This document shows, piece after piece, positions 1-37,929 of a stretch of DNA of 37,929 bases. The stretch comes from Nitrososphaerota archaeon. Lineage in GTDB: Archaea; Thermoproteota; Nitrososphaeria; Nitrososphaerales; Nitrosopumilaceae. Every line of letters begins with the position of its first letter. The first letter of the stretch is position 1. The translations under genes were made by a program, and so were the position numbers. The notes beneath the pieces are model-generated. The model saw nothing but the letters and a program-made list of their open reading frames with translations. It was not told the origin of the DNA and ran no database searches. Location of the stretch: positions 1 through 37,929 of the forward strand of contig JAGWGA010000017.1 in NCBI GenBank assembly GCA_028867675.1. The letters run 5' to 3'.

Positions 1-77
1 GAAGTCCATGTACCTGTTGTACCAGTAATTGTAATTGTTGCAGTAGAAGTAGATCCGTCTCCCCAAGTGATTGATAC
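1..77. repeat. Long direct repeat copy A (left edge)
   Basis: These 77 bases are identical to 892-968. The repeat may extend beyond the left edge. It lies inside the Ig-like part of the giant surface protein, and the 891-base offset equals exactly 297 codons, so the two copies are in frame. Confidence 0.95.
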
Positions 78-2852
78 AGAATCTCCTGTTCCTGGATTCT
101 GTACAGTACCTGATAGAGTTAGAGGAACACTCCATATTATAGTAGAACTAACTGGATTAATCAATATTGACTGTGAAAGTGTACTGTACTCTTGAGTTCC
201 ACTGGCTGCGGTATAGTTTGCATTGCCAGCAAATTGAGCTTGTACTGTCAATCCAGATAGTACTGTTAATGGTGCAAGACCTAAGGCTGTAAATGTACCA
301 TCAGATGCAGTTGTAGTACTTGTCAAGGTTCCAATGCCAGTACCAGTAAATGTTACAGTTTTTGATGGTATGCCTTGCAGTGTTAGATCCTGATCAAGTA
401 GTGAGCCTGTTACTGTAATTGGTGCTCCTGGTAAAATGTTAGAAATTGGATTGAGTAACAAACTGGTATTATGCTTTAGAGTTTGATATGTAATAGATTG
501 AACACCAGATGAAAGGTATGCATGATTTTGTGCAAATTGTGCATTGATTGCAAGTGAGGGCGATACTAGTACAGGAGCATTACCTGAGGCTGTAAATGTA
601 CCACCAGCTGTAGTGGTAGGATTTGTCAATGTTCCGATTCCAGTGCCAGTTAGTGTGATAAGTTGAGATGATACAGGAGAGTTTGCATCTGTATCAGTTA
701 ATGTTCCTGTTACTGTGATTGGTGCAGCCCATGGAATTGAACTGGCTGTTTGTAATGATAATGTGATAGCTGTATGATGTGCAGTAATTGAAACTGATAC
801 TGTATTGCTTGTTGCTATTGTGGTTGCACCGTTGACTAGAGTTGCAACTATATTGTTTGCACCAACTGCTGTTGATGGATAGGTATGTGTTGAAGTCCAT
901 GTACCTGTTGTACCAGTAATTGTAATTGTTGCAGTAGAAGTAGATCCGTCTCCCCAAGTGATTGATACGGTGTTACCAATTGCAGGATTTACAACTACTC
1001 CTGAAACAGATACAGTATCTACTCCCCATCTAGAAGATGGAGGATTAACGGGATTAATTGTTAAACTTGCTGATGGCAAACTAGTTGAAAATACTTCGAC
1101 GCGATTATTGTTAGAATCTGCAACGTATACATTTCCTAAATTATCAAGAGCTATACCAATCGGCGCATCAAATTGACTTGCTCCACTACCACTAGCTCCA
1201 AATTGAGTTAGATAGTTTCTATGGGAATCAAATACCTGAATTCTATTGTTTCCTTGATCAGCTACCAGAATATTTCCCGAACTGTCTATAGCAATACCTT
1301 GTGGAGAATTAAATTGACCATCTCCACTTCCCGGAAAGCCAATTGTTCCAAGGAGAGTACCCAAGTTTGAGTAATATTTTATTTGATTATTGCCAGTATC
1401 AGTTACAAAGAGATAACCAGTTGAATTTAGTGCAGCATATGATGGAAAAGAAAGGCCTGTAGAGGCAAAGATGGCCGGATTATTACCGCTACTATCATAC
1501 TTTACGATTCTATTGTTGCCATTATCAACCACATAGATATTGCCTGCAGAATCACGAGTAATTCCGGTCGGATTGTTAAATTGGTTTACAGCATTACCTG
1601 TAGAACCAAATTGACTTTGATATATACCAGCAGGAGTAAGGTTTTGAATTCGATTATTAGACGAATCAGCCACTAATAGGTTTCCAGAGATATCAAACGC
1701 AACATCTCCCGGACTTTGCATTTCTCCATTGTCTGTACCACCACGACCTATGCCTGTGACAAAGTTGCCTGTATTATCAAATTTTGAAACATAGTTATGT
1801 TGAGAATCTGCCACGTAGAGATTTCCAGTTGAATCAATTCTCAGTCCATTTGGTACTAGAAATTGATTTACTGCATAGCTACCCCATTGAATAAGATACA
1901 GTCCAGTACTATCTAATTTTTGAATTCGGTGATTTTGTTGATCAGTAAAGTAAAAACCTCCCGTAGTAGGATCTAGAACAATTCCAACTGGAGCATTACT
2001 TTGACCATTACCAGAACCTGCTGGAGCCCATATTGCTAACTGTGTACCTATACTTGAAAATTCTATAATTCTATTATTGTCAGTATCAGCAACTAGAATA
2101 TTTCCAGAAGATGTAATTGATATGCCTCGAGGATTTTGTAATTGTTCAGTTCCTGAACCATATGATCCAAAAGAGGATATGAAATTTCCATTTTTGTCAA
2201 ATTTTACTACTTTACCATTTCCTGAATCTACTACCCATATGTTTCCAGAAGAATCAACTGTAATGCCAGTCGGATTATTAAATCCAGGAGAATAATTAAA
2301 TTGTGTTACAAGCCCACCACTACTATCCAAGATTTTAACAACATTATTGCTAGAGTCTGTGACAAACATGTATCCAGTTGAATTTACAAAAATTCCAAAT
2401 GGGTTGTTTAATGTAGTACCACCAACACCATTACCAAATTGTCTTATGAATGTGCCAGTACTATCAAATTTTTCTATTCGGTTATTATTTGTGTCAACTA
2501 CGTAGAGATTTCCTGAAGAGTCAATTGCAATACCATTTGGAGCATCAAATTGTCCTTGTGCATTTCCATTAGAACCAAATTGAAGAATAAAACTTCCAGT
2601 ACCAGTGAATTTCTGTACTTCGTTGTTGCCATTATCAACCACATAGACATTGCCTGCAGAGTCACGAGCTATGCCTGTTGGAGTATCCATAAATCCACCA
2701 GGAGTAATATAATTTTGAATGCTTTTTGCATAAAAATAATTTGGTGCGGCATAAGCATTTTCCAAAGACATCAAGCCAACTGTAGTGGAAATCATGAGAA
2801 CAGCTAAAACAGTCAATAAATTGACATTACGAGACATACCAGAGCTAATCAT
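1..2852 (-). CDS. Giant secreted NHL-repeat / Ig-like repeat protein (C-terminus beyond left edge)
   Basis: The open frame runs from ATG at 2852 (alternative ATG 2837) off the left edge, so at least 950 residues are visible. An N-terminal hydrophobic segment ending near ENAYA looks like a signal peptide. About twelve NHL-type blades follow, each of the form G-I-x-x-D-S-x-G-N-x-Y-V-x-D-x-x-N-N-R-I, enough for two six-bladed beta-propellers. From about 1040 leftward the protein becomes Thr/Ser/Gly-rich with repeated Ig-like segments (SVSITWGDGSTSTATITITG occurs twice). A surface or extracellular adhesion or recognition role is inferred; NHL propellers bind proteins or glycans and are not usually enzymes. 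The gene stands alone, divergent from the secreted protein at 2986. Full length and any C-terminal anchor cannot be seen. Confidence 0.88.
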   Translation of the reverse strand, partial: MISSGMSRNVNLLTVLAVLMISTTVGLMSLENAYAAPNYFYAKSIQNYITPGGFMDTPTGIARDSAGNVYVVDNGNNEVQKFTGTGSFILQFGSNGNAQGQFDAPNGIAIDSSGNLYVVDTNNNRIEKFDSTGTFIRQFGNGVGGTTLNNPFGIFVNSTGYMFVTDSSNNVVKILDSSGGLVTQFNYSPGFNNPTGITVDSSGNIWVVDSGNGKVVKFDKNGNFISSFGSYGSGTEQLQNPRGISITSSGNILVADTDNNRIIEFSSIGTQLAIWAPAGSGNGQSNAPVGIVLDPTTGGFYFTDQQNHRIQKLDSTGLYLIQWGSYAVNQFLVPNGLRIDSTGNLYVADSQHNYVSKFDNTGNFVTGIGRGGTDNGEMQSPGDVAFDISGNLLVADSSNNRIQNLTPAGIYQSQFGSTGNAVNQFNNPTGITRDSAGNIYVVDNGNNRIVKYDSSGNNPAIFASTGLSFPSYAALNSTGYLFVTDTGNNQIKYYSNLGTLLGTIGFPGSGDGQFNSPQGIAIDSSGNILVADQGNNRIQVFDSHRNYLTQFGASGSGASQFDAPIGIALDNLGNVYVADSNNNRVEVFSTSLPSASLTINPVNPPSSRWGVDTVSVSGVVVNPAIGNTVSITWGDGSTSTATITITGTTGTWTSTHTYPSTAVGANNIVATLVNGATTIATSNTVSVSITAHHTAITLSLQTASSIPWAAPITVTGTLTDTDANSPVSSQLITLTGTGIGTLTNPTTTAGGTFTASGNAPVLVSPSLAINAQFAQNHAYLSSGVQSITYQTLKHNTSLLLNPISNILPGAPITVTGSLLDQDLTLQGIPSKTVTFTGTGIGTLTSTTTASDGTFTALGLAPLTVLSGLTVQAQFAGNANYTAASGTQEYSTLSQSILINPVSSTIIWSVPLTLSGTVQNPGTGDSVSITWGDGSTSTATITITGTTGTWT
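892..968. repeat. Long direct repeat copy B
   Basis: Identical over 77 bases to the start of the window and diverging after base 968. It encodes the same Ig-like strand segment (with the motif ITWGDGSTSTATITITG). Identity at DNA level, including third positions, points to recent duplication or gene conversion between domain repeats. Confidence 0.95.
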
Positions 2853-2953
2853 TTAGAATATACAAATAGTATAGGTGTTATATAATAATACACGCAGATA
2901 ATACAATTTGGGAGATCCGTTTTGGCACCCAAGTCAACAAAAAATTTCCGTCC

Positions 2954-2962
2954 TATATATAT
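2954..2962 (+). promoter_or_regulatory. TATA box for secreted protein at 2986
   Basis: TATATATAT begins 32 bases before the ATG at 2986. That spacing places the transcription start at or next to the start codon, so the mRNA is probably leaderless. It is the best TATA match in this 133-base divergent intergenic region. Confidence 0.65.
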
Positions 2963-2985
2963 GCGGGAATACATGACTACAAACA

Positions 2986-3693
2986 ATGAAAAACACTTCA
3001 ATACTGGCTGCCATGGTAATGGCGGTCATTGGCGCAGGCGGTATAGTCGGATCTACATCTGGATTTGGAACATTTTCAAGTTCAAATGGTAACACTGCAG
3101 AACAAAATGGCCTTTTCGAAGGACATTTAACAGTAACTGCAAAGCATTCTGACGGTACTGTTTACGCATATTCACAGACAGACAACACAGTCACCAACAT
3201 TGGTAAGGGTTGTGTAGCAGCAATGGCATTTGGAACAAACTCCTCAGCAGCAAGTTGTGCAGGTTCCGCAAGTCAGGGTATTCCAAGATTTACTTGGATT
3301 GCACTTGGAAACGGTTCCAACGTAGCAACTGCAACTACTGACACAGCATTAGGATACCAAGTCTTTAGACAGAACGCAAGTTCTACTTTTGGTGCAACTA
3401 GTGGAGTAGGTGTAACCAATGCAACAGGTACTGGACATGCATATGCAGTAATCCAGACAGTATTCACAATTCCATCCAACCTCTCAGGAGGAAGTGGAAC
3501 TGGACCAGGAAATAATACTGGAACAACCTTCACAATCCATTCGCCAACAACACTTACAGAAGCAGGATTGTTGGACCAACAAGGTTCATCTGCACATGGT
3601 GGACACATATTTGCACACACACCATTGAGTAGTTCTGTTAGTGTAAACCCAGGTGACCAAGTCACTGTGAAATATTCAATTGCGGTAGGATAG
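2986..3693 (+). CDS. Secreted Gly/Thr/Ser-rich protein with phage-virion-like C-terminus
   Basis: 235 residues. The first 25 or so form a signal-like hydrophobic segment (ILAAMVMAVIGAGGIVG). The mature part has few lysines and many Gly, Thr, Ser and Ala. Two segments recall phage tail or virion proteins: IALGNGSNVATATTDTAL (about residues 103-120), and a C-terminal TEAGLLD ... GGHIFAHTPL ... VNPGDQVTVKYSIAV, which follows the pattern 'EAGLFd ... GGtmlarT.f ... v..GDtltvtytI'. Codons favour C-ending forms (AAC, TTC, ACC) more than the neighbours do, as in highly expressed genes. A strong TATA box suggests leaderless expression, and a T-rich terminator follows. The function is unknown; a structural surface or appendage protein, or a domesticated virion-type protein, is inference. 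Confidence 0.8.
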   Translation: MKNTSILAAMVMAVIGAGGIVGSTSGFGTFSSSNGNTAEQNGLFEGHLTVTAKHSDGTVYAYSQTDNTVTNIGKGCVAAMAFGTNSSAASCAGSASQGIPRFTWIALGNGSNVATATTDTALGYQVFRQNASSTFGATSGVGVTNATGTGHAYAVIQTVFTIPSNLSGGSGTGPGNNTGTTFTIHSPTTLTEAGLLDQQGSSAHGGHIFAHTPLSSSVSVNPGDQVTVKYSIAVG

Positions 3694-3713
3694 AAATCAA
3701 AAATCTAACTATC

Positions 3714-3729
3714 GTTTTTTAATTTTTTT
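3714..3729 (+). terminator. Oligo-T terminator
   Basis: Two runs of T (six at 3715-3720, seven at 3723-3729) begin 21 bases after the stop at 3693. Archaeal RNA polymerase terminates at such T tracts without needing a hairpin. Confidence 0.6.
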
Positions 3730-3999
3730 ATAACATCTAACAAAAGCATATTTGAAATTAGGTTTGTATCAATACTTGCAGTTATAGATTATATTTTAAT
3801 TTCTTGGATTTACAGAGACAAATACTAGTATTCTTCAACTCACACATTTACTAAAATATCCATTAATGAGTATTCCATATTTCACATTTTGAAAAAGAAA
3901 AAATATTGTTCCAATAATTATAATGATATCAAGATTAGTTTTTGATTAAAAGAATTATCTCGTAAATAAAGTTATTAACTATTTTTTGTATCATTTGTC
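3730..3999. other. AT-rich intergenic stretch
   Basis: No convincing reading frame, RNA fold or repeat is seen here. The only candidate element is an AT-rich TATA-like AAATAAAGT at 3964-3972, about 28-36 bases before the ATG at 4000, which could serve the next gene. Confidence 0.5.
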
Positions 4000-4797
4000 A
4001 TGTTATCTTTTCCAAAATTTTTCATTTATTGCATATTAGCATATACTTTGATTTTTACTATAATTTCAGTTCCTGTATCATATGCACAGACAATTGATAT
4101 AACAAAAAGTGATTTTATGGATAAGGTAGTTTTTGATGGCAAATGGACTTTTGGACACGAGTGGAAACCCACTACTCTTACTACTGTAGATACCCCTACT
4201 GGTTCTCTATACATAAGATCTGCTCATCAGGGCGACTTTGTCTACATACTTGTTGATTCTGCTTTTGATACAAGACCAGTAAAGGGATCAGATAGGGCTA
4301 CTGTTTGCTTTGATGCAAATATGAACAAGACAATGATTGCAAATTCCAATGATTATTGTTTTGTAGATATAGTTGGACAAAATTCAACATCAGTATTACA
4401 AGGAGGAAGTCCTTTGGCAATTACAGATTATTTCAGAAAAATTTCTTCTCCTTCAGGATTTATCGGCATTGGAGGAATATCAGACCAATATGACATCTAC
4501 GGATTTACTCCACATCCAACTTTTGAATTTAAAATTCCAAAAGATCTACTTGGAAGATCTGATTCATATGGTTTCTTTGTTCAATTTTATGATGCAAATT
4601 CAAACAAATTCTACTCTTGGCCTGCTACTGATGATGGTACTTACTATTCCCACATACCAAGTCCAAGTAAATGGGGAGAGATTATTTCTCCAGATCATTC
4701 ACTTCCAGAGTCTCCATTTCCAGTTTTTGTACTTGTGATGGCATTTTTTATTTTAATCTACTTTAACAAATTCATTCCAAAATATTTCAAAAAATAA
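4000..4797 (+). CDS. Secreted, C-terminally anchored protein, function unknown
   Basis: 265 residues. An N-terminal signal peptide (hydrophobic, ending near VSYAQ, about residue 30) is followed by a beta-rich domain with FDGKWTFGHEW, FVYILVDSAFD, CFDAN, and a later FEFKIPKDLLGR ... YGFFVQFYD. This pattern recalls the family-9 carbohydrate-binding-like or DOMON-like folds of extracytoplasmic proteins, but only loosely. The C-terminus has LPESPFP, then one membrane helix (VFVLVMAFFILIYF), then a lysine-rich tail. That tripartite end resembles the PEF-type sorting signals known from archaea, though the motif is not canonical. It probably faces outward, fixed to the membrane. It converges with the CdvB gene at 4859. 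Confidence 0.7.
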   Translation: MLSFPKFFIYCILAYTLIFTIISVPVSYAQTIDITKSDFMDKVVFDGKWTFGHEWKPTTLTTVDTPTGSLYIRSAHQGDFVYILVDSAFDTRPVKGSDRATVCFDANMNKTMIANSNDYCFVDIVGQNSTSVLQGGSPLAITDYFRKISSPSGFIGIGGISDQYDIYGFTPHPTFEFKIPKDLLGRSDSYGFFVQFYDANSNKFYSWPATDDGTYYSHIPSPSKWGEIISPDHSLPESPFPVFVLVMAFFILIYFNKFIPKYFKK

Positions 4798-4816
4798 TTC
4801 ATTGAATAAAAGTTAG

Positions 4817-4837
4817 TAAAAAGAAGACGCATTCGTC
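4817..4837 (-). terminator. Hairpin plus T-run downstream of cdvB paralog
   Basis: Read on the minus strand, GACG-AATG-CGTC forms a short hairpin (4826-4837), directly followed by TTCTTTTT. It lies about 20 bases past the stop of the CdvB gene at 4859 and suits a terminator for it. Confidence 0.45.
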
Positions 4838-4858
4838 AGTCTCCCCATCCGAGCTTCC

Positions 4859-5500
4859 CTACTCGATTGTTGATTGTGACGATACGCCGGAGGGTGATGG
4901 AACTGATGGGAATCTGTCGCCAATTTGTTGTTCTGCAACTGCAGATGCTTCTTGCAATATTCTCTCTGTTTCTTCGTTTGAGGATTCGGTATCAACATTA
5001 AAGTCTCCACCTGCAAGTGAATCCATCATCAAACCGTTGAGAGTTTGTGTCATTGCATTAAGTTCTGAATCTGCTTCTGGCATGAACCTTCCAAGTGATG
5101 ATTTTAGTCCTTTCATTGTGGACATTGCAGGGGCGATTGCTACCATCGCATCACCGAGGTCATGAATTGTTGTTAGACGCAATTGTACTTGCTCTAATGC
5201 CATTCTAGCATTTCCTAACATCTTTGACACTTTTCTAATCTCAGCTAGTTCGTTTGATAGAACTCTACTTGTTGCTGCATCGTGATGTTGCATTGCGGCT
5301 ACGATTCTCTTGAACAATTGAGCATCTCTTTCTCTCAGTTTGCCCAACATAGAATCCATCTTCGATATTTGACCCTGTAATTTGTTCACAGCTTGCTCAA
5401 TCCTAGGTTTTAGAGCGCCTTGTGGTTTTACAGTTTCACGTAATTTTTCTGATATGCCTACTGACTCTGGTCGAGTCCAGGTCTTATCGAAGCCGGTCAT
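4859..5500 (-). CDS. cdvB: ESCRT-III-like cell division protein, CdvB paralog 1
   Basis: 213 residues. The Snf7/ESCRT-III helical core spans roughly residues 25-150 (GALKPRIEQAVNKLQGQISK, KRIVAAMQHHDAATSRVLSNE, LGNARMALEQVQLRL), followed by an acidic helix and a Ser/Pro-rich tail. ESCRT-III-like CdvB proteins polymerise at mid-cell and constrict the membrane in archaeal division. Like other short paralogs it lacks the broken winged helix that binds CdvA. PSVP at residues 198-201 could be a MIM2-like motif for the CdvC (Vps4) MIT domain. A close paralog lies at 35976-36614 and shares its upstream palindrome. A TATA-like TTAAGAAG begins 28 bases before the ATG, indicating a leaderless mRNA. No cdvA or cdvC is in the window. 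Confidence 0.9.
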   Translation of the reverse strand: MTGFDKTWTRPESVGISEKLRETVKPQGALKPRIEQAVNKLQGQISKMDSMLGKLRERDAQLFKRIVAAMQHHDAATSRVLSNELAEIRKVSKMLGNARMALEQVQLRLTTIHDLGDAMVAIAPAMSTMKGLKSSLGRFMPEADSELNAMTQTLNGLMMDSLAGGDFNVDTESSNEETERILQEASAVAEQQIGDRFPSVPSPSGVSSQSTIE

Positions 5501-5558
5501 GCGGGTAGGTTCAAAAGTTACTTCTTAATGGAAGGTGTATACATTCCTCAACACCAGA

Positions 5559-5568
5559 CTAAATTTAG
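5559..5568. promoter_or_regulatory. Palindrome CTAAATTTAG upstream of cdvB paralog 1
   Basis: A perfect 10-bp palindrome starts 59 bases upstream of the ATG at 5500 and about 20 bases upstream of its TATA-like element. The same palindrome, within an 18-position block having one mismatch (5558-5575 and 36673-36690), lies at the same distance from the second CdvB gene. An activator-type site is plausible. The region is also the upstream region of the racemase-like gene at 5607. Confidence 0.5.
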
Positions 5569-5606
5569 CTCACAAAATGTAAATCAGACTTTATTATTTT
5601 CAGATT

Positions 5607-6359
5607 ATGCCAAAGATAGTAGTCTTTGATTCAGGTCTTGGATCTTTATCAGTAATTAAATCAATTCGAAATAAAGTCACTGCCGAAGTAATCTATTTTG
5701 CAGACCAGTCAAATTATCCTTATGGTACAAAGACTATTTCTCAATTAGATAATATAATAAAAAATACCATTTCAAAATTACAAGAAAATTTTGAGCCAGA
5801 TATCATTGTAGTTGGTTCAAACACACCATCAATATTACTAAATATACAAAAAAAGAATAAAATTATTGGAGTATTTCCTCCATTAAAGGAAGCTGCATCT
5901 AAAACAAAATCTAGACAAATTGGAATACTTGCAACAAAATCTGTTGTAAAAAGTAAAATTCTTAATGATTACATACAGAAAAATGTTTCATCCAAAATTC
6001 AAGTTACAAAAATAAATGCAACACCACTTGTAGATCTTGTTGAATCGGGGAAATTTATATCAGAAAAACAAAAGTCAAAAAATGTCATTAAAAAAATAAT
6101 TGAACCTCATTTACAAAATATAGATGTAATCACTTTATCAAGTACTCACCTTCCTTTTCTTTTGCCAATTTTAAAAGAATTATTTCCTAATGTAACATTT
6201 TTAGATCCAGCAGACTTGGTAGCAGAACAAATTTTAAAAATATTAAAAAATAAACAATCTAACAAAAGCAAATTAAAAATTTATGCATCAGGAGATGTGA
6301 AAAAATTTCATAAACAATTATTAAAAATCGGAATTAAAAATAAAGTAAACCCATTATGA
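5607..6359 (+). CDS. Glutamate racemase (MurI)-fold protein lacking both catalytic cysteines
   Basis: 250 residues, the full length of the Asp/Glu racemase family. The N-terminus VVFDSGLGSLSVIKSI matches the MurI start (DSGxGGLxVL), with the conserved Asp8-Ser9. The two catalytic cysteines of MurI (in ACNT and GCTH) appear as Ser71 (VVGSNTPS) and Ser179 (LSSTHLPFL). Standard two-cysteine racemisation is therefore unlikely, while the surrounding substrate-binding residues remain. Archaea of this kind make no murein, so another substrate, ligand binding or a structural role must be considered. It is divergent from the CdvB gene, and its stop overlaps the cbiF stop by six bases, tail to tail. 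Confidence 0.8.
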   Translation: MPKIVVFDSGLGSLSVIKSIRNKVTAEVIYFADQSNYPYGTKTISQLDNIIKNTISKLQENFEPDIIVVGSNTPSILLNIQKKNKIIGVFPPLKEAASKTKSRQIGILATKSVVKSKILNDYIQKNVSSKIQVTKINATPLVDLVESGKFISEKQKSKNVIKKIIEPHLQNIDVITLSSTHLPFLLPILKELFPNVTFLDPADLVAEQILKILKNKQSNKSKLKIYASGDVKKFHKQLLKIGIKNKVNPL

Positions 6360-7121
6360 TTTGACTTGAGCTTTTCTATATCCATGAGTGAATGTCTTAT
6401 CATACAGCTTGGAATATTCGTATGATTTTGGATTAACAACATCTCCAATTATTATAATCGCAGTTCTTGTTATTTTCTCATCTCGTATTTTTTTTGCAAT
6501 GTCTTCCAAAGTTCCAGTTATAATTTTTTGATCTTTCCAACTTGCTCTATATACAACTCCGACAGGTGTAGATTTTGGATATCCTCCTTTGATTGCTTCT
6601 TTTACAATATTTGGAATCAGATGAATACTAAGATAGAAAATCAAGGTAGCTTTGTGTTTTGCAAGCTCTGAGATTTGCTCTCGTTTTGGTACTTTAGTTC
6701 GGGATTCTGCTCTAGTTACAATAATTGTCTGAGTAACACCAGGCAGAGTAAGTTCACATCCTAATGCAGCAGCTGAGGCCAAAAATGATGTTATCCCAGG
6801 AACTACTTCATATTCAATTCCTTCTTTTTTGAGATTATCTGTTTGTTCTCTAATTGCTCCGTAAATGCTTGGATCACCATCATGTAACCGAACAACAAGT
6901 TTTCCTTTTACTGCATTTTCTTTTAGGATCTTGAAGATATCTTCTCTTACTAATTTTGCAGCGTCATGTAATTTTGCTTTCTTGCACATTTTTACAATCT
7001 CTGGTGGAATCAAAGAACCAGAAAAAACTACCACGTCTGCTTTCTCAATTAGTTTTTTTGCCTTGACTGTAATTAATTCAGGGTCACCAGGACCGCAGCC
7101 TACAAAGTATACTTTATGCAC
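6354..7121 (-). CDS. cbiF: Cobalt-precorrin-4 C11-methyltransferase
   Basis: 255 residues. SAM-dependent tetrapyrrole methylase of the CbiF/CobM type, which methylates C-11 of precorrin-4 in corrin ring synthesis. Seen: N-terminal VGCGPGDPELITVKA, LHDGDPSIYGA (SAM loop), YEVVPGITSF, LPGVTQTIIVTR, and VVYRASWKDQ near the C-terminus. The start is GTG at 7121, eight bases inside the end of cbiL, implying translational coupling. It is the last gene of a cbiT-cbiL-cbiF run. Thaumarchaeota are known cobalamin producers; the remaining pathway genes are outside the window. Confidence 0.92.
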   Translation of the reverse strand: MHKVYFVGCGPGDPELITVKAKKLIEKADVVVFSGSLIPPEIVKMCKKAKLHDAAKLVREDIFKILKENAVKGKLVVRLHDGDPSIYGAIREQTDNLKKEGIEYEVVPGITSFLASAAALGCELTLPGVTQTIIVTRAESRTKVPKREQISELAKHKATLIFYLSIHLIPNIVKEAIKGGYPKSTPVGVVYRASWKDQKIITGTLEDIAKKIRDEKITRTAIIIIGDVVNPKSYEYSKLYDKTFTHGYRKAQVKS

Positions 7122-7842
7122 GCTTGACCACCATTATGGAAAAATATTTGGTCGTAAAAGTATCTTTGGTAACTTCACCCAAAGTAAGCTTTCTTACAAT
7201 TTCTTGATCTGTTCCAACATCTTGTGCTATAGCAAACAGTGATGTATCAGGAAAACCAGCTTCTCTAAGTAATGCTATAACTTGATCAAAGTATCTTCCA
7301 TCTTTTAGAAATATCATGGTATCACAATTTTTTGCAGTCTCCTTTACTCTTCCAAGATCATAGCATGCAGGTATCACTGCCATAGTTTCGTCACCTTCAG
7401 CAATGCTGATACCAACTTTTGATGCAAATGCAAACATGGACACAATACCTGGAATTACATTAATTTTGATATTAGGATATTTTGATTTTAATTCTCTTTG
7501 GACATATATCCATGTACTGTATAGCGATGGATCGCCAACTGTAAGGTAAACAACATTTTTCCCAGTACTAACAACTTCTGCAATTATTCTTGCGTTTCTC
7601 TCCCAAGTATCTTCAAGAACATCTTTGTCTTTTACCATTGGAAAGACAAGATTGATGATTTCTGGTTTTTTTGCCTCATCAACAAGTGTAGATATTATAG
7701 AATAAGCAATGCTGTCTTTTCCCTCTTTAGATGTAGGGCACATTATCACATCGGCATTTTTGATAGATTTTACTGCTTTAACAGTGAGCAAATCAGGGTC
7801 ACCAGGGCCACATCCTACGCATGTTATTTCTCCCATTACCAA
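7114..7842 (-). CDS. cbiL: Cobalt-factor II / precorrin-2 C20-methyltransferase
   Basis: Up to 242 residues from TTG 7842; ATG at 7836 (240 residues) is the more likely start. A tetrapyrrole methylase with VGCGPGDPDLLTVKAVKSI, PTSKEGKDSIAYSI, LTVGDPSLYSTWIYV and VIPGIVSMFAFA, the CbiL/CobI signature distinguishing it from CbiF and CbiH. It methylates C-20 of the ring using SAM in the cytoplasm. It overlaps cbiF by eight bases and lies 26 bases below cbiT, so the three genes are probably one transcript. Confidence 0.92.
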   Translation of the reverse strand: MVMGEITCVGCGPGDPDLLTVKAVKSIKNADVIMCPTSKEGKDSIAYSIISTLVDEAKKPEIINLVFPMVKDKDVLEDTWERNARIIAEVVSTGKNVVYLTVGDPSLYSTWIYVQRELKSKYPNIKINVIPGIVSMFAFASKVGISIAEGDETMAVIPACYDLGRVKETAKNCDTMIFLKDGRYFDQVIALLREAGFPDTSLFAIAQDVGTDQEIVRKLTLGEVTKDTFTTKYFSIMVVKRA

Positions 7843-7868
7843 AAAACCTCAATGCACCTAATTAAAGT

Positions 7869-8459
7869 CTAGATTTTTGTTGCAGAGATTATAGTAACAG
7901 GGTTTCTTGCAAGAAACATCGTACCTGTAGAAGTTTTTTTGCTTTTGGATATAGTCACTTGTATAATATCAATTGACGAAAATTGTAGCTTTTCAATTAC
8001 ATTTAGTACAGAATACAGAGTTTCAACAAGTATAGTTCCAATTACTATTCTACCGCCTTGTTTTAGCTTTGATTCACATAGTTTTACTATTTCAGATGTT
8101 TCACCGCCAGTTCCACCGATAAATATCGCATCAGCAATTGGCAATTCAGAAATTTTTTGCACTGCATTTCCCAAAATGACAGATACATTAGTGATTTGAA
8201 ATTTGGTTAAATTTTTCTTTGTGAGTTCTATTGCATTAGGATCAATATCTATTGAAAAAACTTTTCCAGAAGTTCCAACTTGATTTGCGGCTTCCACAGA
8301 TATTGAACCGCTTCCACAACCAATATCATATACGATTTGTCCAGGTGAGAGTCGTGCCTTACTTATTTGAATTACGCGAATTTCTTCTTTTGTAATTGGT
8401 ACATCTTCTACTCGCTCAAAGAGTTCATCAGGAATTCCAGGTGTACGATGTTGCCACAT
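7869..8459 (-). CDS. cbiT: Cobalt-precorrin-6B C15-methyltransferase (decarboxylating)
   Basis: 196 residues, a class I Rossmann methyltransferase. The start MWQHRTPGIPDELFERVEDVPITKEEIR is typical of CbiT. Motif I is VYDIGCGSGSISVEAA, followed by VFSIDIDPNAIE and ADAIFIGGTGGE. CbiT methylates C-15 and decarboxylates the C-12 acetate side chain. It is a stand-alone CbiT without a fused CbiE. It is first of the three cobalamin genes and follows the membrane protein at 8491 by 31 bases. Confidence 0.93.
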   Translation of the reverse strand: MWQHRTPGIPDELFERVEDVPITKEEIRVIQISKARLSPGQIVYDIGCGSGSISVEAANQVGTSGKVFSIDIDPNAIELTKKNLTKFQITNVSVILGNAVQKISELPIADAIFIGGTGGETSEIVKLCESKLKQGGRIVIGTILVETLYSVLNVIEKLQFSSIDIIQVTISKSKKTSTGTMFLARNPVTIISATKI

Positions 8460-8490
8460 TTAATTTACTCAAACTGATTAATATTTAGAA

Positions 8491-8898
8491 CTACCTAACT
8501 GGTGGAATCCCCAAGTTTGGATGAATAAGTGTATTTACCAAAATCCAGCTAAAGATGAACATCAAAAAGTAACTACCATATCCTGTTGTGATGAGTTTTT
8601 TCTTTTCTGATATAGCAATAGGAATTCTCAATCCTTTTGCTATAACATATGAAACAATAAACAATACAATCATAATTCCAAAACCCAATACAACTCTAGA
8701 TGATTCTGCAAGTGGCTCTCCCATTATTGCAGAGAGTGTACCTGCCAAGACTCCCATTCCCACTCTAATCCAGAATACTTTGTCAAGTCCGCTCTTGATC
8801 CTTGACTCTTCGGTTTGAGCAGAACCTGTGGTATTGTCTTTAGTATCATCATTAGTATCGGGTTTTTCGTCTCCCTTTTTCTTTGGATGTCTTGCCAA
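8491..8898 (-). CDS. Small membrane protein, possibly EMC6-like
   Basis: 135 residues from TTG at 8898. The first 37 or so are charged and hydrophilic (cytosolic). Three membrane segments follow: VGMGVLAGTLSAIMG, VLGFGIMIVLFIVSYVIA, and SYFLMFIFSWILVNTLI. The pattern 'RVGMGVLAG...G', a middle helix ending in Y-x-x-A-K, and a final 'TGYGSYFLMFIFSWIL' resembles the EMC6 subunit of the eukaryotic ER membrane insertase and its archaeal relatives. This is recognised by pattern only. If correct, the protein would help insert membrane proteins. Transcription may continue into cbiT. Confidence 0.6.
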   Translation of the reverse strand: MARHPKKKGDEKPDTNDDTKDNTTGSAQTEESRIKSGLDKVFWIRVGMGVLAGTLSAIMGEPLAESSRVVLGFGIMIVLFIVSYVIAKGLRIPIAISEKKKLITTGYGSYFLMFIFSWILVNTLIHPNLGIPPVR

Positions 8899-8994
8899 CT
8901 AAATTTTCAAAATCACTTTGCTTAATCCCGTTTAAAATGTTTGGTTGAGATACAATAGTAAAGGTATAATCAATGGGAATAGAAATTAGAAATT

Positions 8995-10926
8995 ATGACA
9001 CTTGCAGGTATTGAACTTCGTTATCTGATAACAGAAATGAACAAGCAAGTAAAGGACTATTACGTAAGTAATATCTACGGTGTAAGTCGTAATAGTCTTC
9101 TTTTCAAGTTACATCATTCAGAAAAACCAGATTTGCTTATCATGTTCTCAACTTTTGGTTTGTGGATAACTAATGTAAAAATAAATCAGATGGAGGAAAA
9201 CAGGTTGATAAAGAGATTAAGAAATGATCTTTTGCGTAGTAAAATTATAGAGATTAAGCAGTTAGGAAGTGAGAGAATTGTATATGTTACATTTTCTGGA
9301 TTTGACCAAGAATTTATCCTAGTTGGAGAATTTTTTGGAGATGGCAATATCATATTATGCAATAAAGACATGAAGATTCTTTCTCTATTGCATTCAATTG
9401 ATGTAAGACATAGGAAACTAGGAGTTGGATTAAAATATGTTCCACCACCTTCTTCTGGATTAAACATCTTAGAAGTTACTAAACAAAATATTGAGGATAT
9501 CAAATCAAGTCCCACACCAATTGTAAGATGGGTAGGAAGAACACTGGGATTACCAGGAAAATATACAGAAGAGATTATCCGAATGACCAATTTAGATCCA
9601 GACAGATTGGGAAATACTTTATCAGATAAAGAGATTGATGATATTTTTCATGCAACAAAGGAACTAATCGATAAAGTAGTTACCGGAAATCATGATGCCT
9701 ACATAATACGTGATATGAAAAATGCAGATGTCATACCAATAGCTCTTGCAAGTATGGAAGGAAAAAACCCAGTCAAAGTGGCAAGTTTCATGGAGGGATT
9801 AGATTCACTTTTTTCAGAAAATCTTCTTGAACATGGCAAATCATCCCAATCCACTACAGCAAACCAGAAAATAACAGAGCTTGAGCACAAGTTAGAAGAA
9901 CAAAACAAGGCAATTTTACTTGTAAAAGAGAGATCAAGTTCAATTGCTGGCGTAGCAAAGGCACTTCTTGAGATTGCAGCAACTGGTATTACATCAATTG
10001 AGGATTCAAAAATTAAGCCAGTACTGGACAAGTATAATTCACATATAGCAAGAGAGAGCGGAGTTTTTTTAATCAATATCAACGGCGAGAAAATAAAGTT
10101 AGACCCGCATTCATCAATTCAAGCAATTGCTTCAACATTATTTAATGAATCAAAAAAACAGATGAGAGCAACTGATACAATTAATTTAGAAAAAAAGAAG
10201 ACTGAAAAAAGTCTTGAACTTGTAAAAAAACAAGCAAGTATTGCTCAAGATTCTATTGTATTTGCAGTACAGAAAAAGAAAGAGTGGTTTGAAAGATATA
10301 GATGGTTTATCACATCAGATGGTCGTCTTGCAATAGGAGGACGGGATTCATCATCAAACTCTGCTGTAATAAGAAAACATCTTAACAAAAATGACAGAGT
10401 GTTTCATGCAGAAATTGTAGGTTCTCCGTTTTTCCTTTTAAGAGAAAGTACCGATGAAGATATTTCAAGTGTAAAAGAAGTTTCACAGGCTACAGTTTGT
10501 TTTAGTAGAGCATGGAGAGCAGGCATTTATGGATTAAATGCATATTGGGTAACACCTGATCAGGTAAAGACTGCTGCTCCAAGTGGGCAGTTTATTGCAA
10601 AGGGATCATTCGTCATTGAAGGATCTAAAAATTTTGTTCAAGTGAGTACATTACAGCTAGCTATTGGTCTGTATGAAAAAGATGAAAATTATCAATTAAT
10701 GTGTGGACCACCAGCACCAATTAAGAAACATTGTATCTATTATGTAATAATAGAGCCATCAGGAGTAGACATGGCAGAATTAGCAAAGAAAGTAAAACTT
10801 GAATTTATGAAATTTAAAGAAAAAGAGGAAATAGTAAAAGCAATCTCTATGGATGATTTTACACGAGTGCTTCCTGCAGGAGACAGTCACATAGTAGAAT
10901 CCGGTGAGGGCGAGGCCTACAATTGA
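8995..10926 (+). CDS. rqcH: Archaeal RqcH / NEMF (NFACT) ribosome quality-control protein
   Basis: 643 residues, as usual for the NFACT family (Rqc2, NEMF, RqcH, FbpA). NFACT-N covers about residues 1-200, with GIELRYLITEMN at the start and RKLGVGLKYVPPP. A helical coiled-coil middle follows (about 290-430), then NFACT-R (about 430-540: WFERYRWFITSDGRLAIGGRD, VGSPFFLL, SRAWRAGIYGLNAYWV). These proteins bind stalled large ribosomal subunits and recruit tRNA to extend the nascent chain. The conserved Asp-Arg pair of NFACT-N appears here as Glu93-Arg94 (LGSERIV). First gene of a three-gene operon; its stop overlaps the next start by four bases. Confidence 0.93.
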   Translation: MTLAGIELRYLITEMNKQVKDYYVSNIYGVSRNSLLFKLHHSEKPDLLIMFSTFGLWITNVKINQMEENRLIKRLRNDLLRSKIIEIKQLGSERIVYVTFSGFDQEFILVGEFFGDGNIILCNKDMKILSLLHSIDVRHRKLGVGLKYVPPPSSGLNILEVTKQNIEDIKSSPTPIVRWVGRTLGLPGKYTEEIIRMTNLDPDRLGNTLSDKEIDDIFHATKELIDKVVTGNHDAYIIRDMKNADVIPIALASMEGKNPVKVASFMEGLDSLFSENLLEHGKSSQSTTANQKITELEHKLEEQNKAILLVKERSSSIAGVAKALLEIAATGITSIEDSKIKPVLDKYNSHIARESGVFLININGEKIKLDPHSSIQAIASTLFNESKKQMRATDTINLEKKKTEKSLELVKKQASIAQDSIVFAVQKKKEWFERYRWFITSDGRLAIGGRDSSSNSAVIRKHLNKNDRVFHAEIVGSPFFLLRESTDEDISSVKEVSQATVCFSRAWRAGIYGLNAYWVTPDQVKTAAPSGQFIAKGSFVIEGSKNFVQVSTLQLAIGLYEKDENYQLMCGPPAPIKKHCIYYVIIEPSGVDMAELAKKVKLEFMKFKEKEEIVKAISMDDFTRVLPAGDSHIVESGEGEAYN

Positions 10927-11411
10927 GTATTCAAAAACCAAGTTTCATAGTAGATGCAATGTTAGGCAACTTGGCCAAGAAATTAAGAATTCTAGGATAT
11001 GATTCAAAGTATTTTTCATCAATTGAGGACGATAAAATAATTTTGATTGCAAAAAATGAAAAACGTATAATTTTAACAAAAGATGAACAGTTAACCAAAG
11101 TTGCTCAAAAGCAAGATACAAATTTTGTCTTGATTAGAGGAAGCAATGAACTAGAACAGATTATACAAATAAATGCAAAAATTAAGCTTGATAGGTTCGT
11201 AGTAGATACAAACAATTCTCGCTGTATTGCTTGTAATGGAAAGTTGGAATCTGTAGAAAAGTTTAGAATTATAGGAAAAATTCCTGAGGGAGTATTAGAA
11301 AGAGAGAAAAATTTTTGGATGTGCGATTCTTGCAAAAAAGTGTATTGGGAAGGAACTCATTTTCAAAAACTTCAAGAGTTTGCTATAAAATTAAACGATA
11401 GAATAAATTGA
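10923..11411 (+). CDS. Mut7-C RNase-domain protein with zinc ribbon
   Basis: 162 residues. The N-terminal PIN-like Mut7-C domain (DUF82) has FIVDAMLGNLAKKLRILGYD with Asp11, and a later ILTKDEQL with Asp54, the acidic residues expected for metal-dependent RNase activity. A C-terminal zinc ribbon has Cys101, Cys104, Cys134 and Cys137. The start is TTG overlapping the rqcH stop as TTGA, indicating translational coupling. Next to an NFACT protein, an RNase working on stalled-ribosome mRNA or tRNA is an attractive inference, but no direct evidence is visible. Confidence 0.85.
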   Translation: MSIQKPSFIVDAMLGNLAKKLRILGYDSKYFSSIEDDKIILIAKNEKRIILTKDEQLTKVAQKQDTNFVLIRGSNELEQIIQINAKIKLDRFVVDTNNSRCIACNGKLESVEKFRIIGKIPEGVLEREKNFWMCDSCKKVYWEGTHFQKLQEFAIKLNDRIN

Positions 11412-12007
11412 GTTTGTCAGATGAAGACGGCCAAATATTGGTAAAGACTGCGCGTCTAGCTGTTACAGAATATCTCATCAAAGGAAAAAGAATTGAATTA
11501 TCAAGCGAAATAAAATCCAAGTTTTCATACAAGTCAGGAGTCTTTGTTACACTAAACAAGGAAGAAAATCTAAGAGGATGTATAGGATTTCCAACTCCAG
11601 ACAGAATATTGCACCAGTCACTTGTGGATGCTGCCATGGCATCAGCTACAGAAGATCCTCGATTTTCTCCCGTAGTTCATGAAGAATTAAACGAAATTAT
11701 ATTTGAAGTGACTGCACTAACTCCACCAGTTGAGATCAAAGTCAAAGATCCTTTAGAATATCCTAAAATGATTAAGATAGGCAGGGACGGCCTCATTGTA
11801 AAATGGGAGTATGGTTCAGGCCTGCTGTTACCTCAGGTTCCTGTAGAATATGGATGGAATGAAGAGGAATTCTTAGGTCATACTTGTGAAAAAGCAGGAG
11901 CTCCCTCTAATTACTGGAAACGAAAAAGTACAATGGTTTTAAAGTTTGAAGGAATTGTTTTCAAAGAAATAAAACCAAATGGACCAATCAAAAGAGTAGA
12001 ATTATAA
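11408..12007 (+). CDS. AMMECR1-domain protein
   Basis: 199 residues, nearly all one AMMECR1 domain. The hallmark LRGCIGFP is at about residues 56-63, followed by DAAMASATEDPRFSPV, EVTALTPP, and the C-terminal LLPQVPVEYGW ... EFLGHTCEKAG. The biochemical role is unknown throughout archaea and eukaryotes. TTG at 11408 overlaps the previous stop by four bases, so it is co-translated with the RqcH and Mut7-C genes. That linkage hints at a translation or redox-quality role (inference). It converges with the aconitase-X small subunit gene, overlapping by six bases. Confidence 0.93.
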   Translation: MSLSDEDGQILVKTARLAVTEYLIKGKRIELSSEIKSKFSYKSGVFVTLNKEENLRGCIGFPTPDRILHQSLVDAAMASATEDPRFSPVVHEELNEIIFEVTALTPPVEIKVKDPLEYPKMIKIGRDGLIVKWEYGSGLLLPQVPVEYGWNEEEFLGHTCEKAGAPSNYWKRKSTMVLKFEGIVFKEIKPNGPIKRVEL

Positions 12008-12385
12008 TATTTTTCCTGTAACTGCATCAAGTACAACTTCCTTATCTTGTTGCAACGAATCATAATCATTTTTGTTAGCAACAACCAATGGAATGTTTGA
12101 TATAGCACACCCAGATGCTGTTGTAAGATCTGCTTTCAGACAAATCATTGCTAATGGTGCACACTTGTTATATTTCAGAGAGTAAATTGTATAGGCACCA
12201 ACACTACTTCCTATTCCAAAAGGAAATGCCAAGATTTTGTTACCAACAGATTTTCCAAAAAGATCATGGTTTTTGTCATGTACTATTCCTGTTTTTTTAT
12301 CAATCCCACCAAGAAAGTTTAGTGGATTTTTTGCTATGAGTATTGAACCCTTTGCCATTCCTTTTACAATTACTTTAACATTCAT
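12002..12385 (-). CDS. Phosphomevalonate dehydratase small subunit (aconitase X swivel domain)
   Basis: 127 residues, the beta-barrel swivel domain of aconitase X. Seen: GKSVGNKILAFPFGIGSSVGAYTIYSL and the C-terminal VVLDAVTGKIL. Together with the large subunit it dehydrates mevalonate 5-phosphate to trans-anhydromevalonate 5-phosphate in the archaeal mevalonate route to isoprenoid lipids. Its ATG overlaps the large-subunit stop by four bases (ATGA), ensuring paired synthesis. Confidence 0.9.
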   Translation of the reverse strand: MNVKVIVKGMAKGSILIAKNPLNFLGGIDKKTGIVHDKNHDLFGKSVGNKILAFPFGIGSSVGAYTIYSLKYNKCAPLAMICLKADLTTASGCAISNIPLVVANKNDYDSLQQDKEVVLDAVTGKIL

Positions 12386-13536
12386 TTTGTTTCCTCTTCT
12401 ACTATATTTTTGAGATTTTTTAGATTTACATCAACTTTGTTTGAAGTTCTCAGATAATAAGCACCCTTTACACTATTTGTTGTAACAGAGTCTACTTCTT
12501 TGTTATCAACTAGAGGAGATAAACAAGTGCAGCAATCAAACAAGAGTTCTCCTCCAGCTCGTTCTATCTCTTTTCTATAACCTAGGTCTCTCATTTGTCC
12601 TTTAATTGCACTTGGACAAAATATCATACAACGTTTTTTAAATGATCTTCCCTTTAGCATTGCAGCAAGATCACCAATTTCTTCTAGTCCAAGCTGAGGA
12701 CTGCCGAGTGTGATAATATCTCCACTCTCAGATGTATTTAGTTCATCATGGATTTTTTGCATTTCATTTTTATCAAAATCTATTTTTTCACCCTCTTCTT
12801 CTCCAAATGTAAACATACCACAAGCTCCAGATGTGCCCATTCCAGCACATAGAGATTTGCAGCTACGTCTATCAAGATCATTTACTCCAGATAATGCAAC
12901 TGAGCTTCCTGCAACTTTTCCTGCAAAGTATCCAAGCATTCCATATGTCAATTCATCTCGAGATTCAACTTTCATACGGATTGTAAGACTGGGTTTTCTT
13001 ACATTGTCATCTCTTAGGTCAGAACATGGACTCTTACCTGTAAGTGCACTTGCAAGAGCACTAAATGCACCTTCTTTGTTTGTTTTTAATCCAGAAAAAG
13101 AGTTTGCGTAAATTGCAGCATTGCTTTCTGCAAAGGAAACATGAGTACCTTGTTTTGGTACATCAAATATTTCATAAGGAATACAAGAGTAAGATGGAAT
13201 TGCACCCATTTTTTCATAAGAGTTTTTGATACTACGCTGATTTTCTATGAATTTATCATCTAGATTATAACGAGAAACTGAATCAAAATCAAATCCCATT
13301 GGGTTTACTGTTGTCTTTACTTTGAATTTAGCGTCCTGGCTTAGGTGTGAAAGAAAATCCCTTCCTGCATCGCCTATTGTATTGTAATTAACCCCGGATA
13401 GATGTGCCCACTCTATTGGAATTAGTTTATCAGAACCTGATGCTTCGCCAATTGCTACCAGAGTTCTATATGCAAGAGCAAGTGTTTCTCCTTGCTTGCC
13501 ATCTAACGCATCTTCTTCTTCTTTTGTTAGTTCCAA
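12382..13536 (-). CDS. Phosphomevalonate dehydratase large subunit (aconitase X catalytic)
   Basis: 384 residues, usual for the AcnX large subunit. Seen: MELTKEEEDALDG and ALAYRTLVAIGEA at the start, GVNYNTIGDAGRDFL, ESNAAIYANSFSGLKTN, GKSPCSDLRDDNVRKP, a cysteine-containing GMGTSGACGMF, and FDCCTCLSPLVD. Cysteines in these segments are candidates for the Fe-S cluster ligands of the enzyme. It acts upstream of anhydromevalonate phosphate decarboxylase, so the window supports the archaeal rather than the eukaryotic mevalonate pathway. It is divergent from nth with only 54 bases between the starts. Confidence 0.9.
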   Translation of the reverse strand: MELTKEEEDALDGKQGETLALAYRTLVAIGEASGSDKLIPIEWAHLSGVNYNTIGDAGRDFLSHLSQDAKFKVKTTVNPMGFDFDSVSRYNLDDKFIENQRSIKNSYEKMGAIPSYSCIPYEIFDVPKQGTHVSFAESNAAIYANSFSGLKTNKEGAFSALASALTGKSPCSDLRDDNVRKPSLTIRMKVESRDELTYGMLGYFAGKVAGSSVALSGVNDLDRRSCKSLCAGMGTSGACGMFTFGEEEGEKIDFDKNEMQKIHDELNTSESGDIITLGSPQLGLEEIGDLAAMLKGRSFKKRCMIFCPSAIKGQMRDLGYRKEIERAGGELLFDCCTCLSPLVDNKEVDSVTTNSVKGAYYLRTSNKVDVNLKNLKNIVEEETK

Positions 13537-13590
13537 TAAACGACTTTGTTATAACAGATATAATACTTGTGTGGTCAATGTTAAAACTAA

Positions 13591-14244
13591 TTGGACAAGA
13601 TAAGAATAATTCTAGATGGAATGATTGCTACAATGAATCATGTAAAACCACCACGTATGACTGCGCTTAGAGAATTACGAGAAGCCGAAAATGGTAGTCC
13701 ACTAAGCATTTTGATAGGAACAATACTTTCTGCTAGAACAAGAGATGAAAGTACTTCAGCTGTGGTCAGAGAATTATTTTCAAAATATAAAACAGCTGAT
13801 TCCCTTGCAAAAGCAAAACTATCAGATGTAGAAAAGATAATCAAACGAACAGGTTTCTATCATGTAAAAGCAAAAAGAATTATCGAAGTTGCATCTATAA
13901 TAAATTCAAAATATTCAGGTAAAGTTCCAAAGACAATAGAAGAATTGATCAGTCTACCTGGAGTAGGAAGAAAGACAGCAAACTGTGTTTTAGTTTATGC
14001 TTTTGATGAGCCAGCAATACCTGTTGACACACACGTTCATAGGATCGCAAATAGACTAGGATTAGTTAAAACAAAAATTCCAGAAGAAACAGAGATTGAA
14101 TTAATGAAAAAAATTCCAAGAGAATACTGGATTAGAATTAATGATACTTTTGTCATGTATGGTCAAAATATTTGCAAACCAATATCTCCAATGTGTTCAG
14201 TTTGTCAGATTAAAAAAAAATGCAACTATTACAAAACTAGGTAG
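13591..14244 (+). CDS. nth: Endonuclease III (DNA glycosylase / AP lyase)
   Basis: 217 residues. HhH-GPD fold with the helix-hairpin-helix LPGVGRKTANC carrying the catalytic Lys128, and Asp146 in PVDTHVHRI. The 4Fe-4S loop is complete: Cys195, Cys202, Cys205 and Cys211, spaced 6-2-5. It removes oxidised pyrimidines and cleaves the abasic site in base excision repair. A TATA-like GATATAATAC at 13557-13566 is 25-34 bases before the TTG at 13591, favouring that start; ATG at 13621 would shorten the first helix. The stop overlaps the convergent gene by eight bases. Confidence 0.93.
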   Translation: MDKIRIILDGMIATMNHVKPPRMTALRELREAENGSPLSILIGTILSARTRDESTSAVVRELFSKYKTADSLAKAKLSDVEKIIKRTGFYHVKAKRIIEVASIINSKYSGKVPKTIEELISLPGVGRKTANCVLVYAFDEPAIPVDTHVHRIANRLGLVKTKIPEETEIELMKKIPREYWIRINDTFVMYGQNICKPISPMCSVCQIKKKCNYYKTR

Positions 14245-14929
14245 TTCTTTTCTTGGTTTTCAACAATACTACAATTACAGCTACAGAAATTGCCAAGACT
14301 ATCACTGGCATATAGAATATAGGATAATTATCTTCAGGATTTCCTGAAATAAAACTTAGTGTCATCTGACCAGCATTAACTGGAATGGGATCTTCTTGAG
14401 AATTCATTCCATATACAGTAAATTCTCTAACTGTAAAACCTGCAATATCTAAATTGGTAACATCCACCTTTTGTCCTACACTTACTGTAAGCCCACCATT
14501 ACTAGTGTGAGTTGCAGTAACAAACTTGTCTGGTGTCCAACCAAGTTTGTTGTCATCTTGTATCATAAAGTATCCATCTTCTGGAGTGTTGATTGCGACC
14601 CAGAAACGATAGTTAGGAGGACCGCCCATACCAATTTCAATGAATTTTGGATTGTTAAGATCTTCGTATAATCGAATGACTGCAGTTGAATTTGGATTTA
14701 CATATTTTAGTTTGTTTTCTATCTCAACTTGCCAGTTGGTTATATGTTCATGATCAAGCTTGTATACGGTAGCATTTTTTTTTAAAACATTAAAGGAATC
14801 AAATGGTACTGTAACAAAGTCATAACGCTCAGATTTATTCATTGTAGACTGTTGCGCATAAACTGGTAGAAATGAGCCTGCTAACAAAAGAGCAATTAGT
14901 ATTATACGCATATTATGATCTAAATTCAT
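14237..14929 (-). CDS. Signal-peptide, C-terminally membrane-anchored protein, unknown
   Basis: Up to 230 residues; ATG at 14911 (codon 7) gives a cleaner signal peptide (RIILIALLLAGSFLPVYAQ). The outer domain is beta-rich (YRFWVAINTPEDGYFMIQDD, FTVREFTVYGM) with no motif I recognise. A C-terminal helix (FYMPVIVLAISVAVIVVLL) precedes KTKKR, so the body lies outside the cell. It sits 12 bases below sat on the same strand and may be read from the cysH-sat transcript, but a sulfur role would be guesswork. Confidence 0.7.
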   Translation of the reverse strand: MNLDHNMRIILIALLLAGSFLPVYAQQSTMNKSERYDFVTVPFDSFNVLKKNATVYKLDHEHITNWQVEIENKLKYVNPNSTAVIRLYEDLNNPKFIEIGMGGPPNYRFWVAINTPEDGYFMIQDDNKLGWTPDKFVTATHTSNGGLTVSVGQKVDVTNLDIAGFTVREFTVYGMNSQEDPIPVNAGQMTLSFISGNPEDNYPIFYMPVIVLAISVAVIVVLLKTKKRTT

Positions 14930-14941
14930 TTCAATAAAAAT

Positions 14942-16081
14942 CTAGTCAACAAATGGGTTATCCCATTTCATTAGTACCTTAGATACCTCAGGTCTTATCA
15001 TGTATTCAGATGGATTTTGTTTATCAAGAATCATTGCTCTAAGTTTAGTTCCACTAAGACTTTCTTGAAATTCTTGTCCATGAGGACAGTTTCGTTCACT
15101 TGCAAATGACAAACATTTTCTACAATAGAAAAATGCTGGAAAGAAGATAGGTTCTATTCCAATATCAGGATAATTAATAAATATTTTATGTGCGGCAAAT
15201 GGATCATAGTATGTTCCTACACCTGCATGATCTCGTCCTATTATAATATGAGTACATCCAAAGTTTTTTCGCATTATTGCATGATGAATTGCCTCCTTTG
15301 GTCCTGCATATCTCATTTCAGTATGTAATGTACCAAGATAACATCTGTTCTTAGGATAATAATGTTCAATGAGAGATTCATAACTTGCAACTATTACCTC
15401 ATCTTTGTAATCTCCAGATTTTTTCTTTCCCACCAGAGGATTAATAAATAATCCATCATGTGTGTTCAGAGACGCTTTTTGAAGCATCTCATGAGCCACG
15501 TGAGGAACATTTCTTGTTTGAAATGCCACAATTGTTTTCCATCCAGCTTTTTCAAAGAAATCTCTTGTTTCAATAGGAGTTTTCCTGTATCTTCGAATTG
15601 GAGTATTCTCTGGTCTTTGGATATAATCAATTTTTCCGCCGACAAGAAATTCTTTCATGCTCATAGTTTTTGCTACTCCAGGATGTTTTGGATCAGATGT
15701 TCCATACACTCCCTTTGAAACTACATCTTTATCAAAATTGTAAACATCTTCTACATGCAAAATTGCAAAATTTTTGCCCTCTACATTTAGAGCAACTTCT
15801 CCTGCATCCTTCATCTTTGTAGCAGTCTCCTTGTCAACATCAAGAACAATTGGAACTGTCCAAGGTAGATCATTTGCCAATCTACCTCTAGTAATTACTT
15901 TATCAAAGTCTACTTGTGTTAGAAATCCTTCAAGGGGACTAAAAATTCCATCAGCTATATTTTCTACATCATTTGCCAAGTCAGCATTAATAGATATTGA
16001 AAATAATCCACTAGGATCTTTTTTTGTAATTCTATTTACTAGTTTACCACCATGCGGTTTTGCAATACCTGTGTTTTCCAA
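14942..16081 (-). CDS. sat: Sulfate adenylyltransferase (ATP sulfurylase)
   Basis: 379 residues from TTG at 16081. A PUA-like N-domain ([16 protein letters not shown]) precedes the catalytic domain, with the nucleotide-binding [10 protein letters not shown] at residues 188-197 and a later [17 protein letters not shown] zinc-type [13 protein letters not shown] segment and KLRAMI lie near the C-terminus. It converts ATP plus sulfate to APS plus pyrophosphate. It starts five bases after cysH, so APS production and reduction are co-expressed for assimilation. Confidence 0.95.
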
Positions 16082-16086
16082 TTATA

Positions 16087-16806
16087 TCACTTACCGTGGT
16101 CGGCATGCAATCCACATTCTTTTTGAGAATCAGATTCCCACCACCAACGGCCAGCTCTCAAAGGCTCGCCAGGTTTGATTGCACGTGTGCATGGTTCACA
16201 TCCAATGCTTGGAAATCCATTATCATGTAGCTTGTTATATGGAACATTATTTTTCTCGATATAATCCCAGGTTTGTTCCCAGGTCCATTCTATAATTGGA
16301 TTTATCTTGATTATTCCATTATGCTGTTCGTCAATCTCAATTCTATTTGCTTTCAATCTAACTTCAGTCTGATCTGCCCTCAATCCTGTAATCCATCCGT
16401 CTAATGTCGATAACATCCTATTGAGAGGGTGGACCTTTCTTATACCACAACAAAGTTTTCTGTTCCCAGTACTATGATAAAATAAATTTAGTCCATTTAC
16501 GCGAACCATTTGTTCTACTTCATTTTGATCAGGAAACATTACTTCGATATTGGTATCATATTTTTTGCGAATTTCATCCATCACATCATATGTTTCTTGA
16601 TTAAGCCTTCCAGTGTCAAGAGTAAAGATTCGCGCTTTAGGATTAATTTTCATCATCATATCAATTACAACTACATCTTCTGCACCAAAGCTTGAAGCCA
16701 AGGCTACTCTAGGATGAATATTATCAAATGACCACTTTAGAACTTCTTGAGGAGTTTTTAGATTTGCATTTAATTGATGTATTTGGTCAGCAGTAAACTT
16801 TGACAT
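16087..16806 (-). CDS. cysH: Adenylylsulfate / phosphoadenylylsulfate reductase
   Basis: 239 residues. PAPS-reductase fold with the PP-loop-like ALASSFGAEDVVV and TLDTGRL. Cys119-Cys120 (KLCCGIRKV) with Cys203 and Cys206 (GCEPC) form the 4Fe-4S cluster site that marks APS-using enzymes. Cys231 in KECGLH is the catalytic nucleophile. It reduces APS to sulfite for cysteine synthesis. With sat five bases downstream and no APS kinase in view, APS is the likely substrate. A TATA-like AT-rich element lies about 25-35 bases before the ATG. Confidence 0.95.
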   Translation of the reverse strand: MSKFTADQIHQLNANLKTPQEVLKWSFDNIHPRVALASSFGAEDVVVIDMMMKINPKARIFTLDTGRLNQETYDVMDEIRKKYDTNIEVMFPDQNEVEQMVRVNGLNLFYHSTGNRKLCCGIRKVHPLNRMLSTLDGWITGLRADQTEVRLKANRIEIDEQHNGIIKINPIIEWTWEQTWDYIEKNNVPYNKLHDNGFPSIGCEPCTRAIKPGEPLRAGRWWWESDSQKECGLHADHGK

Positions 16807-16894
16807 GATAAAATTTGTTCATATTCGTCATATAATTATTTAGGTAAAGATGTTCATTCTAGAGTTATAAATAACATAAAACAAAGAAAATAGA

Positions 16895-18019
16895 ATGTCA
16901 GAAAAAACTGTACTTGCTGTATTTCCTTCAATTTATTCATTAAATAAAATAAATGATCTAGTAACAAACATCCCAAAAATTCTCAAGTTAGCACATCAGC
17001 AATATAATAAAATAAGAAAAAATGAATCAGTGATTATCATTGAAGCAGCTGATCCTGTACTTGCTTCATCTACTGTAAATATGCTATTTGGAATAGAGCA
17101 AATAGCAATTGCAAAAGAAGTAGAAAATAGTTTTGATTCAGTATTATCTACAATCACTAATACTGCTATGAGTCTTTTATTGAAAGGGGAGAAATTTTTC
17201 GTCAAAGTTGATGGTAAAACAAAAAAATTCCTAGCCAAAGATTTAGAGATTGCAGCAACTGCTTCTTTAACAGACAAGGGTACAATAATTGAAGCAAAAC
17301 CCGGCTCGGAATCAAACTATAACAGACTTGTTTATGCTTATTTGACAGATTCGTTTGCTTATGTTTGCATTTTTGTAGATAAGGGATTAGGTGGTCTTCC
17401 ATATAACTCACAAAAAGAAAAAATTCTGTGTTGTATTCATGATGAACTTTCTGCCATATCTTGTCTTCAGACTATAAAGATGGGTTTTGATGTAAAGATA
17501 CTAGTTTGCTATCGTAATGAATCAGATTTGCTCAAATTGGCTAAAATAATAAATAAAATACTACCACGACTTGTAGAAAAAAAGATCATTCTTCATTCAT
17601 GCAAGTTAAGTAAATCTTTGAGTATATTGCCAACAATTGTTACAATAACTCAAATCATGATATCTATAGCATCAAAGGAAAAGATTGGAAGAATTTCTTT
17701 AGGAATATCACCCATGATATTTCCTGCATCGTTTTGTGAATATAATTCAGGTATGGTATCTCAAAATAATATGATTCCTTGGTTTTCTCTTTCAGGTATA
17801 GATTCTGGAATTTTAGAAAATGCAAAAGAGATAGGATTAGAAAAATACATCTCAAATTTAGAAGATCTATGTAAAAAACATCTCAGCAATAAAAAAATCT
17901 CCCAGACTGAAGTATCAAAGTATACAAAGGATGCACTAAAGACTCTCAAATGTTTACCAATTACTGTTGGTCCAAAAAATATTCATGATATAATTGATTC
18001 ATTAAAATCAAATCATTGA
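16895..18019 (+). CDS. ThiI-like THUMP / AANH protein with degenerate PP-loop
   Basis: 374 residues, near the size of ThiI without its rhodanese domain. A THUMP-like part spans about residues 60-165 (LLLKGEKFFVKVDGK, NRLVYAYLTDSFAYVC), followed by the ThiI hinge GLGGLPYNS (164-172). The AANH/PP-loop that should read SGGxDSxxA is here CIHDELSAIS (180-189), without the glycines or the Ser-Asp pair. The C-terminal PWFSLSGIDSGILENAKEIGL matches the ThiI stretch 'PLigmdKeeIielAkkIG'. ThiI makes 4-thiouridine in tRNA; this protein probably cannot bind ATP in that way. A tRNA-binding or partner role is inference. Confidence 0.65.
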   Translation: MSEKTVLAVFPSIYSLNKINDLVTNIPKILKLAHQQYNKIRKNESVIIIEAADPVLASSTVNMLFGIEQIAIAKEVENSFDSVLSTITNTAMSLLLKGEKFFVKVDGKTKKFLAKDLEIAATASLTDKGTIIEAKPGSESNYNRLVYAYLTDSFAYVCIFVDKGLGGLPYNSQKEKILCCIHDELSAISCLQTIKMGFDVKILVCYRNESDLLKLAKIINKILPRLVEKKIILHSCKLSKSLSILPTIVTITQIMISIASKEKIGRISLGISPMIFPASFCEYNSGMVSQNNMIPWFSLSGIDSGILENAKEIGLEKYISNLEDLCKKHLSNKKISQTEVSKYTKDALKTLKCLPITVGPKNIHDIIDSLKSNH

Positions 18020-18050
18020 GAATTTAAACCGGTCAAATTTACCCACATTT

Positions 18051-19283
18051 ATGAAAAAGATAGGCGGATTCATCTATCCGTGGGGAAATGGTCATTTTAC
18101 AAGAATGATGAATCTAGACAAGTCTATCCAGGATGTGATCAAGGATGATGTTGAAATGCATTATACAAGTAGCGGTGAAATTTATCAAAAGCTGCTAGAA
18201 AGATTTCCTCAGAAAAAAGATAAAATTCACAATATAGAGATGCCAACTCCAATAGATGGTAAAAAGGGCCCCAGTATTGCTTTATCATTACTTAATTTTC
18301 TCTTACCATTATCTGGCAGACCCCCACTTCTTTCTGTTGTAACGAATTATCTAAGAGATGAAGGAAAATTATACAATAATCAAAAGTTTGATCTTGTCAT
18401 AAATGATGGTGATGTAGGATCAAATGCAATTGCACAAAGAAGAAATATCAAATGTATTTTTATTACAAACCAATTTAGACCAAAACTTTGGGCTTCAAGA
18501 TTTTATCTCTATCCTGGAGTGATATACGTATCAAAGAACATTGAAAAAGCAACAAAGATAGTAGTTGCGGATTCTCCACCACCTTATACTATATGTGAAT
18601 ACAATCTCAACTTTCCTGACAAATTAAAGGAAAAAGTTGTGTATGTTGGTCATTTTTCAAATGGCAATACAATACAATCCAAGCCTAAATCAGATATGGA
18701 AAAACTAATTGAAAATGTAGATGGTTTTGGATATTGGATGATAACAGGTAATAAATCAACAAAGAAAATAACTTTAGAAAATTATGAAAAGACTTTCCAA
18801 AATCCTGAAATGCCAAATGAAAGAAGAATCATTTCACATGCAACAAATGATCCAGCACTAGACAAAGTTTTAGGAAAAGATGGAAAAATATATTCAATCT
18901 CTGAAGCTTTAGAAAGAAAAATAGATTGGATTAGAATAGATATAGGATTTTTATCAGAACAGGAAAAAAATACAGTCTTGAATTCATGCAAGTATGCTGT
19001 GATAAATGGTTCCCATACGGCAATGGGAGAGATTTTGGGAGGAAAGGCAAAGCCAATCATAGGAATACCTGTCTATGACGAACACACTAATCAGATAAAG
19101 TGGGCACAGGACAAGAATTTAGGAATTTTATCTACAACTGCCAAACAGACTGTCAAAGCAGTTCAACAGATAAATCTCAATTACAACAAATATCAAGAGA
19201 ATCTTTTAGAATTCTCACGAAACTATAGTACAGGCGGTACAAAAAATACAGTTAACATAATTTCTGAGATACTAGAAGACTAG
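18051..19283 (+). CDS. GT-B glycosyltransferase, MurG/MGT-like
   Basis: 410 residues. The N-terminal GGFIYPWGNGHFTRMMNL carries the G-x-G-H type acceptor loop of GT-B enzymes. The C-half has AVINGSHTAMGEILGGKAKP and IGIPVYDEHTNQIKWAQ, the usual nucleotide-sugar site with 'H-x-x-x-G-E-x-x' and 'E/D-x-x-x-N' features. No signal or membrane segment is obvious, so it works in the cytosol or at the inner face of the membrane, perhaps on glycolipid or surface glycan precursors. A TATA-like ATTTAAACC at about 18022-18030 suggests its own leaderless transcript. Confidence 0.82.
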   Translation: MKKIGGFIYPWGNGHFTRMMNLDKSIQDVIKDDVEMHYTSSGEIYQKLLERFPQKKDKIHNIEMPTPIDGKKGPSIALSLLNFLLPLSGRPPLLSVVTNYLRDEGKLYNNQKFDLVINDGDVGSNAIAQRRNIKCIFITNQFRPKLWASRFYLYPGVIYVSKNIEKATKIVVADSPPPYTICEYNLNFPDKLKEKVVYVGHFSNGNTIQSKPKSDMEKLIENVDGFGYWMITGNKSTKKITLENYEKTFQNPEMPNERRIISHATNDPALDKVLGKDGKIYSISEALERKIDWIRIDIGFLSEQEKNTVLNSCKYAVINGSHTAMGEILGGKAKPIIGIPVYDEHTNQIKWAQDKNLGILSTTAKQTVKAVQQINLNYNKYQENLLEFSRNYSTGGTKNTVNIISEILED

Positions 19284-19318
19284 AAAGAATTATAATTTTT
19301 TGATCTTCATATAATGTA

Positions 19319-19381
19319 CTGGTACGCGGCATTAGATGGGCGAACTGACCTTTGGGGATGAAGACATAGACCGCGTACCAG
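19319..19381. repeat. 11-bp GC-rich inverted repeat around a 41-base loop
   Basis: CTGGTACGCGG at 19319-19329 is the exact reverse complement of CCGCGTACCAG at 19371-19381. Such a GC-rich arm is unusual in this AT-rich sequence. It may be the terminal stem of a small RNA starting near 19318 (TATA-like TATAATT at 19291-19297), or a protein-binding site around the start of the small ORF at 19336. Confidence 0.6.
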
Positions 19382-19434
19382 AAACTTACCAAAAGCTTTT
19401 ATGGATAACTTTGATGATCGCCGTCATTGACTGA
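19336..19434 (+). CDS. Candidate 32-residue protein
   Basis: The ATG frame at 19336 encodes an acidic N-half (GELTFGDEDIDRVPE) and a hydrophobic C-half (LLWITLMIAVID). ATATAAT at 19309-19315 begins 27 bases before the ATG, the right spacing for a leaderless mRNA. The stop overlaps the TTG start of the zinc-ribbon gene by eight bases, suggesting coupling. Against it: the short length, and an inverted repeat that could instead belong to an RNA. I do not recognise a family. Confidence 0.45.
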   Translation: MGELTFGDEDIDRVPETYQKLLWITLMIAVID

Positions 19435-19648
19435 ATGCCCAGAATGTGCAGCCAAAGAGGTAGTCATAGAAATGAAGTTTGATGCTAATACCAAACACTT
19501 CATCTGTAAAAAATGTGGTTTGTTTGCTACTAGAGAACAAGTAAGTGATATCAGATACAGATTAAACAAACGAGAAAAAACACGTGAAGATAAACATGAT
19601 GAATATCGTGACTGGTGGACAGCAAGTAAGAAAGATAAACAAGGCTAG
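19427..19648 (+). CDS. Small zinc-ribbon protein
   Basis: 72 residues. CPEC near the start (Cys4, Cys7) and CKKCGL (Cys27, Cys30) form a zinc ribbon like those of transcription factors and ribosomal proteins. The remaining half is highly charged (RYRLNKREKTREDKHDEYRDWW), suited to nucleic-acid or RNA polymerase binding. TTG at 19427 is the only usable start because TGA closes the frame four codons upstream. A gene for an acidic protein follows 17 bases later, likely in the same transcript. Confidence 0.8.
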   Translation: MTECPECAAKEVVIEMKFDANTKHFICKKCGLFATREQVSDIRYRLNKREKTREDKHDEYRDWWTASKKDKQG

Positions 19649-19665
19649 TTACAAAGTGAATTAAA

Positions 19666-20067
19666 ATGGGAAAAGAAAAAGAAATTCCAAAATCCATACA
19701 AGATGAAATAAAGAACGCAAAGTTTGGAAAACCTGAATCTCTTACAAGAACCGGTTACATACTTGAGATTTATGATAAAGATATGAAGATTGATGCTCAG
19801 CTTTACGAAGCTGTTGAAGATGGAAGAAAAATTATAGAAGGTATGAATTTACCAAAAAAAGTAAAACCGGCAGATCTTATGAAAGGAACTGTCTATGAAT
19901 TTACAATAAATTCTTACAAGTCCCCTTTGAGTAAGACGGTCATTGAATTTCTAAGAAAAGAAATGGAGATTGATATGGATGCAATTTACCAATTTGAACT
20001 TACGAATCTTGAACTAATGGATGTAGACTCTGATTCTGCAGATGCAGAAGAGTCAGAAGAAGAATAG
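19666..20067 (+). CDS. Acidic-tailed protein of unknown function
   Basis: 133 residues, with a mixed alpha/beta body (ARTGYILEIYDKDM-like region near residue 30, MKGTVYEFTINSYKSPLS near 85) and a C-terminal acidic tail (DVDSDSADAEESEEE). No catalytic motif is recognised. It directly follows the zinc-ribbon gene on the same strand. Acidic tails are common in archaeal chaperone, polymerase-associated and ribosome-associated proteins, so an information-processing role is only a guess. It is tail-to-tail with the SDR gene, five bases apart. Confidence 0.75.
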   Translation: MGKEKEIPKSIQDEIKNAKFGKPESLTRTGYILEIYDKDMKIDAQLYEAVEDGRKIIEGMNLPKKVKPADLMKGTVYEFTINSYKSPLSKTVIEFLRKEMEIDMDAIYQFELTNLELMDVDSDSADAEESEEE

Positions 20068-20072
20068 TATAA

Positions 20073-20870
20073 TCAGTCTGCTTTAGATTTCATAGATTTT
20101 CTAAACATTCCACCAATTATAGGATTTATCAAATAAGGTATAGTCTGCTTTATCCATATTGCAAGTCTTACAAATTGTGGAACAACAATTTCAATTCTAT
20201 GAGATGATGCAGCTCTCACAACTGCATTTGCCACAGTCTTTGAACTAAGCGATGTAGATGAATATTTAGGCATACTACCAAAAGACTTGTGATTAAAGAA
20301 ATTTGTTCTTACCATTATTGGACTAACTACTGTTATTCCCACTCCTGTCCCCTTTAGTTCATGAGATAATGATTCAGAGAATCCTAGCATTGCAAATTTA
20401 GAAGCACAGTAAGATGCCATCCCTGGAATTCCAATGCTTCCTGCAACTGATGCTACATTAACAATATGTCCAGATCTTTGTTCTAACATTTTTGGTAAGA
20501 ATACTTTGATGCAGTACATCATTCCAAAAAAATTTGTCATCATTTGGGATTCCATTTCTTCTATGGTTATTTCATTTACAGTATTGTGAATTCCAAAACC
20601 AGCATTATTTACAAGTACATCAACTGTACCAAACTTTGCAAGTATAATTTTTCCCATTGTGTCTACCTGATCTTTTTTAGAAACATCACATGGATGAACA
20701 AAGACTTTGGTGTGGTATTTTGATAATCGTTTTGCCACCTCTTCCAATTTTTCTGCATTTCTAGATATCAGTATTACATCAGCATGCAGTTTTGCAAATT
20801 CTTCAGCAGATTGTTCACCAATTCCGCTTGATGCGCCTGTAATTACAACTATTTTTCCGGAATAATCCAA
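20073..20870 (-). CDS. Short-chain dehydrogenase/reductase (SDR)
   Basis: 265 residues from TTG at 20870. Classical SDR: cofactor loop TGASSGIGEQ at about residues 11-20, NNAG at about 88-91, and the catalytic Ser ... Tyr-x-x-x-Lys set in NVASVAGS and SYCASKFAML. Arg at the end of the second strand (ISRNAEKL) favours NADP(H). The C-terminus has a hydrophobic stretch with IKQTIPYLINPII, suggesting contact with the membrane or a lipid substrate. It follows the UPF0104 membrane protein by 36 bases, which fits a lipid-linked role (inference). Confidence 0.9.
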   Translation of the reverse strand: MDYSGKIVVITGASSGIGEQSAEEFAKLHADVILISRNAEKLEEVAKRLSKYHTKVFVHPCDVSKKDQVDTMGKIILAKFGTVDVLVNNAGFGIHNTVNEITIEEMESQMMTNFFGMMYCIKVFLPKMLEQRSGHIVNVASVAGSIGIPGMASYCASKFAMLGFSESLSHELKGTGVGITVVSPIMVRTNFFNHKSFGSMPKYSSTSLSSKTVANAVVRAASSHRIEIVVPQFVRLAIWIKQTIPYLINPIIGGMFRKSMKSKAD

Positions 20871-20906
20871 TAATCAAAAATTAATACTTTGAAAATAAAG
20901 TGCTTT

Positions 20907-21923
20907 CTATACAGTCTTGGCTTTTTTTATGCTCGGATAGACTACTTTCATGAGAAATATCCAGCTTATGACAAGACCGACGTGATAAGTAGCAATTCTC
21001 CATCCGATTACAATATTCCATTGAAGACTATTCTTTGCGGCTTCAAATGTCAAGCTATTCAAGTGTCCTAAATATGCCCAGATTGAAAATTCAGTCAGAC
21101 CAGAACCACCAATTGTAATTGGAAGATTGCCAACTGCAATTGATGCCATCGTAGCCATGAGAGAATGAAAAAAGTCTATTACAAAACCTGCGCCATTTGC
21201 AATTATCATAAAAGAGAGACCATAAAGGGACCATGTGAATATAGAAATTATTATAGAAACCACAAATGCTTTTTTGATTTCTCTAGTATGAAGAGTTTGT
21301 CTGCTCATATCACAAATTTCTTTCATCCAAAGATTTGTCTTGTCAATGTATTTCAGTGAACGCTCCTTTCCTATTCTTGTAGCAATTCTTGTAGCCCAAG
21401 AAGGAACTTGGAATGTTCTTTTTGATGACAAGAAAAATAACGTAGACCAAAGTCCTGTAATAGGAATGCTGATCAAAAGTATTGTTATTCCAATAGCATA
21501 GGCACCATATGCAAATGAAACTATTGCAGCTGCAATAGCAAATACTCCTGAAACTAGAACCTCCGTTACAATCTCAATTATTGTTACCCAGGATGCTTTT
21601 CCAATTGGAACACCCTTTTTTCCTAGCCACATTATTCTAACTAGTTCACCTCCAACAAAAGACGGAGTAGTTGATGTTACAAATTCACTTCCTACTCTTA
21701 CTGAAATTGTTCTCCAGTTAACATCCACAGGACCTAGGAATTTCTTTACAAGATAATTGAATTTTAATCCTTGAGTAAATAGCTTGCCTGCCATAGCTAT
21801 TGATGCACCTACAAAGGGTATGATTCCTATTGCAAGAATATTCTGAAAACTTACATTAAATGTAGCAGCAATGATAAGAAATGGGATTATACTAACTGGA
21901 ATAGCAAGAAGTTTCCAATTCAT
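20907..21923 (-). CDS. UPF0104 / lysylphosphatidylglycerol-synthase-type transmembrane protein
   Basis: 338 residues with about eight membrane helices. Signature features of the family: SEFVTSTTPSFVGGELVRIMWL near residue 80, and the later PITIGGSGLTEFSIWAYL. Relatives include the flippase half of bacterial MprF and archaeal AglD-like proteins, thought to move lipids or lipid-linked sugars. No synthase domain is present, so it is a stand-alone membrane unit. Upstream of and probably co-transcribed with the SDR gene. Confidence 0.88.
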   Translation of the reverse strand: MNWKLLAIPVSIIPFLIIAATFNVSFQNILAIGIIPFVGASIAMAGKLFTQGLKFNYLVKKFLGPVDVNWRTISVRVGSEFVTSTTPSFVGGELVRIMWLGKKGVPIGKASWVTIIEIVTEVLVSGVFAIAAAIVSFAYGAYAIGITILLISIPITGLWSTLFFLSSKRTFQVPSWATRIATRIGKERSLKYIDKTNLWMKEICDMSRQTLHTREIKKAFVVSIIISIFTWSLYGLSFMIIANGAGFVIDFFHSLMATMASIAVGNLPITIGGSGLTEFSIWAYLGHLNSLTFEAAKNSLQWNIVIGWRIATYHVGLVISWIFLMKVVYPSIKKAKTV

Positions 21924-21981
21924 TGCCAGCCTTACTTATAGATCGAAATATAAGCCCAACATAAAATGAATTATCAGAAAA

Positions 21982-22740
21982 ATGAAGGCAATTTTCATAG
22001 TTGGTACTGCAGGAGCGGGAAAATCATTACTAGCTTCAAAAATTCTTGACTATTATTCTAGAAATGGTGCGTTTGTTGGAATGCTAAATTTAGATCCAGG
22101 AGTGGAAAATTTACCATATACATGCGATATTGATGTTAGAGACTATATCGATATTGTACAAATTATGAAACAATATGATCTTGGACCTAATGGATCCATG
22201 ATAATGGCAAATGATCTTATTGCATCAAAAATTGACGATTTACAAACGGAGATAGATAATGTAAATCCAGATTATCTTATAGTGGATACTCCTGGTCAAA
22301 TTGAATTATTTGCCTATAGAGCTAGTGGACCTTTTATAATTCAAAACTTGAATATAGAAGAAAAAGCATCGATATTTCTTCATGATGGATCATTAATTAC
22401 ATCACCTACAAATTTTGTTTCAATTGCGTTACTTGCTACTTCAGTAAAATTAAGACTTGGATTATCGCAGATTAATGTTCTAACAAAATCAGATCTAATT
22501 GAAGATAAGATTAAAGACATACTAAAATGGTCAACAAATATGAAAAGTCTTGAAGATTCACTTGCTAAAGATACTGATGGTGAAAACTATATTCTTGCAT
22601 CAAATATTCTTAGAAGTCTAAATCAGGGAGGATTTGCTCAAGGAATGATTCCAATTTCTAGTGCTACTGGAGAAGGAATGGTCAATTTACAAGCTGCTCT
22701 TAGTCGTGTACTCAATTTAGGTGAAGAGGTAGAAGATTAA
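21982..22740 (+). CDS. GPN-loop GTPase
   Basis: 252 residues. P-loop VGTAGAGKS at residues 7-15; the diagnostic Gly-Pro-Asn loop in LGPNGSM near residue 73; Walker B/G3 in LIVDTPGQIELF; G4 in VLTKSD. Archaeal GPN GTPases are ancestors of eukaryotic Gpn1-3, which assemble RNA polymerase II. They form homodimers in which the GPN loop reaches into the partner's active site. The stop TAA overlaps the thrB ATG by one base, so the two are co-translated. Confidence 0.95.
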   Translation: MKAIFIVGTAGAGKSLLASKILDYYSRNGAFVGMLNLDPGVENLPYTCDIDVRDYIDIVQIMKQYDLGPNGSMIMANDLIASKIDDLQTEIDNVNPDYLIVDTPGQIELFAYRASGPFIIQNLNIEEKASIFLHDGSLITSPTNFVSIALLATSVKLRLGLSQINVLTKSDLIEDKIKDILKWSTNMKSLEDSLAKDTDGENYILASNILRSLNQGGFAQGMIPISSATGEGMVNLQAALSRVLNLGEEVED

Positions 22741-23654
22741 TGCAAAGTGTCACTGCAAGAGCTCCATGTTCGACTGCTAACTTGGGACCTGGTTTTGATG
22801 CATTTGGGTTGGCCCTTGATGCATATCATGATGAGATTCAGCTAACAAAAGAAGGAAAAGGAATTATCATTGAGAGTTCAGGCTCTGTTCCTTTAGAACC
22901 TGAAAAAAATTCAGCAGGATTAGTAATTAAAGAGATGGCAAAAAAATTTAAGATAAAAACTGGACTTCGGATAAAAATTAAGAAAGGAGTTCCAGCAGGA
23001 TTTGGAATGGGTAGCAGTGCAGCATCAGCAGCAGCTGCTGCAATTGCATTTGATTCGTTGTTTAATCTCAAACTTGATGAAAATTCTCTAGTAAAATTTG
23101 CAGGAATTGGGGAAAAAGCTAGTGCAGGTTCCATCCATTATGATAATGTTAGTGCATCAGTCCTTGGGGGATTTGTATTAGTAAGAACAGAACCACTTAA
23201 TGTGATAAGAATCGATCCTCCAAAGGATTTGGTATTGTGTGTTGCAATACCAAAAATTAATGTTCCAAAGAAAAAGACAGAGGTATCAAGAGGAGTATTA
23301 CCTCAACAAGTAAAATTATCGGATTATGTGAAGAATTTATCTAATGCATCGGCAATAGCTGTAGGATTTGCCAACAAAGATGTAGACTTGATAGGTCATT
23401 CAATAAAAGACATAATTGTTGAACCTGCAAGAAAGCATTTGATTCCTGGCTTTGATAAAGTAAAAGCAAATGCACTTGGGGCAGGCGCGTTAGGTGTTAC
23501 TATTAGTGGTGCCGGTCCATCAATAATTTCATTTACATCAAAATCTGCAGATCATAAAAAGATCTGTAAAGCAATGGAGAAAGGATTTGCATCAGCCAGT
23601 ACAAAATGCACTACAGTGATTTGCAGGCCGAGCAAGGGCGCATTTGTATTATAG
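22740..23654 (+). CDS. thrB: Homoserine kinase (GHMP family)
   Basis: 304 residues. GHMP kinase signatures: VTARAPCSTANLGPGFDAFG at the start, the ATP loop PAGFGMGSSAASAAAA near residues 84-99, and the C-terminal VTISGAGPSIISF. The first motif and length match ThrB, which phosphorylates homoserine on the way to threonine. It is linked by a one-base overlap to the GPN GTPase, although no common pathway is known. It converges with the enoyl-CoA hydratase gene, one base between stops. Confidence 0.94.
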   Translation: MQSVTARAPCSTANLGPGFDAFGLALDAYHDEIQLTKEGKGIIIESSGSVPLEPEKNSAGLVIKEMAKKFKIKTGLRIKIKKGVPAGFGMGSSAASAAAAAIAFDSLFNLKLDENSLVKFAGIGEKASAGSIHYDNVSASVLGGFVLVRTEPLNVIRIDPPKDLVLCVAIPKINVPKKKTEVSRGVLPQQVKLSDYVKNLSNASAIAVGFANKDVDLIGHSIKDIIVEPARKHLIPGFDKVKANALGAGALGVTISGAGPSIISFTSKSADHKKICKAMEKGFASASTKCTTVICRPSKGAFVL

Positions 23655-23655
23655 A

Positions 23656-24408
23656 TTATTTCTTTTCTACAAATTTACGCATTCGCTCTTCTCGATCTTT
23701 TGTTGAAAAGCATACTGCCCATGAATAGATTTCAAGTTTTAGTCCAGTGTCAAGATTAGTATCCATTCCTCTGTTTACAAGCATCTTAGAAATCCCTATT
23801 GCAAAATTACTGTTTTTAGATAATATTTTTGCATACGTTCTAGTTTCAGAGAGTAAACTATCAGATGAAAATATTCTATTTATCAAGCCCATTGAGAATG
23901 CCTCTTCTGCTGTAATTTTCCTGCCAGAGAATATGAGATCTTTGGCCCTTGCAGGACCCACAATTCTCAATAGTCGTTGTGTACCTCCCCAGCCAGGACA
24001 AATTCCCAATGTGACTTCGGGTTGACCAAGTTGCGCATTGTGTGATGCAAATCGGATATCACATGCCAGTGCAAGTTCACAACCTCCCCCTAATGCATAG
24101 CCATTAACTGCGGCAATTACAGGTTTTTCTAATTTTTCTATTTTATTGAGGACTTCGTGTCCTCGTAGTGCATACTTTTCTGCTTCTGTTGGCCCAATAT
24201 TGCTCATGTATTCTATATCTGCACCAGCAGAGAATGCTTTTGGACCATCACCTGTGATAATAATTACTTTAGAAGAATCTTTTTCCAAGTTATCAAATAT
24301 GGAAATAAATTCGTCCATTACACCTAGATTCATTGCATTTAGTTTATCTTGTCTATTGATTGTAATTTGAACAACTTCTTCATCTCGTTCAACCTTTAGA
24401 TATTGCAT
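23656..24408 (-). CDS. Enoyl-CoA hydratase / isomerase family protein
   Basis: 250 residues, crotonase fold. Both catalytic glutamates of true hydratases are present: in NGYALGGGCELALACD and in LGQPEVTLGICPGWGGTQRL. The oxyanion-hole segment AFSAGADIEYM is also there. It could hydrate crotonyl-CoA or dehydrate 3-hydroxypropionyl-CoA in the 3-hydroxypropionate/4-hydroxybutyrate carbon fixation cycle of ammonia-oxidising archaea, or serve in acyl-CoA breakdown. Sequence alone does not settle the substrate. It is a single gene with no partner beside it. Confidence 0.9.
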   Translation of the reverse strand: MQYLKVERDEEVVQITINRQDKLNAMNLGVMDEFISIFDNLEKDSSKVIIITGDGPKAFSAGADIEYMSNIGPTEAEKYALRGHEVLNKIEKLEKPVIAAVNGYALGGGCELALACDIRFASHNAQLGQPEVTLGICPGWGGTQRLLRIVGPARAKDLIFSGRKITAEEAFSMGLINRIFSSDSLLSETRTYAKILSKNSNFAIGISKMLVNRGMDTNLDTGLKLEIYSWAVCFSTKDREERMRKFVEKK

Positions 24409-24497
24409 ACAAGAAAAATAATTTACGAGAAATTAAACTTAGAGATGCATTTAGAATAGAAACTGAGTTATACTGCTATTCTTACAATGAAACCACT

Positions 24498-25325
24498 TTG
24501 AATTCATCCGGATTGTCTTCAGCTATTGGATCAGCTATATGTTGGGGTACCTTCTTTGTTCCAGTCAGAAAAGTTAACGTTGCAAACATTTGGCAACTTC
24601 AGGGAAGTACAGGAATAGGAGTTTTACTTTTTGCAATACCGATTGGTTTTTTCTGGGGATTTGGAATTTTGTCAAGCGGTCTTCTTAGTGGAGCAATATG
24701 GACTGCAGGAAATGTTCTTGCACTTTATTCTGTTAGATTAATAGGGCTTTCAAGAACTTCGCCGTTCCTTGCTGGTTTTAGTATTCTAGTTTCATTTATG
24801 TGGGGAATCTTATTCTTTGGAGAAAAATTCAACTATATGATATTAGCCATTGGTGCAATTGGTTTACTCTTAGCAGGTTTGCCATTTGTGGCAAGTGCTG
24901 CAAAAGCAACAGTTGTTCAACGTAAAGGATACTTGATTGCTGCAGCATCAGGCATTGTAGGAGGCTCTTATGTCATACCAATGCAGGCAACACATACTCT
25001 ACAATCAGGATTCTTCTCATCTAGCTTGTCAATTTTTGCAATTAGTATACCTCTGTTGATTCTATCACGAAGATGGATAAAAAAAGAACTCATTGCCGGA
25101 GTAGTTTCTGGAGGTTTATTCAATTTAGGAAGTCTGTCAGTTCTGATAGCAATAGCATCAATAGGCATTACAGTAGCATATCCTATTTCTCAGACGGCTA
25201 CACTTTTTGCAGTATCTTGGGGAGTGTTGTATTTTAAGGAAATAGTTCACAAGCGGAACATACTTCGAGTAATCATGGGTTCTATCATGATTTTGTCAGG
25301 GGCAGTATTACTCTCAATTGCCTAG
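24498..25325 (+). CDS. DMT / GRP-type transporter (ten membrane helices)
   Basis: 275 residues, almost wholly hydrophobic, with about ten helices in two five-helix halves. AICWGTFFVPVRK at the start and VGGSYVIPMQA at the second half repeat the 'G-x-x-x-x-P-x-k/r' motif of glucose/ribose-porter and TMEM144-like families. A sugar or other small metabolite is the probable cargo, direction unknown. The start is TTG at 24498; no ATG or GTG lies in frame upstream, and a TATA-like TTATAC at 24468-24473 is well placed for a leaderless transcript. Confidence 0.82.
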   Translation: MNSSGLSSAIGSAICWGTFFVPVRKVNVANIWQLQGSTGIGVLLFAIPIGFFWGFGILSSGLLSGAIWTAGNVLALYSVRLIGLSRTSPFLAGFSILVSFMWGILFFGEKFNYMILAIGAIGLLLAGLPFVASAAKATVVQRKGYLIAAASGIVGGSYVIPMQATHTLQSGFFSSSLSIFAISIPLLILSRRWIKKELIAGVVSGGLFNLGSLSVLIAIASIGITVAYPISQTATLFAVSWGVLYFKEIVHKRNILRVIMGSIMILSGAVLLSIA

Positions 25326-25363
25326 TCAAACATTTTATTTGGTCTAAAAAGAATATTTTTGAA

Positions 25364-26041
25364 TTGAAAGCTGTCATAGTGTTTAGTGGAGGTTTAGATT
25401 CGGTATGTACTGCAATACATCTTAGAAAAAAATATGATCTTTACGGAATAACTTTTTCTTATGGTCAGAAAGCAAGTAAAGAAGTCAAAGTTGCACAACA
25501 GTTTTCAAAATTATTAAAATTTAAAGAACACAAAGTAGTAGATATTGGATTTATGAAAGATTTGTACGAAAAAACAAATGCTCTGACTAATTCAAAAATT
25601 GCAATTCCTTCGAAATTTGATTATTCAATAGTTGTTCCAATAAGAAACGCCATCTTCCTCAGTATTGCATCTGCTTGGGCTTTTTCAAAAAAAGCTGAAC
25701 TTGTTGCGTATGGTGCACATTTGGGAGATATGAAATATCCAGATTGCAGGCCAACATTTGCAAGATTGTTTTCAGATGCATTGAATCAAGGAGAGATTGA
25801 TGGAATAAAACTTGGTCTTAGAAAGAAAATTACAATCTGGAGTCCATTTATGGATAACCTATCAAAGAGTGATCTGCTAAAGAAAGGATACAAGGAATTG
25901 GGTAAAGAGATTTTTAAAAGTTGGAGCTGCTATGGAAATACCAAAATTCATTGTGGAAGATGCGAGTCATGTAATAATAGAAAATTGGCTTTTGACAAAT
26001 CAAAGATTTTGGATAAGACCAAGTATTTGGTAAAAATTTAG
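25364..26041 (+). CDS. queC: 7-cyano-7-deazaguanine (preQ0) synthase
   Basis: 225 residues from TTG at 25364, supported by a TATA-like TTTTATTT about 30 bases upstream. ATP-pyrophosphatase PP-loop SGGLDSV at residues 8-14; VPIRNAIFLSIA; YGAHLGD; and the zinc site CYGN ... HCGRCESCNNR near the C-terminus. It converts 7-carboxy-7-deazaguanine to preQ0, the precursor of archaeosine in archaeal tRNA. folE and queE of the same route lie just downstream on the opposite strand. Confidence 0.95.
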   Translation: MKAVIVFSGGLDSVCTAIHLRKKYDLYGITFSYGQKASKEVKVAQQFSKLLKFKEHKVVDIGFMKDLYEKTNALTNSKIAIPSKFDYSIVVPIRNAIFLSIASAWAFSKKAELVAYGAHLGDMKYPDCRPTFARLFSDALNQGEIDGIKLGLRKKITIWSPFMDNLSKSDLLKKGYKELGKEIFKSWSCYGNTKIHCGRCESCNNRKLAFDKSKILDKTKYLVKI

Positions 26042-26292
26042 ATTTTTGATAGAATAGGTCTTTTCATTATGAGTGGTCTTACAATTAGATAGTAGACCAG
26101 TAAGACTGCGCCATCAATTCCCCAAAACAACCATGTTGTCATGTTACCCGTAATACCTAGTTTCGTAAAATAATCCATTGAAGTATATGAAATTCCTAAT
26201 CCGGCACCAAGTGCAATAAAAAATTCTATTGCATACCACATAAAGTTCGGCCAAGAGTCCCTTGGAACATGTATGTTATTGTGAACGCCCAC
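26038..26292 (-). CDS. Small two-helix membrane protein
   Basis: 84 residues from GTG at 26292. Two membrane segments (FMWYAIEFFIALGAGLGISY and TWLFWGIDGAVLLVYYLIV) are joined by a short loop, with a basic C-terminus (KRPILSK). It lies between queC, which it overlaps tail to tail by four bases, and folE. No family is recognised. It could be a preQ0-related transporter subunit, but its position alone is thin support. Confidence 0.65.
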   Translation of the reverse strand: MGVHNNIHVPRDSWPNFMWYAIEFFIALGAGLGISYTSMDYFTKLGITGNMTTWLFWGIDGAVLLVYYLIVRPLIMKRPILSKI

Positions 26293-26331
26293 AGCGATAT
26301 AGCGTTGGATGTTATTATTTAATTTTTTAGG

Positions 26332-26895
26332 TTATGGAATATTTGGTTTAGATTTTCCACTATATATCAAATTTAGAACATCTGATCTAGCTTCTTTTTT
26401 ATCATAAATTCCTCTTGATGCAATTGTTGTTACTACAGCGTCATTTCTTACTCCTCGCATCTTCATACAGAGATGTTCTCCTTCTGCAACTACAATTACA
26501 CCTTTTACTCCTTCAGAGTACAATTCATCGGCTATATTCTTGGTAATTCGTTCTTGAATTTGTAATCTAGCAGCATATTTTTCCACAAGACGGACTAGTT
26601 TTGATATTCCAAATACTTTACCATCTGGTGCATATGCCACACTTACTTTTCCATAGAATGGAAGCATGTGATGCTCACACATTGAATAAAATTGAATATC
26701 TTTTGCAATCACAATATCAGAATCCTCAGAAAACTTTACTGATAATTCTGATTCGCCTTCATATCCCTTGAAGATCTCTTCATACATATCGGCTATTCTG
26801 CTTGGAGTATCAACCAGGCCTTCTCTTGTTGGATCTTCACCTATCTCTGCAATAATTTCTCTAATTAGTCTCATTACTCGATCTTTATTCATCAT
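26332..26895 (-). CDS. folE: GTP cyclohydrolase I
   Basis: 187 residues. Zinc ligands are in YSMCEHHMLPF (Cys and His) and in EGEHLCMKMRGVR (second Cys). GISKLVRLVEKYAARLQIQER is the typical core helix. It turns GTP into dihydroneopterin triphosphate, the first step toward preQ0/archaeosine and pterins. Its ATG overlaps the queE stop as ATGA, so the pair is translated together; the queuosine-type context points to archaeosine as its main use. Confidence 0.95.
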   Translation of the reverse strand: MMNKDRVMRLIREIIAEIGEDPTREGLVDTPSRIADMYEEIFKGYEGESELSVKFSEDSDIVIAKDIQFYSMCEHHMLPFYGKVSVAYAPDGKVFGISKLVRLVEKYAARLQIQERITKNIADELYSEGVKGVIVVAEGEHLCMKMRGVRNDAVVTTIASRGIYDKKEARSDVLNLIYSGKSKPNIP

Positions 26896-27605
26896 GGTGC
26901 ACCTATGAATTTGTGTAGTTGTGGCACTATTCTAACTTGATCATAATAGGTATAAACTGAATCATAAAAGCTGAATAGTTGTTCCAAACTAGGCTCTGAA
27001 ATTCCATAGGTAGGCTGTATTATAAATCCTGCAAGTTCTTTTTTTGATATAATTTTGAATATCTGTCTAAGAAGTTTCTTAAATGCAGTTAACTGAGTTT
27101 TTGAACTTATTACAACTTTGATGTATGCAGTTTTTTTAGATTTTTTAGCTATTCTAAGACACTCTAATTCATTTTCTAAAAGTTTAGAATAATGTTTTAT
27201 ATCAACAAATCCAGATTCTGGAGTTTTAAATTCAATTTTTATAAAATTGATGTAAGGAAGAACTTCTACAAATTTTGTAGAATCATAACAGGATGATTCA
27301 AGATATGTAGGAATTTTCTTTCCTTGAACAAACTTTGCCAATTCTGCAACAGCTTTTGACTGAGCAAGTGGATCTCCACCTGTAAAATTTACCTTATACG
27401 TATTTTTCTTAAGATTCTTTTTGATTAGCTCTTTTGCTTTACTTAATGAATATTCTTTTCCAGAATCCATTGGAAGTGCACCCTTGGTATCACAATAAAA
27501 ACATTTGAAGGGGCAACCTGATAGTCTTACAAAGAGAGTCTTAGTTCCATACAAGATTCCTTCTCCCTCAACAGATGTGAATATTTCATAAAGTCTTACG
27601 TTCAA
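26892..27605 (-). CDS. queE: 7-carboxy-7-deazaguanine synthase (radical SAM)
   Basis: 237 residues from TTG at 27605. Radical-SAM motif Cys31-x3-Cys35-x2-Cys38 (GCPFKCFYCD), preceded by the QueE hallmark SVEGEG, and followed by the SAM-binding NFTGGDPLAQ. It converts 6-carboxytetrahydropterin to 7-carboxy-7-deazaguanine. It is upstream of folE with a four-base overlap. The intervening enzyme (QueD) is not in the window. It shares a 98-base divergent promoter region with the NHL protein at 27704. Confidence 0.94.
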   Translation of the reverse strand: MNVRLYEIFTSVEGEGILYGTKTLFVRLSGCPFKCFYCDTKGALPMDSGKEYSLSKAKELIKKNLKKNTYKVNFTGGDPLAQSKAVAELAKFVQGKKIPTYLESSCYDSTKFVEVLPYINFIKIEFKTPESGFVDIKHYSKLLENELECLRIAKKSKKTAYIKVVISSKTQLTAFKKLLRQIFKIISKKELAGFIIQPTYGISEPSLEQLFSFYDSVYTYYDQVRIVPQLHKFIGAP

Positions 27606-27703
27606 GTATTCAATCTGAACTTGTTCATTATTTATTTAATTGGATCTTCTTATGAATGATTTTTTGCCAAAGTAATTAACTTGTTAAAGAATGATAATTA
27701 TCA

Positions 27704-30064
27704 GTGAAAATACTAGTTCCTTTGTTTTTATTTGCAACTTTAGTTTTTGTTACTTGGCAAAATGCAAGTGCCTTTACAATAGATGCCGTTCCTGAGAAAC
27801 AAGAATTTGGTCCAAATGATTGGATAAAAGTAGATCTTAATATTCATGGATATAATGGAGGACCTATTAACTGGGTGGCTCATAGACCAGATAATTCTGT
27901 AATATCAGGAACCGTTGATCAACAAGTAAGATTTGAAAAAGCAATACATACAATCATCCGTGACGCATTTGACAAAGAGTTTGGCCCATGGTCAATTAAT
28001 TATCAATATGGAGGTCTTAATCAGACAGTTCACTTCAATGTCAAGTCTCTAAATTTAGTAGTATTCATGGATAAAGTAACTTACTATGAACCAGATGTAA
28101 TGAACATCAATATTACTTCATCATACTTCAATCCCAAAGCTCAATTTGCTCAATCTTATTTTCTGAATTTTTATGATAAAAACGAGAATCCTATAATTGG
28201 TAGAGGAGATATTGAGGTAACGGGAGATAAGCCTAGCGTAATATACCATTTTCCAATTTTTGAACTTTCAAGATATAATCCACCCGGATTGTACAAGTTA
28301 AAAATTCAATATTTTAATTCTGTTATCGAATTACCATTTCTTTTAGGAGATATACACAAATTAATGGAATTATCAGTACAAAGTACAGCCACATATTTTC
28401 AAGGAAGTGATGTAACACTTGATGTATTATTTTCTAGAATAACACAACCGACTGCCACTTTGAAAATTACAGACCCTTCAGGAAATGTAACTACTAATCA
28501 ATTCTATCCACGTTCTGATCATGATACATTAGTACTCAAGAATTTTTCCAAAAAAATTGGCATATACAAATATGAAGTTCATTATGCAGGTGCAACAAAT
28601 GCGGGAACCTTTAATGTGGTTAAAAATCCTCACGAGTTGCCAAATATTCAAGTAAATATATTGCCAAGCAAGTTGAATTACAGACCAGGAGAAATTGCCG
28701 ACTTTAAAATACAAACATCTCAGATAATTACAAATTCATTAAGTACATGGGTTACAAATCCTGATGGTAAATCCAGTCTAGATATAATGCTACCAATAGA
28801 CACATCTGGAATAATTATACCACACAAGATTGCTAAAAATGATAACAGAGGAGAATGGAAACTATATGTCAATTATGATGGAATTGTAAAATATTCATCA
28901 TTTTATGTAGATGGTCCCCCTGTTGATGACAATAAAATTCTAGATGCAGTTCAATATAGTGTTCCGACTTTTATATCATTAATCAACTCTACAACATTCA
29001 AGTCTCCAACTAATATTGCTGCTGATTCTGCCAACAATACATACCTAGTAGACGCTGGAAATTCCAAAATAGAGAAGTTTGACAATAATGGAAATCTTTT
29101 ACTTTCTTGGGGTAATGCAGGCTCTTCAATGGGACAATTAAAAAATCCATTAGGTATATCCGTTGATGAAAATTATGTGTATGTAGTTGATACGGGAAAT
29201 TCAAGAATAAACATGTATAATAAAACTGGAGGTTTTGTAAATTCCTGGGGTACATATGGTGACAATTCTGGAATGTTTCGTGTACCATCTTCAATTAATT
29301 TAGATCATAATGGAGAAATTTTTGTAGGCGATTTAGAGAAGAATGCTATTCAAATATTTAACAACAAGGGTACCCATATAGATCAAATTGATTCATCTTT
29401 AACTCAAGGGGCCAGCTTCTTAGGCATCAAGGCGTTAACATTTGATTCTCAAAATAACTTGTTTGCAGTTTCTACAGATAATACTATATTGAAATATTCT
29501 CATATTGGAAAATTTCTAAATGTTTATGGCTCTATTGGAGCTGAAGAGGGCAGGTTTAACAATCCATCCGCTATAGCAACAGACTCTAGAGACAATATCT
29601 ATGTGGCAGACACTGATAATCATAGAATTCAAAAGTTTGATTCTGATGGGAACTTTATTTTGAGTTGGGGTACAGAAGGATTAGGAGTAGGTCAATTTGA
29701 GCAACCTGTAGGTCTTGCAATTGATTCTGCAGATAACATCTATGTTGTTGATAAGAAAAATAACAACTTACAAAAATTTGCACTTTACAGTGGAATCAAT
29801 AAAAATGTCTTGCCTAGTTGGGTAAGAAATTCTGCCATTTGGTGGTCTGAAGGAATTTTAGATAAGAAAGATTTTGCACTAGCAATAAGATATGTGGTAA
29901 ATCAAGGTATCATCACTGCACCTCCAATGAGTCATGATGAGATTGTAAAAATTCCAAATTGGGTAAAAGGAAATGTAAAACTATGGTCTTCAGGCCAGAT
30001 TGATGATAATACTTTCTTGATGATAATTGAACATCTAATGTCAATTGGAATTGTAAAGATTTAG
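27704..30064 (+). CDS. Secreted NHL-repeat protein with C-terminal W-rich repeats
   Basis: 786 residues from GTG at 27704, with TAATTAAC at 27673-27680 as a TATA candidate. A signal peptide ends near NASA (about residue 23). Two or more Ig-like domains occupy roughly residues 25-400. About six NHL blades follow (for example GISVDENYVYVVDTGNSRI, AIATDSRDNIYVADTDNHRI). The last 80 residues hold two copies of a repeat 'P-x-W-V-x-x-x-x-x-x-W-x-x-G-x-I-d-d-x-x-F-x-x-x-I-x-x-x-x-x-x-G-I', common in thaumarchaeal secreted proteins. A cell-surface binding role is likely (inference). It is the second NHL protein in this window. Confidence 0.88.
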   Translation: MKILVPLFLFATLVFVTWQNASAFTIDAVPEKQEFGPNDWIKVDLNIHGYNGGPINWVAHRPDNSVISGTVDQQVRFEKAIHTIIRDAFDKEFGPWSINYQYGGLNQTVHFNVKSLNLVVFMDKVTYYEPDVMNINITSSYFNPKAQFAQSYFLNFYDKNENPIIGRGDIEVTGDKPSVIYHFPIFELSRYNPPGLYKLKIQYFNSVIELPFLLGDIHKLMELSVQSTATYFQGSDVTLDVLFSRITQPTATLKITDPSGNVTTNQFYPRSDHDTLVLKNFSKKIGIYKYEVHYAGATNAGTFNVVKNPHELPNIQVNILPSKLNYRPGEIADFKIQTSQIITNSLSTWVTNPDGKSSLDIMLPIDTSGIIIPHKIAKNDNRGEWKLYVNYDGIVKYSSFYVDGPPVDDNKILDAVQYSVPTFISLINSTTFKSPTNIAADSANNTYLVDAGNSKIEKFDNNGNLLLSWGNAGSSMGQLKNPLGISVDENYVYVVDTGNSRINMYNKTGGFVNSWGTYGDNSGMFRVPSSINLDHNGEIFVGDLEKNAIQIFNNKGTHIDQIDSSLTQGASFLGIKALTFDSQNNLFAVSTDNTILKYSHIGKFLNVYGSIGAEEGRFNNPSAIATDSRDNIYVADTDNHRIQKFDSDGNFILSWGTEGLGVGQFEQPVGLAIDSADNIYVVDKKNNNLQKFALYSGINKNVLPSWVRNSAIWWSEGILDKKDFALAIRYVVNQGIITAPPMSHDEIVKIPNWVKGNVKLWSSGQIDDNTFLMIIEHLMSIGIVKI

Positions 30065-30276
30065 GATGTAATTTGTGGCACTTTTCTTGAGAATAATCCT
30101 GCTATAAAGATCAGGACTCCAAGTATTCCAATAAGACTTCCTACAAATTCTATTGTATCTTTTAGGTCACCTTGCAAAGGAGCTAAAAGGAAAGCAAGTA
30201 TGATACCAGTTATTATCATTGGGATTCCTATGCCTATGGAAATTTGCTTTGAAGTCATCTCTCTTGGTTCTAACAA
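30061..30276 (-). CDS. Small two-helix membrane protein
   Basis: 71 residues from TTG at 30276, or 65 from ATG at 30258. Two hydrophobic helices (IGIGIPMIITGIILAFLLAPL and FVGSLIGILGVLIFIAGLF) flank a short acidic loop, ending in RKVPQ. No family is recognised. The stop overlaps that of the convergent NHL gene by four bases. Confidence 0.6.
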   Translation of the reverse strand: MLEPREMTSKQISIGIGIPMIITGIILAFLLAPLQGDLKDTIEFVGSLIGILGVLIFIAGLFSRKVPQITS

Positions 30277-30372
30277 AAATCTATATGAATTTTATGTAAA
30301 CTTTGAACCAAATCTATATCTGATTTAACCTTGGTTTTTAATTTGCTCTAAACAGTTTTTGATTTTCTATTT

Positions 30373-31191
30373 TTAATGTTTTTTAAGTGGCTTAATCTCT
30401 TTCAAAGCTTCATCAACTTTACCCTCCGAAACAAGTTTCTTTAGTTTTGCACTCATGTCTTTTTGATTTTCAGGGAATGTAAAATTAGAACTGGTTTTAT
30501 CTGTAGATGAAATTTTTGGAGTTTGCATTACATTATTTTGAGTATTATTTCCTGCTTGGTCAAGTCTTTGAATCTGTTTTGCGGCAAAGTCCTTTATTCT
30601 ATCAGAAGTTCTTTGTTTTGCAACTTCCGTAAGAGAGTGATGAGCATTAGTCAAAATTTGGTTGGTCTGTTCTATTAATTTTGATACTTCATTGGTATTA
30701 CCATTATCAAGATCCTGCTTTGCTTTTTGAATTAATTGATCAAACTGTGTAAAATCAAAAGTAGCATGATTTGTTATTGCTATTGTTTTTAGCGTTTCTC
30801 CAAGCTTTTCTATTCTTGTTATATCATCTTGTAATTGAGATACATCTGGGGTTTGTTGATTATTTGCCTGTGTTGTGCCAAGTGAGTTTATTTTTTCGTT
30901 AGTAGATTTGAAAAAATTCATGGCAGAAAGGAAGTGCTTTCTTGCAGATGCAACATCCTTTTTGTCTATTGCATTAGATAATGCATCAGTTTCATCAGAG
31001 CCTTGTTTAAAGAGATTTTTGATTTCATCAGAGACGTTACTAATTTGTGAAATATTCACCTTTAGATTATCTCTTGCTTGTGTAGCAATTTGCAGTAATG
31101 CATCAAGTTGAGGATCTGCATAGGATTGGATTGGACCATTTATGATCAATGTTCCAACTAGAGCCAATAGAATAACTGCTATAGCCTTCAT
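30373..31191 (-). CDS. Secreted helical (coiled-coil) protein
   Basis: 272 residues. A signal peptide (AIAVILLALVGTLIINGPIQ, cut near SYA) is followed by a mostly helical, polar body with heptad-like stretches (LLQIATQARDNLKVNISQIS, FDQLIQKAKQDLDNG) and Gln/Asn-rich linkers. Each helical pair recalls tetratricopeptide-like or sensor-type coils, but no domain is certain. Its ATG overlaps the stop of the membrane regulator gene by four bases (ATGA). It may be the extracytoplasmic partner or ligand of that regulator (inference). Confidence 0.75.
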   Translation of the reverse strand: MKAIAVILLALVGTLIINGPIQSYADPQLDALLQIATQARDNLKVNISQISNVSDEIKNLFKQGSDETDALSNAIDKKDVASARKHFLSAMNFFKSTNEKINSLGTTQANNQQTPDVSQLQDDITRIEKLGETLKTIAITNHATFDFTQFDQLIQKAKQDLDNGNTNEVSKLIEQTNQILTNAHHSLTEVAKQRTSDRIKDFAAKQIQRLDQAGNNTQNNVMQTPKISSTDKTSSNFTFPENQKDMSAKLKKLVSEGKVDEALKEIKPLKKH

Positions 31192-32399
31192 TTGTTATCC
31201 TCCTCAATTTTTTTCAGTTTGATGAGATTTTGTTGATCAACTTTCTCTATATCAATAACATCTTCTCTCTCAAGTCTCTTGACTGCACGCCACATCGTAG
31301 TACGCGGCATCAAGAATTTTTTGCGTAATTCGCTTTCAAATACCTGCCCTCCCTTTTCAGAGATAAACGCTACAATATCCTTGTCATCTTGACGTAATTC
31401 TGGTTTAAGTTTGTAAATTGTCTCCTTGTCTGGTGCGACATATCTATTCTTTGGAGTTTCATTTAGAGTTACAGTATTACTAGATCTAGATTTAGAATTA
31501 GTTCTTTTCATTATTATAAATCCGGCAGCACTTGCTGCAATGATTATACCAATCAAAAGGTAAATTGTGAAATTATTAGATGATGTATTTGGTACTGAAT
31601 TGAAAGTTTGTTGTTCTTGAAGTGCAAGACTCTTGGCTGTATTAGCAAGAGATTCGGCATCAGAGAATTTACCTTGGTTAAAATCTGCTCTGGCTTCCTG
31701 AAGCTTTGTAAGCGCCATCGGGGTTTGTACGCCTGTAGAGTTTATTGTATTAATAAAATCCTGAGCTTTTTGAATTGCCACAGTAGCAGTCTGGCTTGTT
31801 CCCAAGACTCCAATGATATAGTTGATTTCTGATGAACCGCTTGGTAATGAAATAAGGGATTGATCATCAACTGTTTGCAGGTTTAATGGGGATACACTCA
31901 TTCCAACAATTACAGAATTTTTTGGCAAAAGTACTGAATAATCAACTGTTGAATTCACCTGAAAAGTCCATGTCTTTCCATTTTTTGAGATTAAATCAGG
32001 TGTATCATAATCTGCCTTGATTGTTGCAGCTCCAAGTGTTTCAACTGTTGCTATATTTCCATCTACCTTACTTGAAAGCAATGTTCCATTTTCGTCTTGT
32101 ACAACAAGATTCTCAATACTATTACCATAAAGATTCAAAATAGAATCTGGAGATTGCGGATCAGTATCAGTTTGATAGAAAACATGTGTGATTCCTTCTG
32201 AATAAATTGTAAAATCCAAAACTTTGGGAGTGCCTATAGCATATTGGACAAAGGAAGAAAGTGCAAGTAAAAGAAAGCATGCAGCTATAACTGGCGCTCT
32301 AACCATTGTTGTGAGGATACAGTTGATCCTTACAAAAATCATTCCTTCAGGTAATACTGGTTGTACCTCAGTCACCTGATATTCCTGTGACATTTTCAA
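31188..32399 (-). CDS. Membrane-anchored winged-helix transcription regulator with external sensor
   Basis: About 401-403 residues; the start is TTG at 32399 (overlapping the upstream stop as TTGA) or ATG at 32393. A hydrophobic N-terminal segment (APVIAACFLLLALSSFVQYA) leads to an outer beta-rich domain (about 60-215) and a short helical, tetratricopeptide-like part (QEARADFNQGKFSDAESLAN). A membrane helix (NFTIYLLIGIIIAASAAGFIIM) follows, then a basic linker. The last 70 residues form a winged helix: DKDIVAFISEKGGQVFESEL, RTTMWRAVKRLEREDVIDIE. Such one-component regulators sense outside signals and bind DNA at the membrane, as ArnR does in Sulfolobus. The target is unknown. Confidence 0.82.
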   Translation of the reverse strand: MKMSQEYQVTEVQPVLPEGMIFVRINCILTTMVRAPVIAACFLLLALSSFVQYAIGTPKVLDFTIYSEGITHVFYQTDTDPQSPDSILNLYGNSIENLVVQDENGTLLSSKVDGNIATVETLGAATIKADYDTPDLISKNGKTWTFQVNSTVDYSVLLPKNSVIVGMSVSPLNLQTVDDQSLISLPSGSSEINYIIGVLGTSQTATVAIQKAQDFINTINSTGVQTPMALTKLQEARADFNQGKFSDAESLANTAKSLALQEQQTFNSVPNTSSNNFTIYLLIGIIIAASAAGFIIMKRTNSKSRSSNTVTLNETPKNRYVAPDKETIYKLKPELRQDDKDIVAFISEKGGQVFESELRKKFLMPRTTMWRAVKRLEREDVIDIEKVDQQNLIKLKKIEEDNK

Positions 32400-32683
32400 T
32401 ACCTTAGATTAAATCCCTGCATAACACCCTGGAATCTTTGGAACTCTTGGAAGAATCGTATTCCCTTCTCTGTAACCTTAAACAGCCTGTTTCTTTCAAC
32501 TCTCATTGATTCTACCAATCCTGCATCTATCAATTTTTGGCATTTTTCAAGCACTGCATAATGTGACAGATTTGCTCTTCGGGATATGGCAGAGACAATT
32601 ACTCCTTGTGCTCCTCCATCCATAGTTACACCAAGAATATCGGCAATTATGCCCATTTCTGAACGGTATAGTTGTTTTGACAT
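32396..32683 (-). CDS. Small winged-helix transcription regulator
   Basis: 95 residues. The helix-turn-helix is in RRANLSHYAVLEKCQKLIDA, with a wing in LVESMRVERNRLFKVTEKG, followed by a short C-terminal helix for dimer contacts. It fits the PadR/ArsR-like archaeal wHTH group (thaumarchaeal genomes have many). It heads a three-gene operon: its stop overlaps the membrane regulator start. The promoter has a TATA-like element about 27 bases upstream of the ATG and a tandem repeat farther up (32733-32752), a possible self-regulation site. Confidence 0.85.
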   Translation of the reverse strand: MSKQLYRSEMGIIADILGVTMDGGAQGVIVSAISRRANLSHYAVLEKCQKLIDAGLVESMRVERNRLFKVTEKGIRFFQEFQRFQGVMQGFNLRY

Positions 32684-32732
32684 GTAGATAGTATAGACTC
32701 GATGTTTTATCAGGGACAGTATGAAATTTCAC

Positions 32733-32752
32733 AGCGGAACACATAGCGGAAC
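32733..32752. promoter_or_regulatory. Tandem repeat AGCGGAAC upstream of regulator operon
   Basis: AGCGGAAC occurs at 32733-32740 and again at 32745-32752, a 12-base period, about 50-70 bases upstream of the ATG at 32683 and upstream of its TATA-like TAAAAC element. GC-rich repeats of this kind stand out in AT-rich intergenic DNA and may be an operator for the two winged-helix proteins encoded by the operon. Confidence 0.4.
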
Positions 32753-32825
32753 GGCTATTTTGGACCCTGAAATGGGTAATTGTGGAATAATTGGGAAGCG
32801 GGGGAGAAATTGTATTTCCTTTATT

Positions 32826-33200
32826 TTATAACTTTGAAGCCTTCTTTTTGATCAATTCTACAATTTCCATCTTACGTTTTATGTCCATGTTTGGCTCCAT
32901 TGTAACATAGACAGTCTTGCGTTTAGGATAGATAACAATCTGGGTGATCTTTTGACGTTCAATATGGACATAATTTACAGGTCCCAGGCTCTTGTCAAAT
33001 TGTTGTCTAATTTTTCTTCGCATAGCAACTTGTCGGCAAAAATGTTCTTCTTCCTTTTGTGTTTTCAATGAGGTTTTGCCTTCCTTCATTATAGCCTCTG
33101 ATATGTTTCCCTTTAGGTCTATAATAGCTGCAAATCTCATCATTGGATCTAATCCAATTATACCTTCAACTATAGGAAGCAGGTCAACTTTGTTGTTCAA
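32826..33200 (-). CDS. Lineage-type protein, unknown (roadblock-like resemblance)
   Basis: 124 residues from TTG at 33200. The start 'GIIGLDPMMRFAAIIDLKGNISEA' recalls the first strands of roadblock/LC7 or Vps-like small domains. The rest alternates strands and helices with many Lys and Arg (RRKIRQQFDKSLGPVNYVHIERQK). No catalytic residues are apparent. Similar proteins recur as paralogs in ammonia-oxidising archaea as I recall, but I cannot name a function. It is divergent from the coiled-coil gene at 33359. Confidence 0.7.
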   Translation of the reverse strand: MNNKVDLLPIVEGIIGLDPMMRFAAIIDLKGNISEAIMKEGKTSLKTQKEEEHFCRQVAMRRKIRQQFDKSLGPVNYVHIERQKITQIVIYPKRKTVYVTMEPNMDIKRKMEIVELIKKKASKL

Positions 33201-33323
33201 GTACTTCGAACCAAAGTTTAGGGTATCTAAATATATCTCAATCCAATGTTTTATCGATCATTTTGATTTGATATATCACATATGCCAGAAATCCTGCCAA
33301 AAAGCGTTTTTTGTTATTAACTT

Positions 33324-33331
33324 TTTATATA
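33324..33331 (+). promoter_or_regulatory. TATA box for coiled-coil protein
   Basis: TTTATATA ends 27 bases before the ATG at 33359, the best TATA match in this region. It favours the ATG at 33359 over the longer reading frame starting at 33311, whose start lies upstream of the TATA box. Confidence 0.65.
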
Positions 33332-33358
33332 TTAAAAATAACAATACCTCTAAGACAA

Positions 33359-33952
33359 ATGTTTGACAAGTTTCGAAAGAAAAAAGATGAATCAGAATCT
33401 GTTTCTTCGGGAACAAAAGATAGTCCTTCAGAGTTATCAGGTAAGACTTTTCAATACCAGCCAAAGGAAGAGAGTCCAAAGACATCGGAAGTTGTAGAAG
33501 AATCACGTTTTCGGCCTTCGGAACAAGTAAAAATACCCGAACCTATTCAACAAACTCGTATGAGCACATCAGGCGAAGATATAGGAATTAAGGCATTAAT
33601 GGACAAAAGAACCAAGTTAGAAGAAGCAATAGACTATGTGGGTCTCATGATTAAAGACCTTAAAGACAAGCGAACTAGCCTTGAAAAAAACATCGAGGAC
33701 GAGTCAGTAGATATTAAAAATCTAAAGGAAAAACTTGTCAAAGTAGGCCAATACATAGAAGAAGAAAAACAAGGTATTAGGACACTACAACAAAAAAGAG
33801 GTGAGGTTGAAAAAGAAGCAGATGATGTTGCAACAATGATTACCAACCTACGGGAAAGGCTGATCAGCATAGATCAAGTTGTAAACGAGGAAGGCAACAA
33901 GATTGCAAAATTCAAAGAGAACAGGCCAAAAAGTGAATCTACACTAACTTAG
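33359..33952 (+). CDS. Charged coiled-coil protein
   Basis: 197 residues from ATG at 33359 (MFDKFRKKKDES), chosen because of the TATA box. The N-third is Ser/Pro/Glu-rich and disordered. From about residue 75 a long coiled coil runs to the end in ~20-residue repeats (KRTKLEEAIDYVGLMIKDLK, KRTSLEKNIED, KLVKVGQYIEEEK, LRERLISIDQVVNEEG). There is no signal peptide, so it is cytosolic. It may act as a scaffold or chromosome/cell-shape factor (speculation). The stop overlaps the convergent gene at 33949 by four bases. Confidence 0.8.
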   Translation: MFDKFRKKKDESESVSSGTKDSPSELSGKTFQYQPKEESPKTSEVVEESRFRPSEQVKIPEPIQQTRMSTSGEDIGIKALMDKRTKLEEAIDYVGLMIKDLKDKRTSLEKNIEDESVDIKNLKEKLVKVGQYIEEEKQGIRTLQQKRGEVEKEADDVATMITNLRERLISIDQVVNEEGNKIAKFKENRPKSESTLT

Positions 33953-34287
33953 AAGGTAAAACTCTCTTTTACAAGAGCATCTAGATTTTCTTTAATTTCG
34001 TCATCATTAGATAATGAGCCTAGATCTCTTACCAGAACTTCAGTTGCCAAACATTGGTTTTTGGAATATTGGTAATAGCAATCTAGTTTTTCTTCATATG
34101 TTTTTGCACTATAGTATGTAGTCCAGAAATTTTCTGTAGAATTTTCTACATACAAAAGAAATTTTCTAATTATTGATTCAATCATAGGGGACGGATTGTC
34201 TTTTACTAATCCAATTAGAATCTGTTCTAGCTTGCTATCAAGATTTGATTCATAAATTAATGAATACACATCCCCGTCTTTTTTCAC
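33949..34287 (-). CDS. Small helical protein of unknown function
   Basis: 112 residues from GTG at 34287. Predominantly helical, with aromatic-rich FWTTYYSAKTYEEKLDCYYQY in the middle and an acidic end. No known motif. It lies tail to tail with the coiled-coil gene and next to the structured RNA region on its other side. Confidence 0.6.
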   Translation of the reverse strand: MKKDGDVYSLIYESNLDSKLEQILIGLVKDNPSPMIESIIRKFLLYVENSTENFWTTYYSAKTYEEKLDCYYQYSKNQCLATEVLVRDLGSLSNDDEIKENLDALVKESFTF

Positions 34288-34412
34288 GGGTCATTTACAA
34301 CACCGTATCATAAAAGCTTTCATATAGAAATTTTAAGATATTTTGAAAATCATGCAACAACTATAATCATTTAGATAAATTCAAAGATTTGAGTGCAAAT
34401 CATACATAAACC

Positions 34413-34420
34413 TTAAATAT
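34413..34420 (+). promoter_or_regulatory. TATA box of the candidate structured RNA
   Basis: TTAAATAT lies about 25-30 bases before 34441-34444, where the first helix of the RNA begins. It is the only clear TATA candidate ahead of the structured region. Confidence 0.45.
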
Positions 34421-34439
34421 TTTACTGCCGTAATAATAC

Positions 34440-34625
34440 TCCCATCAAAGGACATCCTCCCTTGATAGGAATCATGTAGGTAACGTGTGATGTTGTGAAG
34501 GTGAAAGTCCTTTAGACACAAGCATCCCGAGGTACCCCAAAGGAGAAATGATGACAATGGTCTTCATTGCTTTGAGTGTATCACACCCCGTGTGATCCAC
34601 CACACCCCTGCATGATAGAATTTTT
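34440..34625 (+). ncRNA. Probable structured non-coding RNA, multi-helix junction
   Basis: No gene fits this stretch, yet it folds well. A leading hairpin pairs 34444-34451 with 34460-34466. A long-range closing stem pairs 34471-34480 with 34607-34616 (ten pairs, one GU) and 34485-34489 with 34601-34605. Inside it are: P2, 34493-34501 with 34509-34521; P3, 34538-34542 with 34570-34574, extended by 34547-34555 with 34560-34568; and P4, a perfect 7-bp hairpin ATCACAC-CCC-GTGTGAT at 34580-34596. A T-run (34621-34625) follows the closing stem directly, and a TATA box precedes. Size about 180 bases. It does not match tRNA, SRP RNA or RNase P signatures that I know. GTGTG at 34485 could also pair inside P4, so alternative folds exist. 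Confidence 0.5.
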
Positions 34626-34713
34626 CCACCCATAACAAAGATAGACAAAATCATGGAGATTTTTCAAATGCATTATACAATAATGATGTCAAGTCTTTGA
34701 TTATCTGGAAATC

Positions 34714-35979
34714 ATGCAACTTCAAGATAAACGATGGATTTGGTATTTGTTACCAACCCAGATTACTGCTCAAGGATTAAGCACTGTAATTCCGCTTTAT
34801 GTAATTTTTTTGGGAGGTAACATTGGCGAAGTTGCAATAATATCTGCATTGCAAAATGGTACAGTAGCTATTGGCTCATTAGCTTGGGGAAAGATAATGG
34901 ATAGGTTTCATAATAAAAGAGCGATACTTGTTATTTCATCTTTTTTTGTTCTGCTCTGTAGCCTTGGGATGTACTTTACTAGTTCAATTAACATCCTTTA
35001 TGGATTAGCAGCAATTCTTGGATTTTTTATGGTAGCAAAAGGTCCAGTGACCCAACTTCTGGTAATGGAATCAGTACAGAAAAATCTCTGGAGTTGGTTA
35101 TTTGCAAAAACATCAATCATAAGCACTCTTGGAATGTTAGTAGCTATGGCAATAGGAGCATTTGGAAGTTTTTACTTTGATCTTAGGCCATATTTTTTGA
35201 TATGTGCCGCATCAAGCGGTGTAGCCATGGTTTTGAGTACTGCTGTAAAAGGCGAAAATATTCACCTTGAAAGAAGCAGTATTGCACACTCGTTACACGG
35301 TTTACGTTATTCAATTAGCAATTATCACTTTATTTTTCCAAAAAATCTTGAAGCATATGATTTTCGACATATTATTACATTATTCAAGGGAAGAATAAGT
35401 CATGAAATAGGCATATTTTACCTGGCTACATTTTTTTTCTATTTTGGAAGTAACATATACTTTACAGCCTGGACGCCCTTTTTGAAGAATCTAAAATATT
35501 CTGACGGGGATGTGTTTCTAAATTATTTCATCCAAATGGCAACAATGTTGGTCATATTTTTTATTGCTCCAAAAATTATATCAAAACTTGGGGAGGAGCG
35601 TTCAACCATGTTGGCATTCCTGCCAAGACTTTTGGCAGTAATGATTCCTGCTGTTTCATCCATATTTCTGGTAGGAAGTCTGGGTTTTCCAATGACAATA
35701 GCATCTGCCTCTCTTATGGTAATTGCATTTTCAATCTTTAGTACATCAAGCTCTGTGATATTTTTCAAAAGCATTCCTCAGGGTTTTGAGGGAAAATATC
35801 TTGGAGTAAACAGTGCAGTAACAGGGGTAGGAATATTTGCAGGTTCACTTGTTACTGGTGAACTAACAAAATTCTCAGGATATTCCATCATGTTTATTTT
35901 TGCAGCGGCAGTACTTGTAGTATCTCTGATATTATTCAGAGTATATTTCCGCTACAGACTATCACATAAGATGGTCTAG
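34714..35979 (+). CDS. Major facilitator superfamily transporter
   Basis: 421 residues with about twelve membrane helices in two halves. MFS loop motif between helices 2 and 3: GKIMDRFHNKRAIL (usual form G-x-x-x-D-R-x-x-R-R/K). The cytosolic central loop (residues about 190-225) is moderately long and basic. The substrate cannot be told. It has its own TATA-like ATTATACAA about 35-45 bases upstream, so it does not need read-through from the RNA gene before it. The stop overlaps that of the convergent CdvB gene by four bases. Confidence 0.88.
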   Translation: MQLQDKRWIWYLLPTQITAQGLSTVIPLYVIFLGGNIGEVAIISALQNGTVAIGSLAWGKIMDRFHNKRAILVISSFFVLLCSLGMYFTSSINILYGLAAILGFFMVAKGPVTQLLVMESVQKNLWSWLFAKTSIISTLGMLVAMAIGAFGSFYFDLRPYFLICAASSGVAMVLSTAVKGENIHLERSSIAHSLHGLRYSISNYHFIFPKNLEAYDFRHIITLFKGRISHEIGIFYLATFFFYFGSNIYFTAWTPFLKNLKYSDGDVFLNYFIQMATMLVIFFIAPKIISKLGEERSTMLAFLPRLLAVMIPAVSSIFLVGSLGFPMTIASASLMVIAFSIFSTSSSVIFFKSIPQGFEGKYLGVNSAVTGVGIFAGSLVTGELTKFSGYSIMFIFAAAVLVVSLILFRVYFRYRLSHKMV

Positions 35980-36614
35980 ACGTATCGGGTAGAGGAGGCG
36001 GATTGACCTGCAGGCACTGAGGGCATTTTTTCGTTTACTGCTGCCTCTGCAACTGCTGAAGCCTCTTGGAGAATCTTTTCTGATTCTTCGCTTGTTGCTT
36101 CAGAGTCAATTCCAAAGTCACCGCCGTGGAAGGTGTCAGTCATTAATCCACCGAGCATCTCAGTCATTCCTGTTAGCTCACGGTCTGCTTCTGGCATGAA
36201 TTTGATTAGTGAGGATCGTAGGTTCTTCATCAAGCCTATTGTTGGCATGATTGTAACTACTGTATCTCCTAGGTCGTGGAAGGTGCTAAGTCTTAGCTCA
36301 ATTTGTTCTAGAGCGATTCTTGCATTTCCTAGTAACTTTGTTACTTTTCTAACTTCGGATAATTCTTTTGATAAAACTTTACTTGTAGTGATATCGTGGT
36401 TTTGTGTTGCGACTACAATTCGTTTGAATAACTTTTCATCTCTTTGTTTTAGCTTTGTAATCATTCCATCGAGTTTTGTAATTTGAGTCTGGAGTCTCTT
36501 TATTCCATTCTCCAATCTTGGCTTTAATGCGCCTTTTGGCTTTAATACATCATTGAATTTTTCACCAAGACTTGGTGTTTGTGGTTTTTGCCAGTTGTTA
36601 GCAAATGTTGTCAT
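35976..36614 (-). CDS. cdvB: ESCRT-III-like cell division protein, CdvB paralog 2
   Basis: 212 residues from ATG at 36614 (MTTFANNWQKPQT); a longer frame to 36698 lacks a reason to be used. Alignment by eye with the copy at 4859-5500 holds along the whole length: PKGALKPRLENGIKRLQTQI, FKRIVVATQNHDITTSKVLS, LGNARIALEQIELRLSTFHD, LIKFMPEADRELTGM. The PSVP near the C-terminus is at the same residues (198-201). No broken-winged-helix domain, so probably not a direct CdvA binder. TTAAAAAC starts 29 bases before the ATG. It likely co-polymerises with the other CdvB at the division site. Confidence 0.9.
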   Translation of the reverse strand: MTTFANNWQKPQTPSLGEKFNDVLKPKGALKPRLENGIKRLQTQITKLDGMITKLKQRDEKLFKRIVVATQNHDITTSKVLSKELSEVRKVTKLLGNARIALEQIELRLSTFHDLGDTVVTIMPTIGLMKNLRSSLIKFMPEADRELTGMTEMLGGLMTDTFHGGDFGIDSEATSEESEKILQEASAVAEAAVNEKMPSVPAGQSASSTRYV

Positions 36615-36673
36615 GTCATACCAGTAAAAAAGTTGGTTTTTAATTTCCGGTGTGAAATACGGTTCACAGTATA

Positions 36674-36683
36674 CTAAATTTAG
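36674..36683. promoter_or_regulatory. Palindrome CTAAATTTAG upstream of cdvB paralog 2
   Basis: A perfect copy of the palindrome at 5559-5568. It starts 60 bases upstream of the ATG at 36614, and the neighbouring bases also agree (ACTAAATTTAGCTNACAA). No divergent gene starts close by, so here it can only serve the CdvB gene or the microprotein at 36802 (whose transcript would run through it). Confidence 0.5.
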
Positions 36684-36801
36684 CTGACAATGCCTCATGC
36701 TGCATATAGCATACGCTTTATTTTCATTTTTTATAAAAAACCAAAAATTCGTGGATATACCTGATTAGATATGATCCTACGCCTATCCCCGCATCAGAAA
36801 A

Positions 36802-36912
36802 CTAGTGCAATGCTGAAATTGAACTATTTCTCTGTGGATGGATTTTCCTGAGGTGAATTTCCAATGCGTGGTTAGACGCTTGATTTTCACGACAAAGTGG
36901 ACATTGTTCCAT
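36802..36912 (-). CDS. 36-residue C2H2 zinc-finger microprotein
   Basis: ATG at 36912 opens a 36-residue frame ending in TAG. It contains one exact C2H2 finger: Cys4-x2-Cys7-x12-His20-x4-His25 (MEQCPLCRENQ ... LEIHLRKIHP). The spacing fits the classical finger pattern, and Leu17 sits where a core hydrophobic is expected. A TATA-like TTAAATAC (36943-36950 on the other strand) is 31-38 bases upstream. Single-finger proteins occur in archaea and their viruses as DNA-binding or protein-binding factors. It is too short for most gene callers. It reads toward the CdvB paralog promoter. Confidence 0.7.
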   Translation of the reverse strand: MEQCPLCRENQASNHALEIHLRKIHPQRNSSISALH

Positions 36913-36967
36913 TTTATTTAGTATCGCTTCTTCAGAGAAAATGTATTTAAGGTTTTGCTTTGGACCA

Positions 36968-37078
36968 CCAAAAAATAATTATTTTTCAAAAAATTAAAAA
37001 ATAATTATTGAAAAATAATTTGAGAAAATAATTTTGAAAAAGTCTTTTGAAAAATAATTTTCAGAAAAATTAAAATAA
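36968..37078. repeat. AT-only repeat region with 16-bp palindrome
   Basis: AAAATAATT(T) recurs about five times between 36972 and 37059 in the same direction, and AAAAATAATTATTTTT at 36971-36986 is a perfect palindrome. G and C are nearly absent. It lies between the C2H2 microprotein and TFB, in the longest low-GC stretch of the window. Easy DNA melting, chromatin binding or simple slippage could explain it. Confidence 0.6.
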
Positions 37079-37294
37079 TATGCTGAGACCAAATTTTGAA
37101 AAAATTCAAAAAAGTTTCATTTGAAAATAGGCTTTCCAAAAAGAACACAATGTATAATTTGAACTATTTACAGATTATAAGTGTAAATATTATAATTTCT
37201 ATAATATTATAATCAGAATTTAGAAAATCCTAGAAATCCTAATCATAGTTAAACCTTTTTATCTATGTAAACCGAAATTCTTATAAGATATAAA
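37079..37294. other. AT-rich upstream region of TFB
   Basis: No gene or fold is seen. CTTTTTATCT at 37255-37264 and CTTATAAG at 37279-37286 are TATA-like; the first, 31-40 bases before the ATG, fits archaeal promoter spacing better, giving a very short leader. Confidence 0.45.
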
Positions 37295-37929
37295 ATGGCT
37301 CGCGAATCCTTTGGTGGTGGTGGACGTTGTCCTCGATGTGGAAAAGGTCCAATGGTTACTGATAATACAACAGGTGAAATGTTTTGTGGCGGTTGCGGAT
37401 TTGTAATGACAGAACGTGTAGAAGAGTCGGGTCCGGAATGGAGATCATTTTCTAAAGAAGAACATGAAGACCGAAGTAGAACTGGAACTCCAACATCACT
37501 TGCAATGCATGATATGGGACTTGCAACAATAATTGGTCCAGCCGACAAAGACGCATCTGGAAAACCACTTTCTGCATCAATGAAAAGTACAATCGAAAGA
37601 CTGAGAACTTGGGATAGTAGAAGCCAGGTTCATGAACCAGTTGACAGAAACTTTAGACAAGCATTTAGTGAACTTGATAGATTAAAAGACAAACTTGCAT
37701 TATCTGATGCAGTAATTGAAAAGACTGCTTACATTTACAGAAAGGCACTTGACAAAGGCCTTGTCAGAGGTAGATCAATTCCAGGACTTGTAGCTGCAGC
37801 ACTTTATGCAGCTTGTAGAGATACTGAAACTCCAAGAACACTAACTGATGTTGCAAATGGAATTAATATAAAACGAAAAGATGTTGCAAGATGTTACAGA
37901 TTATTATTGCGAGAACTTGATTTGAAGAT
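37295..37929 (+). CDS. tfb: Transcription initiation factor B (TFB), C-terminus beyond right edge
   Basis: 211 residues are visible; TFB is usually about 300. The N-terminal zinc ribbon has Cys12-x2-Cys15 and Cys31-x2-Cys34. A B-finger/linker with GPEWRSFSKEEHEDRSRTG follows, then a first cyclin-like repeat (LDRLKDKLALSD ... IYRKALDKGLVRGRSIPGL). TFB recruits RNA polymerase to TATA-TBP complexes. These archaea often carry several TFBs, so this may be one of a set. The frame is intact to the right edge. Confidence 0.95.
   Translation, partial: MARESFGGGGRCPRCGKGPMVTDNTTGEMFCGGCGFVMTERVEESGPEWRSFSKEEHEDRSRTGTPTSLAMHDMGLATIIGPADKDASGKPLSASMKSTIERLRTWDSRSQVHEPVDRNFRQAFSELDRLKDKLALSDAVIEKTAYIYRKALDKGLVRGRSIPGLVAAALYAACRDTETPRTLTDVANGINIKRKDVARCYRLLLRELDLK

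Follow-up and report, generated by a model that had tools for sequence, protein, structure and literature searches.

A candidate stand-alone structured RNA gene in Nitrosotalea and related archaea

The locus and its transcription signals

The window analyzed here is a stretch of 37,929 nucleotides from a Nitrososphaerota archaeon of the family Nitrosopumilaceae (assembly GCA_028867675.1, contig JAGWGA010000017.1, positions 1 to 37,929). Window positions 34440-34625 fall in the gap between the small minus-strand gene c2 and a plus-strand gene for an MFS transporter, whose start lies ~90 nt 3′ of the RNA described below. The gene order c1, c2 (minus), RNA (plus), MFS, CdvB-like and TFB-like is constant in four genera. 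Within the window, the CdvB/ESCRT-III-like protein near the RNA is encoded at 35976-36698 and scores 151.6 bits against NCBIfam CdvB1/B2, which is under the cut-off. The label TFB-like, and the label RtcA-like used below, were read from protein sequences and not from database matches. The features of the RNA and its immediate neighbours are collected in Table 1.

Table 1. Coordinates of the RNA gene, its signals, its helices and the flanking genes in the window
Feature	Positions	Strand	Description
c2, divergent neighbour	33949-34287	minus	112 aa, small, all-helical
TATA box CTTAAATATTTT	34412-34423	plus	~27 nt 5′ of the RNA start; followed by CGTA at 34429-34432
RNA gene	34438-34626	plus	predicted transcript of ~185 nt; ends placed from the TATA distance and the U-tract
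P0, leading hairpin	34440-34470	plus	34440-34448/34462-34470; tip 34450-34452/34458-34460
P1 5′ strand, closing stem	34471-34480	plus	sequence nearly invariant; 98% of cells paired
P2 5′ strand, GTGTGA	34485-34490	plus	partner 34581-34586; both-sided changes in all 6 pairs
P3 hairpin	34491-34518	plus	34491-34494/34515-34518 and 34496-34501/34509-34514; coordinates from folds
P4	34520-34572	plus	AAGC 34520-34523/GCTT 34569-34572; encloses P4a and P4b
P4a	34525-34544	plus	34525-34527/34542-34544, 3x3 internal loop, 34531-34532/34537-34538
P4b, best conserved hairpin	34547-34568	plus	GAUGAC-AAWG-GUCAUC; window TGATGACAATGGTCTTCA
P5 remnant, GAGTG	34574-34578	plus	3′ arm gone in the window genome, kept in most relatives
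P2 3′ strand, TCACAC	34581-34586	plus	comparative pairing
P6 hairpin	34590-34605	plus	GTGTG 34590-34594/CACAC 34601-34605; 97% of cells paired
P1 3′ strand, closing stem	34607-34616	plus	comparative alignment
T-run ATTTTT	34620-34625	plus	TTTT invariant in 30/30 genus sequences
MFS transporter	34714-35979	plus	MFS_1; outside the RNA unit

The first-pass annotation of this DNA, made from the sequence alone, had found no plausible protein in the gap, and this agrees with the absence of a conserved reading frame among the homologues: open reading frames of at least 25 aa inside the stretch differ in strand, frame and length from one homologue to another. A covariance model, R1, matches the RNA at 34436-34630 with 143 bits. 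Folding of 34440-34625, a comparison proposed in the first pass, gives -57.4 kcal/mol against a mean of -41.4 (sd 3.8) for shuffled sequences, a z-score of -4.2, and 0 of 200 shuffles reach the energy of the window.

The TATA box and the T-run that had been read on either side of the structure are both in place, and both are conserved in homologues. The promoter form CTTAAATA[A/T]TTT..CGTA is kept in nearly all homologues, the TATA pattern has its sole match within the window at this site when up to 2 mismatches are allowed, and the box would act as the promoter of the RNA. The T-run directly after the closing stem is nearly invariant and is a probable terminator. Judged by sequence conservation, the RNA has a promoter and an end signal of its own, as would be expected of a stand-alone ncRNA gene, and it is presumably expressed. 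A pattern scan of the genome for the promoter gave no matches, with a pattern that also missed the window's own site. Since the TATA box, the T-run and the helices, where G-U cells outnumber A-C cells (85 to 45 in the wider alignment, though 73 to 71 within the genus), all point the same way, the RNA is assigned to the plus strand. Past the T-run and before the MFS gene, a further block, TAGACAAAACTATGG..TTATACAATAAT at 34642-34685, is kept in four genera and is probably the MFS gene's own promoter with a regulator site.

Conserved helices and covariation

The architecture starts with the leading hairpin P0; after it comes a closed domain in which P1 holds P2 and P6, and P2 in turn encloses P3, P4 (with P4a and P4b) and P5. 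The leading hairpin and the ten-pair closing stem of the first-pass annotation are present where it placed them, the stem joining ATCATGTAGG to CCTGCATGAT with one G-U pair. Its internal hairpins also lie at the places given; its 7-bp stem (ATCACAC 34580-34586 with GTGTGAT 34590-34596) can be formed by the sequence and appears in the minimum-energy fold, yet the conserved pairing is a different one.

The search for paired substitutions in relatives that had been recommended was performed on two alignments and a tree. In an alignment fitted to the covariance model (32 sequences, five genera), which leans toward the structure, both-sided changes occur in 42 of 63 pairs, with 198 double-changed cells compared to 59 in shuffled and 12-31 in slid controls. 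A MAFFT alignment, unfitted to the structure, gives 90 double-changed cells over the same number of pairs (63), versus 35 shuffled and 8-27 slid. On a tree derived from the neighbouring genes c1 and c2, ~82 branches carry a both-sided compensatory change versus 7-18 for slid pairs. The secondary structure is therefore conserved through compensatory change, and the shape of the RNA is preserved more than its sequence across these related archaea.

Individual helices differ in how they are constrained. P2, P3, P4, P4a and P5 show strong covariation, with both-sided changes in 8 of the 9 modelled pairs of P3, in all 4 pairs of P4, in all 5 modelled pairs of P4a, which is longer in genera g6, g8 and g21, and in all 5 pairs that P5 has in relatives. 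The window copy is slightly reduced by the loss of the P5 3′ arm, and alignment row L001 is gapped there. P0 covaries as well (96% of cells paired, one pair changing from AU to GC in 14 of 32 sequences) and in most relatives contains a 3x3 internal loop, AAA/CAA, under its tip. In folds, P0 and P4a are alike in having short GG/CC tips over A-rich internal loops, usually 3x3. The core of P4b, GACAAWGGTC, is invariant across the genus while its outer pairs covary, and the most distant homologue (L072) keeps the hairpin with a single change. The near-invariance of the P4b tip and P1 suggests contacts in which their sequence is read.

The first-pass annotation had also proposed that GTGTG at 34485-34489 could pair with either of two partners and so support two states. 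When the window is folded alone, the minimum-energy structure does pair this segment with 34601-34605 and forms the 7-bp hairpin at 34580-34596; its energy is -57.6 kcal/mol versus -54.4 for the comparative structure, which is 3.2 kcal/mol weaker. Across relatives, the comparative pairing (P2 and P6) has 93% of cells paired and 39 double-changed cells versus 10.5 shuffled, compared to 75% and 7 versus 6.1 for the alternative. GTGTG thus pairs within P2, CACAC at 34601-34605 closes P6, and the alternative shows no covariation. Consequently, the two-state idea rests on the GTGTG/CACAC repeats of this single sequence, and the relatives hold no mutually exclusive pairing backed by covariation of the kind that marks a riboswitch or attenuator.

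Distribution and relation to neighbouring genes

A DNA search covering 101 genomes finds clear copies in most of the genus, and a pattern scan of named genomes shows the genus to be Candidatus Nitrosotalea, ammonia-oxidising archaea of acid soils, with matches in N. devanaterra LN890280, in Nitrosotalea sp. TS and FS and in many MAGs. The first covariance model, built from 30 sequences, identifies the RNA in 33 of 37 Nitrosotalea genomes, with one copy each, and in four more genera of the same family, scoring 97-117 bits in g6, g8 and g21 and 43 bits in g9. A second model, trained with those sequences included, raises the scores to 127-145 bits and 68 bits, respectively. Over these searches, 10 genomes from the four additional genera contain the RNA. 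The next-best scores are below 20 bits, and no further convincing match is found in two samples of 400 genomes each, one drawn from the order and one from the class. A search of 40 genomes with laxer filters likewise yields no additional convincing match. Two weak matches (G268 and G311, ~19 bits) do not contain the core hairpin and are taken as chance, and viral contigs scanned with a core pattern give no match. Across Nitrosotalea and the related genera, the RNA would be about 180-230 nt long. Four genomes of the genus have no RNA match, including the 96% complete G013, which also has no c2 and in which the block was either lost or missed by the assembly; the RNA may therefore be dispensable.

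The reading favoured here is a stand-alone RNA acting in trans, and its main rival is a local partnership in which the RNA and the divergent c2 gene form a two-gene module, with c2 binding the RNA or the RNA regulating c2. The arrangement of the two is fixed wherever the locus was found, c2 adjoining the RNA in all four genera that have this locus in common, and G013, which is nearly complete, has neither. Because the RNA is always beside c2 except in g9, it may have a local role. However, c2 orthologues in four other genera are accompanied by no detectable RNA copy, no recognisable homologue lies next to c2 in genera g17, g22, g2 and g14, and the g9 genome holds the RNA with no c2 match. Profile searches assign c2 to no Pfam or NCBIfam family, and its predicted fold (pLDDT 84, all-helical) has no significant or informative PDB match. 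The module is thus a minor possibility, ahead of the other rivals.

Orthologues of c2 are present in further genera of the same family. In G057 (genus g22), an RNA-like stretch at L137:4782-4960 immediately precedes the c2 orthologue on the same strand. This stretch has a promoter, CCTTAAATATCATTTTCACGTA, much like that of the RNA, an 8-bp closing stem and one hairpin resembling P0 (13.6 bits with filters off). It is held by two near-identical genomes only and is possibly a rearranged relative or a different ncRNA. A candidate second site for the G057 promoter turned out to sit within a gene.

Another local reading is that the RNA is a cis-regulatory leader of the MFS gene, resembling a riboswitch or attenuator, in which transcription would stop at the U-tract except when the fold is altered by a ligand or protein. 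Such a leader would account for the shared strand, the short distance to the MFS start, the gene order constant in four genera and the competing helices in the window, which differ little in energy. The RNA is nevertheless kept, at 158-205 bits, in four Nitrosotalea genomes in which the MFS gene is lost or decayed (G016, G017, G020 and G034). At loci L024 (Nitrosotalea sp. TS), L023 and L028 no MFS gene precedes the CdvB-like gene, at L027 only MFS fragments are left, and in all of these the RNA and its promoter are intact. In g9 (L072), the RNA comes after an RtcA-like gene and has neither c2 nor an MFS gene nearby; its TATA box, P0, P4b, P6, P1 and T-run are all in place. The RNA is therefore not tied to one downstream gene, and no constant linkage to a regulated gene is seen. 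These losses and the relocation in g9 argue that it is not the leader of the MFS gene, and the promoter-like block that the MFS gene has past the T-run and the lack of covariation in the competing pairing further reduce this reading to an unlikely one. Two possible contacts with translation signals were also rejected: the P1 3′ strand could pair around the MFS start codon (ATCATGCAAC in the window), but relatives do not preserve this match, and the P0 loop (AUCCUCCC), considered for an anti-Shine-Dalgarno role, is variable and partly paired within P0. With so much compensatory change, and retained in single copy as a neighbour decays, the RNA is almost certainly functional.

Comparison with known RNAs and proposed role

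The covariance search against known families that the first pass had called for gives no match to Rfam release 15 in the window or in relatives at curated cut-offs, and only chance-level matches at lax ones. In keeping with the lack of an SRP or RNase P signature reported earlier, neither archaeal RNase P RNA (RF00373) nor archaeal SRP RNA (RF01857) matches here, and both are found on other contigs of the same genome, at 176.5 bits (G000:C111) and 113.9 bits (G000:C11). The clear, separate RNase P RNA excludes a diverged RNase P RNA, which had been the principal alternative of the first pass. The archaeal RNase P RNA is similar in being multi-helix with a long closing stem, and the SRP RNA in being a stable structured RNA, but the latter differs in size. 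The upstream sequences of the two genes differ from that of the RNA, so the idea of a shared stable-RNA promoter was dropped.

Membership in a known family, whether RNase P, SRP or a box C/D or H/ACA guide, is consequently very improbable. UGAUGA in P4b resembles box C, and C/D models match at chance level; in relatives, compensatory changes replace the box C letters, and no box D or 3′ ACA is seen. By eye, no 3′ ANA box or pseudouridylation pocket with k-turn is seen, and Rfam gives no H/ACA match. The almost invariant P1 sequence might speak for a DNA-level feature or for chance inverted repeats, but both are contradicted by the covariation, which lies far over the slid controls, and can hardly be credited. 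The proposal of a new thaumarchaeal RNA, in contrast, is supported by homologues in five genera of a single family, among which covariation is strong.

The nearest in kind, judged by published description, appears to be Tan1 (Thalassoarchaea ncRNA 1), a 229-nt orphan ncRNA identified by RNA-seq in marine group II Euryarchaeota (PMC5069720). Like the window RNA, it is an archaeal orphan of comparable length for which a complex structure has been proposed, and it is confined to one lineage; it differs in its marine euryarchaeal host and in its discovery by RNA-seq, and the two are compared by description only. Comparative genomics has also yielded 104 orphan structured RNA motifs (PMC2864571), which are likewise defined by covariation and genomic context, often lineage-restricted and in many cases presumed to act in trans; those in Rfam release 15 give no match to the window RNA. 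The available text of the N. devanaterra genome paper counts seven small RNA genes, unnamed there (PMC4836417), and the locus may be annotated among them. Nothing on this RNA, and no study of lineage-specific ncRNAs in ammonia-oxidising archaea, came up in literature searches on ncRNA in these archaea and in Nitrosotalea.

The best explanation, held with reasonable confidence, is a stand-alone, single-copy structured ncRNA gene that has a TATA promoter and a U-tract end of its own and whose product is probably the trans-acting part of an RNP. Transcription would begin from the TATA promoter and end at the U-tract, and the transcript would fold into P0 and then the domain closed by P1. Its independence from neighbours, its presence as a single copy and the double nature of its constraint, with covarying helices and invariant tips, suggest that the RNA acts in trans as an RNA-protein particle, probably as its scaffold. 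In such a particle, the covarying helices would form the scaffold, and proteins would bind at the hairpin tip with its invariant GACAAWGGUC and at the similar A-rich internal loops in P0 and P4a.

The RNA appears to be a new family with its own architecture within a known broad kind, the lineage-specific stand-alone ncRNA genes, and to bring no new principle. More tentatively, it could found a new functional class among archaeal RNAs, as the core RNA of an RNP that only Nitrosotalea and its relatives have; this is doubtful, and if true the RNA would perform a role that no known RNA class performs. The covariance alignments permit annotation of the RNA in these genomes, and the RNA gives probing and pull-down work in cultured Nitrosotalea a defined target.
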